Shown here piece by piece: positions 1 through 64,000 of a stretch of DNA of 64,000 nt. Below the pieces are notes generated by a model that saw nothing but the letters and a program-made list of their open reading frames with translations, did not search any database and was not told the DNA's origin. The position numbers and the translations under genes were made by a program. The stretch is from assembly GCF_007570865.1 (NCBI RefSeq), contig NZ_VLPS01000003.1:620001-684000 (forward strand), in the 5' to 3' direction. The stretch comes from Atlantibacter subterraneus. GTDB taxonomy: Bacteria; Pseudomonadota; Gammaproteobacteria; Enterobacterales; Enterobacteriaceae. Every line of letters starts with the position of its first letter. The first letter of the stretch is position 1.

Positions 1-63
1 ACTGGATGAGCAGCGGGCTGACAGCCTGCTTACTGTTTGGTTAACCAGCGATGAAAGTGGGCA

Positions 64-384
64 ATGGGTAAGACGAACGATTGGTTGGATTTTGAGCGAC
101 TGGCGGAAAATAAGCTCGACGAGGGGCTAAAACCGCCATCTATGTATAAAGTTATGTTAATGAACGATGATTACACGCCGATGGAATTTGTTATTGACGT
201 GCTACAAAAGTTCTTTTCTTATGATGTAGAGCGTGCAACACAATTGATGCTGACGGTTCACTATCAAGGGAAAGCCATCTGCGGCATTTTCACCGCAGAA
301 GTCGCTGAGACCAAAGTGGCGATGGTGAATCAATATGCCAGGAAGCACGAGCATCCGTTGCTGTGTACGCAGGAACTAGCCTGA
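64..384 (+). CDS. clpS: ClpS, N-degron adaptor of the ClpAP protease
   Basis: ClpS is a 106-residue cytoplasmic adaptor that recognises N-terminal Leu, Phe, Trp or Tyr on substrates and hands them to ClpA. The length equals the E. coli protein and the core is near identical, including the N-end-binding segment around [14 protein letters not shown] (residues about 30-43) and the ClpA-contacting middle ([16 protein letters not shown]). The ATG at 64 gives the family N-terminus; its ribosome site (GTGGG just upstream) is weak. clpA starts 28 bases downstream on the same strand, so the two are probably co-transcribed. Bases 1-63 are upstream DNA with no recognisable gene. The N-degron transferase gene aat lies about 3 kb away on the other strand. 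Confidence 0.97.
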
Positions 385-412
385 ACGGCGAATTATATTG
401 AGGGGGGTGCCT

Positions 413-2686
413 ATGCTCAACCAGGAACTGGAACTCAGTTTAAACATGGCTTTCGCCAGAGCGCGCGAGCACCGACATGAGTTTATGACCGTCGAGCATC
501 TGTTACTGGCTTTGCTCAGTAACCCATCGGCCCGTGAAGCGCTGGAAGCGTGTTCAGTGGATCTGGTGGCGCTGCGACAGGAACTTGAAGCCTTCATCGA
601 ACAAACTACGCCCGTGCTCCCGGCGAGCGAAGAGGAGCGCGATACCCAGCCGACGTTGAGTTTTCAACGTGTGCTGCAACGCGCCGTATTCCACGTACAG
701 TCGTCAGGCCGTAGCGAAGTCACAGGCGCTAACGTGCTGGTGGCGATTTTCAGCGAGCAGGAATCCCAGGCCGCCTATCTGCTGCGTAAACATGAAGTCA
801 GCCGTCTCGACGTGGTGAACTTCATTTCACACGGCACGCGCAAAGATGAGCCGCATCAGTCCAGCGGTTCAGAAAATCCAGTTAACGAAGAGCAAGCAGG
901 CGGGGAGGAGCGTATGGAAAACTTCACCACCAATCTCAACCAGCTTGCGCGCGTCGGCGGAATTGACCCGCTGATTGGCCGTGATAAGGAGCTGGAGCGG
1001 GCAATCCAGGTGCTGTGCCGCCGCCGGAAAAACAACCCGCTGCTGGTGGGCGAATCCGGTGTCGGTAAAACCGCCATTGCCGAGGGCCTTGCCTGGCGTA
1101 TTGTGCAGGGCGACGTGCCGGAAATCATGGCCGACTGCAATATCTATTCGCTGGATATCGGCTCGCTGCTGGCGGGCACCAAATACCGTGGCGATTTTGA
1201 AAAACGCTTTAAAGCCCTGCTGAAACAGCTGGAGCAGGATACCAACAGCATCCTGTTTATTGATGAGATCCACACCATCATCGGTGCGGGCGCGGCGTCT
1301 GGCGGGCAGGTTGACGCCGCTAACCTGATCAAACCGCTGCTCTCCAGCGGCAAGATCCGCGTGATTGGCTCTACCACCTATCAGGAATTCAGCAATATTT
1401 TCGAAAAAGACCGCGCCCTGGCGCGTCGCTTCCAGAAAATCGATATTACTGAGCCGTCGGTAGAAGAAACCGTACAGATCATTAATGGCCTGAAGCCGAA
1501 ATACGAAGCGCATCACGATGTGCGTTATACCGCCAAAGCGGTGCGCGCCGCCGTGGAGCTGTCGGTCAAATACATCAATGACCGCCATTTGCCGGATAAA
1601 GCTATCGACGTCATCGACGAAGCGGGTGCCCGTGCGCGTTTAATGCCGGTGAGCAAGCGTAAGAAAACCGTCAATGTGGCGGATATTGAATCGGTGGTGG
1701 CGCGTATTGCGCGTATTCCGGAGAAAAGCGTCTCGGCCAGCGATCGCGATACCCTGAAGAGCCTCGGCGACCGGCTGAAAATGCTGGTGTTCGGCCAGGA
1801 TAACGCTATCGAGGCGTTAACCGAAGCCATCAAGATGAGCCGTGCCGGTCTGGGCCATGACCACAAGCCGGTGGGGTCATTCCTGTTCGCCGGGCCGACC
1901 GGGGTAGGGAAAACCGAAGTCACCGTCCAGCTGGCAAAATCGCTGGGTATTGAACTGCTGCGCTTTGATATGTCCGAGTATATGGAACGTCATACCGTCA
2001 GCCGTTTGATCGGTGCGCCTCCGGGCTACGTTGGGTTCGATCAGGGCGGTCTGCTGACCGATGCCGTCATCAAACATCCACATGCGGTGCTGCTGCTTGA
2101 TGAGATCGAAAAAGCGCATCCGGACGTGTTCAACCTGCTGCTGCAGGTGATGGACAACGGGACGCTGACCGACAACAACGGACGCAAGGCGGATTTCCGC
2201 AACGTGATCCTGGTGATGACCACCAACGCCGGCGTGCGTGAGACCGAGCGTAAAACGATTGGCCTGATCCATCAGGACAACAGCACCGACGCGATGGAAG
2301 AGATCAAGAAGGTGTTTACGCCGGAATTCCGTAACCGTCTGGATAACATCATTTGGTTCAACCATCTCAGCACCGACGTTATTCATCAGGTGGTCGACAA
2401 GTTTATCGTCGAACTGCAGGTGCAGCTGGATCAGAAAGGCGTTTCGCTGGAAGTTAGCCAGGAATCGCGCGACTGGCTGGCAGAGAAAGGTTACGACCGG
2501 GCGATGGGCGCACGACCAATGGCACGCGTTATCCAGGATAACCTGAAAAAACCGCTGGCCAACGAACTGCTGTTCGGGTCGCTGGTGGATGGCGGACAGG
2601 TAACGGTGGCGCTGGATAAAGAGAAAGGCGAATTGACCTATCACTTCCAGAGCGCGCAAAAGCACAAGCCGGAAGCGGCGCACTAA
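413..2686 (+). CDS. clpA: ClpA, AAA+ unfoldase of ClpAP
   Basis: ClpA is a hexameric ATPase that unfolds substrates and threads them into ClpP. It has an N-domain (about 1-140) that docks ClpS, an acidic linker, and two AAA+ modules. Walker A motifs are at residues 213-220 (GESGVGKT) and 494-501 (GPTGVGKT); the ClpP-docking IGL tripeptide is at 616-618. I start at the ATG at 413, preceded by a strong GAGGGGGG at 400-407, rather than an in-frame TTG at 398. The product is 757 residues, one shorter than E. coli because of a small gap in the linker near residue 155. The C-terminal Lys/His-rich tail matches the family. A terminator follows directly. No clpP is present here, as in E. coli, where it is elsewhere. 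Confidence 0.98.
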
Positions 2687-2703
2687 GCGTCACGCGATAA
2701 AAT

Positions 2704-2733
2704 AAAAGGCCGGGTGATTCACCCGGCCTTTTT
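2704..2733 (+). terminator. Intrinsic terminator of clpA
   Basis: An 11-bp perfect stem (AAGGCCGGGTG at 2706-2716 with CACCCGGCCTT at 2720-2730) with a 3-base loop runs into TTTTT. It lies 18 bases after the clpA stop. The A-run on the left could also serve infA transcripts arriving from the other strand. Confidence 0.93.
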
Positions 2734-2777
2734 GTATTCAACGCGCCGCAAGCCCGCAGCGCCGATTCGATTAATGC

Positions 2778-2999
<222 letters not shown>

Positions 3000-3225
3000 A
3001 TCCTCTGGGGTATCACTACCAATGTTTTGAACCGGCAAGATAATGCCCAAGTTCACCAAATATGTAAAGATTTTGCGGTGGATAAACCGGCAAAGTTGAT
3101 TCTGCGCATGACCCGATGACACGGGATTAACCGCATCCAGAACGCAAACGTAAAGGGGAAGTAGAGCCTAAACAGTGGATCCTAAACGGCGGCGGGTAAT
3201 GTGAAGAGTTTTCTCTGCGGGCAAG

Positions 3226-3254
3226 AGTATAGCACTCTCCCATAAAATATGCGG
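3226..3254 (-). promoter_or_regulatory. Candidate infA promoter with extended -10
   Basis: On the minus strand TGCTATACT gives an extended -10 (TATACT is the complement of 3226-3231), with only a weak -35 near 3249-3254. It lies about 230 bases upstream of infA and just after the aat stop. E. coli infA is known to have two promoters; this would correspond to the distal one. This is assigned from sequence alone. Confidence 0.45.
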
Positions 3255-3260
3255 AAAACA

Positions 3261-3968
3261 TTATTTATTGCCGGTATCAAACAGCACTTTAGGTACCCAG
3301 CAGTGTGACGGCAGCGGCTGTGGTTTCAGCAGGCTGAGGTAGTTCAGGTAATCGCGCCGGGCAATCTCCACCGCGCCCAGCGACGCGGTATGGTTATTCA
3401 GTACCTGGCAATCAATCAGCTTGCCGCCCTGACGGATAAAATAGTCGCAGAATACCAGCAGCGCGGTTTTAGACGCATTCTCGCGGCGACTGTACATCGA
3501 CTCGCCGCAAAACAGAGCGCCCTGCGCCACGCCGTACATGCCGCCCACCAGCCGATCCTGATGCCATACTTCAATCGAATGCGCATGGCCGAGTTCGTGC
3601 AGCCGTACGTAAGCGGCCAGCACCTCCGGTGTGATCCAGGTGCCTTCGCTGCGATCGCTGGCGCAGGCGTCGATCACTTCCCCAAAAGCGTGATTGAGCG
3701 TCACCCGATAGGGCGAATGGTTGTGAAAGCGCCGCATGCTGCGGCTAAGATGAAACTGGTCGGGAAACAGCACGGCACGGGGATCGGGCGACCACCACAA
3801 AATCGGATCGCCCGGCGAAAACCACGGGAAAATACCGCGCTGATAGGCCATTAACAGACGCGCAGGGCTGAGATCGCCTCCGAGGGCCAGCAGGCCATTC
3901 GGCTCCCGCAATGCACCTTCCGGCGACGGGAAGGTGATTGACTCACGAGAAAGCTGAACCAGACGCAT
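3261..3968 (-). CDS. aat: Leucyl/phenylalanyl-tRNA--protein transferase
   Basis: Aat transfers Leu or Phe from aminoacyl-tRNA to proteins with N-terminal Lys or Arg, creating the destabilising N-termini read by ClpS-ClpAP. The protein has the family core: [52 protein letters not shown] and the C-terminal KLIDCQ segment. I use the ATG at 3968 (start MRLVQLS, as in E. coli), giving 235 residues; an in-frame GTG at 3983 would add five residues but would use the GGAG needed as ribosome site for the ATG. The C-terminus differs from E. coli over the last dozen residues. It lies downstream of cydC by 31 bases on the same strand, so read-through from cydDC is possible. Confidence 0.97.
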
Positions 3969-3999
3969 CTTACCAGGCTCCACCGCAGGACGTTATCGT

Positions 4000-5733
4000 T
4001 CAATCATAGACTACGGAGGATTGGCGAAACTGGTAATATCGACCCTGTTTCGCCATCAATTCGTCATGATTTCCACTTTCAATAATTTGGCCATTATCCA
4101 TCACCACGATTTGGTTGAAATCAGCCAAACCGCGCAGACGATGGGTGATCATTAATACGGTTTTATTGGCCGTCACCTTATCCAGCAGGGCTAAAATTTG
4201 CTGTTCGGTTTCGGCGTCCAGCCCTTCCGTGGGTTCGTCCAGTAGCATCATTGGCGCATCGTGGAGCAGGGCGCGGGCAATCGCCAGACGGCGCAGCTCG
4301 CCGCCGGACAGCTGGCGGCCACCTTCGCCCAGCCAACTGTTTAAGCCGCTGTCTTCCAGCAGTTTATCCAGGCCAACCTGGCGCAGGGTATCGGCCAGCC
4401 TGGCATCGCTGGCCTGAGGCGCGGCAAGCAGCAGGTTATCGCGCAGGGTGGCGCTAAACAGATGCACACGCTGCGGCACCACGCTCATACTGGCGCGCAA
4501 GGCGTCTTCGCTGTATTGCGCTAGCGGGCGGCCCGCGAGGGTGATTTCGCCCGACTGCGGGTCCCACGCGCGGGTGAGCAACTGCAACAGCGTTGATTTC
4601 CCACAGCCGGTACGGCCCAGCAGCGCCACGCGCTCCCCGGCGTTAAGGGTCAACGACACCCTATCCAGCGCCGGTTGCGCCTGTTGGGAGTAACGGAAGC
4701 TAACGTTATTGAAGGCCACTGCCGCAGGTGCCGGCGCGGCGGTCGCCGTATCGGTAAAGACAACGTCGGGCTGCTGTTCGGTTAAATCGGTTACCCGCTG
4801 GGCGCTGGCGATCACCTGGCCTAAATGCTGGAATGCGCCGGTTACCGGTGCCAGGGCTTCAAACGCCGCCAGCGCACAGAAAACGAACAGCGCAATCAGC
4901 GCGCCGGGTTGGGTATTGCCGCCTACGCCGCCCGCCGCCATCCATAGCATCAGCACCACGGTCATGCCGCTGATCAGCATCATCACGCCCTGGGACAGCG
5001 CCGTTAGCCCCGTCTGACGGCGCTGGGCTTCCTGCCACTCGCTTTCGGTGGCGTCCAGCGTTTCGCGATAGCGATCGGCGGCGTTAAAAATGGTCAGCTC
5101 CGCATGGCCGATTAACCATGCCGTCAGCTGCTGCCGATACTGCGCGCGCAGCGCGGTGAGCGCCGCGCCGGTGCCCTTACCAGCGCGATAGAACAGCGGA
5201 GGCAGCAGGAGCACCGTCAGGAACATAATCCCGCCGAGCGTCAGCGCCAGGGTCACGTCCAGCACCGACAGCCCAACGGCGACCACCAGAATCACCACCA
5301 GCGCGCCCACCAGCGGGGAAATGACTCGCAGGTAAAGATGGTCGAGCGTGTCCACATCCGCGACCAGGCGGTTCAGCAGTTCGCCCTGGCGAAAACGGGC
5401 AATGCCGGAAGGGGAGAGCGGCAGCACTTTGGTAAAGGTGTAAACCCGCAGATGGGCCAGCACCCGGAAGGTAGCGTCGTGGCTGACCAGGCGTTCAAAG
5501 TAGCGGCCTGCGGTACGGGTAATGGCCGCGCCGCGTACACCGGCGGCGGGGAGCATATAGTTGAAACTGTAAACGCCGGCTACGCCGACCACGGCGGAGG
5601 CGGATAAAAACCAGCCCGACAGCGTCAGCAGGCCGATACTGGCAAGCAGGGTGATAATCGCCAGCACCACGCCGAGGCTGAGCATCCATTTGTGACGCTT
5701 ATACAGCGCCAGGTAGGGAAGTAACGCGCGCAT
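4000..5733 (-). CDS. cydC: CydC, subunit of heterodimeric ABC exporter for cytochrome bd assembly
   Basis: CydC pairs with CydD as an inner-membrane ABC transporter needed for assembly of cytochrome bd and periplasmic cytochromes; it is linked to thiol (cysteine/glutathione) export and, more recently, heme. The N-terminal half (about 15-310) contains six hydrophobic segments. The nucleotide-binding domain follows, with Walker A GRTGCGKS at 373-380, signature LSGGE at 475-479 and Walker B ending LLLDE at 496-500. It is 577 residues against 573 in E. coli, with extra Ala/Pro-rich residues in the linker around 328-338. The ATG abuts the cydD stop with no intervening base, indicating translational coupling. 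Confidence 0.96.
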   Translation of the reverse strand: MRALLPYLALYKRHKWMLSLGVVLAIITLLASIGLLTLSGWFLSASAVVGVAGVYSFNYMLPAAGVRGAAITRTAGRYFERLVSHDATFRVLAHLRVYTFTKVLPLSPSGIARFRQGELLNRLVADVDTLDHLYLRVISPLVGALVVILVVAVGLSVLDVTLALTLGGIMFLTVLLLPPLFYRAGKGTGAALTALRAQYRQQLTAWLIGHAELTIFNAADRYRETLDATESEWQEAQRRQTGLTALSQGVMMLISGMTVVLMLWMAAGGVGGNTQPGALIALFVFCALAAFEALAPVTGAFQHLGQVIASAQRVTDLTEQQPDVVFTDTATAAPAPAAVAFNNVSFRYSQQAQPALDRVSLTLNAGERVALLGRTGCGKSTLLQLLTRAWDPQSGEITLAGRPLAQYSEDALRASMSVVPQRVHLFSATLRDNLLLAAPQASDARLADTLRQVGLDKLLEDSGLNSWLGEGGRQLSGGELRRLAIARALLHDAPMMLLDEPTEGLDAETEQQILALLDKVTANKTVLMITHRLRGLADFNQIVVMDNGQIIESGNHDELMAKQGRYYQFRQSSVVYD

Positions 5734-7500
5734 TTAAATCTCCTCCTGACGATGGGCCAGTAGCGCCGCAAAGTGACTGTTGCCGCTGGCGAGCGCGTCG
5801 AAACGCCCCTGTTCCACGATGTGGCCGTTACGCATTACCCAGATTTCATCCCACTCGCTGATGTAATCGAGCTGATGGGTCACCAGCAGGGTGCTTTGGT
5901 GACGTGAGGCGGCATTCAGCGCCTGCATCACTTTCATTTCACTGTGAGCGTCAAGGCTGGCGGCGGGTTCATCCAGCATCAGCAGTTTGCACGGCGTCAG
6001 CAGCGCGCGCGCCACCGCGACACGCTGGGCCTGGCCCACGGAAAGCCCTGCGCCCTGGTCGCCAATTGGCGTGTCGATGCCCTGAGGCAACTGGCCGATA
6101 AACTCGGTCACCGAGGCGTGCTCCAGCGCGCTTTGCAGCGCTTGCTCGCTGGCATCCGGTGCAGACAGCAGCACGTTGTCGCGCAGCGTCGCGGCGGGTA
6201 ACTGCGGGTTCTGCCCAACCCAGCTTAAAACCTCGCGCCAGACCTGCGGATCGAGATCGCGCAGTTCAATATCATTTACCGTCAGCGAGCCTTCATAAGG
6301 CAAAAAGCCCGACAGCACATTCAGCAACGAGCTTTTACCCGCGCCGCTTTGGCCAACTATCGCGACCCGCTTGCCCGCGTCGAGGGTAAAGTTGAGCGGG
6401 CCAGCCAGCGCGCTGCCCTCCGGCGAAAGCACGATGAGATTATGGGCACGCAGCGTAACCGGATCGTTAGTGCTGAGTTTGAAGGTGCCGCGCGTCGCGC
6501 TTTGCAGCGGCGCTTCAAGGAAGGTTTTCAGGCTGTCTGCCGCGCCTACCGCCTGGGCTTTGGCATGGTAGAACGTGCCCAGGTCGCGCAGCGGCTGGAA
6601 AAACTCCGGTGCGAGGATCAACGTTAAAAAGCCAGCGAACAGCGTGACGCCGACGCCGTAATGACCGAAATTGAGTTCGCCAAGGTAGGAGAAGCCGAAG
6701 TAGACCGCGACCAGCGCAATCGACAAAGAAGTAAAAAACTCCAGTACGCCAGAGGATAAAAACGCCAGCCGCAGCACTTCCATGGTGCGACGGCGGAAAT
6801 CCACCGACGCCTCGCGAATGTTTTCGGTTTCCGCCGCGCCGCGATTGAATAACCGTAGCGTTTCCAGGCCGCGCAGGCGGTCAAGGAAATTGCCGCTCAG
6901 ACGCGCCAGCGCGGCGAAGTTGCGGCGGTTAGCGTCGGCGGCACCCATACCGACCATCGCCATAAACATCGGGATTAATGGCGCAGCGCCCAATAAAATC
7001 AGTGCGGCGGCCCAGTTCACCGGGAAAATTACCAGCACGATCAGCAGCGGAACCGCCGCCGCCAGCGCCATCTGCGGCAGATAGCGGGCGTAGTAATCAT
7101 GCATATCGTCAATTTGTTCGAGGATTAATGTCGCCCAGCTGCCGGCAGGTTTGCCGCTGATCCAGGCCGGGCCCGCCTGCTGGAGACGATCCAGCACCAG
7201 ACGTCGCACTTCCCGACGTATATGCACTCCGGCGCGAAAGCCCACCTTTTCTCGCACCCACACCAGCCAGGCGCGCAGAATAAAGATCAGCACCAGCAGG
7301 GCGAACGGCAGCAGCAGCGCCTCTCGCGGGATGTTTTCCATGATCATATGGTTAAGGATGCGGGCCAGGATCCAGGCCTGGGCGATAATCAATAGCCCGG
7401 TCACGACGCCCAGCAGACGCGAAAGATTCAGCCAGCGACGGGAAATTACACTTTGCTGTTTTAACCAGCGGTTCAGTTCTTGTTGGCGGGATTTATTCAT
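5734..7500 (-). CDS. cydD: CydD, subunit of heterodimeric ABC exporter for cytochrome bd assembly
   Basis: CydD is the partner of CydC. At 588 residues it has the E. coli length. Hydrophobic segments fill about residues 25-310, followed by an ATPase domain with Walker A GQSGAGKS at 383-390, signature LSVGQ and Walker B MLDEP. The signature is LSVGQ rather than LSGGQ, a normal trait of CydD. The ATG at 7500 has no strong Shine-Dalgarno sequence immediately upstream. It is transcribed first, directly ahead of cydC. The trxB gene lies upstream on the same strand but is separated by a terminator, so cydDC probably has its own promoter in the short gap at 7501-7566. Confidence 0.96.
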   Translation of the reverse strand: MNKSRQQELNRWLKQQSVISRRWLNLSRLLGVVTGLLIIAQAWILARILNHMIMENIPREALLLPFALLVLIFILRAWLVWVREKVGFRAGVHIRREVRRLVLDRLQQAGPAWISGKPAGSWATLILEQIDDMHDYYARYLPQMALAAAVPLLIVLVIFPVNWAAALILLGAAPLIPMFMAMVGMGAADANRRNFAALARLSGNFLDRLRGLETLRLFNRGAAETENIREASVDFRRRTMEVLRLAFLSSGVLEFFTSLSIALVAVYFGFSYLGELNFGHYGVGVTLFAGFLTLILAPEFFQPLRDLGTFYHAKAQAVGAADSLKTFLEAPLQSATRGTFKLSTNDPVTLRAHNLIVLSPEGSALAGPLNFTLDAGKRVAIVGQSGAGKSSLLNVLSGFLPYEGSLTVNDIELRDLDPQVWREVLSWVGQNPQLPAATLRDNVLLSAPDASEQALQSALEHASVTEFIGQLPQGIDTPIGDQGAGLSVGQAQRVAVARALLTPCKLLMLDEPAASLDAHSEMKVMQALNAASRHQSTLLVTHQLDYISEWDEIWVMRNGHIVEQGRFDALASGNSHFAALLAHRQEEI

Positions 7501-7566
7501 CGAGTTGTAAGCAGGCGAAAGTCCAGTGAACTAAGGGTGTGAAAGCGCGCAGCCATGTTACAACGA

Positions 7567-7599
7567 CAAAAAAAGAAAGGCGACTTATTCAGTCGCCTT
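7567..7599 (-). terminator. Intrinsic terminator of trxB
   Basis: A 9-bp perfect stem (AAGGCGACT at 7577-7585 with AGTCGCCTT at 7591-7599) is followed on the minus strand by TCTTTTTTTG. It starts 15 bases beyond the trxB stop and insulates cydDC from trxB. Confidence 0.93.
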
Positions 7600-7614
7600 A
7601 TTTAACTTGCAGAA

Positions 7615-9148
<1,534 letters not shown>

Positions 9149-9643
9149 ATGGTAGATAGCAAGAAGCGCCCAGGCAAAGATCTCGACCGCATCGATCGTA
9201 ACATTCTTAATGAGCTGCAAAAGGATGGGCGTATTTCCAACGTCGAGCTTTCTAAAAGAGTGGGACTTTCACCGACGCCTTGCCTTGAGCGTGTGCGCCG
9301 ACTGGAACGTCAGGGTTTTATTCAGGGCTATACCGCTCTGCTGAACCCACACTATTTAGACGCATCACTGCTGGTTTTCGTTGAGATTACTCTGAATCGT
9401 GGCGCGCCGGATGTGTTTGAACAATTTAACGCCGCTGTGCAAAAACTTGAAGAAATTCAAGAGTGTCATCTGGTATCAGGCGATTTCGACTACCTGTTGA
9501 AAACGCGTGTGCCGGATATGTCTGCATACCGTAAATTGCTCGGTGAAACCTTGCTGCGTCTGCCGGGTGTGAACGACACCCGTACCTACGTGGTAATGGA
9601 AGAAGTGAAACAGAGCAATCGTCTGGTAATTAAGACTCGCTAA
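9149..9643 (+). CDS. lrp: Lrp, leucine-responsive global regulator
   Basis: Lrp is a 164-residue DNA-binding protein controlling amino-acid metabolism, transport and fimbriae, forming octamers and hexadecamers. The helix-turn-helix is within about residues 30-55 (ISNVELSKRVGLSPTPCLERVRRL region) and the C-terminal RAM ligand-binding domain covers about 68-160. The sequence is essentially the E. coli one. The start is an ATG behind GGAAGGAATAGAGAGAG. It is monocistronic in appearance, with 120 bases before ftsK. That spacer contains a GC-rich imperfect hairpin near 9703-9730 which may end lrp transcripts. Confidence 0.99.
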   Translation: MVDSKKRPGKDLDRIDRNILNELQKDGRISNVELSKRVGLSPTPCLERVRRLERQGFIQGYTALLNPHYLDASLLVFVEITLNRGAPDVFEQFNAAVQKLEEIQECHLVSGDFDYLLKTRVPDMSAYRKLLGETLLRLPGVNDTRTYVVMEEVKQSNRLVIKTR

Positions 9644-9763
9644 TGCGGAACAGGTGCAAAGTCGCTGTAGTTTGATTACACTCCTGTTAATCCATACAGC
9701 AGCAGTGCCGGGGCGACCCGGCGCTGCTGTCCGTTTTAGCTCGAAGAACCTGGAGAGCCTTTC

Positions 9764-12700
9764 TTGAGCCAGGAATACACTGAAGACAAAGATGTTACCC
9801 TGACAAAGCTGGATAGCGGTCGTCGACTCCTGGAAGCTTTGCTGATTCTGGTTGCCCTTTTTGCCGTCTGGTTGATGGCGGCGTTACTCAGTTTTAATCC
9901 TTCCGATCCCAGCTGGTCGCAAACGGCCTGGCATGAGCCTATCCATAATTTAGGCGGCGCGCCCGGCGCATGGCTGGCTGATACTCTGTTCTTCATTTTC
10001 GGCATCATGGCCTATACGCTGCCCGTAATTATGATCGGCGGCTGCTGGTTTGCCTGGCGACATCGCGCCAATGAAGATTACATCGATTATTTCGCCGTCG
10101 CGCTGCGCCTGATTGGCGTGCTGGCGTTGATCCTCACCTCCTGCGGGCTGGCGGCTATTAACGCCGATGATATCTGGTATTTCGCCTCTGGCGGGGTGCT
10201 GGGCAGCTTATTAAGTACCGCCATGATGCCGCTGTTGAACAGCAGCGGTGGTACTATCGCGCTGCTGTGCGTCTGGGCCGCCGGATTAACGCTGTTTACC
10301 GGCTGGTCCTGGGTGGGCATCGCCGAGAAAATCGGCAGCGTGGTGCTAAGCATTTTAACCTTCGCCACCAACCGCACCCGTCGTGACAATACCTGGCAGG
10401 ATGATGACGAATACGAAGACGACGAGTATGAAGACGATCAGGATGAGGTCGTTGCTAAAGACTCCCGTCGCGCGCGCATCCTACGCGGCGCGCTGGCGCG
10501 CCGTAAACGTCTGGCCGAAAAATTCGCCAACCCGGTGGGGCGCAAAACTGACGAGGCGCTGTTCTCCGGCAAGCGCATGGACGAGCCTGATGACGTCCAC
10601 TATCGCGCGGGCGGCGTTGAGCTCGATCCGGATGATGTGCTGTTCTCCGGGCAAACGGCGTTAGCGCCGGAAGCGGAAAACGATCCGTTATTAAGCGGTT
10701 ATTCCGTGGTGCCGACTGCAGTGCCGGCAGCGGTTCAGCCCGTTGCCCCCGCTGCAGCGACCACGCCGCAGCCCGTCCAATACACCGCCGCGCCGCAACC
10801 GCAGGAGCCGGTGGTGGAATGGCAACCCGTGCCGACAATGCAAACCCCCGAAGCGACCATTGCGCCTGCGCCTGAGCACTATGATCATGTGCCGGTAACG
10901 CCGCCGGTGGATATGCAGGCTCAGGCGGCTTACCAGCCTTATTCCGAAACGCAAAGCGAACATTACCCGCCGACGCAAACATGGGCTGAAGAAGCGCCTT
11001 ATTCTGCCCCGGCATATGAAGAAGCGCCTTATTCAGCGCCAGCTCACGAAGAAACGCCTGCCGTTGCGCCAGAACCTGCCGCGCCGGAAGTGAAGCAAAC
11101 CCGTCCGCCGCTTTACTACTTCGAAGAAGTGGAAGAGAAGCGTGCCCGGGAGCGTGAACAGCTGGCGGCATGGTATCAACCGATCCCTGAGCCCGCTCAA
11201 CCGGCTTACGAGCCGAAACCGGCCGTTGCGCCGGCCATGCCGACGGACAATATCGCGCCGCCTGATATGACGCCAGCCCCTTCACAGGTGCAGGCAGCAG
11301 CGCAGGCGGCAACCGCTGCCACGGCCTTTACGCCGGTATTTAGCATTGCCAGCGATGCGCCGCGCGCCCAGGTAAAAGAAGGTATTGGTCCGCAATTGCC
11401 GCGTCCGAATCGCGTTCGCGTTCCCACGCGCCGCGAACTGGCTTCTTACGGCATCAAGCTGCCTTCCCAGCGCATGGCGGAGCAGCAGGCACGTCACGCG
11501 CAACAGCCGTTTAGCGATGATGAAGCAGATGCCCAGCAGCAGGATGAACTGGCCCGTCAGTTTATGGCCCAACAGCAGCAGCGCTATCAGGATGAAGACA
11601 GCCTGCCGCAGGGCACGGACGAGACGGATGAAGAACAAGCGGAACTGTCGCGTCAGTTTGCCGCACAACAGCAGCAGCGCTACGCGGGTGAACAACCCTC
11701 TGGCGCGATGCCGTTCTCGCTGGATGACTTCTCGCCAATTAAAGCACTGGTTGACGATGGCCCAAGCGAGCCGTTGTTTATGCCGAGCCCGGTAGTGGAT
11801 GAACCTCAGCCGGTCCACGTTCAACCGCAGCAGTCGTACCACCAGCAGCCTCCCGCTTACGCTGCGCCAGCGCAGCCGCAGCCGCAGCCGCAGCCGCCTG
11901 TGCAACAGCAACATCCGGCCTACGCCGCACCGGCGCGGCCTGTAGAGCCGCCGCGTGAAAGCCTGATCCACCCGTTATTAATGCGTAACGGCGATAGCCG
12001 TCCGCTGCAAAAACCGTCCACGCCGCTGCCGTCGCTGGATCTGTTGACGCCGCCGCCAGCGGAAGTTGAACCGGTGGATACCTTTGCTCTGGAGCAAATG
12101 GCGCGTCTGGTTGAAGCGCGTCTGGCGGACTTCCGGATCAAAGCCGACGTGGTGAACTATTCACCCGGCCCGGTGATCACCCGCTTCGAGCTGAATCTGG
12201 CACCTGGCGTTAAAGCCGCGCGGATCTCTAACCTGTCCCGCGACCTGGCGCGTTCGCTTTCTACGGTTGCGGTGCGTGTTGTGGAAGTGATCCCCGGCAA
12301 GCCTTATGTCGGTCTGGAATTACCGAACAAAAAGCGTCAGACGGTTTACCTGCGTGAAGTGCTGGATAACGCCAAATTCCGTGATAACCCGTCGCCGCTG
12401 AGCGTGGTATTGGGTAAAGATATCGCGGGCGATGCGGTCGTGGCCGATCTGGCGAAAATGCCTCACCTGTTGGTGGCGGGTACTACCGGTTCCGGTAAAT
12501 CCGTGGGGGTCAACGCCATGATCCTCAGCATGCTGTATAAAGCCACGCCGGAAGAAGTGCGCTTTATTATGATCGACCCGAAAATGCTGGAACTGTCGGT
12601 GTATGAGGGGATCCCCCATCTGCTGACCGAAGTGGTCACCGATATGAAAGACGCCGCCAACGCCCTGCGCTGGAGCGTCAACGAGATGGAACGCCGCTAC

Positions 12701-13501
12701 AAGCTGATGTCGGCGCTGGGCGTGCGTAATCTCGCCGGTTATAACGAGAAGATCCTCGAAGCCGAACGCATGGGCCGCCCAATCCCGGATCCATACTGGA
12801 AGCCGGGCGACAGCATGGACGCCACCCATCCGGTTCTGGAAAAACTGCCGTATATCGTGGTGCTGGTGGATGAATTTGCCGACCTGATGATGACGGTAGG
12901 TAAAAAAGTCGAAGAGCTGATTGCCCGTCTGGCGCAAAAAGCCCGTGCGGCAGGCATCCACCTGGTGCTGGCGACCCAGCGTCCGTCGGTGGATGTGATT
13001 ACCGGCCTGATTAAGGCCAACATCCCGACGCGTATCGCCTTTACCGTATCGAGCAAAATCGACTCACGCACTATCCTTGACCAGGGCGGCGCGGAATCGC
13101 TGCTGGGCATGGGTGATATGCTCTATTCCGGACCGAACTCCACCAGCCCGGTGCGTGTCCACGGCGCGTTTGTACGCGACCAGGAAGTGCATGCGGTGGT
13201 GCAGGACTGGAAAGCGCGCGGACGTCCGCAATATGTTGATGGCATCACCTCCGACAGCGAAAGCGAAGGCGGCGGTGGCGGCGGATTAGACGCTGGCGAA
13301 GAGCTGGATCCGCTGTTCGATCAGGCGGTATCGTTCGTCGTCGAGAAGCGTAAGGCATCCATCTCCGGCGTACAGCGCCAGTTCCGTATTGGCTATAACC
13401 GTGCGGCGCGCATTATTGAACAGATGGAAATGCAGGGTATCGTCAGCGAGCAGGGCCACAACGGCAACCGCGAAGTGCTGGCACCTCCGCCGTTCGAATA
13501 A
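9764..13501 (+). CDS. ftsK: FtsK, septal DNA translocase
   Basis: FtsK couples septum formation to chromosome-dimer resolution at dif. The start is TTG at 9764, as in E. coli, behind TGGAGAG at 9751-9757. The product is 1245 residues, about 84 shorter than E. coli (1329), all from the linker. N-terminal membrane segments span about 20-190. The acidic then Pro/Gln-rich linker covers about 205-750 and carries repeats (three 10-residue EEAPYSAP-type units at 409-438; two DELARQF/AELSRQF...QQQQRY units near 590-645). The motor has Walker A GTTGSGKS at 906-913. The gamma winged-helix domain that reads KOPS closes the protein (about 1180-1245). It may share transcripts with lolA-rarA downstream. 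Confidence 0.98.
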
Positions 13502-13508
13502 CATACCG

Positions 13509-13544
13509 GCACTTTACCGTTCTGTGCAAAGATCGGTAAAGTGC
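13509..13544 (+). other. Inverted repeat after ftsK
   Basis: GCACTTTACCG (13509-13519) and CGGTAAAGTGC (13534-13544) form an 11-bp stem with a 14-base loop just after the ftsK stop. The T-rich stretch starts only about ten bases later (13556 on), so it is at best a weak terminator and could be a processing or attenuation structure before lolA. Confidence 0.5.
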
Positions 13545-13648
13545 TGAAAATCAGCTTTTTCTTCTTTCGGGATCGCGGTTGCCAGCGCTACAGTTAACGT
13601 CACCGGTAGCCCGTGTCGGGCCTGGCGCTTGTTGAGGAATCATAAATA

Positions 13649-14260
13649 ATGAAAAAAATTGCAATGACCTGCGCGCTCGTTGCGGCGTTCGCCACCAGCT
13701 CGGTTTGGGCGGATGCAGCGAGCGATTTGAAAAGCCGTCTGGATAAAGTCGGCAGCTTCCACGCCAGCTTTACCCAAAAAGTGACCGATGGCAGCGGTGC
13801 TGCTGTACAGGAAGGCCAGGGCGATCTGTGGGTTAAACGCCCGAACCTGTTTAACTGGCATATGACCCAGCCGGATGAAAGCGTGCTGATCTCCGATGGT
13901 AAAACGCTGTGGTTCTACAACCCATTTGTTGAGCAGGCGAGCGCCACCTGGCTGAAAGACGCTACCGGCAATACGCCGTTTATGCTGATCGCCCGTAACC
14001 AGGCCAGCGACTGGCAGCAGTACAATATCAAGCAAAGCGGCAATGATTTTATCCTGACGCCGAAAACCAGCGCGGGCAACCTGAAGCAGTTCACCATTAA
14101 CGTTAGCGCGGACGGCACCATCAACCAGTTCAGCGCCGTAGAGCAGGACGACCAGCGCAGCAGCTATCAGCTTAAATCCCAGCAAAATGGCGCGGTGGAT
14201 ATGAGCAAGTTCCGCTTCACGCCGCCGCAGGGCGTTACCGTGGACGACCAACGTAAATAG
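13649..14260 (+). CDS. lolA: LolA, periplasmic lipoprotein carrier
   Basis: LolA collects lipoproteins from the LolCDE transporter at the inner membrane and delivers them to LolB at the outer membrane. It is 203 residues, the E. coli length. A Sec signal peptide ends VWA|DAASDL, with cleavage after residue 21. The mature protein keeps the conserved aromatic-lined barrel segments ([30 protein letters not shown]). GAGGAATCATAAATA precedes the ATG. rarA begins eight bases after the stop, an operon arrangement conserved in enterics. Confidence 0.98.
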
Positions 14261-14268
14261 AGGTGTGA

Positions 14269-15612
14269 GTGAGTAACCTGTCGCTCGACTTTTCTGATAA
14301 CGCTTTTCAACCTCTGGCCGCGCGTATGCGGCCAGAAAATTTAGCGCAGTACATCGGGCAACAGCACCTGTTGGCTCCCGGCAAACCGCTGCCGCGCGCG
14401 ATTGAAGCGGGCCATCTGCACTCGATGATCCTCTGGGGGCCACCCGGCACCGGTAAAACCACTCTCGCCGAAGTGATTGGCCGCTACGCCAGCGCGGATA
14501 TTGAACGCATCTCCGCGGTGACCTCGGGCGTCAAAGAGATCCGCGAAGCTATCGAGCGCGCCCGGCAAAATCGCAATGCCGGTCGACGCACCATTCTGTT
14601 TGTTGATGAAGTCCATCGCTTCAATAAAAGCCAGCAGGACGCGTTTCTGCCGCATATTGAAGACGGCACCATTACCTTTATCGGCGCGACCACTGAAAAC
14701 CCCTCCTTTGAGCTGAATTCGGCGCTGCTGTCCCGCGCCCGCGTGTATCTGTTGAAATCCCTGACCACCGAAGATATTGAGCAGGTTCTCGATCAGGCGA
14801 TGAATGACGCGAAGCGCGGCTATGGCGGCCAGGACATCGTACTGCCGGACGATACGCGCCGGGCGATTGCCGAACTGGTTAACGGCGATGCCCGCCGGGC
14901 GTTAAATACGCTTGAGATGATGGCGGACATGGCTGAGCTGGATGACGCCGGCAAGCGGGTGCTGAAACAGGAATTACTCACCGAAATCGCGGGCGAACGC
15001 AGCGCGCGCTTCGATAACAAAGGCGACCGGTTCTACGATCTGATCTCCGCGCTGCATAAATCGGTACGCGGTTCCGCCCCGGATGCCGCGCTCTACTGGT
15101 ATGCGCGGATCATCACGGCGGGCGGCGATCCGCTGTATGTGGCGCGCCGCTGTCTGGCTATTGCCTCTGAAGACGTCGGCAACGCCGATCCACGCGCCAT
15201 GCAGGTGGCGATTTCGGCGTGGGACTGCTTTACCCGCGTCGGCCCGGCAGAAGGGGAAAGGGCGATTGCCCAGGCGATTGTCTATCTGGCCTGCGCCCCG
15301 AAAAGCAATGCCGTCTATACCGCCTTTAAAGCCGCGCTTTCCGACGCGCGCGACCGCCCTGACTATGATGTTCCGGTCCATTTACGCAATGCCCCGACGA
15401 AGCTGATGAAAGAAATGGGCTATGGGGAAGAGTACCGTTACGCCCACGACGAGCCCAACGCTTATGCCGCCGGGGAAGTCTATTTCCCTCCTGAAATGGC
15501 ACAAACGCGCTATTACCGACCAACAAACAGAGGTCTTGAGGGGAAAATTGGCGAAAAGCTCGCCTGGCTTACTGAACAGGATCAGAAAAGCCCCACAAAA
15601 CGCTACCGCTAA
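14269..15612 (+). CDS. rarA: RarA (MgsA), replication-associated recombination AAA+ ATPase
   Basis: RarA acts at stalled replication forks and interacts with SSB; it is related to clamp-loader ATPases. The product has 447 residues, as in E. coli. Walker A GPPGTGKT is at 57-64, Walker B with DEVH at 113-116, and the C-terminal half holds the tetramerisation region ([22 protein letters not shown]). The start is GTG at 14269, preceded by AGAGGTGTGA, which serves as ribosome site inside the 8-base gap after lolA. It ends 89 bases before serS. Confidence 0.97.
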
Positions 15613-15629
15613 TGCAGGCGTTGCGGTAA

Positions 15630-16994
<1,365 letters not shown>

Positions 16995-17006
16995 TCACCG
17001 AATCTG

Positions 17007-17033
17007 AAAAAAGCGCCCTCAGGGCGCTTTTTT
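17007..17033. terminator. Bidirectional terminator between serS and ycaC
   Basis: GCGCCC (17013-17018) pairs with GGGCGC (17022-17027) around TCA, flanked by A6 and T6 runs that extend the stem and give U-tracts in both directions. It serves serS and, on the minus strand, ycaC. Confidence 0.95.
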
Positions 17034-17041
17034 TATGCCGT

Positions 17042-17665
17042 TTATTTGCCCTTCAGCGAATCATAGCTGGTCATCAAATTGCGATAGTCCGGAATATGGT
17101 TGGAGAACAGCGTCGCCAGTCCTTCCACGTCGTTGCGCCAGTCGCGATGCAGTTCGCAGGCGACGCCAAACCACGTCATGAGCTGCGCGCCAGCCTGAGA
17201 CATACGATCCCAGGCCGACAGGCGGGTGAGTTCATTAAAGGTGCCTGACGCATCCGTTACCACAAACACGTCAAACCCCTCTTCAATTGCGGACAGCGCC
17301 GGAAAGGCCACGCATACCTCTGTAACCACCCCTGCAATGATCAGCTGCTTTTTGCCGGTAGCCTTCACGGCATTCACAAAATCTTCATTATCCCAGGCGT
17401 TAATATTACCTGGACGGGCAATATAGGGCGCATCCGGGAACTGCGCTTTGAGTTCCGGCACCAGCGGGCCGTTAGGGCCGGTTTCGAAGCTGGTGGTCAG
17501 AATAGTGGGCAAATTAAAGTATTTCGCGAGATCGCCAAGCGCCAGAACGTTGTTTTTGAATTTATCAGGTTCGATATCTCTGACGAGAGACAGTAATCCG
17601 GCCTGATGATCGACAAGCAAAACAGCCGCTTCATTTTTATCGAGACGAACGTAAGGTTTACTCAT
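17042..17665 (-). CDS. ycaC: YcaC, isochorismatase-family hydrolase of unknown substrate
   Basis: This 207-residue protein closely matches E. coli YcaC, an octameric cysteine hydrolase of the isochorismatase fold whose physiological substrate is not established. The expected catalytic residues are visible: Asp19 in LLVDH and Cys118 in VVTEVCVAFPAL. The CDS stands alone on the minus strand, divergent from ycaD across 301 bases and ending just past the serS terminator. No siderophore or chorismate genes are nearby, so isochorismate hydrolysis is unlikely. The last few residues differ from E. coli. Confidence 0.95.
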   Translation of the reverse strand: MSKPYVRLDKNEAAVLLVDHQAGLLSLVRDIEPDKFKNNVLALGDLAKYFNLPTILTTSFETGPNGPLVPELKAQFPDAPYIARPGNINAWDNEDFVNAVKATGKKQLIIAGVVTEVCVAFPALSAIEEGFDVFVVTDASGTFNELTRLSAWDRMSQAGAQLMTWFGVACELHRDWRNDVEGLATLFSNHIPDYRNLMTSYDSLKGK

Positions 17666-17966
17666 TTGCGGTTACCTTTACTGGGTGGGATAAAAGCGCG
17701 TCGTCACTAAGAATAGATTAAAAAACACTCGATTGAGGGCGCTGCGGCTTCGATGAAATTTTTCGACTGAATTGACAGGTTAAATCTTTGAAAAAAACAG
17801 GAAAAACAACGACATAAATCAAGGTGCGCATTTAATATTGATGAGCTAAATGAATAACTTATATCGATAATGATAAAAGCAGATTTTGCCCTTAATAAGC
17901 CGATTGACTTTGTTTTTGCCGGTGGCATGATGCGCGTGAATTTTGAACTTCCTCACGGTTTAATCC
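17666..17966. promoter_or_regulatory. ycaC-ycaD divergent intergenic region
   Basis: This AT-rich spacer of 301 bases contains no gene. A plausible ycaD promoter is TTGACT at 17904-17909 and CATGAT at 17926-17931 (16-base spacing). The ycaC promoter must lie in the left half, but I cannot pick it out. Nothing else is recognisable. Confidence 0.4.
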
Positions 17967-19115
17967 ATGTCCACGTATACCCGGCCAGTGCTGCTTCTGC
18001 TCTGTGGCCTACTTTTGTTGACCCTGGCTATCGCGGTGCTTAACACCCTGGTACCGCTTTGGCTCGCCCATGAAAACCTTCCTACCTGGCAGGTTGGGGT
18101 GGTCAGTTCCTCTTATTTCACCGGAAACCTGGTGGGGACGTTACTGACCGGCAGCCTGATTAAGCGTTGGGGTTTTAACCGCAGCTACTATTTTGCCTCA
18201 TTGCTGTTTGCGGCGGGCTGCGTCGGCCTTGGCATGATGGTCGGCTTCTGGAGCTGGATGAGCTGGCGATTTATCGCGGGCGTCGGCTGCGCCATGATTT
18301 GGGTAGTGGTGGAAAGCGCGCTGATGTGCAGCGGCACCTCGCGCAACCGGGGCCGCCTGCTGGCGGCCTATATGATGATTTACTACGTCGGTACGGTACT
18401 GGGCCAGATTCTGGTGAGCAAACTTTCTACCGAGCTGATGGACGTGTTGCCGTGGGTGACCGGCTTAACGCTGGCGGCGATTTTACCGCTGCTGTTCACC
18501 CGCATCGTCAACCAGAACAGCGAGCACCAGGAAAATACCCCGGTGTGGTCGATGTTCAAGCTGCGCCAGGCGCGTCTCGGCGTGAACGGCTGCATCATTT
18601 CCGGGATCGTGCTCGGTTCGCTGTACGGCCTGATGCCGCTGTACCTTAATCATCAGGGCGTAAGCAATGCCGGGATCGGCTTCTGGATGGCAGTGATGGT
18701 TAGCGCCGGTATTGTCGGGCAGTGGCCGATTGGCCGTCTTGCCGACCGCTTTGGCCGGTTACTGGTGCTGCGCGTGCAAGTATTTGTGGTGATCCTCGGC
18801 TGCCTGGCGATGCTCAGTAACGCGGCAATGGCACCAGCGCTGTTTATCCTTGGCGCGGCGGGTTTCACCGTTTATCCGGTGGCCATGGCCTGGGCCTGTG
18901 AAAAAGTCGAGCACCATCAGCTGGTGGCGATGAACCAGGCGCTGCTGCTGAGCTACACCATCGGCAGCCTGTTAGGCCCGACCCTGACCGCGATGCTGAT
19001 GCAAAAGTATTCCGACAATCTGCTGTTTATCATGATTGCCAGCGTGTCGTTTGTTTATCTGCTGATGCTGCTGCGCAAAGCGGGCCAGCATCCGACTCCG
19101 GTGGTACACGCCTGA
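17967..19115 (+). CDS. ycaD: YcaD, major-facilitator-family transporter
   Basis: YcaD is an inner-membrane permease of the major facilitator superfamily; the substrate is unknown. The 382 residues match E. coli YcaD in length and sequence. About twelve hydrophobic segments can be traced, with the typical MFS loop motif after TM2 replaced by the family form ([14 protein letters not shown]) and a second-half loop [14 protein letters not shown] that fits the MFS motif well. The start is the ATG at 17967. In E. coli ycaM follows; here the gene is followed within about 50 bases by the convergent pflA. Confidence 0.94.
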
Positions 19116-19146
19116 TAATAAAAACCCCCGATTTGCGTCGGGGGTT
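19115..19146. terminator. Terminator between ycaD and pflA
   Basis: AACCCCCGA (19123-19131) pairs with TCGGGGGTT (19138-19146), loop TTTGCG. The best U-tract is on the minus strand (TTTTTATTA), so it mainly ends pflA, but it also follows the ycaD stop directly. Confidence 0.9.
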
Positions 19147-19166
19147 GAGTTAAACTGCGGCGGAAT

Positions 19167-19907
19167 TTAGTACATCACTTTATGACCGTACTGCTCCAGA
19201 ATGCCTTTTACCCGCTCCATAGTCTCTTTTTTCGGCGGCTTCACGCCATCCAGTTTGTACTCTTCGCCCATCGCCACCCATTTGTGCTTGCCCAGCTCGT
19301 GATAAGGCAGTAATTCGATTTTCTCGATATTGCCCATCTCGCGGGTAAACTCACCGAGGCGATGCGCGGAGTCATCATCGTCAGACCAGCCCGGTACCAC
19401 CACATAGCGGATCCAGGTTTTAATCCCTTTATTGGCGATGTAGCGCGCGAATTCCAGGGTGCGGTGGTTGGAGACGCCCACCAGGTGCTGGTGGATCTCG
19501 TCGTTCATCTGCTTGAGATCGAGCATCACCAGATCGGTGACTTCCAGCAGCTCGTCTACCACCGGGTCGTAACGGCGTACAAAGCCGTTGGTATCCAGGC
19601 AGGTATGGATGCCTTCTTTACGGCAGGCGCGGAACCAGTCGCGCACGAATTCGGCCTGAAGCATCGCTTCGCCGCCGGATGCGGTGACGCCGCCGCCGGA
19701 CGCATTCATAAAGTGGCGATAGGTGACGACCTCTTTCATCAGCTCGTCAACGGTGATTTCCTTACCGCCGTGAGTGTCCCAGGTATCGCGGTTATGGCAG
19801 TACAGGCAGCGCATCAGGCAGCCCTGGAAGAAGGTGATGAAGCGAATGCCTGGGCCGTCGACGGTACCGCAGGATTCAAAGGAGTGTATGCGACCAATTG
19901 CTGACAT
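19167..19907 (-). CDS. pflA: Pyruvate formate-lyase 1 activating enzyme
   Basis: PflA is a radical-SAM enzyme that installs the glycyl radical on PflB under anaerobic conditions. The [4Fe-4S]-binding C-x3-C-x2-C motif is at Cys30, Cys34 and Cys37 ([11 protein letters not shown]). The ATG at 19907 ([10 protein letters not shown]) gives 246 residues, exactly the E. coli length; the longer open frame up to 20018 is untranslated leader. It lies downstream of pflB, separated by a 198-base spacer containing a hairpin that probably reduces read-through, consistent with activase being needed in small amounts. Confidence 0.98.
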
Positions 19908-20045
19908 TGCGGTGTTTTCTCCAGATGTGGCCCATCCGGGGCCTGTGTGCGCACAACTCATAAAGGTTGTGTCGAGTCTGTTTTGGCAGTCACCCATCTC
20001 AGTATAGATAGCTGGCAAAGCAGGCTGTGGGGCGGGGTAGTAACT

Positions 20046-20076
20046 GTTAAAAAGGCCCCACGGATGTGGAGCCTTT
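20046..20076 (-). terminator. Hairpin between pflB and pflA, terminator or attenuator
   Basis: On the minus strand AAAGGC-N-CCAC pairs with GTGG-N-GCCTTT (left arm in plus coordinates 20051-20061, right arm 20066-20076), with one internal mismatch, followed by TTTTTAAC. It lies 30 bases after the pflB stop and ahead of pflA, so it likely trims pflA expression relative to pflB. Confidence 0.8.
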
Positions 20077-20105
20077 ATTGTACGCTTATTCAGCCAGACA
20101 GTGAA

Positions 20106-22388
<2,283 letters not shown>

Positions 22389-22439
22389 TTAACACCTACC
22401 TTCTTAAGTGGATTTTTTTCATTCTGCCCGAGCCGACCC

Positions 22440-23297
22440 CTAGTGGTGGTCGTCGCCGCGCAGATAAATGACCCAGTACGTCAACCCAACTAACAAACCA
22501 CCACCGATGATGTTGCCGATCGTAACCGGAATCAGGTTATCAACGATGAAATTCATCACAGTCAGATGAGAAAAATTGTCCGGCGAGGAACCGATAGCGG
22601 TCCAGAATTCCGGGCTGGCGAAGTTACGAATCACAATACCAAACGGGATCATGAACATATTTGCGATACTGTGCTCAAACCCGCTGGCGACGAACATGCC
22701 AACAGGGAGGATCATGATGAACGCTTTGTCGAACAGGCTACGGCCAGAGTAGCTCATCCATACCGCCAGGCACACCATCAGGTTCGCCAGAATACCGAGC
22801 GCGACAGCCTCGATAAAAGTATGGTGGAGTTTATGGTCAGCGGTTTGTAAAACATTCAAGCCCCAGCCGCCATTCGCGACCATATGTTCGCCCGCCAGCC
22901 ACATCAGCAGTACAAACAGTAACGCGCCAATCAGGTTGCCGATATAGACATTCAGCCAGTTACGCGCCAGTTGGCCCCAGGTGATCCTGCCGCTCGCTTT
23001 AGCGACCACAATCAGCACCGTGGAGGTGAACAGGTCCGCGCCGCAGATCACGCAAAGGATAAGGCCCAGAGAGAAGCACATCCCACCGATCAATTTCGCG
23101 ATGCCGTAAGGCATGGCCGCGGTACCGGTGGTGGCAGTGATATAGAAAACAAACGCGATGGAGATAAAGACGCCCGCCGTGATCGCCAGATAAAAGGTCT
23201 TCAGCGGCTGTTTCGTAGCTTTATAGACACCCGCTTCTTCGGCAACTTTTGCCATAGCAGCGGGAAGTAATAGATCGAAAGGGTTGTCAGCTTTCAC
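22440..23297 (-). CDS. focA: FocA, bidirectional formate channel
   Basis: FocA is a pentameric inner-membrane channel of the formate-nitrite transporter family that exports and imports formate made by PflB. The product is 285 residues, starting with GTG at 23297 (MKADNPFDLL), as in E. coli, with AGAGAGAG upstream; the longer frame reaching 23354 runs into promoter sequence. Six hydrophobic segments are visible, with the conserved gating histidine in FEHSIANMFMIP (about residue 209) and the N-terminal helix implicated in gating by PflB. pflB follows after 51 bases. Confidence 0.97.
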   Translation of the reverse strand: MKADNPFDLLLPAAMAKVAEEAGVYKATKQPLKTFYLAITAGVFISIAFVFYITATTGTAAMPYGIAKLIGGMCFSLGLILCVICGADLFTSTVLIVVAKASGRITWGQLARNWLNVYIGNLIGALLFVLLMWLAGEHMVANGGWGLNVLQTADHKLHHTFIEAVALGILANLMVCLAVWMSYSGRSLFDKAFIMILPVGMFVASGFEHSIANMFMIPFGIVIRNFASPEFWTAIGSSPDNFSHLTVMNFIVDNLIPVTIGNIIGGGLLVGLTYWVIYLRGDDHH

Positions 23298-23357
23298 ACT
23301 AACTCTCTCTATATTTAATCGGCGACGAGATACTAACAAAGCATTATACAGCAAAAT

Positions 23358-23371
23358 TTGATATCGATCAT
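23358..23371 (-). promoter_or_regulatory. Candidate FNR box upstream of focA
   Basis: TTGAT-ATCG-ATCAT reads on the plus strand, matching the TTGAT-N4-ATCAA FNR consensus at 9 of 10 fixed positions. It lies about 60 bases before the focA start, in the position expected for anaerobic activation of the pfl operon. Confidence 0.65.
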
Positions 23372-23617
23372 ATCTCGCCGGAGTTGTAGACCTGCAAAAC
23401 GTGGTGTTATTGCAATTTTTTGTGTTAACCTTTTGAAATTAAAGGTAAAAATAATTTTTAAAGTTTATTATTTAAGTTGAATGATACCGCTTCGCCTCAT
23501 AGCCAACAGTTAATTAATATGGAGTATTTATTAAAATAAGTAACACTTAAAGCCGCTAAAGCCTTTTAATGTTTACTCATATTTAACTTTAAAATTACAT
23601 TTGAAATAATTAACGCC

Positions 23618-23648
23618 AAAATAAAAAAAGGGGCAATTAAATCGCCCC
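23618..23648 (-). terminator. Intrinsic terminator of ycaO
   Basis: GGGGC (23630-23634) pairs with GCCCC (23644-23648), and the stem can extend inward past one mismatch. On the minus strand it is followed by TTTTTTTATTTT. It lies about 50 bases after the ycaO stop and should keep ycaO transcripts out of focA. Confidence 0.82.
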
Positions 23649-23700
23649 GTAATATAGCTGAGGTATGCACAATCGCATACGCTTTTCGAGTTACATCAGG

Positions 23701-25464
23701 TTATGACACTTTCCAGAAAGCGGCTTTGGCGCGCTGTAACTTCTCGTACGCCGCCAGCAGCGCCTGATGCGCCGGGAAGGCTTTCAGATCGGCGTCTACC
23801 GCCTGTAGGCCGTAGAACGGCGCTTCGCCGCTTAACGCCGCGCTGGCGCTTTCCACCGCCTCGACACCGTACATACGCACAAATGCGTTGAGGTACTGCA
23901 GCGGCTGGCGCTCTTCTTCCTGCGCCAGCAGTAGCAGGGTTTGCAGGCAGCGGTAGTAGTTAGCGCGCTCTGCGCTGAATACCGAACCGTTAAACTCCAT
24001 GGTCCATTCGGTCCAGATCAACGCCTGATCCAAATCGCCGCCCGCCAGCGCCAGCATCGCTTTCAGCTCGCCGATGCGCAGGGTGTACCAGCCGTTGTCT
24101 TTGCCGGTCGCCAGGCCCAGCAGCTCGCGTACGCGGGTAAAGTCGTCATGGCCTTCTTCGTCCAGTTGAACAATCAGGTTGAGGTAATCCTCTTTTTCCC
24201 ATTCGCTGCCCGGCAGCGCCAGAATGGTTTCGCGCAGATGCGCGCCCATGCTGTTATTAGCCAGCCACAGGTCTTCCGCCGGATAGATATCCGACATGCC
24301 CGGCACGATGATGCGGCAGGCGTAGACGCTCAGGTGCTCATAGTCGGCGATGTACACTTCTTTGTCTTCCGATTTAAAGATAGCCATTAAGGTGGCGAAC
24401 TCTTCCTCGGTGGTGCCGGCGAAGCTCCAGTCGACGAACGGGTAATCGGCATCCTGCTTAAACATGTCCCAGGAGATCAGACCGCTGGAATCGATAAAGT
24501 GGGTTTCCAGGTTCGCGTGTTCCGCCACTTCTTCATCATCAAAGGTCGGCGGGGTGAATACGTCCAGATCTTTCAGGCTGCGGCCCTGCAACAGCTCGGT
24601 CACGGTACGCTCCAGCGCCACGCCGAAGTCCGGATGCGCGCCAAAGGAGGCAAAGCAGGTACCGTTAGCCGGGTTGAACAGCACCACGCAGATCACCGGG
24701 TATTTGCCGCCCAGCGAACCGTCGTAAGCGAAAATCGGGAAACCTTCGGCTTCGAGTTTAGCAATGGCTTCCACCACGCCCGGGTAGCGTGCCAGCACCT
24801 CCTGCGGGATTTCCGGCAGGCTGATGCTTTCAGCGATGATGCGGTTTTTGATATGGCGCTCAAACACTTCAGACAAGCCCTGCACGCGCGCTTCGTTAGC
24901 GGTGTTGCCTGCGGACATGCCGTTAGAGACATACAGGTTGCCGACGATATTCATCGGGATATACACGGTGTGCTGGTCGGACTGGCGGGTGAACGGCAGG
25001 GCGCACACGCCGCGCGACTCGTTGCCGGATTGCAGATCAATCAGCATGCTGGCGGTCAGTTCATTTTCCGGATCGTAAAAAGCACGCAGGCGATCGTCGA
25101 GAATGCCTTGTGGCAGTTCGTCGTCTTCCGGGATCGGGAACCATTTCTCGTTGGGATAGTGAACGAACGGACCGTTAGCAATGGTGTCGCCCAACCAGAA
25201 ATCGGCAAAGAAATAGTTGGTGGAGAGACGTTCGAAATATTCGCCCAGCGCGGAGGCCAGCGCGGCCTTTTTGGTGGCGCCTTTCCCGTTGGTGAAGCAC
25301 AGCGCGGAGTCTTTATCGCGAATATGCACCGACCAGACGTGTGGGACCGGGTTCAACCAGGAGGCTTCTTCAATATTGAAGCCGAGATCGGTGAGCTGTT
25401 GCTGGAAGCGAGCGATGGAATCTTCCAGCGCAGCATCTTTACCGGGAATGAAGGTTTGAGTCAT
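23701..25464 (-). CDS. ycaO: YcaO, ATP-dependent cyclodehydratase-family protein
   Basis: YcaO is the founding member of a family that activates amide bonds with ATP. The E. coli protein has been linked to beta-methylthiolation of ribosomal protein S12 with RimO, but its exact reaction is unsettled. I start at the ATG at 25464 (MTQTFIPGKD), giving 587 residues versus 586. The ATP-binding YcaO domain covers about 1-400 (GKGATKKAALASALGEYFERL carries conserved acidic residues) and a helical TPR-like C-terminal region about 420-570. No E1-like partner or precursor peptide gene is nearby, so a bacteriocin cluster is not indicated. It is monocistronic and terminated before focA. Confidence 0.95.
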   Translation of the reverse strand: MTQTFIPGKDAALEDSIARFQQQLTDLGFNIEEASWLNPVPHVWSVHIRDKDSALCFTNGKGATKKAALASALGEYFERLSTNYFFADFWLGDTIANGPFVHYPNEKWFPIPEDDELPQGILDDRLRAFYDPENELTASMLIDLQSGNESRGVCALPFTRQSDQHTVYIPMNIVGNLYVSNGMSAGNTANEARVQGLSEVFERHIKNRIIAESISLPEIPQEVLARYPGVVEAIAKLEAEGFPIFAYDGSLGGKYPVICVVLFNPANGTCFASFGAHPDFGVALERTVTELLQGRSLKDLDVFTPPTFDDEEVAEHANLETHFIDSSGLISWDMFKQDADYPFVDWSFAGTTEEEFATLMAIFKSEDKEVYIADYEHLSVYACRIIVPGMSDIYPAEDLWLANNSMGAHLRETILALPGSEWEKEDYLNLIVQLDEEGHDDFTRVRELLGLATGKDNGWYTLRIGELKAMLALAGGDLDQALIWTEWTMEFNGSVFSAERANYYRCLQTLLLLAQEEERQPLQYLNAFVRMYGVEAVESASAALSGEAPFYGLQAVDADLKAFPAHQALLAAYEKLQRAKAAFWKVS

Positions 25465-25602
25465 GAGAGTCACTTTTATCGTACGCAAAGCGCGCAATGA
25501 TACGGGTTTTGCGTTACGGGTGCCATCTTCCCGCCGTTCCGGGCAAAAATAATTGTTCGCGCTATGCTTACTTTCAGCAAGGTACTGTAAAGGCGAATAA
25601 AA

Positions 25603-26295
25603 ATGAAAGCATTTGATTTGCAACGGATGGCTTTTGACAAGGTCCCCTTTGAGTTTCTCGGCGAAGTCGCGCTGCGCAGCTTATATACCTTTGTGCTGGT
25701 CTTTATTTTCCTGAAACTCACCGGGCGGCGCGGCGTCCGCCAGATGTCGCTGTTTGAAGTGCTGATCATTCTGACCCTGGGCTCCGCCGCGGGTGACGTG
25801 GCGTTCTATGACGACGTGCCGATGATCCCGGTGCTGGTGGTGTTTATCTCACTCGGCGCGCTTTACCGGCTGGTGATGTGGCTGATGGCGCGCAGCGAGA
25901 AACTGGAAGATCTGCTCGAAGGCAAGCCAATGATTGTGGTGGTGGAGGGCGAGCTTGCCTGGGACAATCTGCGCAAAGAGAACATGACCGAGTTCGAATA
26001 CTTTATGGAGCTGCGGCTCAGCGGCGTGGAACAGCTTGGGCAGGTGAAATTAGCCATTCAGGAAACCAACGGACAATTAAGCGTCTATTTTTATGCCGAT
26101 GAGAATGTGCGCCCCGGTTTGCCTATTCTGCCGGACTCCCACAAACCGGCATTTAAAATCATGCCTCACGCGGCAGACTATGCCTGTATTCGCTGTAGTG
26201 AGGTCGTTGCCATGAAAGCCGGGGATAAACTGATGTGCCCGCGCTGCGGGCATCCGGATTGGGTGAAAGCGAGCCGCGCCCGCCGCGTGACCTGA
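25603..26295 (+). CDS. ycaP: YcaP, DUF421 membrane protein
   Basis: This 230-residue protein matches E. coli YcaP in length and order. It belongs to the DUF421 (YetF-like) family: three hydrophobic segments in about residues 20-95, then a soluble domain with the family motif GRRGVRQMSLFE near the membrane. The C-terminal tail holds two paired cysteines (CIRC about 197-200 and CPRC about 215-218), suggesting a small zinc ribbon. The function is unknown. It is divergent from ycaO with a 138-base shared promoter region, and serC follows 161 bases downstream on the same strand. Confidence 0.93.
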   Translation: MKAFDLQRMAFDKVPFEFLGEVALRSLYTFVLVFIFLKLTGRRGVRQMSLFEVLIILTLGSAAGDVAFYDDVPMIPVLVVFISLGALYRLVMWLMARSEKLEDLLEGKPMIVVVEGELAWDNLRKENMTEFEYFMELRLSGVEQLGQVKLAIQETNGQLSVYFYADENVRPGLPILPDSHKPAFKIMPHAADYACIRCSEVVAMKAGDKLMCPRCGHPDWVKASRARRVT

Positions 26296-26456
26296 ACAGT
26301 GAAAATTCCGGCGTTCTGTTCGCTGCCTGGCATAATCTGCCGTGTGATAGAGCGCACATTTTACCGCTGGCGGGGATTAGCCATTGCAGCCGTACTCGCT
26401 GAGTGATAAAACCGGTAGCCACAGGAAAAACTTATTGTTATGCGTGGTGAGGGGAA

Positions 26457-27542
26457 ATGACTCAGGTCTACAATTTTAGTTCTGGCCCGGCGATGTTACC
26501 GGCAGATGTAATGCTTCTGGCACAGCAGGAATTACGCGACTGGCAGGGATTGGGTACGTCGGTAATGGAAGTCAGCCATCGTGGCAAACCGTTTATCGCA
26601 GCCGCAGAAGAGGCGGAAAAAGATTTTCGCGATCTGCTGAATATCCCCTCCAGTTATAAAGTTTTATTCTGCCACGGCGGCGGACGCGGCCAGTTTTCTG
26701 CGATTCCGCTCAACCTGCTGGGCGACAAAACCACCGCAGACTATGTGGACGGCGGCTACTGGGCGGCGAGCGCGGTAAAAGAAGCGCATAAATACCTCAA
26801 ACCGAACGTGATCGACGCGAAAATTACCGTCGACGGCAAACGCGCCATCAAACCGATGAGCGAATGGCAGCTTTCTGAAGACGCCGCTTACCTGCACTAC
26901 TGCCCGAATGAAACCATCGACGGTATCGCCATTAACGAAACGCCGGATTTTGGCGACGCGATCGTTACCGCAGATTTCTCCTCTACCATTCTTTCCCATC
27001 CGATTGATGTCTCCCGCTATGGCGTGATTTACGCCGGCGCGCAGAAAAATATCGGCCCGGCGGGATTAACCATTGTTATCGTGCGCGAAGATCTGCTGGG
27101 TAAAGCGCATTCCGTCTGCCCGTCGATCATCGACTACACCGTGCTGAGCGAAAACGATTCGATGTTCAACACGCCGCCGACCTTTGCCTGGTATCTGTCT
27201 GGTCTGGTGTTCAAATGGCTGAAGCAGCAGGGTGGCGTTGACGTGATGAACCGCATCAATCAACAAAAAGCGGATCTGCTGTATGGCGTCATCGATAACA
27301 GCGATTTCTACCGCAACGACGTGGCCAGCGCCAACCGTTCACGCATGAACGTGCCGTTCCAGCTGGCCGACAGCAAACTTGATTCGCTGTTCCTTGATGA
27401 GTCGTTTAAAGCTGGCCTGCATGCGCTCAAGGGCCACCGCGTGGTCGGTGGGATGCGCGCCTCTATCTATAACGCCATGCCGCTGGAAGGCGTCAAAGCG
27501 CTGACCGATTTTATGATTGATTTTGAGCGTCGCCACGGTTAA
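26457..27542 (+). CDS. serC: Phosphoserine/phosphohydroxythreonine aminotransferase
   Basis: SerC is a PLP enzyme that makes 3-phosphoserine in serine synthesis and 4-phosphohydroxy-threonine in vitamin B6 synthesis. The 361 residues align fully with E. coli (362). The PLP lysine is Lys197 in [21 protein letters not shown] lies just ahead of the ATG. aroA follows after a small terminator-like hairpin, forming the classical serC-aroA operon, which E. coli Lrp and CRP regulate; the lrp gene itself is in this window. Confidence 0.98.
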
Positions 27543-27562
27543 TCCTCGTTATTGTTTCTCTT

Positions 27563-27590
27563 CCCCGCAGCGTGCCTGCGGGGCTTTTAT
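27563..27590 (+). terminator. Intercistronic attenuator between serC and aroA
   Basis: CCCCGCAG (27563-27570) pairs with CTGCGGGG (27576-27583), then CTTTTATT. It lies between two co-operonic genes, so it probably acts as a partial terminator lowering aroA relative to serC, as described for E. coli. Confidence 0.85.
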
Positions 27591-27613
27591 TCCCTCGATC
27601 GAGAGTTTTTTGC

Positions 27614-28900
27614 ATGCAGGAATCCCTGACTTTACAGCCTATCGCGCACGTTGAAGGCACCATCAACCTTCCCGGCTCAAAGAGCGTTTCTAACCGCGCG
27701 CTGCTGCTTGCGGCCTTAGCCAAAGGCAAAACGGTGTTGACCAACCTGCTGGATAGCGATGACGTTCGCCATATGCTCAACGCGCTGAAAGCGCTGGGCG
27801 TTGAGTACGCGCTGTCTGACGACCGCCGCCGTTGCGAAGTCACCGGGCTGGGCGGCGCGTTTAAGGCGCAAGGCGAACTGGAGCTGTTTTTAGGGAATGC
27901 CGGCACCGCCATGCGCCCGCTGGCGGCGGCGCTGTGCCTTGGGCACAACGACATCGTGCTCACCGGCGAACCGCGTATGAAAGAGCGTCCTATCGGCCAT
28001 CTGGTGGATGCGCTGCGCCAGGGCGGGGCGCAGATTGACTATCTGGAACAGGAAAATTATCCGCCGCTGCGCCTGCGCGGCGGTTTTACCGGCGGCAACG
28101 TCGAGGTTGACGGCAGCGTCTCCAGCCAGTTTTTAACGGCGCTGCTGATGACCGCGCCGCTGGCGGAGCAGGATACCCTTATCACTATCAAAGGCGATCT
28201 GGTGTCCAAACCCTATATCGATATCACGCTGCATTTAATGAAAACCTTTGGCGTTGAAGTGGATAACGGCGGGTACCAGCGCTTTGCGATCCGCGGCGGG
28301 CAAACCTATCAGGCACCGGGCGAGTATCTGGTGGAGGGCGACGCGTCTTCTGCTTCCTATTTCCTGGCGGCGGCGGCGATTAAAGGCGGCACCATCAAAG
28401 TGACCGGCATTGGCCGCAACAGCGTTCAGGGCGATATCCGCTTTGCGGACGTGCTGGAGAAAATGGGCGCGCAGATTACCTGGGGCGACGATTTTATTGC
28501 CTGCACGCGCGGCGATCTCAACGCCATCGACATGGACATGAACCATATCCCCGATGCCGCTATGACCATTGCCACCACTGCGCTATTCGCTAACGGCACC
28601 ACGACACTGCGCAATATCTATAACTGGCGCGTGAAAGAGACTGACCGCCTGGCTGCGATGGCGATTGAACTGCGCAAAGTGGGTGCGACGGTGGAAGAGG
28701 GGCATGATTTCATCACGGTCACGCCGCCGGCGCAGCTGCGCTTCGCAGATATCGGCACCTATAACGACCACCGTATGGCGATGTGTTTCTCGCTCGTGGC
28801 GCTCTCGGATACCCCTGTCACTATTCTCGATCCGAAATGTACCGCGAAAACCTTCCCTGACTACTTTGAGCAACTGGCGCGCCTGAGTACGCCTGCGTAA
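27614..28900 (+). CDS. aroA: 3-phosphoshikimate 1-carboxyvinyltransferase (EPSP synthase)
   Basis: AroA joins shikimate-3-phosphate and phosphoenolpyruvate in the chorismate pathway. The product is 428 residues from the ATG at 27614 ([10 protein letters not shown]), one residue longer than E. coli through an extra Gln2. Key segments are GSKS at 21-24 and the PEP-loop GNAGTAMRP at 94-102, identical to class I enzymes, plus [10 protein letters not shown]. The fold is two inverse half-barrels. It is the second gene of the serC operon. The ribosome site is modest (GAGAG about 9-13 bases upstream). The E. coli neighbour ycaL is missing before cmk. Confidence 0.98.
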
Positions 28901-28920
28901 GTTTTTCATCCTGCCTCCTC

Positions 28921-28941
28921 GGGCTGGTGCCGCGCCAGCCC
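28921..28941 (+). other. Hairpin after aroA
   Basis: GGGCTGG (28921-28927) pairs with CCAGCCC (28935-28941) with a 7-base loop, 20 bases after the aroA stop. No U-tract follows, so termination here may need Rho or may be partial. Confidence 0.5.
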
Positions 28942-29002
28942 GCTATACTTGAGCAATTCCTCAACATTCAGATTCATTAACCAAATCATACGCAAGCTTT
29001 AG

Positions 29003-29031
29003 TAACGCTCCGGGTGATTGGCGCGTATAAT
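29003..29031 (+). promoter_or_regulatory. Candidate promoter for cmk-rpsA
   Basis: A perfect TATAAT is at 29026-29031 with a poor -35 (TAACGC at 29003-29008) and the GC-rich discriminator GCGCGGCG after it, which is typical of growth-rate-controlled ribosomal promoters. It lies about 45 bases before cmk. Confidence 0.55.
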
Positions 29032-29074
29032 GCGCGGCGTTTATGAAATGGTTGCCTGGTTTAAGGAGAATAGG

Positions 29075-29761
29075 ATGACGGCAGTAGCCCCCGTGATTAC
29101 CGTTGATGGGCCGAGCGGCGCTGGTAAAGGCACGCTATGTAAAGCCCTGGCTGAAACACTGCAGTGGCACTTGCTGGATTCCGGCGCTATCTACCGTGTC
29201 CTTGCGTTAGCCGCGCTGCATCATCATGTGGATGTGGCTTCCGAAGACGCGCTGGTTCCCCTGGCGGCGCATCTGGACGTGCGTTTCGTGGCGACCAATG
29301 AAGAGCTGGAAGTGATCCTAGAAGGGGAAGACGTCAGCGGCGAAATCCGTACTCAGGAAGTGGCCAACGCCGCGTCGCAGGTGGCGGCGTTCCCACGGGT
29401 GCGTGAAGCCTTGTTGCGTCGTCAACGCGCGTTTCGCGAAGCGCCGGGACTTATCGCCGACGGGCGTGATATGGGCACCGTGGTATTCCCTGATGCGCCA
29501 GTAAAAATATTCCTTGACGCCTCCTCTGAAGAGCGCGCCCAACGCCGCATGCTACAGTTGCAGGAGAAGGGCTTTAGTGTTAACTTTGAACGCCTTTTGG
29601 CCGAGATCAAAGAACGTGACGATCGCGATCGAAATCGTTCCGTAGCGCCGCTTGTCCCCGCTGCCGATGCTTTAGTTCTGGATTCCACGAGTTTAAGTAT
29701 TGAGCAAGTGATTGAAAAAGCGCTACAATATGCGCGCCAAAAACTGGCTCTCGCTGATTAA
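29075..29761 (+). CDS. cmk: Cytidylate kinase
   Basis: Cmk phosphorylates CMP and dCMP with ATP for nucleotide recycling. The ATG at 29075, behind AAGGAG at 29063-29068, gives 228 residues against 227 in E. coli; the upstream open frame from 29018 overlaps the promoter. The P-loop [10 protein letters not shown] is at residues 11-20, and the CMP-binding insert and [10 protein letters not shown] lid are intact. rpsA follows after 110 bases. In E. coli rpsA is partly transcribed from promoters at and inside cmk. Confidence 0.98.
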
Positions 29762-29871
29762 GCGACAGAATTTGCAGTACCCCCGTTGCAATGGATTGAC
29801 AGCGGGTATGTGAAACAACCCCATCCGGCATGATGCCAGGTGGACGTTAAATTAAAACCTGAAGATTAAAC

Positions 29872-31545
29872 ATGACTGAATCTTTTGCTCAACTCTTTGA
29901 AGAATCCCTGAAAGAAATCGAAACCCGCCCGGGTTCTATCGTTCGTGGTGTTGTTGTTGCTATCGACAAAGATGTCGTACTGGTTGACGCCGGTCTGAAA
30001 TCTGAGTCTGCCATTCCGGCTGAGCAGTTCAAAAACGCCCAGGGCGAAATTGAAATCCAGGTTGGTGACGAAGTTGACGTTGCTCTGGATGCAGTAGAAG
30101 ACGGTTTCGGTGAAACCCTGCTGTCTCGTGAGAAAGCGAAGCGTCACGAAGCATGGCTGATGCTGGAAAAAGCTTACGAAGAAGCTGCGACCGTTACTGG
30201 TGTTATCAATGGCAAAGTCAAGGGCGGCTTCACTGTTGAGCTGAACGGTATTCGTGCGTTCCTGCCAGGTTCTCTGGTTGACGTGCGTCCGGTTCGTGAC
30301 ACCCTGCACCTCGAAGGCAAAGAGCTTGAATTCAAAGTAATCAAGCTGGACCAGAAGCGTAACAACGTTGTTGTTTCTCGTCGTGCCGTTATCGAGTCTG
30401 AAAACAGCGCAGAACGCGATCAGCTGCTGGAAAACCTGCAGGAAGGCATGGAAGTTAAAGGTATCGTTAAGAACCTCACTGACTACGGTGCATTCGTTGA
30501 TCTGGGCGGCGTAGACGGCCTGCTGCACATCACTGATATGGCGTGGAAACGCGTTAAGCATCCGAGCGAAATCGTGAACGTTGGCGACGAAATCACTGTT
30601 AAAGTGCTGAAGTTCGACCGCGAGCGTACTCGTGTTTCCCTGGGCCTGAAACAGCTGGGCGAAGATCCGTGGGTGGCTATCGCTAAACGTTACCCGGAAG
30701 GCACTCGTCTGACTGGCCGCGTGACCAACCTGACCGACTACGGCTGCTTCGTTGAAATCGAAGAAGGCGTTGAAGGCCTGGTGCACGTTTCCGAAATGGA
30801 CTGGACCAACAAAAACATCCACCCGTCCAAAGTTGTTAACGTTGGCGACGTAGTGGAAGTCATGGTTCTGGATATCGACGAAGAACGTCGTCGTATCTCC
30901 CTGGGCCTGAAACAGTGCAAATCCAACCCGTGGCAGCTGTTTGCTGAGACCCACAACAAGGGCGACCGCGTTGAAGGTAAAATCAAGTCTATCACTGACT
31001 TCGGTATCTTCATCGGCCTGGACGGCGGTATCGACGGCCTGGTTCACCTGTCTGACATCTCCTGGAACGTTGCAGGCGAAGAAGCAGTTCGTGAATACAA
31101 AAAAGGCGACGAAATCGCAGCGGTTGTTCTGCAGGTTGACGCAGAGCGTGAGCGTATCTCCCTGGGCGTTAAACAGCTCGCAGAAGATCCGTTCAACAAC
31201 TACGTTGCGCTGAACAAGAAAGGCGCTATCGTTACTGGTAAAGTAACGGCAGTTGACGCGAAAGGTGCTACAGTTGAATTAGCAGATGGCGTTGAAGGCT
31301 ACCTGCGTGCTTCTGAAGCTTCCCGTGACCGCGTTGAAGATGCAACTCTGGTTCTGAGCGTTGGCGACGATGTTGAAGCGAAATTCACCGGCGTTGATCG
31401 TAAAAACCGTGTTGTAAGCCTGTCTGTTCGTGCGAAAGACGAAGCTGACGAGAAAGATGCAATCGCAACTGTTAACAACAAACAGGAAGACGGCAACTTC
31501 TCCAACGCAATGGCTGAAGCATTCAAAGCAGCTAAAGGCGAGTAA
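29872..31545 (+). CDS. rpsA: 30S ribosomal protein S1
   Basis: S1 delivers mRNA to the 30S subunit, unfolds structured leaders and is the Q-beta replicase subunit. The 557 residues hold six S1 OB-fold repeats in order: two N-terminal repeats that bind the ribosome, then four RNA-binding repeats recognisable by [27 protein letters not shown] and the more divergent KGATVEL. The ATG lacks a Shine-Dalgarno sequence (AATTAAAACCTGAAGATTAAAC upstream has no GGAGG-like match at proper spacing), as in E. coli, where the structured leader supports translation and autogenous repression. Codon usage is extreme, with GTT, CGT, CTG and AAC preferred, marking very high expression. Confidence 0.99.
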
Positions 31546-31563
31546 TCGTCCGAGCGCTAAATC

Positions 31564-31588
31564 AGGGCGGCTGCGGCCGCCCTTGTTC
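31564..31588 (+). terminator. Terminator of rpsA
   Basis: AGGGCGGC (31564-31571) pairs with GCCGCCCT (31576-31583), loop TGCG, followed by the modest tract TTGTTC. It lies 18 bases after rpsA and before ihfB; termination is probably partial. Confidence 0.82.
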
Positions 31589-31635
31589 GATTGATAGCTG
31601 TAGGCAAATTTTCCTGAATGGAAACCGGAGGAATG

Positions 31636-31920
31636 ATGACCAAGTCAGAATTAATTGAAAGACTTGCAACCCAGCAATCTCATATCCCTGCGAAAGCGGT
31701 GGAAGATGCAGTAAAAGAGATGCTGGAGCATATGGCCACGACGCTCGCCCAGGGCGAACGTATTGAAATCCGGGGTTTTGGCAGTTTCTCCTTACACTAT
31801 CGCGCTCCGCGCACTGGCCGTAACCCGAAAACGGGCGATAAAGTGGATTTGGAAGGTAAATACGTTCCGCACTTTAAGCCGGGTAAAGAGTTACGCGACC
31901 GCGCCAATATCTATGGTTAA
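31636..31920 (+). CDS. ihfB: Integration host factor beta subunit
   Basis: IHF is a sequence-specific DNA-bending heterodimer (IhfA/IhfB). IhfB has 94 residues from the ATG at 31636 ([10 protein letters not shown]). A second ATG three bases earlier is too close to the GGAGG at 31627-31631. The DNA-contact Arg46 and the intercalating Pro64 ([10 protein letters not shown] arm) are present. The product differs from E. coli at only about four positions. The gene follows rpsA and has its own strong terminator. Confidence 0.98.
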
Positions 31921-31943
31921 GCTTGTTTGAGCTTGCCCTGAAG

Positions 31944-31971
31944 ACGACATCTCCGGATGTCGTTTTTTTTT
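31944..31971 (+). terminator. Intrinsic terminator of ihfB
   Basis: ACGACATC (31944-31951) pairs with GATGTCGT (31956-31963), loop TCCG, leading into an unbroken run of T. It lies 23 bases after the ihfB stop. Confidence 0.95.
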
Positions 31972-32120
31972 GCTTTTCCCCAGGTTTGCGATAGAACGCG
32001 CAAAACGTCCACCTGTTGCTGCAACGCGACAACTTTCTGTGAATACGGCGCGTAATGCGGTGAAAGATACCTCGCGCGACGGTTTATTCCCGGCATACTG
32101 CGGCCAGACAGGAGGTCTGC

Positions 32121-34382
32121 ATGCCGCTCATTATCCTTTGCTGGTGCCTGCTTGCAGGAACCGCGCCGTTGCTATGGCTGCCTCAGCTACCGTCCCTGGG
32201 GCTGCTTGTAGCCGTCGGCACGGCTGCGATGCTGCTGCTTATAGCGCCAGGTAAGTTCGCTCTCAGGCTGGCGTTAACGCTGCTCTTTTTTTGCTGGGCT
32301 GTTCTGGCGGCAAGGCAAACCCTTGCGCCTCTGTCGCTCACAGCGCGCAACCAGAACGTGACGGCGACAATTCTGCAAACCGATGGCGCAACGCGGCATC
32401 TGACGCGGATAACTCATCTCGACAGCAAATGGCTTTTTCCGGCAATTACGGTGGATTTACCCGGCAGCTATCTTGCAGGAAAGGTATGCGCAGGGCAGCG
32501 CTGGGATCTCGTGGTGCGCCTAAAGGCTATTCACGGACAGCTTAATGACGGCGGATTCGACAACCAGCGCTATGCGTTATCGCAGCAGCGCAGTGTAACG
32601 GGTCGGATTATCGCTTCCCAGCCTGTCGATAGCCGGTGTAGCTGGCGCGCGGGCTTTATGGCGTCGGTCACTCAGTCGCTGACATCGCGGCCCTGGCGCG
32701 ATGTGATGCTGGCCTTAGGGTTTGGCGAGCGGCTGGCGGTGAGTGATGAAATAAAAAACCTGATGCGCGAAACCGGCACCGCGCATTTAATGGCGATTTC
32801 CGGGCTGCATATTGGTCTTGCGGGGCTTATGGGGTGGGGGATAGCGCGTTTGCTGCAATTTGCCTTACCGGTCAGGCTCATTAATCACGTTTTCCCGATT
32901 ATCGCCAGTTTAGTGGCCAGCGGCATTTACACCTGGCTCAGCGGCGCGAATCCACCTGCGCTACGCACCTTTGTCGCCATGATCGTTTGGGGAGCGCTCA
33001 GGTTGAGTGGCCGCAACGGGGATCCCTGGCATGTGTGGCTGTGCTGCGTTACAGGCATAGTGTTTATCGATCCGCTAACCGTGCTGTCGGAAAGCTTCTG
33101 GCTCTCGGTACTGGCGGTGGGGGCGCTGCTGTTCTGGTACCAGTGGGTGCCCTTTACACTGCCAAAAGTGCCGCGCATGGTTAAACCCTTGCTGGCACTA
33201 TTGCATCTACAGGCTGGCATGGCATTACTGCTATTGCCGCTACAGGTCCTGCTGTTTCATGGCATCAGCCTGACGTCAGTGGCCGCTAATTTATTGGCTG
33301 TGCCGGTGGTGACCTTCATCGCCGTGCCGCTGATCCTGCTGGCGATGACCGCAAATCGCATGGGCATTAATGGAGCGGAATATTTTCTTGAATACCTGGC
33401 GGATCGTTCCCTGGCCGGAGTGTTTTACGGATTACAGGCGCTACCGCCCGGTTGGCTGGACATCGATGAACGCTTTCTGGGGCTGGCGCTTAGCCCCTGG
33501 TTGCTAATTGTGCTCTGGCGGCTACGCTTTCAATGGTACACGCCACTGTTGCCCGGCATTGTGTTGCTATTACTCAGCGGGCCGCTGTTCCGTCAGCGTC
33601 AGGATAACAGCTGGGCCGTGCATATGCTGGATATCGGCCATGGGCTGGCGATCGTGATCGAGCGTAATGGGCGCGCCATGCTCTACGATACCGGCAATGC
33701 ATGGCCGGGCGGAGACAGCGCCATACAGACAATTATTCCCTGGCTGCGTTGGCATCATCTCGTGCCTGAAGGCATTATTTTAAGCCACGAGCATCTCGAT
33801 CACCGGGGCGGATTAAACAGCCTGTTGAAAGCCTGGCCGCTGCTGCCGGTGATGAGCTCGCTGGGTTGGGCCGGGCATCAACCTTGCCTGCGCGGCAAGA
33901 CCTGGCGCTGGCAGGGACTGGTTTTCACCGTGCACTGGCCTTTACAAATCGGCGCTAATAACGGGAATAACGCGTCGTGCGTGGTTAAGGTTAGCGATGG
34001 CGAGCAGAGCATCTTATTGACCGGCGATATTGAAGCGGATGCCGAGCGGCAGATGGTTAAACACCACTGGCATGAGCTGCGAGCTGCGGTTTTGCAGGTT
34101 CCGCATCACGGCAGCAAAACGTCATCGAGCGTTATTTTGCTGCGTGCGGTAGCAGGGCAGGATGCGCTGGCCTCCGTGGCGCGCTATAACGCCTGGCGAT
34201 TACCGTCTCGCCCGGTCATGGCGCGTTATAAGCATTATGACTATCAGTGGCAGGATACCGCTCATGCAGGGCAAATCACGGTGAATTTTTCACCAAAATC
34301 CAGGTTTATCACGCGCTTCCGGCAACAACTTTCGCCCCGCTGGTATCATCAGTGGTTTGGCGTAGATAAGGATAACGGGTAG
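32121..34382 (+). CDS. ycaI: YcaI, ComEC/Rec2-family membrane protein
   Basis: This 753-residue protein is the enterobacterial ComEC homologue, the channel that in competent bacteria moves single-stranded DNA across the inner membrane; uptake in enterics is poorly established. N-terminal hydrophobic segments and an OB-like loop (about 60-170) precede the competence domain (GTAHLMAISGLHIGL, about 215-500). A metallo-beta-lactamase-like domain closes the protein, with HEHLDHRGG near residue 555 and later VPHHGSKTSS. The ATG at 32121 sits behind AGGAGGTCTGC. It is upstream of msbA by 36 bases on the same strand, as in E. coli. Confidence 0.95.
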   Translation: MPLIILCWCLLAGTAPLLWLPQLPSLGLLVAVGTAAMLLLIAPGKFALRLALTLLFFCWAVLAARQTLAPLSLTARNQNVTATILQTDGATRHLTRITHLDSKWLFPAITVDLPGSYLAGKVCAGQRWDLVVRLKAIHGQLNDGGFDNQRYALSQQRSVTGRIIASQPVDSRCSWRAGFMASVTQSLTSRPWRDVMLALGFGERLAVSDEIKNLMRETGTAHLMAISGLHIGLAGLMGWGIARLLQFALPVRLINHVFPIIASLVASGIYTWLSGANPPALRTFVAMIVWGALRLSGRNGDPWHVWLCCVTGIVFIDPLTVLSESFWLSVLAVGALLFWYQWVPFTLPKVPRMVKPLLALLHLQAGMALLLLPLQVLLFHGISLTSVAANLLAVPVVTFIAVPLILLAMTANRMGINGAEYFLEYLADRSLAGVFYGLQALPPGWLDIDERFLGLALSPWLLIVLWRLRFQWYTPLLPGIVLLLLSGPLFRQRQDNSWAVHMLDIGHGLAIVIERNGRAMLYDTGNAWPGGDSAIQTIIPWLRWHHLVPEGIILSHEHLDHRGGLNSLLKAWPLLPVMSSLGWAGHQPCLRGKTWRWQGLVFTVHWPLQIGANNGNNASCVVKVSDGEQSILLTGDIEADAERQMVKHHWHELRAAVLQVPHHGSKTSSSVILLRAVAGQDALASVARYNAWRLPSRPVMARYKHYDYQWQDTAHAGQITVNFSPKSRFITRFRQQLSPRWYHQWFGVDKDNG

Positions 34383-34418
34383 AATATGCGGCTATTTCAA
34401 CGAAAGCTGGTTTTTTGA

Positions 34419-36167
34419 ATGCATACCGATAAAGATCTTTCGACGTGGCAAACCTTTCGCCGCCTCTGGCCAATGATTGCCCCTTTCAAACCAGGCCTCA
34501 TTGTTGCTGCGATAGCATTAATTCTTAACGCAGCCAGCGATACCTATATGCTATCGCTGCTCAAACCATTACTTGACGATGGTTTTGGAAAGACGGATCG
34601 CTCTGTACTGCTCTGGATGCCGTTGGTGGTCATTGGACTGATGATCCTGCGTGGCATTACCAGTTACATCTCTAGTTACTGTATTTCCTGGGTTTCTGGC
34701 AAAGTGGTGATGACCATGCGCCGCCGCCTGTTCAACCACATGATGGGGATGCCGGTCGCGTTTTTTGATAAGCAATCCACTGGCACGCTGCTGTCGCGCA
34801 TCACTTATGATTCTGAGCAGGTTGCCTCTTCGTCTTCTGGCGCACTGATTACTGTTGTGCGTGAAGGAGCGTCGATCATCGGCCTGTTTGTGATGATGTT
34901 CTATTACAGCTGGCAGCTGTCGATCATCCTGATTGTGCTGGCACCCATCGTGTCGATTGCTATTCGCGTGGTTTCGAAGCGTTTTCGTAATATCAGCAAA
35001 AACATGCAGAACACCATGGGGCAGGTGACAACCAGCGCAGAGCAGATGCTCAAAGGCCATAAAGAAGTGCTGATGTTTGGTGGTCAGCAGGTGGAAACCG
35101 AGCGGTTTGACAAAGTCAGCAACAAAATGCGCCGCCAGGGCATGCGTATGGTTTCCGCATCGTCCATTTCCGACCCGATCATTCAACTGATTGCCTCTCT
35201 GGCGCTGGCTTTCGTGCTGTATGCCGCCAGCTTCCCAAGCGTGATGGAAACCCTCACCGCCGGCACCATTACCGTGGTGTTCTCAGCCATGATCGCCCTG
35301 ATGCGCCCGCTGAAATCCCTGACTAACGTTAACGCGCAATTTCAGCGTGGTATGGCGGCCTGCCAGACGTTGTTCAGCATTCTGGACAGCGAACAGGAAA
35401 AAGATGACGGTAAGCGGATTATCGAACGTGCAACTGGCGATATTGAGTTCCGTAATGTCACCTTTACCTATCCGGGCCGAGACGCGCCGGCGCTGCGTAA
35501 TATCAATCTGCGCATTCCGGCGGGCAAAACGATCGCCCTTGTCGGGCGCTCTGGTTCGGGCAAATCCACCATCGCGGGTTTGATCACGCGCTTTTATGAC
35601 ATTGATGAAGGCGAAATCCTGATGGACGGCCACGATCTGCGGGAATATACCCTGACATCGTTGCGTAATCAGGTCGCGCTGGTATCCCAGAACGTACACC
35701 TGTTTAACGACACCGTTGCGAATAATATCGCCTACGCCCGTAGCGAAGAGTACAGCCGCGAAGAAATTGAGAAAGCCGCGACGATGGCCTATGCCACCGA
35801 CTTTATCAAAAAAATGGACAACGGTTTCGATACCATTATTGGTGAGAACGGGGTGATGCTCTCCGGCGGCCAGCGTCAGCGTATCGCTATTGCCCGTGCG
35901 CTGCTGCGCGATAGCCCGATTCTGATCCTCGATGAAGCGACTTCAGCGCTGGATACCGAGTCTGAACGTGCTATCCAGGCAGCGCTGGACGAACTGCAGA
36001 AAAACCGCACGTCACTGGTGATCGCCCACCGTCTGTCGACCATCGAGAAGGCAGATGAAATTGTGGTGATTGAAGATGGGCGTATTGTTGAGCGAGGCAC
36101 CCACGACGAGCTGCTGGATCAGCGCGGCGTGTACGCCCAGCTTCATAAAATGCAGTTTGGCGCATGA
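34419..36167 (+). CDS. msbA: MsbA, lipid A-core flippase
   Basis: MsbA is an essential homodimeric ABC exporter that flips core-lipid A across the inner membrane. It has 582 residues as in E. coli: six transmembrane segments in about 20-310, then the ATPase domain with Walker A GRSGSGKS at 376-383, signature LSGGQ at 481-485 and Walker B Asp505-Glu506. Its stop overlaps the lpxK start by four bases (ATGA), so the flippase and the kinase that completes lipid IVA are translationally coupled. Confidence 0.99.
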
Positions 36168-37141
36168 TTGAAAAAATCTGGTCAGGGCAATCGCGCCTGT
36201 GGCTGCTGCTGTTACCGCTCGCCGCGCTTTATGGCCTGGTGAGCACTCTTATCCGGCTAAGCTACCGCTTAGGTTGGCGTAAAGTCTGGCGTGCGCCGGT
36301 CCCGGTAGTAGTAGTGGGGAATCTCACCGCGGGGGGCAACGGTAAAACGCCGGTGGTAGTCTGGCTGGTGGAACAGTTGCAGCAGCGCGGCATCCGGGTT
36401 GGCGTAGTGTCTCGCGGCTACGGCGGAAAAGCGCAACGCTATCCGCTGGTGCTTGATGCCCAAACCTCCAGCGAGCTGGCCGGGGATGAACCGGTTCTCA
36501 TCTACCAGCGTACCGGTGCTGCCGTGGCGGTCTCGCCGGTACGTAGCGAGGCGGTTCAGGCTTTGCTGGAGCAACATCAGCCGCAAATTATCATCACCGA
36601 CGACGGGCTCCAGCATTATGCGCTGGCACGTGACCGGGAGATCGTGGTGGTTGATGGCGTAAGGCGCTTTGGCAATGGCTGGTGGTTACCGGCGGGCCCG
36701 ATGCGTGAACGCGCAAGTCGGCTGCGTGAAGTGGATGCGGTTATCACTAACGGCGGTACGCCGAAATTGGGTGAAATTGCCATGCAACTGGTGCCGTCGC
36801 AGGCCGTTAATTTGCTGACCGGCGAAAAACGCGATGCCGCGTCGTTCAGGGATGTGGTGGCGATGGCGGGAATTGGTCATCCGCCGCGTTTTTTTGCCAC
36901 CCTGGAAAGTTTGGGGGTGACGCCCGTTAAGACGCTGAGCCTGGCGGATCATCAGGCGCTGACCCACGCCCAGGTTTCCGCTTTTGCCCGTCCCGATCAG
37001 ATCTTATTAATGACCGAAAAAGACGCGGTCAAATGCCGTCCATTTGCTCAGGCAAACTGGTGGTATTTACCGGTAGAGGCGCAGCTGGGATCTCCGGCGG
37101 CGGAAAAACTTCTGCTGGATATCCTCTCCCTGGTGCGCTAA
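36164..37141 (+). CDS. lpxK: Tetraacyldisaccharide 4'-kinase
   Basis: LpxK phosphorylates the lipid A disaccharide at the 4' position to give lipid IVA. It is membrane associated through an N-terminal hydrophobic stretch (about 10-30). The P-loop [11 protein letters not shown] is at 52-62, and the following SRGYGGK segment is a family hallmark. It is 325 residues, three shorter than E. coli at the C-terminus. The ATG overlaps the msbA stop. ycaQ starts 29 bases downstream. Confidence 0.98.
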
Positions 37142-37170
37142 ACACCACCCGGGCAGAACAAGGATGCACC

Positions 37171-38394
37171 ATGGCTGAACCCGTACTCTCGCTACAAACT
37201 GCACGTAATCTTCATCTTGCCGCCCAGGGACTGCTGCGCAAACCGCGCCGTCGCGCCCGTGCTGAAGATATCCTCGCCGCCATTACTCAAATGTCGCTTT
37301 TGCAAATCGACACCATTAACGTGGTGGCGCGTAGCCCGTATTTGGTGCTGTTTAGCCGCCTGGGATCGTACCCGATGCACTGGCTTGACGATGCGCTGGC
37401 GCGAGGCGAACTCATGGAATACTGGGCGCATGAGGCCTGTTTTCTTCCCCGCAGCGACTTTGAACTGGTACGCCACCAAATGCTCCAGCCGGAAAATATG
37501 GGCTGGAAATACCGCGCAGAGTGGATGGCGGAACATGCCGCAGATATCACCGAACTGCTCGACTGGATTGGGCAAAACGGCCCGGTACGCTCGGCCGATT
37601 TTGCGCATCCACGGCCTGGGCAACGCGGCTGGTGGGACTGGAAACCTCACAAACGCCACCTTGAAGGCCTGTTCAGCGCCGGAAAAGTGATGGTGATCGA
37701 ACGCAGAAATTTCCAGCGCGTCTACGATCTCACTACCCGCGTGATGCCGCACTGGGACGATGACAAACACCTTTTGCCGCAGGAGCGCGCTCAGGCCAGA
37801 ATGCTGGAAAATAGCGCTCGCAGCCTGGGGATTTTTAAAAGCGCCTGGCTGGCCGATTATTACCGCCTGAAAAAGGTTTCGCTGACGGAGCATACAGCGC
37901 GCTGGCAGGCCGAAGGGCGGGTGGTGAGCGTGGAGGTCGAGTCGCTGGGGCAAATGTGGCTGCATCAGGATTTGCTGCCGTTACTGGAGTGCGGCAAAAG
38001 CCCGCGCGCCACTCACAGCGCCGTGCTATCGCCTTTCGATCCGGTGGTGTGGGATCGTCGCCGCGCCGAACAACTGTTTAATTTTACCTACCGGCTTGAA
38101 TGCTATACCCCGGCGCAAAAGCGTCAGTATGGCTATTTCACCTTGCCGTTACTGCACTGCGGCCAGCTAGTTGGACGAATGGATGCCAAAATGCATCGTA
38201 AAACCGGCGAGTTGGCGATTATCGCGCTGTATCTGGAAGCCGATGTGGCCGTCACGGCATCTCTGGTAACCGGATTACAGCAGGCTATTACCGATTTTGC
38301 CCTCTGGCAGGGCGCGACGCGCGTCACCTTTGCCAGCCAGCCGTTATCGTTACAGGCAGCCTGGGGCAGCGGCTGGGAAATCCAGCAGCCCTGA
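37171..38394 (+). CDS. ycaQ: YcaQ (AlkX), DNA glycosylase for interstrand crosslinks and alkylated bases
   Basis: YcaQ belongs to the HTH_42 (AlkZ/AlkX) family; the E. coli protein unhooks nitrogen-mustard-type interstrand crosslinks. The catalytic Q-hydrophobic-D motif is at Gln45-Ile46-Asp47 ([10 protein letters not shown]). I start at the ATG at 37171, behind AAGGA, giving 407 residues versus 410; the open frame extends upstream into lpxK but the family N-terminus ([17 protein letters not shown]) begins here. It sits between lpxK and ycaR-kdsB in an otherwise envelope-biogenesis run, which is the conserved enteric order. Confidence 0.94.
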
Positions 38395-38441
38395 ATCCGG
38401 GCTGTGGTATTCTGTGGGCATCACATCCATCAGGAGGAAAC

Positions 38442-38624
38442 ATGGATCATCGTTTGCTTGAAATCATTGCTTGCCCGGTTTGCAACGGCAAGTTGTATTA
38501 CAGCCAGGATAAGCAGGAGCTTATCTGTAAAGTGGACAATATGGCCTTCCCGTTTAAAGAGGGCATTCCCGTATTGCTGGAAACCGAAGCCCGAACCCTG
38601 GATCCGGAAGAGAGTTTTTCATGA
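38442..38624 (+). CDS. ycaR: YcaR, Trm112-like small protein
   Basis: YcaR is a 60-residue protein of the Trm112/UPF0434 family; its function in enterics is unknown. The N-terminal C-x2-C (Cys11, Cys14 in ACPVCNG) is present, with one further cysteine (Cys29), so a complete four-cysteine zinc knuckle cannot form within a monomer. AGGAGG lies six bases before the ATG. The stop overlaps the kdsB start (ATGA at 38621), implying coupled translation with CMP-Kdo synthase. Confidence 0.95.
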
Positions 38625-39367
38625 GCTTTGTGACCATTATTCCCGCCCGCTATGCTTCAACGCGTCTGCCGGGTAAACCGCTGGTAGACATCAATGGCAA
38701 GCCGATGATTGTGCACGTGCTCGAGCGCGCCCGGGAATCCGGTGCTGACCGCGTAATCGTTGCTACCGATGCAGTCGAAGTTGCCGATGCCGTTCGCGCC
38801 GCAGGCGGCGAAGTGTGTATGACGCGTGTCGATCATGAATCCGGTACCGAACGTCTGGCAGAAGTTGTCGAGAAGATGGGGTTTGCCGATGACACCATTA
38901 TTGTCAACGTGCAGGGCGATGAGCCGATGATCCCACCAGCGATTATCCGTCAGGTAGCGGAAAACCTGGAGAAATGCGATGCCGGGATGGCGACTCTCGC
39001 GGTGCCTGTCCATAGCGCAGAAGAGGCGTTCAATCCTAACGCGGTTAAGGTGGTGATGGATAAAAAGGGTTACGCGCTCTACTTTTCCCGCGCCACCATC
39101 CCCTGGGATCGCGACCGCTTCGCCCAGTCCCGGGATAAAATCGCCAGCCACTTCCTGCGCCATATCGGCATTTATGGCTATCGTGCCGGATTTATTCGCC
39201 GCTACGTGACCTGGGAGCCGAGCGAACTGGAACATATTGAAAAACTGGAGCAGTTGCGCGTGCTCTGGCACGGTGAAAAAATTCACGTCGCGGTGGCGCG
39301 TGAGGTGCCGGGCACCGGCGTCGACACTCCCGCCGATCTCGAACGCGTTCGGGTGGAAATGCGCTAA
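38621..39367 (+). CDS. kdsB: CMP-Kdo synthetase
   Basis: KdsB activates Kdo with CTP for transfer onto lipid IVA, the substrate made by LpxK upstream. The 248 residues match E. coli length. The N-terminal nucleotide-binding motif [16 protein letters not shown] and the [11 protein letters not shown] metal/CMP site are intact. The start overlaps ycaR. A strong terminator follows, closing the ycaI-msbA-lpxK-ycaQ-ycaR-kdsB group. Confidence 0.98.
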
Positions 39368-39381
39368 ATCAACAATTCTGC

Positions 39382-39407
39382 AAACCGGCCACTGGCCGGT
39401 TTTTTCT
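39382..39407 (+). terminator. Intrinsic terminator of kdsB
   Basis: AAACCGGCC (39382-39390) pairs with GGCCGGTTT (39394-39402) around ACT, followed by TTTTCTTTC. Confidence 0.95.
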
Positions 39408-39494
39408 TTCTGGCAGCTTATTGATCTCGTCTGATGACATCTGCGAAAAGGACGCCCATTATAAAAGCAGTATGGTTATTAAGGGTAAAAGCGA

Positions 39495-40388
39495 ATGGAG
39501 CAACTGCGTGCAGAACTCAGCCATCTGTTGGGTGAAAAATTAAGCCGGGTTGAATGCGTCAGCGAGAAGCCCGATACCGCGCTATGGGCGCTTTATGACA
39601 GTCACGGCAACCCGATGCCGCTGCTGGCCCGCAGCTTCACATCGCCAGGGCTCGCCGGGCAGCTTGCCTGGAAAATCTCCATGCTGGCCCGCTCAGGCAC
39701 CGCACGGATGCCGGTGGTCTACGGCGTAATGACTCATGAAGAGAATCCTGGCCCGGATGTGGTGCTGATGGAGCGGTTACGCGGCGTATCGGTGGAAGCG
39801 CCTGCCCGCACGCCCGAGCGTTGGGAACAGCTCAAAGACCAGATCGTCGAATCCCTGCTGGCCTGGCACCGGGTCGACAGCCGGGGCTGCGTGGGCAATG
39901 TCGACAGCACGCAGGAAAATATCTGGCCCTCGTGGTATCGCCAGCGCGTTGAAGTGCTGTGGAATACGCTGAATCAGTATCCGCGCTGCGGTTTAACCAT
40001 GCAGGATAAGCGGATTCTGTTTCGCACCCGGGAATGCCTCGACTCGCTGTTTTACGGATTCAACGATAACTGCGTCCTGATCCACGGCAATTTCACCTTA
40101 CGCAGCATGTTAAAAGATTCCCGTAGCGACCAGTTGCTGGCGATGGTTAATCCCGGCTTAACGCTCTGGGCACCGCGCGAATATGAACTGTTCCGCCTGT
40201 GCGATACCGGCCAGGCGGAAAGCCTGCTGTGGCACTATCTGCAGCGCGCGCCGGTTGCGGAAGCTTTCCTGTCACGGCGCTGGCTGTATGTATTGTGGGA
40301 CGAAGTAGCCCAGTTGCTGCAAACCGGGCGCATGAACCGCAATAATTTCGACCTGGCGTCTAAATCACTGATCCCCTGGATCGCCTGA
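39495..40388 (+). CDS. ycbJ: YcbJ, kinase-like protein of unknown function
   Basis: This 297-residue protein matches E. coli YcbJ. It resembles the aminoglycoside phosphotransferase/protein-kinase-like fold: a VLMERLRGVSVE hinge-like segment near residue 93 and LIHGNFTLRSML near 200 in place of the usual HGD/HxDxxxxN catalytic loop (an Asn replaces the catalytic Asp), so activity is doubtful. The ATG has AAGGG nine bases upstream. Its 3' end overlaps elyC on the other strand by 24 bases with no terminator between them. Confidence 0.92.
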   Translation: MEQLRAELSHLLGEKLSRVECVSEKPDTALWALYDSHGNPMPLLARSFTSPGLAGQLAWKISMLARSGTARMPVVYGVMTHEENPGPDVVLMERLRGVSVEAPARTPERWEQLKDQIVESLLAWHRVDSRGCVGNVDSTQENIWPSWYRQRVEVLWNTLNQYPRCGLTMQDKRILFRTRECLDSLFYGFNDNCVLIHGNFTLRSMLKDSRSDQLLAMVNPGLTLWAPREYELFRLCDTGQAESLLWHYLQRAPVAEAFLSRRWLYVLWDEVAQLLQTGRMNRNNFDLASKSLIPWIA

Positions 40389-41144
40389 TACGCCTTTCAG
40401 CCACTGCCAGACCCGCCCAAGGGTTTCATAACTGGCCCGATCGCTGTGCATTAACCAGAGCGGAGAGGGAATTGCTCTCTCCCACGGGTTGAGCGGGGAG
40501 GTTATCGCGATTTGGTTGGCTGGCGCGGGGAGCGGCTTCAGCCCCTGACGCTGGAAAAAGATCATCGCCCGGGGCAGATGCGAGGCGGACGTCACCAGCA
40601 AAAACGGCGTATCGCCAATCATTTTCGCCACGGCTGCCGCTTCTTCTTCGGTATCTTTCGGCGTATCTAGCGTGACGATGGCGTCGCGCGGCACACCTAA
40701 ACTTTCCGCTACCCGCGCCCCCACTTCTGCGGTGCTTACCGGATTGCCGATCGCTCTGGCCCCGGTAAAGATCAGTTTTGACCCCGGATTGGCCTGCCAC
40801 AGGCGAATGCCTTCCGTCACTCTCGGCAGGCTGTTATTAATCAGATTAGAGCTTGGCGCCCATTGCGGGTTCCAGGTATACCCGCCACCTAAGATCACGA
40901 TATATTGCGCCTTCGGCTCGCCTTGCCAGGTGGGATAGCGATCCTCGATAGGTTTTAACAGACCATCGGCGACGGGTTGCAGGCTGAGCAGCAGCAGTGC
41001 AAGCCAGCCTGCGGTCAACAGCGTTTTCGCCGTTCTCTGCCAGCGGGTAAACCACAGCAGCAAAATCGCCACACCAATGACGATCAGCAGGAACGGCAGG
41101 GGCAGTAACAGACCGCCGATCATTTTTTTCAGGAAAAAGAGCAT
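40365..41144 (-). CDS. elyC: ElyC, envelope biogenesis factor (DUF218/YdcF-like)
   Basis: ElyC (YcbC) supports peptidoglycan synthesis at low temperature, apparently through undecaprenyl-phosphate metabolism. The 259 residues equal E. coli. Two N-terminal membrane segments (about 10-30 and 38-58) precede a DUF218 domain starting YIVILGGGYTWNPQW; conserved pieces include STAEVGARVAESLGVP and VTSASHLPRA. It is convergent with ycbJ, overlapping it by 24 bases, and divergent from cmoM with 133 bases between. Confidence 0.95.
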   Translation of the reverse strand: MLFFLKKMIGGLLLPLPFLLIVIGVAILLLWFTRWQRTAKTLLTAGWLALLLLSLQPVADGLLKPIEDRYPTWQGEPKAQYIVILGGGYTWNPQWAPSSNLINNSLPRVTEGIRLWQANPGSKLIFTGARAIGNPVSTAEVGARVAESLGVPRDAIVTLDTPKDTEEEAAAVAKMIGDTPFLLVTSASHLPRAMIFFQRQGLKPLPAPANQIAITSPLNPWERAIPSPLWLMHSDRASYETLGRVWQWLKGVSGDPGDQ

Positions 41145-41277
41145 AAAACCGGGTCCTTTTTAACCATATAACGGGCGCAAAGCGCGGATCTTACACCTGA
41201 TGGGTTCCTTATCCCTGCGGCTATGCCAAAATAGCGCCTTTGCCCAGATGCTTTCTTTATAAGGTGGAGTTGTATCC

Positions 41278-42057
41278 ATGCAGGATCGCAATTTTGATGA
41301 TATTGCCGAAAAGTTTGCGCGCAACATTTATGGGACAACGAAAGGTCAGTTGCGCCAGGCCATTCTCTGGCAGGATCTCGATCAACTGCTGGATGCATTA
41401 CCGCAGCGGCCATTACGAGTACTGGATGCTGGCGGCGGAGAGGGGCAAACCGCCATCCGCATGGCGCAGCGCGGGCATCAGGTTACGCTCTGCGATCTCT
41501 CATCAGAAATGTTGACGCGGGCGCAGCTGGCGAGCCAGCAAAATGCGGTGAGCGACACGATGCGCTTTATTCACTGCGCCGCCCAGGATGTAGGGCAACA
41601 TTTAGAAAGCCCGGTTGATCTGATATTGTTTCACGCGGTGCTGGAATGGGTCAGCGATCCGCAGGCCGTTCTTAAAGCGTTATGGGAAGTGCTGGCCCCC
41701 GGCGGGGCGCTTTCCCTGATGTTTTACAATGCAAACGGTTTGCTGATGCATAATATGGTGGCCGGAAATTTCGCTTATGTGCAGCAAGGCATGCCGAAGC
41801 GCAAAAGACGTACCCTGTCGCCGGATCATCCGCGCAACCCTGACGATGTGTATCGCTGGCTAGAACAAATCGGCTGGACTATTACCGGTAAAACCGGCGT
41901 GCGGGTGTTTCATGATTATCTGCGCGAAAAGCATCGCCAGCGCGACGAATTCGACGTGCTGTTAGAACTGGAAACACGCTATTGCCGGCAGGAGCCGTAT
42001 ATCAGTCTGGGGCGTTATATACATGTCACCGCACGCAAGCCGGAGAACCAAGGATAA
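41278..42057 (+). CDS. cmoM: CmoM (SmtA), tRNA 5-carboxymethoxyuridine methyltransferase
   Basis: CmoM methylates cmo5U34 to mcmo5U in certain tRNAs, using S-adenosylmethionine. The SAM-binding motif DAGGGEG is at residues 50-56, and the class I methyltransferase fold continues with LFHAVLEWV and a C-terminal tRNA-contact region. The product is 259 residues, two fewer than E. coli. AGGTGGAG lies upstream of the ATG. mukF starts three bases after its stop, so this tRNA enzyme heads the mukFEB operon, as in E. coli. Confidence 0.97.
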   Translation: MQDRNFDDIAEKFARNIYGTTKGQLRQAILWQDLDQLLDALPQRPLRVLDAGGGEGQTAIRMAQRGHQVTLCDLSSEMLTRAQLASQQNAVSDTMRFIHCAAQDVGQHLESPVDLILFHAVLEWVSDPQAVLKALWEVLAPGGALSLMFYNANGLLMHNMVAGNFAYVQQGMPKRKRRTLSPDHPRNPDDVYRWLEQIGWTITGKTGVRVFHDYLREKHRQRDEFDVLLELETRYCRQEPYISLGRYIHVTARKPENQG

Positions 42058-42060
42058 ACT

Positions 42061-43383
42061 ATGAGTGATTTTTCCCAGACAGTCCCCGAACTGGTTGCCT
42101 GGGCCAGGAAAAATGATTTTTCCATCCAGCTTCCGGTAGACAGGCTGGCTTTTTTGCTGGCTATCGCCACGCTAAACGGCGAGCGCATGGACGGCGAAAT
42201 GAGCGAGGGCGAACTGGTGGATGCGTTCCGTCACGTCAGCGAGGCGTTTGAGCAGACCCACGAAACGGTAACCCAGCGCGCCAACAACGCCATCAACGAC
42301 ATGGTGCGTCAGCGCCTGCTCAACCGCTTTACCAGCGAGATCAATGAAGGCAATGCCATCTATCGCTTAACGCCGTTGGGCATCGGCATTACCGACTATT
42401 ACATTCGCCAGCGAGAATTTTCCACGCTGCGCCTCTCGATGCAGCTTTCCATCGTGGCGGGCGAATTGAAACGCGCCGCCGATGCCGCCGGCGAGGGCGG
42501 GGACGAATTCCACTGGCATCGCAACGTTTATGCGCCGCTGAAATATTCGGTGGCAGAGATTTTCGACAGCATCGATCTGACCCAGCGCATCATGGACGAA
42601 CAGCAGCAACTGGTGAAAGACGATATCGCGCAACTGCTGAATAAAGACTGGCGCGCAGCCATTTCAAGCTGTGAACTTTTGCTGTCAGAAACCTCAGGCA
42701 CGCTGCGTGAACTGCAGGATACGCTTGAAGCCGCGGGCGACAAGCTACAGGCCAATTTGCTGCTGATCCAGGACGCGATCCTCGATAAACACGATCTGCA
42801 CTTTATTGATCGGCTGGTGATCGACCTGCAAAGCAAGCTGGACCGCATTATCAGCTGGGGCCAGCAGGCCATTGACCTGTGGATCGGCTATGACCGCCAC
42901 GTGCATAAATTCATCCGTACTGCGATCGATATGGATAAAAACCGCGTCTTCGCCCAGCGTCTGCGCCAGTCGGTGCAGAGCTATTTTGACGCGCCCTGGG
43001 CGCTGACCTATGCCAACGCCGATCGCCTGCTGGATATGCGCGACGAAGAGATGACGCTGCGCGATGAAGAGGTCACCGGCGAGCTGCCAGCGGATCTGGA
43101 ATACGAAGAGTTTAACGAGATCCGCGAACAGCTGGCAGCGCTGATCGAAGGCCAACTGGCAGGCTTCAAAAACAGACAACAACCACTAGACCTGGGGCTG
43201 GTGATGCGTGAGTATCTCGCGCAATATCCGCGTGCCCGGCATTTCGATGTGGCGCGGATTGTGGTTGACCAGGCCGTGCGCCTCGGTATCGCTGAAGCAG
43301 ATTTCTCTGGGTTGCCGGCAAAATGGCAGCCCATTAATGATTACGGAGCCAAGGTACAGGCACATGTCATTGACAAATATTGA
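42061..43383 (+). CDS. mukF: MukF, kleisin subunit of MukBEF condensin
   Basis: MukF bridges MukB head domains and binds MukE. It has 440 residues as in E. coli: an N-terminal winged-helix dimerisation domain (about 1-120), a helical middle (about 120-290) and a C-terminal winged helix that caps the MukB head. The ribosome site is GAACCAAGGATAAACT. Its end overlaps mukE by 20 bases. Confidence 0.98.
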
Positions 43384-44074
43384 AAAATTTATGCCGGTTA
43401 AACTGGCCCAGGCGCTGGCGAACCCGCTATTCCCCGCGCTGGATAGCCAGTTGCGCTCAGGGCGCCACATCGGGCTTGATGAACTGGATAACCACGCCTT
43501 TTTGATGGATTTCCAGCCCGAGCTGGAAGAGTTTTACACCCGCTATAACGTCGAGTTGATCCGCGCGCCGGAAGGCTTTTTCTACCTGCGCCCGCGCTCA
43601 ACTACGCTGATCCCGCGTTCGGTGTTGTCCGAGCTGGACATGATGGTGGGCAAAATCCTCTGCTACCTGTATCTCAGCCCGGAGCGCCTGGCGAACGAAG
43701 GCATTTTTACCCAGCAGGAACTGTATGACGAACTGCTGACCCTGGCGGACGAAAGCAAACTGCTCAAACTGGTCAACAACCGTTCCACCGGTTCGGATCT
43801 TGATAAACAGAAACTTCAGGAAAAAGTGCGTTCCTCGTTAAACCGCCTGCGCCGCCTGGGCATGGTGTGGTTTATGGGGCATGACAGCAGCAAATTCCGC
43901 ATCACGGAGTCGGTATTCCGCTTTGGTGCCGATGTGCGCGCCGGCGACGACGCCCGCGAAGCGCAGCTGCGCATGATCCGCGACGGCGAAGCGATGCCGG
44001 TGGAAAACCACCTGCAACTCAATGACGAGCCTGAAGACGCGCAACCGGATAATGCGGAGGAAGACAATGATTGA
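43364..44074 (+). CDS. mukE: MukE, KITE subunit of MukBEF condensin
   Basis: MukE is a tandem winged-helix protein that dimerises on MukF. I place the start at the ATG at 43364 ([13 protein letters not shown]), inside the mukF 3' end, giving 236 residues; the longer frame to 43208 lies wholly within mukF and is not family sequence. The C-terminal acidic tail ([16 protein letters not shown]) differs in detail from E. coli. The stop overlaps the mukB start by eight bases. Confidence 0.98.
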
Positions 44075-47000
44075 ACGCGGTAAATTTCGCTCGCTAACGC
44101 TGGTTAACTGGAACGGCTTTTTTGCCCGGACTTTCGATCTGGATGAGCTGGTTACCACGCTGTCCGGGGGTAACGGGGCAGGGAAATCCACCACCATGGC
44201 GGCCTTCGTCACAGCGTTGATCCCGGATTTGACGCTGCTGCACTTCCGTAACACCACCGAAGCGGGGGCCACCAGCGGCTCGCGCGATAAGGGCCTGCAC
44301 GGCAAACTGAAAGCGGGTGTCTGCTATTCGGTGCTGGACGTAGTGAACTCGCGCCATCAGCGCGTGGTGGTTGGGGTGCGTTTGCAGCAGATCGCCGGTC
44401 GCGACCGCAAGGTAGATATCAAACCTTTCGCGATCCAGGGGCTGCCGACGTCTGTCCAGCCGACCCAACTGCTGACCGAAACCCTGAACGAGCGCCAGGC
44501 GCGGGTGTTAACCCTTCAGGAACTGAAAGACAAAATCGAGCAAATCGAAGGGGTGCAATTTAAAGCCTTTAACTCGATTACCGATTACCACTCCCTGATG
44601 TTCGATCTGGGGATTGTGGCGCGCCGTCTGCGCTCCGCCTCAGACCGCAGCAAATATTACCGCCTGATTGAAGCCTCGCTGTACGGCGGGATTTCCAGCG
44701 CCATCACCCGCTCCCTGCGCGATTACCTGCTGCCGGAAAACAGCGGCGTGCGCAAAGCGTTTCAGGATATGGAAGCGGCATTGCGTGAAAACCGCATGAC
44801 GCTGGAAGCGATTCGCGTTACCCAGTCGGACCGCGATCTGTTCAAACACCTGATTTCCGAAGCCACCGATTACGTGGCGGCGGACTATATGCGCCATGCC
44901 AACGAGCGGCGTATCCACCTCGACAAAGCCATTGAATACCGTCGCGATCTGTTCACCAGCCGCCAGCAGCTGGCCGCCGAGCAGTACAAGCACGTAGATA
45001 TGGCGCGGGAGCTTGCCGAGCATGCCGGGGCGGAAGGGGATCTGGAGACCGACTATCAGGCCGCCAGCGATCACCTGAACCTGGTGCAAACCGCACTGCG
45101 CCAGCAGGAAAAAATCGAGCGCTATGACGCCGACTTAGAAGAGCTGCAGGTGCGACTGGAAGAGCAAAACGAAGTCGTGGCCGAGGCGGCGGAACAGCAG
45201 GAAGAGAACGAAGCCCGCGCTGAAGCCGCTGAACTGGAAGTGGACGAGCTGAAAAACCAACTGGCGGACTACCAGCAGGCGCTGGACGTTCAGCAGACCC
45301 GTGCGATCCAGTATCAGCAGGCGTTAACAGCGCTGGAGCGCGCCCGCGAGCTGTGCCATTTGCCGGATCTTTCCCCGGAATCTGCCGAAGAGTGGCTGGA
45401 AACCTTCCAGGCGAAAGAGGAGGAGGCCACCAGCCGCCTGCTCAACCTTGAACAAAAAATGAGCGTCGCCCAGGCGGCGCACAGCCAGTTTGAACAGGCG
45501 TTCCAGCTGGTCTGCGCTATTAACGGCCCGGTGGCGCGTGATGAAGCCTGGGACGTAGCGCGCGATTTGTTGCGCGATGCCTCGACCCAACGCCACCTTG
45601 CCGCGCAGGTCACTCCGCTGCGTTCCCGTTTGACTGAACTGGAACAGCGCCTGCGCGAGCAGCAGGACGCCGAGCGCCTGCTCTCTGACTTCTGCAAACG
45701 CCAGGGTAAACGCTACTCGGCGGAACAGCTCGAAGCGCTGCATCAGGAGCTGGAAGCGCGTATCGCCGCGCTGTCTGACACCGTGGCGCAGGCCGGGGAA
45801 CAGCGAATGACGCTGCGCCAGGAGCTGGAGCAGCTGCAAAGCCGCATCAAAACTCTGACCCAGCGCGCACCGATCTGGCTGGCGGCGCAAAACAGCCTCA
45901 ACCAGATTATCGAGCAGTGCGGCGAGAGTTTTGAATCCAGCCAGCAGGTGACCGAATACCTGCAACAGCTGCTGGAGCGCGAGCGCGAGGCGGTCGTTGA
46001 GCGTGATGAAGTCGGTGCGCGCAAGCGGACGGTGGATGAAGAAATTGAACGCCTTAGCCAGCCGGGCGGTGCGGAAGACGCGCGTCTCAACGCGCTTGCC
46101 GAGCGTTTCGGCGGTGTGTTGCTGTCGGAAATTTATGACGACGTCAGCCTCGAAGACGCGCCCTACTTCTCGGCGCTGTACGGCCCGTCGCGCCACGCAA
46201 TCGTGGTGCCGGATCTGTCGCTGGTCCGCGAGCAACTGGAAGGGCTGGAAGATACCCCGGAAGATCTGTATCTGATTGAAGGGGACCCGCAGTCCTTCGA
46301 TGACAGCGTGTTCAGCACCGAAGAGCTGGAAAAAGCGGTAGTGGTGAAAATCGCCGATCGCCAGTGGCGCTACTCGCGCTTCCCGACGCTGCCGCTGTTT
46401 GGCCGTGCAGCCCGTGAAAACCGTATTGAAAGCCTGCATCAGGAGCGTGAAACGCTGTCCGAACGCTTCGCGACCCTGTCGTTTGACGTGCAGAAAACCC
46501 AGCGTTTACACCAGGCGTTTAGCCGCTTTATCGGCAGCCACCTGGCGGTGGCGTTCGAATCTGACCCGGAAGCAGAAATCCGCCAGCTCAACACCCGTCG
46601 TAACGAACTGGAGCGGGCGTTAAGCACCCATGAAAACGACAACCAGCAGCAGCGCGCCCAGTTCGATCAGGCCAAAGAGGGCGTGGCCCAGCTTAACCGG
46701 CTGCTGCCGCGCCTGGCGCTGCTGGAAGATGAGACGCTGTCCGACCGCGTGGACGAAATCCGCGAGCGGCTGGACGAAGCCCAGGAAGCGGCGCATTTCA
46801 TCAACCAGTTTGGCAACCAGCTGGCGAAGCTGGAACCGATGGTGTCGGTACTGCAAAGCGATCCGGAACAGTACGACCAGCTGAAAGAAGATTACGCGTA
46901 TGCGCAACAGCAGCAGCGCGATTCGCGCCAGCAGGCGTTTGCCCTGACGGAAGTGGTATCGCGCCGCGCGCACTTCAGTTACTCCGACTCCGCCGATATG

Positions 47001-48515
47001 CTCAGCGGCAACAGCGATCTGAACGAGAAGCTGCGCCGCCGTCTTGAGCAGGCGGAGCTTGAGCGCACCCGGGCGCGTGAAGCGCTGCGCACCCATGCGG
47101 CGCAGGTCAGCCAGTATCATCAGGTGCTGGCGTCGCTGAAAAGCTCTTACGACACCAAGAAAGAGCTGCTTAACGATCTCAACAAAGAGCTGAAAGATAT
47201 CGGCGTGCGCGCCGATGCGGGCGCGGAAGAGCGGGCGCGTCAGCGTCGTGATGAACTGCATACCCAGCTCAGCAACAACCGTTCGCGCCGCAGCCAGCTG
47301 GAAAAACAGCTGACCTTCTGCGAAGCGGAAATGGACAACCTGACCCGCAAACTGCGCCGCCTGGAGCGCGATTACCACGAAATGCGCGAGCAGGTGGTGA
47401 GCGCCAAAGCGGGCTGGTGCGCGGTGATGCGTATGGTGAAAGACAATGGCGTCGAGCGCCGTCTGCACCGCCGCGAGCTGGCCTATCTCTCCGCCGACGA
47501 GCTGCGTTCTATGTCGGATAAAGCGTTGGGCGCGCTGCGTCTGGCGGTGGCGGATAACGAACACCTGCGCGACGTGCTGCGCGGCTCGGAAGATCCCAAG
47601 CGCCCTGAGCGTAAAATCCAGTTCTTCGTGGCGGTTTACCAGCATCTGCGCGAGCGTATCCGCCAGGATATCATCCGCACCGATGACCCGGTGGAGGCCA
47701 TCGAGCAGATGGAGATCGAGCTGGGCCGTCTGACGGAAGAGCTGACCTCCCGCGAGCAGAAGCTGGCGATCAGCTCCCGCAGCGTGGCGAACATTATCCG
47801 CAAAACCATTCAGCGCGAGCAGAACCGTATCCGAATGCTCAACCAGGGGCTGCAAAGCGTGTCGTTTGGCCAGGTGAATAGCGTGCGGCTGAACGTCAAC
47901 GTGCGCGAAACGCACGCCATGCTGCTGGATGTGCTGTCGGAACAGCATGAACAGCATCAGGACCTGTTTAACAGCAATCGTCTGACCTTCTCGGAAGCGC
48001 TGGCGAAACTGTACCAGCGCCTCAATCCGCAGATCGATATGGGCCAGCGCACTCCGCAAACCATCGGGGAAGAACTGCTGGACTACCGTAACTATCTTGA
48101 GATGGAAGTGGAAGTTAACCGCGGCTCCGACGGCTGGCTGCGTGCCGAGAGCGGCGCGCTGTCGACCGGTGAAGCGATCGGTACCGGGATGTCGATTCTG
48201 GTGATGGTGGTTCAGAGCTGGGAAGACGAAGCGCGACGCCTGCGTGGCAAAGATATTTCGCCGTGCCGTCTGTTGTTCCTCGATGAGGCGGCGCGTCTGG
48301 ATGCCCGCTCCATTGCCACGCTGTTCGAGCTGTGCGACCGTCTGGAGATGCAGTTAATCATCGCCGCTCCGGAAAATATCAGCCCGGAAAAAGGCACCAC
48401 CTATAAACTGGTGCGTAAAGTGGTGCAGAACCACGAGCACGTGCACGTAGTGGGGCTGCGCGGATTTGCCGCTGCGCAAACCGAGGCGCTGCCAGGCACC
48501 GCCGACGCCTCCTGA
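44067..48515 (+). CDS. mukB: MukB, SMC-like ATPase of MukBEF condensin
   Basis: MukB organises and segregates the chromosome and binds topoisomerase IV at its hinge. The ATG at 44067, behind GGAGG at 44056-44060, gives 1482 residues (E. coli 1486). Walker A is in GGNGAGKST at 34-42. Long coiled coils flank a hinge near 650-780 ([26 protein letters not shown]). The ABC signature ALSTGEA is around 1366 and Walker B ends at Asp1406-Glu1407. The C-terminal tail is shorter and diverged from E. coli. The Walker A codons include the octamer GGGCAGGG (44176-44183). Confidence 0.99.
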
Positions 48516-48529
48516 TCGCGTCAGTGATG

Positions 48530-48560
48530 CGCCCGGACAGTCATTGTCCGGGCGTTCAAT
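48530..48560 (+). terminator. Intrinsic terminator of the mukFEB operon
   Basis: CGCCCGGACA (48530-48539) pairs with TGTCCGGGCG (48545-48554), 5-base loop, then TTCAATTCT. It lies 15 bases after the mukB stop. Confidence 0.9.
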
Positions 48561-48782
48561 TCTGTAAAGCAGTGCGAGCTTCGTTTTCAGGTTCGCGTTG
48601 CGCAACCTATTGCCGAGCCGCTTAGCACCTGAACGCCCGGTCTGCCGACTTTTTTTTCAGACTTTCTTTTCTTTAAACTTCTTTACATTTGGCGAGGCAA
48701 ATGGTTTTTTCTCTTTATATACTGAAGGTAATCCTGAAGCCGAGCTTACGGGAATGATGTAAAAATGATAAGGAGGCAAGGG

Positions 48783-50615
48783 ATGTTGCTTATAAAAGCT
48801 CAACGTTATCGGTGGTCCGCAATTCACTTGTGTCTGGCGCTCAGTTTAGCGCCCTTGACCAATGCCTTTGCCGAAGAGCCCGATCTGGTGCCGTCCGATG
48901 GTTCGGCGGCGGTTATCGATCAGCCAGGCTCAATGCTGCTCCCGCAGGCGCAATCTCCCGCTACGGCGCTGATGGCCGGGATCGGGCCGCAGATTGACGG
49001 TGAGCGTATTGCCCAAACGCGCAGCACGCTTCAGTCCCAGCTTCCTCAGGGATACACGCCCGTTTATATGGATGCGCTGGCCGCGCTGTATACTGCCCGC
49101 GACGCCAAACCGATGTGGGATAACCGCGAAGCGGTGCAGGCGTTCCAGCAGCAACTGGCCGAAGTGGCGATCGCTGGCTTTCAGCCGCAGTTCACTACCT
49201 GGGTCGAACTACTGACTAATCCGGACGTGAACGGTATGGCGCGTGACGTGGTGCTATCAGACGCCATGATGGGTTACCTCTATTACCTCTCCGGCATCCC
49301 GCTTAAAGGCAATCGCTGGCTGTATAGCGATAAACCTTATAAAGCCGAAATCGCGCCGCTGTCGGTGGTGAACCAGTGGCAAGTGGCGCTCGACAACGGT
49401 TCGCTGATTGCTTTTGTGCAAAGCCTTGCACCGCAGCATCCGCAGTATCAGGCGATGCATCAATATCTGCTCAGCCTTGCGGCCGATTCGCGCCCGTGGC
49501 CGCAACTGACGTCCACCGCCTCACTGCGCCCCGGGCAGTGGAGTAACGACGTCGGCGCGCTGCGCGAAATTCTCCAGCGCAACGGTATGCTGGACAACGC
49601 ACCCAATATCGTACTGCCGGGGGACCCGCCATCTAAAAACGCCGTGGTAAGCCCCTCGGCGGCCGTGATTGAATCCACGCCGACGCAGAAAAAAACAGCG
49701 GCGCGCGGCGTCTATGACAAGACGCTGGTGGAAGGCGTGAAGCGCTTCCAGGCCTCGCAGGGTCTCGGCACCGATGGCGTGATTGGCCAGTCCACCCGCG
49801 ACTTACTGAATATGTCACCCGATCAACGCGCCGCCGTGGTGGCATTAAATATTCAGCGCCTGCGCCTGCTGCCCCAGAAGCTCACCACCGGCATTATGGT
49901 GAATATACCGGCCTATTCGCTGGTCTATTATCAGAACGGCAGCCAGGTACTGGATTCGCGCGTCATTGTTGGACGCCCCGATCGTAAAACGCCGCTGATG
50001 AGCAGCGCGCTGAATAACGTGGTGGTCAACCCGCCGTGGAATGTACCGCCGACGCTGGCGCGCAAGGATATCCTGCCGAAGGTGTGGAACGATCCGGGCT
50101 ATCTGGAGCGGCATAACTATACGGTGCTGCGCGGCTGGAGTGGTAAAGCTGAAGTAATCGATCCCTGGAATGTGGATTGGGGAACCATTACCGCATCGAA
50201 TTTACCGTTCCGCTTCCAGCAGGCACCTGGCGCGCACAACTCGCTGGGCCGCTATAAATTCAATATGCCGAGCTCTGATGCCATTTATCTGCACGATACG
50301 CCGAACCACAATCTGTTCCAGAAAGATGCGCGGGCGCTCAGTTCCGGCTGTGTGCGCGTCAATAAAGCTTCGGAGTTGGCGAATATGCTGTTGCAGGATG
50401 CGGGCTGGAACGATACGCGAATTTCCGATGCGCTGAAGCAGGGCGATACCCGTTACGTGAATATTCCCCAGACCATCCCGGTGAATCTTTACTATATGAC
50501 GGCATTCGTCGGCGCGGATGGAAAACCGCAATTTAGATCGGATATTTACAATTATGATTCCCCTGCGCGATCGGGCGCACAAATCTTGCCAAAAGCTGAA
50601 CAACTCATCAGGTAA
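48783..50615 (+). CDS. ldtD: LdtD (YcbB), L,D-transpeptidase
   Basis: LdtD forms 3-3 (mDAP-mDAP) crosslinks in peptidoglycan and can replace penicillin-binding-protein transpeptidation under envelope stress. The ATG at 48783 has AAGGAGG seven bases upstream; an ATG at 48765 precedes that site. The product is 610 residues with a signal peptide or anchor ending near Ala30 (NAFA|EEPD). A scaffold domain, a peptidoglycan-binding helix bundle (about 305-340, [17 protein letters not shown]) and a YkuD catalytic domain (about 370-545) follow. The catalytic cysteine is Cys523 in SSGCVRV, with HDTPNHNLF upstream. The linker near 275-305 is shorter than in E. coli. mepK is next. Confidence 0.97.
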
Positions 50616-50658
50616 CTACAGAATTTCTAACAAATAAGCTGTCAAAATATCGGGTAGA

Positions 50659-50691
50659 AAACGGGCTTGCTTCGCTGCAAGCCCCGTTTTT
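50659..50691 (+). terminator. Terminator of ldtD
   Basis: AACGGG-CTTGC and GCAAG-C-CCCGTT pair around TTCGCT with a single bulged base, followed by TTTTTACT. It lies about 45 bases after the ldtD stop. Confidence 0.9.
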
Positions 50692-50793
50692 ACTGGGTTT
50701 TGAAGCCTTGACGTGTCGAGATTTGGCGGTTAAGGTGCCTTGCGTGCGCCAGAAGTGCATATAATCACAACACTGACTGTAGACCTGAACATC

Positions 50794-51342
50794 ATGGATA
50801 AATTTGACGCTAACCGCCGCAAATTGCTGGCGCTTGGTGGCGTGACGCTCGGCGCCGCCATCCTGCCTGTACCGGCATTTGCTACGCTTTCCACGCCCCG
50901 TCCTCGTATTCTTACGCTGAACAATCTCAATACCGGAGAGAGCATTAAAGCGGAGTTTTTCGACGGCAAAGGCTATATTCAGGATGAATTAGCAAAATTA
51001 AACCATTTCTTCCGGGATTATCGCGCCAATAAAATCAAAAGCATCGATCCGAAACTGTTCGATCAGCTCTACCGTTTGCAAGGGTTATTGGGAACCCGCA
51101 AACCAGTGCAGCTTATTTCCGGCTATCGCTCCCTCGATACCAATAATGAACTGCGCGCCAGAAGCCGTGGTGTAGCCAAACAGAGCTATCACACCAAAGG
51201 CCAGGCCATGGATTTTCATATCGAAGGCATCTCTCTGAGCAATGTTCGCAAAGCCGCGTTGTCTCTGCGCGCAGGTGGTGTAGGATACTACCCGCGTAGT
51301 AACTTTGTGCATATTGATACCGGTCCTCTCAGGCACTGGTAG
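50794..51342 (+). CDS. mepK: MepK (YcbK), murein L,D-endopeptidase
   Basis: MepK is a zinc peptidase of the M15 (VanY-like) family that cleaves mDAP-mDAP crosslinks, the bonds made by LdtD upstream. I start at the ATG at 50794 ([10 protein letters not shown]), giving 182 residues as in E. coli; the 18 extra upstream codons are not family sequence. A twin-arginine-type signal is visible ([10 protein letters not shown], then a hydrophobic core ending AFA around residue 30). Zinc and catalytic residues fit His133 and Asp140 ([13 protein letters not shown]) and His173 (FVHIDTG). gloC follows after 35 bases. Confidence 0.97.
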
Positions 51343-51377
51343 AACGAATCCGGTCACTGCCGGATAAAAGGAGCGGT

Positions 51378-52025
51378 ATGAATTACCAAATTATTCCGGT
51401 CACGGCGTTCTCACAGAACTGCTCATTAATCTGGTGTGAAGAGACGCGTCTGGCGGCCATTGTTGACCCGGGCGGCGACGCGCCGCGTATTCAGCAGGCC
51501 GTGGCGGCGCAGGGCGTGACCATTCAGTCCATCCTGCTGACTCACGGGCATCTCGACCACGTCGGCGCGGCGGCGGAGCTGGCGGCGCATTACGGCGTGC
51601 CGATTATCGGGCCTGAAAAAGAAGATGAATTCTGGTTGCAGGGATTACCGGCGCAGAGCCAGATGTTTGGGCTGGAAGAGTGCCTGCCGCTGACGCCAGA
51701 TCGCTGGTTAAATGAAGGCGACAGCGTAACCGTAGGCAAAGTCGCTCTCCAGGTGCTGCACTGCCCAGGCCACACCCCAGGCCATATCGTTTTCTTTGAT
51801 GAGCGCGCGCGGCTGTTAATCTCCGGCGACGTGATTTTTAAAGGCGGAGTAGGGCGCAGCGACTTCCCGCGCGGCAACCACGCCACGCTGATTGATTCCA
51901 TCAAAAGTAAACTGCTGCCGCTGGGCGATGATGTGACTTTTATTCCCGGTCATGGCCCGCTGTCCACCCTCGGTAACGAGCGGTTGCACAATCCTTTCTT
52001 ACAGGACGAGATGCCTGTCTGGTAA
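51378..52025 (+). CDS. gloC: GloC (YcbL), type II glyoxalase
   Basis: GloC hydrolyses S-D-lactoylglutathione in methylglyoxal detoxification. It is a 215-residue metallo-beta-lactamase-fold protein. The metal motif T-H-x-H-x-D-H is at residues 55-61 (THGHLDH); later ligands are His in CPGHTPGH, Asp in SGDVIF and His in PGHGP. AAAAGGAGCGGT precedes the ATG. It is probably cotranscribed with mepK and ends at a bidirectional terminator facing aspC. Confidence 0.97.
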
Positions 52026-52029
52026 TAAA

Positions 52030-52051
52030 AAGGGCCGCAAACGCGGCCCTT
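52030..52051. terminator. Bidirectional terminator between gloC and aspC
   Basis: AAGGGCCGC (52030-52038) pairs with GCGGCCCTT (52043-52051), loop AAAC. The best U-tract is on the minus strand (TTTTTATTACC), ending aspC; on the plus strand only TTGTTACTTC follows. Confidence 0.92.
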
Positions 52052-52069
52052 GTTACTTCTTATCGTGGA

Positions 52070-53260
52070 TTACAGCACGGCGACAATCGCTTCGCACAGC
52101 GGCGCCATGTTATCCGGCGTCATGCCCGCCACGTTAACGCGGCCAGAAGCGACGGCGTAAACGCCAAACTCTTCGCGCAGGCGCAGTACCTGTTCTTTAG
52201 TCAGTCCGCTGAACGAGAACATGCCGTTCTGCTGAATGATAAAGCTGAAATCACGGTTCGCGCCTTTCTCCTGCAGGGTGCTGACAAACAGCAGACGCAT
52301 GCGCTGGATGCGTTGACGCATATCGGTCAGCTCTTGTTCCCAGATGGTGCGCAGCGCGTCATTGCTCAGAATGGTCGCTACCACAGAAGCACCGTGCGCT
52401 GGCGGGTTGGAGTAGTTGGCGCGGATGCAGGACTTCATCTGGCTGAATGCACGATCGACGGTATCCGCATCGCTGGCGACCAGCGTACAGGCACCAACGC
52501 GCTCGTTATACAGACCAAAGTTTTTGGAATAGGAACTGGCGACGATCAGCTCTTTATGCAGCGCAGCAAACGCGCGCAAGCCTTCAGCGTCTTCTTCCAG
52601 ACCACGGGCGAAGCCCTGATAGGCGAAGTCGAACAGCGGCAGCCAGCCTTTATCCAGCGATAGCTGTGCCAGCTGTTGCCACTGTTCCAGCGTCGGATCG
52701 ATCCCGGTTGGGTTATGGCAGCAGCCGTGGAACAGCACCACGTCGCCTGCCTGGGCATCCGCCAGGCTATTCAGTAACCCATCGAAATCCAGCGTGTGGT
52801 TCTGTGCGTCGTAATAGGCGTATTCACGCACTTCCAGACCGGCAGAGTTGAACACGCTTTTGTGGTTCGGCCAGCTCGGGTTGCTTACCCAGACGCGTTT
52901 TACGTCAGTGTTTTTAGCGAGGAAATCCGCCGCCACGCGCAGTGCGCCGGTGCCGCCAGGGGTCTGGGCAGTGCGGGCGCGTTTATCGGCGATCAGCGCG
53001 TTGCCTTTGCCGAACAGCAGCTCCTGGGTGCAGCGGCCAAATTCAGGAATACCATCAATACCCAGGTAGTTCTTGGTGGTTTCATTTTCCAGCAAATATT
53101 GTTCGGCTTTTTTCACGCTGGTGAGAACCGGGGTTTTACCGGTTTCATCTTTATAAACACCAATACCCAGGTTGATTTTAGTCGGACGTTCATCGGCGCG
53201 AAACAGGTCCGCCAGACCAAGAATCGGGTCGGCAGGGGCGGCAGTTATGTTCTCAAACAT
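52070..53260 (-). CDS. aspC: Aspartate aminotransferase
   Basis: AspC interconverts aspartate and oxaloacetate using glutamate and 2-oxoglutarate, and also transaminates aromatic amino acids. It has 396 residues; the PLP lysine is Lys246 in [16 protein letters not shown], and PGGTGALR and the CHNPTG loop are conserved. The ribosome site is weak (GGAACC about ten bases ahead). It is a single-gene unit between two bidirectional terminators. A PurR-like box overlaps its putative -35 region. Confidence 0.98.
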
Positions 53261-53307
53261 GACGAGGTTCCATTGTGATATCAGAAGGGAAATTCGCTAT
53301 CAGGTTA

Positions 53308-53340
53308 ACGGGAGTTTTACTAAATGCCAACCGTTTGCCC
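53308..53340 (-). promoter_or_regulatory. Candidate aspC promoter with overlapping PurR-like box
   Basis: On the minus strand TTGGCA (complement of 53325-53330) could be a -35 element, with TAACCT 17 bases on as a weak -10. The 16-mer at 53325-53340 matches the PurR consensus ANGCAANCGNTTNCNT at 8 of 11 fixed positions, centred on CAACCGTTTGC. Neither element is verified. Confidence 0.3.
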
Positions 53341-53390
53341 GCAAAAGATTAGCTGTTTGGTAAATCTGGTGTTTTTCACTTTCGGGCATA

Positions 53391-53418
53391 AAAAAACAGG
53401 GCCGAAGCCCTGTTTTTG
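53391..53418. terminator. Terminator between ompF and aspC promoter region
   Basis: ACAGGGC (53396-53402) pairs with GCCCTGT (53407-53413), loop CGAA, with A6 on one side and T5 on the other. It ends ompF transcripts on the minus strand. Confidence 0.93.
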
Positions 53419-53444
53419 TCTTATCGATAACGAGGTTATATCGA

Positions 53445-54557
53445 TTAGAACTGGTAAGTTACGCCCAGGGTAACCTGGTCGTCAACGCCAACCAGTGCGG
53501 TTGAAGCGTCGTCGTTGTCCAGCATGTTGATGCGGTAGTCAGCGTATACGTTGAAGTTCTTGTTGAAGTAGTAGTAAGTACCTACGGTGAAGTATTCAGC
53601 CAGGTCGCGGTCGTAAGAAGAGCCGGTAACCGGATCAACCAGGTCTTTACCTTTGGTGTAAACGTAAGATACGGACGGACGCAGACCGAAGTCGAACTGG
53701 TACTGAGCTACCACTTCAACGTTCTGAGTTTTGTTAGCGATGTCATAGATAGAACGGCCAGTTGCAGTCTGGTTACGGGTTTCTGCATAGATCGCCGCCA
53801 GGTAGATGTTGTTGGCGTCGTACTTAGTACCAACAGACCATGCTTCAGCGCGGTCGCCACGACCATCGTCTTTCTGACCGAAAGCACCGTTAAGGCCGGA
53901 ACCAGAGGTGGTACGGTTAGAGTTGCTGTAGGCACCGATTACGCTGAAACCTTCAGCGAAGTTGTAACCCAGAGAGTAACCAACGCCGTCACCGTTAGCC
54001 TGTTTCAGGTTGTCACGGTCGTTTTTACCCTGATACTGCACACCGAAGTTCAGACCATCAACCAGACCGAAGAAATCGCTGTTACGGTAGGTCAGCAGGC
54101 CAGTAGAACGGTTGTTCATGTAGTTGTCAGTGTTGCCCGCCCAGGTCTCACCAGAGAAAGACGGAGACACGTCGGTGTAGGATTCTACGTCGTATACGAT
54201 ACCGTAGTTACGACCGTAGTCCAGAGAACCTGCGTCAGCAATTTTGATACCCGCGAACGCCAGACGCGTTACGTTGTCCTGGCTGCCTTCAGCTTTGCTG
54301 GCTTTAGCACGGTATTCCCACTGGCCGTAACCGGTCACTTGATCGGTAACCTGAGTTTCGCCTTTGAAGCCGATCTGAGCGTAAGAAGAGTCGCCGTTGG
54401 TGGTGTTGTCACCAGAGGTCACGAAACCGTGCTCACCAACTACTTTTCCGTACAGGTCCAGTTTGTTGCCGTTTTTGTTATAGATTTCTGCAGCGTTAGC
54501 TGCACCAGCTACCAGCAGAGCAGGGATAACCACTGCCAGAATATTGCGCTTCATCAT
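53445..54557 (-). CDS. ompF: OmpF-type general porin
   Basis: This is a 370-residue trimeric outer-membrane porin precursor. The 22-residue signal peptide ends ANA|AEIYNK. Beta strands and periplasmic turns are well conserved and the C-terminus is GVTYQF, with the terminal Phe needed by the BAM complex. The locus (asnS-ompF-aspC) and the promoter/leader identify it as ompF. Surface loops are strongly diverged from E. coli. Loop L3, which narrows the pore, reads SPSFSGETW at 131-139 where E. coli porins have PEFGGD, so the usual L3 acidic Glu is absent. The ribosome site GAGGG is upstream; codon usage is highly biased. Confidence 0.94.
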
Positions 54558-54660
54558 TATTTATTACCCTCATTGGTTTTTTTTGAACACCTGCCACTGC
54601 CGTCAATAATTCTGTACGGAACTATTGATGAGAGTTTGGTGTCTTTCTGTGTCTGGAGGC

Positions 54661-54689
54661 ATCTTTCCATTCATATTAAGGATTAGCTA
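54661..54689 (-). promoter_or_regulatory. ompF core promoter
   Basis: On the minus strand the -35 is TAGCTA (54684-54689) and the -10 AAAGAT (54661-54666), spacing 17. E. coli has TAGCGA and AAAGAT. Both are poor matches to consensus, fitting a promoter that depends on phosphorylated OmpR. Confidence 0.75.
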
Positions 54690-55106
54690 CAGTGAAAGTG
54701 CTACAAATATGCAAACACAGTAACCAAAAGCAATAATGTGTAACTAATTGTGTATTTTTGGGAACTTTGTGAACCACATCAAAATAAATCACTCAGCTGA
54801 ACAATTTTAAGACGTTCCTATTCTATATATATGAAAACCTTATGTTTAATTATGATAAACGGGTTTTCTTCGCCTTAACGACAATTATTCTCACTTTTCA
54901 AAAGAGTCGATTCAGATGGCTGGATGTCTGTGTGATATTTAGCCAAATGTGCTATGTCCATCACTTAAAAATGGTGCAAGAAAAGCAGGGATATTTTTTA
55001 TCGAAAATTATTTCGAGTTAATACCCGGTTACGTTAGGGAGTGAAGAGGGGGTTGAAGCGAACAAATGTTGAATTTATGTAGACAAAAATTGACACAGCA
55101 CAACGA

Positions 55107-55134
55107 AAAAAAGCCGGGAAAACCCGGCTTTTTT
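55107..55134. terminator. Terminator of asnS
   Basis: AAGCCGGG (55111-55118) pairs with CCCGGCTT (55123-55130), loop AAAA, with A-runs and T-runs on both sides. On the minus strand it ends asnS four bases after the stop codon. Confidence 0.94.
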
Positions 55135-55137
55135 GGA

Positions 55138-56538
55138 TTAGAAACTGGCGTTGCGTGGGGTACGTGGGAAAGGAATCACGTCGCGAACGTTTTGAACGCC
55201 GGTCACATAAGCGATTAAACGCTCAAAACCGAGCCCAAAACCGGAGTGCGGAACGGTGCCGTAACGGCGCAGATCGCGATACCACCAGTAATCCTCTTTA
55301 TTGAGGCCCATTTCTTCGAGACGCACATCAAGTACGTCGAGGCGCTCTTCACGCTGGGAGCCGCCGATGATCTCACCGATGCCCGGTGCCAGCACGTCCA
55401 TAGCCGCCACGGTCTTGCCGTCTTCATTCTGACGCATATAAAACGCTTTAATGTCTTTCGGATAGTTTTTGACAACAACCGGCGCTTTAAAATGTTTTTC
55501 AGCCAAATAACGCTCGTGCTCGGAAGCCAGATCGACACCCCAGTAAACCGGGTTCTCGAACTTCTCGCCGCAGGCTTCAAGGATTTTTACCGCCTCGGTG
55601 TAATCTACCTGGGCGAAGTCAGCGGAGATGAAACGCTCCAGACGGCCAATGGCGTCTTTATCGACACGCTCGGCGAAGAACTTCATGTCGTCCATACGTT
55701 CGTCAAGCACCGCTTTGAACACGTATTTCAGCATGCCTTCGGCTAACGCAGCGACATCATCCAGGGTGGCAAATGCCACTTCCGGTTCCAGCATCCAGAA
55801 CTCTGCCAGATGGCGGCTGGTGTTGGAGTTTTCCGCACGGAAGGTCGGGCCGAAGGTATAGATTTTTGACAGCGCACAGGCATAGGTTTCGCCGTTGAGC
55901 TGGCCCGAAACGGTCAGGAAGGCTTCTTTACCGAAGAAGTCTTTATCGAAATCGACTTTGCCCTGATCGTTACGCGGCAGGTTTTCCAGGTCCAGCGTGG
56001 AGACGCGGAACATTTCGCCCGCACCTTCGGTGTCAGAGGCGGTGATCAGCGGCGTAGATACCCAGAAGAAGCCCTGCTCGTCAAAATAACGGTGCAGCGC
56101 CTGCGCCAGGGTATGGCGAACGCGGGCGACCGCGCCAATCATATTAGTGCGTGGACGCAGGTGCGCCACTTCACGCAGGTATTCAATGCTGTGGCGTTTG
56201 GCAGCCATCGGATAGGTGTCCGGATCTTCAACCCAACCGGTCACTTCTACTTTGGTGGCCTGCAGCTCAAAGCTCTGACCCTGGCCCGGGGATTCCACCA
56301 CGGTGCCGGTCACAATAACCGAGCAGCCGGTGGTCAGGCGCAGAACGTCATCATTGTAATTGGGCAGAGAATTATTAATGACAGCCTGTATAGGATCAAA
56401 GCAGGAACCGTCATAGACGGCGAGGAAGGAGATGCCAGCTTTTGAATCTCGACGGGTACGCACCCATCCGCGCACGATGACTTCTAGGTCTTCGGCAACG
56501 CGGCCCTGGAGTACGTCGGCTACAGGCACAACGCTCAT
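55138..56538 (-). CDS. asnS: Asparaginyl-tRNA synthetase
   Basis: AsnS charges tRNA-Asn. The 466 residues match E. coli in length. An N-terminal OB-fold anticodon-binding domain (about 15-110) is followed by a class II catalytic core with motif 1 (RHRLAQ-like [10 protein letters not shown]), motif 2 ([21 protein letters not shown]) and motif 3 ([15 protein letters not shown]). AGAGAGATAAT precedes the ATG. It is a single-gene unit. Confidence 0.98.
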
Positions 56539-56676
56539 AATTATCTCTCTGGTTAGTAGTCAATAACAAAAATCGCTTATCCACCCAACGGGGGAGGGTT
56601 ATCTATGTTACCTGGCGGGCGCTGGCAAACAAGCAGAATTCGTGTCGGGAAATAAAGAAAACACAAAGTGATGGCG

Positions 56677-56702
56677 TTCAGGGAGCCGAAAAACTCCCTG
56701 AA
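56677..56702 (-). terminator. Hairpin after pncB
   Basis: TTCAGGGAG (56677-56685) pairs with CTCCCTGAA (56694-56702), eight-base loop, immediately past the pncB stop. No U-tract follows on the minus strand, so it may be a weak terminator or a 3'-end stabiliser. Confidence 0.6.
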
Positions 56703-56709
56703 CCGGGGA

Positions 56710-57912
56710 TTAGCTGGCTTTTTTGACCTGCGGTAAATCAAAGGCTTTACGCAAAGCGCGCACGAAGGCTTTATCGTGGCAGATGGTTTTACCGGGGCTG
56801 TCCGAGAGCTTAGCGACCGGTTTACCGTTGCACTCCACCAGCTTTATCACGATGTTTAGCGGCTGTACGCCGGGAATATCGCAGGTCAGGCGGGTGCCAA
56901 TACCAAAGCCGAGTTTTACCCGCGACCCGAAATGACGATACAGATCGAGCGCTTTGGTGAGATCGAGATTATCGGAAAACACCAAAGTTTTAGTTAGCGG
57001 ATCGATATGCAATTTTTCATAGTGGGCGATAGCCTTCTCGCCCCACTGCACCGGATCCCCGGAATCATGGCGCAATCCCTGATAGCGGGTAGCGAACTCC
57101 GGCCCGAAATCGCGCAAAAACGCGTCCATGGTAATGCAGTCCGTCAGGGCAATACCCAGTTGGTTGGGATATTCATCCAGCCAGGCCTGAAGCGCCGCGC
57201 GTTGGCTGTTGGCCAACACCGGGCTGATTTGCTGATGCGCCTGAAACCACTCGTGCGCCTGGGTGCCCATCGGCGTCAGATTGAGGCTGCGGGCTAAATC
57301 ATAGTTGCTGGTGCCGACAAACCAGGATTCCTGCTGGAGGCGTTCAACAATGGCTTGCTGCACCTCGCGGGAATAACGGCGGCGGGTGCCAAAATCCATC
57401 AGATAAAAGCGATCGAGGGTCAGGTCGGCGGTAAGCGTCTTAAAATCGACCAGTTTGCTTTCAAGGTGATCGAGGGCATTGTCGACGGTGACGTCCGGCG
57501 TGCGGAAACGGTGAACCAGCTCGCTGATCACGGCCAGCAGCGGCACTTCCCACATAATCACTTCCAGCCACGGGCCGGAAAGACGAATATCCAGCTTGCC
57601 GTTATCGTTCACGATCTCCACCTGCGACGGGTCGTAGCGGAAATTCTTCAGCCACGCCAGATAATCCGCTTTGAAGAACGGCAGTTGCGCGAGCCAGGCA
57701 TACTCGTCATCGCTCAGCGCCAGATGCTGCATCGCATCCACCTGCTCGCGAATGGCTTGCGCATAAATACCTAACAAATCGTCACCGCGGCAGCGAAACT
57801 CTGCGGCGACATGCACGCCCTGATAATGATGGAATACCGCCTGCTGCATATGCAGCTTATAGGCATCGGTATCCAACAACGAGTGCAGAATAGGGGAAGC
57901 ATATTGTGTCAT
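56710..57912 (-). CDS. pncB: Nicotinate phosphoribosyltransferase
   Basis: PncB makes nicotinate mononucleotide from nicotinate and PRPP in the NAD salvage pathway, consuming ATP through an enzyme phospho-histidine. It has 400 residues as in E. coli. Conserved segments are [22 protein letters not shown] with the catalytic-region His/Arg cluster, GLRHDSGDP (PRPP/phosphate site) and the C-terminal KLSDSPGKT. It is divergent from pepN. NadR represses the E. coli gene, but I did not find a clear NadR box here. Confidence 0.97.
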
Positions 57913-57978
57913 GGCGCGTAACTGGCATCCTCTAACAGGCGCGTTTCCTGGGATAGCGAAAGCAGATAAAGACGCAGG

Positions 57979-58006
57979 AGTATACCCTGATTATCGGTTT
58001 ATTGAA
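57979..58006 (-). promoter_or_regulatory. Candidate pncB promoter
   Basis: On the minus strand TTCAAT (58001-58006) and TATACT (57979-57984) are spaced by 16 bases, about 70 bases before the pncB ATG. The -10 is good; the -35 is weak. Confidence 0.5.
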
Positions 58007-58179
58007 GCAGGATCACAACATAACACACCGGGCTGGTCGAGCGCATTTCGTGCCGCATGTTATATAAATGTAGTGAAAGGCGTTACACCGCCAGAAAAGA
58101 TAAAGATTCTGCATAGCAACATTTTCGCAACGAGAATAGACTGAAGCACGATACTCTACGGACGATGGATAAGGTTTCT

Positions 58180-60792
58180 ATGACTCAATTGCCACAAGCC
58201 AAATACCGCCACGATTATCGTGCGCCGGATTATTTCATCAGCGACATCGATTTAACCTTTGAGCTGGATGCGCAAAAAACGCGCGTCACGGCGATTAGTC
58301 AGGTGAATCGCCCGCAGGCGTCGGATGCGCCGCTGCGCCTGGATGGCGAATCCTTAACGCTTATTTCTCTTGAGGTGAATGATGAGGCGTGGCCGCATTA
58401 TCGCTTAGAAGATAATGCCCTGATTATTGAGCAACTGCCCGCCCGCTTTACCCTGAAAATCGTTAATGAAATCAGCCCGGCGGCGAACACCGCGCTGGAA
58501 GGGCTGTATCAGTCGGGTGAAGCGCTGTGTACCCAGTGTGAGGCGGAAGGCTTCCGGCACATTACCTGGTATCTGGATCGCCCGGACGTTCTGGCGCGCT
58601 TCACCACCAAAATTATCGCTGATAAAACCAAATACCCCTATCTGCTTTCCAACGGCAACCGCATGGGCCAGGGCGAACTGGAAAACGGTCGTCACTGGGT
58701 CGAGTGGCATGATCCGTTCCCGAAACCGTGCTACCTGTTTGCACTAGTGGCGGGGGATTTCGACGTGTTGCGCGATACGTTCACGACCCGCTCCGGGCGT
58801 GAAGTGGCGCTGGAGCTGTATGTGGATCGCGGCAATGTCGATCGCGCGTCCTGGGCGATGACGTCGCTGAAGAACTCCATGAAGTGGGATGAAACGCGCT
58901 TCGGCCTGGAATATGACTTAGATATCTACATGATCGTCGCCGTTGATTTCTTCAACATGGGCGCGATGGAGAATAAAGGCCTCAATGTCTTTAACTCCAA
59001 ATTCGTGCTGGCGCGTGCCGAAACCGCCACCGATAAAGATTATCTCAATATTGAACGCGTTATCGGTCATGAATATTTCCACAACTGGACCGGCAACCGC
59101 GTGACCTGCCGCGACTGGTTCCAGCTCAGCCTGAAAGAGGGGCTGACGGTGTTCCGCGATCAGGAATTCAGTTCCGATTTGGGTTCCCGCGCGGTTAACC
59201 GCATCAATAATGTGCGCACCATGCGCGCCATGCAGTTTGCGGAAGATGCCAGCCCGATGGCGCACCCGATCCGTCCGGATAAAGTTATTGAGATGAATAA
59301 CTTCTATACCCTGACGGTGTATGAGAAAGGATCGGAAGTGATCCGCATGCTGCACACCCTGCTGGGCGAAGAGAACTTCCAGAAAGGGATGCAGCTCTAT
59401 TTCGAGCGTCATGACGGCAGCGCGGCAACCTGCGATGACTTTGTGCAGGCGATGGAAGATGCGTCAAACGTTGATTTGTCCCATTTCCGCCGTTGGTACA
59501 GCCAGGCCGGTACGCCGGTGGTGAGCGTTCAGGACGACTACAACCCCGAAACCGAGCAATATACCCTGACCATCAGCCAGAGAACGCCGCCCACCGCAGA
59601 GCAAACCGAAAAGCATCCGCTGCATATTCCGTTTGATATCGAACTGTACGATAACGAAGGCAAGGCGATCCCGCTGCAATACAACGGTCATCCGGTGCAT
59701 CACGTACTGAATCTTACCCAGGCCGAACAGACTTTCGTGTTTGATAACGTTTACTTCCAGCCGGTGCCGTCGCTGCTGCGTGAATTCTCCGCGCCGGTGA
59801 AACTGGAATATAAGTGGAGCGATCAGCAGCTCACGTTCCTGATGCGCCACGCCCGCAATGACTTCTCCCGCTGGGATGCAGCGCAGAGCCTGCTGGCGAC
59901 CCATATCAAACTGAACGTCGCCCGCCAGCAGCAGGGCCAGCCGCTGTCGCTGCCGCTGCACGTGGCGGATGCCTTCCGCGCCATCCTGCTGGATGCGCAG
60001 ATCGATCCGGCGCTGGCGGCAGAAATTCTTACTCTGCCATCGCAAAACGAGATTGCCGAGCTGTTTGATGTTATCGATCCGTTAGCGATTGCCGCCGTGC
60101 ATGGCGCGTTAACCCGCACTCTGGCAACGGAGCTGGCTGACGAGTTTTTAGCGGTGTACAACGCCAACAAACTCGACGGTTACCGCATCGAACATGCCGA
60201 TATCGGCAAACGTGCGCTGCGTAATACTTGCCTGCACTATCTGGCATTTGGCGATACGCAGCTGGCCGATAAACTGATCGCCGCTCAGTATCATCAGGCA
60301 GACAATATGACCGACGCAATTGCTGCCCTGTCGGCAGCGGTGGTGGCACAGTTGCCGTGCCGTGAAGCGCTGCTGGCGGAGTATGACGAGAAATGGCATC
60401 AGGACGGGCTGGTGATGGATAAGTGGCTGATGCTGCAGGCTATCAGCCCGGCGCAAGACGTCCTTGCTACGGTGCGCTCGTTGCTCAATCACCGCTCGTT
60501 CAGCATGAGTAACCCGAACCGCATCCGCGCGCTGATTGGTGCGTTCGCTATGCATAACCCGCTGGCATTCCATGCGGCGGACGGCAGCGGCTATCAGTTT
60601 ATGGTAGAAATGCTCACCGAGTTGAACAGCCGTAACCCGCAGGTAGCGTCACGCCTGATCGAACCGCTGATTCGCCTGAAGCGCTACGATGAAAATCGCC
60701 AGCAGCTGATGCGTGCGGCGCTTGAACAGCTTAAAGCGCTGCCCAATCTCTCCGGCGATTTGTTCGAGAAAATCACCAAGGCGCTTGCCTGA
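58180..60792 (+). CDS. pepN: Aminopeptidase N
   Basis: PepN is the main broad-specificity zinc aminopeptidase of the cytoplasm (M1 family). I start at the ATG at 58180 (MTQLPQAKYRHDYRAP), with AAGG seven bases upstream, giving 870 residues as in E. coli; an ATG at 58165 would add five residues. The substrate-binding GAMEN motif is around 261-265, and the zinc motif HEYFH is at 297-301 with the third ligand Glu about 19 residues later (LKEGLTV). The C-terminal alpha-helical domain is complete. It faces ssuE across a strong terminator; in E. coli ssuB is the neighbour. Confidence 0.98.
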   Translation: MTQLPQAKYRHDYRAPDYFISDIDLTFELDAQKTRVTAISQVNRPQASDAPLRLDGESLTLISLEVNDEAWPHYRLEDNALIIEQLPARFTLKIVNEISPAANTALEGLYQSGEALCTQCEAEGFRHITWYLDRPDVLARFTTKIIADKTKYPYLLSNGNRMGQGELENGRHWVEWHDPFPKPCYLFALVAGDFDVLRDTFTTRSGREVALELYVDRGNVDRASWAMTSLKNSMKWDETRFGLEYDLDIYMIVAVDFFNMGAMENKGLNVFNSKFVLARAETATDKDYLNIERVIGHEYFHNWTGNRVTCRDWFQLSLKEGLTVFRDQEFSSDLGSRAVNRINNVRTMRAMQFAEDASPMAHPIRPDKVIEMNNFYTLTVYEKGSEVIRMLHTLLGEENFQKGMQLYFERHDGSAATCDDFVQAMEDASNVDLSHFRRWYSQAGTPVVSVQDDYNPETEQYTLTISQRTPPTAEQTEKHPLHIPFDIELYDNEGKAIPLQYNGHPVHHVLNLTQAEQTFVFDNVYFQPVPSLLREFSAPVKLEYKWSDQQLTFLMRHARNDFSRWDAAQSLLATHIKLNVARQQQGQPLSLPLHVADAFRAILLDAQIDPALAAEILTLPSQNEIAELFDVIDPLAIAAVHGALTRTLATELADEFLAVYNANKLDGYRIEHADIGKRALRNTCLHYLAFGDTQLADKLIAAQYHQADNMTDAIAALSAAVVAQLPCREALLAEYDEKWHQDGLVMDKWLMLQAISPAQDVLATVRSLLNHRSFSMSNPNRIRALIGAFAMHNPLAFHAADGSGYQFMVEMLTELNSRNPQVASRLIEPLIRLKRYDENRQQLMRAALEQLKALPNLSGDLFEKITKALA

Positions 60793-60796
60793 TAAC

Positions 60797-60827
60797 AAAA
60801 CGCCCTTCCAGCTGGAAGGGCGTTTTT
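60797..60827. terminator. Bidirectional terminator between pepN and ssuE
   Basis: AAAACGCCCTTCC (60797-60809) pairs with GGAAGGGCGTTTT (60814-60826), loop AGCT, with U-tracts possible both ways. It starts five bases after the pepN stop and touches the ssuE stop, leaving no room for further ssu genes. Confidence 0.95.
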
Positions 60828-60829
60828 CG

Positions 60830-61405
60830 TTATGCCGACAGCGAGTTCTCTGGCCATTTTAACGCCAGGTGAGAGGTGTCGTGACGGTGTAACGCCTGCC
60901 AGAACGTATCCAGCGCGTCGTCGAGACGATGCTGCAAATTCGCGCTAAACACCGGCTTATGTTGATAATCCAGCACCTGACTGTCATCGGCATAAACGCC
61001 GTGCAGGATCTCCTGCGCTTTCAGCGCGTTTAATACCGGTTTCAGGGCGTAATCCACCGCCAGCAGATGCGCTACGCTGCCGCCCGTTGCCAGCGGTAAC
61101 ACCACTTTTTTCTCCAGCGCCCGTTCGGGCAATAAATCCAGCAGCGTTTTTAACGCGCCCGCAAAGGAGGCCTTATAAACCGGCGTCGCCACGATCAGCC
61201 CGTCCGCCTCCGCCAGCTGCGCACTAAAAGTTTTTAACGCCGGGCTGTCGAAGCGGGCATAGATAAGGTCTTCTGGCGCAAAATTTTGCAGATGCCAGTG
61301 ATAGACCTCCACATCCTGTGCGCTAAGCCGATCGCGGGCATATTCTAACAGCGCGCTGGAGCGGGAAGGAAAGCGAGGGCTACCGGCCAGGGTGATAATG
61401 CGCAT
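60830..61405 (-). CDS. ssuE: SsuE, NADPH-dependent FMN reductase (orphan)
   Basis: SsuE supplies reduced FMN to the alkanesulfonate monooxygenase SsuD for sulfur scavenging. The ATG at 61405, with AGGAG five bases upstream, gives 191 residues; a GTG one codon earlier is less well placed. The FMN/flavodoxin-like motifs [11 protein letters not shown] (about 5-15), [17 protein letters not shown] and [12 protein letters not shown] match E. coli SsuE strongly. The last 15 or so residues diverge ([14 protein letters not shown]). In E. coli ssuADCB follow in one operon; here a terminator and pepN follow at once, so the partner oxygenase and transporter are not in this window. It may serve another flavin-dependent oxygenase or an ssu locus elsewhere. 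Confidence 0.93.
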
Positions 61406-61541
61406 CACAGCTCCTTATAACCAATGGTTTTCAAGTTGATAACATTAATAACAATTGGCCCAGTGTCGCAGAGGTGATGCCCTGAGCTAACTGATTTTTC
61501 CGTCGGAGCAATGCCGAATTTCGCATAAATCACCTTAATGA

Positions 61542-61557
61542 GCGGAAACGGTTGCTT
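61542..61557 (+). promoter_or_regulatory. PurR box of pyrD
   Basis: GCGGAAACGGTTGCTT matches the PurR consensus ANGCAANCGNTTNCNT at 9 of 11 fixed positions. It lies 17 bases upstream of the pyrD -35 region. PurR repression of pyrD is established in E. coli. Confidence 0.7.
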
Positions 61558-61573
61558 TATTGCCATAAGTCAA

Positions 61574-61602
61574 TTCACTTTGTGAGCGCATTCACGGATA
61601 AT
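61574..61602 (+). promoter_or_regulatory. pyrD promoter
   Basis: TTCACT at 61574-61579 and GATAAT at 61597-61602 are 17 bases apart. The expected start falls in the GCGCCCCGG run at 61604-61612, as in enteric pyrC and pyrD promoters, where CTP/GTP levels shift the first transcribed base. Confidence 0.7.
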
Positions 61603-61607
61603 AGCGC

Positions 61608-61625
61608 CCCGGTCTGCATACCGGG
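61608..61625 (+). promoter_or_regulatory. pyrD leader hairpin for pyrimidine control
   Basis: CCCGGT (61608-61613) pairs with ACCGGG (61620-61625) around a 6-base loop, six bases before AGGAG. In E. coli and Salmonella, transcripts that start at the upstream C (high CTP) contain the whole hairpin and are poorly translated; those that start further down lose its left arm. Confidence 0.65.
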
Positions 61626-61640
61626 AATCCAGGAGAGTTC

Positions 61641-62651
61641 ATGTACTACCCCTTCGTTCGTAAAGCCCTTTTCCAGCTCGATCCAGAGCGCGCTCATGAA
61701 ATGACATTCCAGCAACTGCGCCGTATTACCGGCACGCCGTTTGAGCGCCTGGTGCGCCAGCGTGTACCGGAAAAACCGGTCTCCTGCATGGGATTGACGT
61801 TTAAAAACCCGTTGGGTCTGGCGGCAGGTCTGGATAAAAACGGCGAATGCATCGATGCGCTTGGCGCGATGGGTTTTGGATCGATCGAGATCGGCACCGT
61901 AACGCCGCGCCCGCAGCCGGGCAACGACAAGCCGAGGATCTTCCGGCTGGTAGAAGCCGAAGGGTTGATCAACCGTATGGGCTTCAACAATCTGGGCGTC
62001 GACAACCTGGTTGAGAACGTCAAGAAAGCCCATTTTGACGGCGTGCTGGGGATTAATATCGGCAAAAATAAAGACACCCCGGTAGAGCAGGGGAAAGACG
62101 ACTACCTGATCTGTATGGATAAAGTGTATGCGTATGCCGGATATATCGCGATCAATATCTCCTCGCCGAATACCCCGGGTTTACGCTCGCTGCAATATGG
62201 CGAAGCGCTTGACGATCTTTTAAGCGCGATAAAAAATAAGCAACAAGAACTGCAAAAACAACATCATAAATATGTTCCTGTGGCGGTGAAGATCGCGCCG
62301 GATCTTTCGCTGGAAGAATTGATCCAGGTTGCCGACAGTTTAGTTCGCCATAATATTGATGGGGTTATCGCCACCAATACCACGCTCGACAGATCGCTGG
62401 TTGAAGGAATGAAACACAGCCAGGAAATGGGTGGGTTAAGCGGCCGGCCACTGCAATTAAAAAGTACCGAAATTATTCGCCTGTTATCTCAGGAATTAAA
62501 TGGCCGGTTGCCAATTATTGGCGTCGGTGGGATTGATTCCCTGATGGCGGCGCGTGAGAAGATGGCGGCAGGCGCAACGCTGATTCAAATTTATTCCGGT
62601 TTTATTTTTAAAGGCCCGCCGCTGATTAAAGAAATCGTAACCCATATCTAA
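61641..62651 (+). CDS. pyrD: Dihydroorotate dehydrogenase (quinone), class 2
   Basis: PyrD oxidises dihydroorotate to orotate at the inner membrane, passing electrons to ubiquinone. It has 336 residues. The N-terminal helical extension (about 1-40) that binds quinone marks class 2. FMN contacts AAGLDKNGE and [12 protein letters not shown] are intact, and the catalytic Ser is Ser175 in [18 protein letters not shown] precedes the ATG. Upstream elements for PurR and pyrimidine control are annotated separately. Confidence 0.98.
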
Positions 62652-62668
62652 GCTTTTTGACTTACAGA

Positions 62669-62705
62669 CAACCAGGGCTTTATTTTGAGCCCTGGTTGTT
62701 TTATA
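62669..62705 (+). terminator. Intrinsic terminator of pyrD
   Basis: CAACCAGGGCT (62669-62679) pairs with AGCCCTGGTTG (62688-62698), 8-base loop, followed by TTTTATATT. Confidence 0.93.
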
Positions 62706-62813
62706 TTCGGGCGCAGTTGCTAATTTAGACATTTTAGTCTTTTCTTTATTAGGGTTATAAACGAAGCGGCAAAAAGGATGATATTTCGTCGCTGGCAGAG
62801 GTGGGGAAAAATG

Positions 62814-63356
62814 ATGCGCATTAAACCGGACGATAACTGGCATTGGTATTTTGACGACGAGCACGACAGAATGATGCTCGACCTGGCTAATGGCATGCTA
62901 TTTCGTTCGCGCTTCGCCCGTAAAATGCTCACACCTGACGCCTTTGCTTCCAGCGGCTTTTGCGTGGATGACGCAGCGCTTTATTTCACCTTCGAAGAAA
63001 AATGCCGTGATTTGCAATTATCTAAAGATCAGCGGGCCGAACTGGTATTGAATGCGCTGGTAGCGATTCGCTTCCTGAAACCGCAGATGCCGAAAAGCTG
63101 GCATTTTCTTTCTCATGACGATTACTGGCAACCCGTGTGCGGCGACCCTGCCTGCGTCTATTTAAGCGATACCCAGGAGAGCGTGAGCCTGCTGGTGGTG
63201 GAGCCGGGCGACAACGCGGCGCTTTGCCTGCTGGCGCAACCGGGATTAACCCTGGCGGGACGCACCATGCAGTTGGGCGATGCGATTAAAATCATGAACG
63301 ACCGGCTAAGACCGCAGTTAATTACCGAAAGCCTTAGCCTCGATCAGGCCGTTTAG
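62814..63356 (+). CDS. zapC: ZapC, Z-ring-associated protein
   Basis: ZapC binds FtsZ and promotes protofilament bundling at the division site. I use the ATG at 62814 ([11 protein letters not shown]), giving 180 residues as in E. coli, with GTGGGG seven bases upstream; the ATG one codon earlier and the frame up to 62778 are less likely. The core [16 protein letters not shown] and the C-terminal [14 protein letters not shown] are conserved. Its stop overlaps that of ycbX on the other strand by four bases, with no terminator between the genes. Confidence 0.95.
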
Positions 63357-64000
63357 TTTTCCAGCGTAACGGCCCCTACCGGAATACAGCTGCAGCACAG
63401 AATGGTGCCATCATCGCCGACGGCGCTCTGTTTTAACGCTTTTACTTCCCCGTCAACTAACCGAATCCGACAGCTTCCACAGATGCCAGCCCGGCACGAA
63501 TAGGGGACGCGGATGCCCTGTTGCTCAAGCTGTTCCAGCAGGATTTGCTGGTTATTGCCTTTAAAGGTCGTTCCCTGCCAGGTAATGGCTACGGCGCTTT
63601 GTGGCGCGGTTTCCACTTCAATCGCTTCCACAACCTCTCCCGGACCGTAAAGCCGCGCCGGTTTAATTTTCAGGATTTCCACTTCATCGCCCACGTGAAT
63701 AATACCGCTCTCCCGGGCGATCAGGTTCTGGCCGAAATCCACGTCTCCGCTATCGTCCTGGGCGGTGCGGAACGATTGTAACGTCGCCAGCGGTTCCCCT
63801 GAAGGATGCTTCATGCCGCGTTCCGGGCTAACGGTGGTAAAAATGCAGCGGCTACAGGGTTTCGCGAGGTCAAAGGTCACGCCGCCGATGCGAATCACCT
63901 CCCAGGTATCTTCCTCCCAGGCCTGAGCGCCAGCCACCACGATATTCGGCCTGAACTGGGTCATTTTGACGCTGGCGGGGCAGCGCTGCTGCAAATCGCG
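63353..64000 (-). CDS. ycbX: YcbX, MOSC-domain molybdoenzyme (partial)
   Basis: This is the C-terminal part (about 215 residues) of YcbX; the frame stays open to the window edge, so the N-terminus is outside. E. coli YcbX has 369 residues and reduces N-hydroxylated bases such as 6-hydroxylaminopurine, protecting against base-analogue mutagenesis. The end of the MOSC domain is visible with the conserved Cys in KPCSRCIF, the presumed molybdenum ligand region. A [2Fe-2S] ferredoxin domain follows with C-x4-C-x2-C (CRAGICGSC) and a final CCSC. The linker between the two domains is diverged from E. coli. Confidence 0.93.

Follow-up and report, generated by a model that had tools for sequence, protein, structure and literature searches.

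The lone ssuE gene of Atlantibacter subterraneus is likely to have been retained as the FMNH2 supplier of a monooxygenase encoded elsewhere in the genome, here called mox, whose operon appears to have replaced ssuADCB around the resident reductase. A two-component system has probably been taken apart and its reductase re-partnered. That reductases of this family serve several oxygenases is already known; the proposed swap of the cassette is what is new and testable. The gene lies in a stretch of 64,000 nucleotides (the window) belonging to a genome of 4.6 Mb in 18 contigs with a completeness of 100 (G000), and the features discussed below are collected in Table 1.

Table 1. Features of the pepN-ssuE-pyrD locus (window positions) and of the mox operon (position given as genome and contig)
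Feature	Position	Strand	Remarks and basis
pepN, convergent neighbour	58165..60792	+	ORF as listed, true start may be later; tblastn in relatives
Hairpin with T-run on both strands, likely shared pepN/ssuE terminator	60797..60827	.	Sequence, folding
Site of missing ssuADCB	60828..60832	.	Gene maps of relatives; position approximate
ssuE, NADPH-dependent FMN reductase (predicted)	60830..61405	-	191 aa, intact frame; family scores
ssuE-pyrD intergenic region with conserved ssuE upstream blocks	61406..61640	.	Alignment of 21 loci
pyrD, divergent neighbour	61641..62651	+	ORF list; tblastn to same place in relatives
mox operon (monooxygenase, permease, binding protein, ATPase)	G000:C7 571149-575139		Four genes
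mox, NtaA/DmoA-family monooxygenase (predicted)	G000:C7 573793-575139		First gene, followed by permease, binding protein and ATPase

The ssuE reading frame runs from an ATG at 61405-61403 to a stop codon at 60832-60830, and its product exceeds the family cut-offs of both PRK10569 (332.6 bits, cut-off 225) and TIGR03567 (240 bits, cut-off 164.05). E. coli SsuE (4PTY) aligns to residues 1-177 with an E value of 4e-96 (phmmer). An earlier note on this DNA had described the gene as intact and strongly conserved, and this is borne out by the family scores and by a comparison of 67 SsuE proteins (a set that excludes four Erwinia/Pantoea-like intact loci as well as partial and lone ones, and includes the contig-cut L052), in which 74 core columns are invariant and none of them is altered in the window protein. 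One of these columns holds the tyrosine at residue 119, counted from Met, which we take to be the pi-helix tyrosine known in literature numbering as Tyr118 and presumed to have the role ascribed to that residue. The named SsuE proteins nearest to that of the window, among the best 80 of 291 relatives, belong to Atlantibacter sp. RC6 (99%) and A. hermannii (98%). An SsuE of 89% identity is carried by a record entitled "Citrobacter freundii M-21", which clusters with Atlantibacter on a tree of PepN and PyrD. The titles of this record (L016) and of "Chryseobacterium sp. 18061" (L050) look wrong or mixed: despite them, the DNA of the former is Atlantibacter-like and that of the latter is from Enterobacteriaceae.

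Between pepN and the ssuE stop codon lies a perfect palindrome (AAAACGCCCTTCC-AGCT-GGAAGGGCGTTTT followed by T), its T-run separated from the stop codon by two bases. The earlier note had proposed a bidirectional terminator touching ssuE, with pepN directly beyond. The position of pepN was as described, and the hairpin does fold on either strand (plus strand, 43 bases, -22.8 kcal/mol, z -7.0; minus strand, 51 bases, -24.7 kcal/mol, z -5.4), but a scan with a generic terminator pattern does not include it in its list. A hairpin is found at the corresponding place in L015, L016 and L182, and the structure is likely to be a shared terminator of pepN and ssuE. Franconibacter (L058), whose ssu genes are intact, has the 3' end of ssuB near a pepN-side hairpin just as Atlantibacter has ssuE, suggesting that the convergent terminator is probably an old one and that ssuE now occupies the former position of ssuB. 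On the other side of the gene, an alignment of 21 loci, in which two g101 loci align poorly, reveals conserved upstream blocks (AATTGTTAT..ATGTTA and GGTTATAAGGAG).

The corresponding interval of E. coli R32_14_1F contains ssuB, ssuC, ssuD and ssuA between pepN and ssuE. Their absence from this place in the window, as first noticed from the sequence, is confirmed by the gene maps. The state is common to the genus: ssuE without ssuADCB was read in five of five Atlantibacter genomes readable at the locus (G000, G059, G178, G852, and G917). A scan of named genomes, restricted to the best 80 of 291 SsuE relatives, found pepN, ssuEADCB and pyrD together in 69, and pepN, ssuE and pyrD without ssuADCB in six, three of which are Atlantibacter including the mislabelled record; two further loci were partial (EACB and ECB) and three were cut by a contig end. 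Lineages on either side of the tree, among them Erwinia and Pantoea, have intact ssuEADCB at this position (the 101-row tree excluded ten duplicates and loci without both flanks). SsuE identity to the window protein tracks PepN identity (Spearman 0.74, 69 loci), as would be expected for vertical inheritance.

A second tree, of 74 genomes, comprised 50 with ssuD at the locus and 24 without it. It was drawn from 84 loci, namely the 75 genomes with SsuE among 197 sampled, G103 (weak SsuE) and eight added for having mox, from which G101, G106, G004, G134, G120, G147, G187, G071, G093, and G011 were dropped. On this tree, ssuD was lost from the locus with ssuE kept in at least 11 changes, eight of them forced by well supported branches; because genomes were chosen for carrying ssuE, the count is one of losses with ssuE kept and not of losses overall. 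Stepwise losses are also seen (ECB in G002, G081, and G082; EACB in G017 and G155). The sequence record taken together thus shows an ancestral locus, as reconstructed from gene order and the tree, with ssuEADCB between pepN and pyrD, from which the Atlantibacter lineage deleted ssuADCB while retaining ssuE, its upstream region and the terminator. Of the two histories offered in the earlier note, an old deletion is therefore preferred to an insertion in the E. coli lineage, since the intact operon is present on both sides of the tree; the comparison of the pepN-pyrD junction across genera that it had proposed gave the intact operon as ancestral, and a lone ancestral locus accompanied by separate complete operons was not what was found, most relatives being complete at this very place. 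That E. coli and others gained ssuADCB beside an ancestral lone ssuE is hardly credible: the lone state does occur in several genera and the change counts by themselves cannot separate gain from loss, but the shared site in Erwinia, Pantoea and the rest, together with the existence of partial states, argues against it. In L073, L088/L106, L109, L113, L212, and L218 the operon is partial: ssuE, ssuC and ssuB are retained, ssuD is missing, and ssuA may be present or absent; such operons are likely intermediates of loss. In G124 (L102, approximately 6535-7676) ssuD is split into two overlapping frames in an otherwise complete ssuEADCB.

The last 15 or so residues of SsuE differ from those of E. 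coli, as had been pointed out, yet the tail is variable among intact operons too. Across 15 intact-operon loci (105 pairs), mean identity was 0.39 in the tail and 0.83 in the core. The Atlantibacter tail is more divergent still (0.11 to the tails of those 15 loci). As a sign of fusion with the pepN side the difference is weak, and this idea was not retained: tails vary widely and those of the lone SsuE proteins of Pseudocitrobacter and g135 resemble intact-operon ones, so that no fusion can be read from them. The Atlantibacter tail is unusual, and an origin in the pepN side cannot be traced.

Lone ssuE in Atlantibacter is still under purifying selection. In three Atlantibacter pairs, dN was 0.064-0.074 and dS 0.96-1.29, giving dN/dS of 0.057-0.067 (about 0.06), which lies inside the range of five intact-operon pairs (0.025-0.088); values were obtained for 13 of 16 planned pairs. 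The same Atlantibacter pairs gave 0.023-0.033 for pyrD and pepN, about half the ssuE value. The number of altered invariant columns, zero in the window protein, was one in L016 and 13 in G917. The latter (L190/L182) is an Atlantibacter genome assembled as a single contig, in which the frames of ssuE and of the mox gene are both broken; this may reflect sequencing error or real decay. Outside the genus, the lone SsuE of G030, whose genome has neither SsuD nor an NtaA-type protein, is altered at nine of 74 invariant columns, and a relative of SsuE at the pepN-pyrD place in G103 (L103 8334-8837; 51% identity, below the SsuE cut-off) is altered at 30 of 74, the pi-helix tyrosine among them, in a genome that has NtaA-type proteins. 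The changes in G030 suit a reductase drifting after the loss of its partner; those in G103 are not so easily accommodated. That the window ssuE is a relic, the rest of the operon having been lost first and ssuE being as yet undecayed, is very improbable. Such a course would agree with the stepwise losses, with a dN/dS about twice that of pyrD and pepN and with the changed N-terminal stretch of ssuE in G917, which may itself be sequencing error; it is opposed by ratios inside the intact-operon range at a dS of about 1, by the unaltered invariant columns and conserved upstream blocks, and by the retention of ssuE in the partial losses that were read, though those loci were chosen for carrying ssuE. 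Lone ssuE is not an artefact, and it is probably not a relic.

A genome-wide search with PF00296, the family containing SsuD, returned two proteins from G000, a YhbW-like one (PRK10508) and the NtaA/DmoA-family mox. The latter scores 582.3 bits against TIGR03860 (NtaA/DmoA; cut-off 279.7) and 63.6 bits against the SsuD model TIGR03565 (cut-off 518.2), and is thus not SsuD; neither of the two matches is SsuD, and TIGR03565 at 1e-60 had no match in G000, G059, and G178. Each of the five Atlantibacter genomes has two PF00296 proteins (threshold 0.001 in three, 1e-20 in G852 and G917). Among reductases, no PF01613 flavin reductase was detected in G000, which has seven PF03358 proteins besides SsuE: ArsH, WrbA, KefF, and KefG exceed their cut-offs, two others resemble an azoreductase and KefF but score below the cut-offs, and the last has no family match at 1e-20. 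SsuE is the only SsuE-type reductase found in the genome. With no SsuD, and with SsuE as the sole reductase of its type found, the NtaA-type protein is the obvious candidate partner. The earlier note had suggested that a retained reductase would point either to an ssu cluster elsewhere or to a new partner oxygenase, and had recommended a genome search for ssuD and other FMNH2-dependent monooxygenases: the search, with two PF00296 proteins in each of five genomes and no SsuD in G000, speaks against the former, while mox, the only PF00296 member besides the YhbW-like protein, is a plausible candidate for the latter.

The genes that follow mox resemble those of a sulfonate transporter. Its binding protein has the SsuA family TIGR01728 as best match (121 bits, below the cut-off of 163.5), and SaoP/SsuC and SaoA/SsuB are the closest models of the permease and ATPase, likewise below cut-offs. 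The operon probably imports and cleaves an organosulfur compound, the class of substrate being a guess from family resemblance. The five Atlantibacter genomes have the operon at one common site, flanked by what we take to be treA and an FTR1-like gene, and these flanks are not beside the operon in the other three genera that carry it. With SsuE, MsuE and two PF01613-type reductases as queries, tblastn detected no such gene in a stretch of 10.7-19 kb spanning each of the 15 enterobacterial mox operons. The operon was detected at 1e-120 in one of 247 sampled genomes of Enterobacterales (the window's own) and at 1e-110 in eight of 369 in the class, the other seven at 47-55% identity; 5,426 E. coli genomes contained no place covering 80% of it. 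Relatives with 74-81% identity and the same four-gene order are plasmid-borne in Rhizobium, Ensifer, Shinella, Paracoccus, and Sinorhizobium (order read in ten loci, all ten matching, out of 610 records matching at 1e-80). In a tree that included ten of the 610 plasmid records, enterobacterial mox formed one clade (100/99) among alphaproteobacterial copies.

Of these ten alphaproteobacterial loci, two (S. meliloti and S. medicae) have msuE directly upstream of the operon. A PF01613-type reductase is present in another two, immediately before the operon in Shinella and approximately 1.6 kb away in Rhizobium SL42, and in the remaining six no reductase of the tested kinds was found near it. The S. 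meliloti MsuE is over the TIGR03566 cut-off and is 29% identical to the window SsuE; the S. medicae MsuE is 91% identical to that of S. meliloti. Thus mox does occur in nature together with a reductase of the SsuE/MsuE type, though with another kind as well. We infer that the enterobacterial operon was acquired horizontally, from the mox tree and the absence of mox from 376 of 391 genomes at 1e-150; no compositional sign of transfer was found, GC and GC3 being like those of the flanks, so composition shows nothing on this point. The divergence of mox among the four genera (81-84%) resembles that of pepN, so that one old gain followed by many losses could also account for its presence in them. 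A regulator site shared by ssuE and the mox operon was considered, and a conserved TTGTTAT/TGTTAT block does precede both, but it is too short to claim. A second SsuD, 61-64% identical to that of E. coli, is found repeatedly, in L153, L158, L159, L160, and L165, near an NtaA-type gene (34% identical to mox), with a divergent SsuA-like gene nearby and no SsuE homologue found in the stretch.

In its distribution, mox co-occurs with lone ssuE. A monooxygenase of at least 80% identity was found in 15 of 391 Enterobacteriaceae genomes, in four genera, and each of the 15 has SsuE over cut-off and lacks ssuADCB at the ssuE locus (the pepN side of G101 lies beyond its contig). By comparison, SsuE is present in 75 of the 197 sampled genomes, with ssuD within 4 kb in 53 of the 75, once split. 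On the 74-genome tree, where eight of the 15 mox genomes had been placed because of having mox, mox was present in 14 genomes that had lost ssuD from the locus and in none of the 50 that had kept it, and each of the three changes it requires falls within a clade lacking ssuD there. The chance that three random gains would all fall in such clades was 0.005-0.012, a crude estimate made after the fact, or about 0.03-0.05 without Atlantibacter, which had led to the operon. Few events underlie the association, mox having originated three times on the tree, and a sign test on independent pairs gave 0.25, three pairs being unable to reach 0.05.

Outside Atlantibacter, SsuE may have other partners. 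In seven genomes of g10 and g135 a further protein scores like SsuD against PF00296; it exceeds the SsuD cut-off in G009, G151, and G135, the three for which this was tested, and has an internal stop in G892; G932 has 13 PF00296 proteins. A wider link between lone ssuE and any NtaA-type protein was examined and is not relied on. Such a protein is present in 20 of 22 genomes whose ssuE is unlinked to ssuD and, on the tree, in 23 of 24 that had lost ssuD versus 31 of 50 that had kept it, mox being counted as NtaA-type, but the pair test was not significant (median p 0.375).

A mechanism can be proposed in which an operon akin to that of rhizobial plasmids, having no reductase gene of its own, takes over from ssuADCB. 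SsuE would still reduce FMN using NADPH, and the FMNH2 would be delivered in trans to the mox monooxygenase; the SsuABC-like transporter would bring in an organosulfur compound that mox would cleave or oxygenate. The MsuE of Acinetobacter baylyi, which drives eight named monooxygenases (PMC13352529), offers a precedent for one reductase feeding many oxygenases. It is improbable, by comparison, that SsuE was retained for FMN reduction in general or to serve the YhbW-like protein. The latter is the only other PF00296 member in Atlantibacter, and in G030 SsuE is accompanied by just one PF00296 protein, which has the size of YhbW. That same SsuE, however, is altered at invariant columns that are untouched in the window protein, and G175 has a YhbW-size PF00296 protein (337-residue frame, 133.9 bits) yet no SsuE over cut-off. 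Moreover, an SsuD over cut-off or an NtaA-type protein accompanies SsuE in 73 of 75 genomes versus five of 122 without SsuE among the 197 sampled, a contrast inflated by the many very small genomes among the 122.

An indirect link between mox and ssuE is also rather unlikely. The mox operon and ssuADCB would then both serve organosulfur uptake, the former drawing its FMNH2 from another reductase such as Fre and arriving or surviving in lineages that have lost the latter. The alphaproteobacterial loci lend this some support, in that most have no tested reductase kind nearby and some have the PF01613 type, but the conservation of lone ssuE in Atlantibacter would be left unexplained. Supply of FMNH2 from SsuE to mox is the reading we favor. 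A broader proposal, to which we would give slightly less than even weight, is that SsuE is a fixed chromosomal hub for FMNH2 in Enterobacteriaceae while the oxygenase and transporter form an exchangeable cassette, the mox operon and native ssuADCB being mutually exclusive and alternating on the same reductase. If this is true, gaining one cassette would permit deletion of the other, with ssuE staying in place.

The arrangement can be compared with described systems. With E. coli ssuEADCB, Atlantibacter shares an orthologous SsuE, its chromosomal place and a conserved upstream region, but it has no SsuA, SsuD, SsuC or SsuB at the locus and no SsuD was found in its genome. The pSymB cluster of Sinorhizobium (L235 and L238) has the same four genes in the same order and a monooxygenase 74-75% identical, but msuE is directly upstream there and none is near the enterobacterial copies. 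In Pseudomonas and Acinetobacter, MsuE likewise represents one SsuE/MsuE-type FMN reductase for several monooxygenases; MsuE was assayed there, while the link in Atlantibacter is deduced and involves an SsuE left after a deletion (PMC13352529). The ssu2 genes of Xanthomonas citri also combine an NTA-type monooxygenase with an SsuABC-like transporter but have their own linked reductase (PMC4501297). No description of a lone ssuE in Atlantibacter was found in titles and abstract openings of the open-licence PMC papers retrieved. Here a sulfonate monooxygenase has been lost repeatedly and its reductase retained, and an apparent leftover becomes a testable prediction, namely that the reductase known to work with SsuD may supply a monooxygenase from a different subfamily. 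A lone ssuE would then point to a flavin monooxygenase encoded elsewhere along with a transporter of its own; for Atlantibacter a candidate partner operon can be named, and its substrate can be searched for by growth on organosulfur compounds.

Two further arrangements of the locus were seen. In four g10 loci (L104, L105, L183, and L023, the last being Pseudocitrobacter vendiensis), approximately 7.2 kb of additional DNA separates ssuE from pyrD, so that the usual distance between these genes is lost. In Klebsiella sp. BIGb0407 (L078/L185), ssuE and pepN are set apart by approximately 6.8 kb of other DNA, where relatives have ssuADCB.
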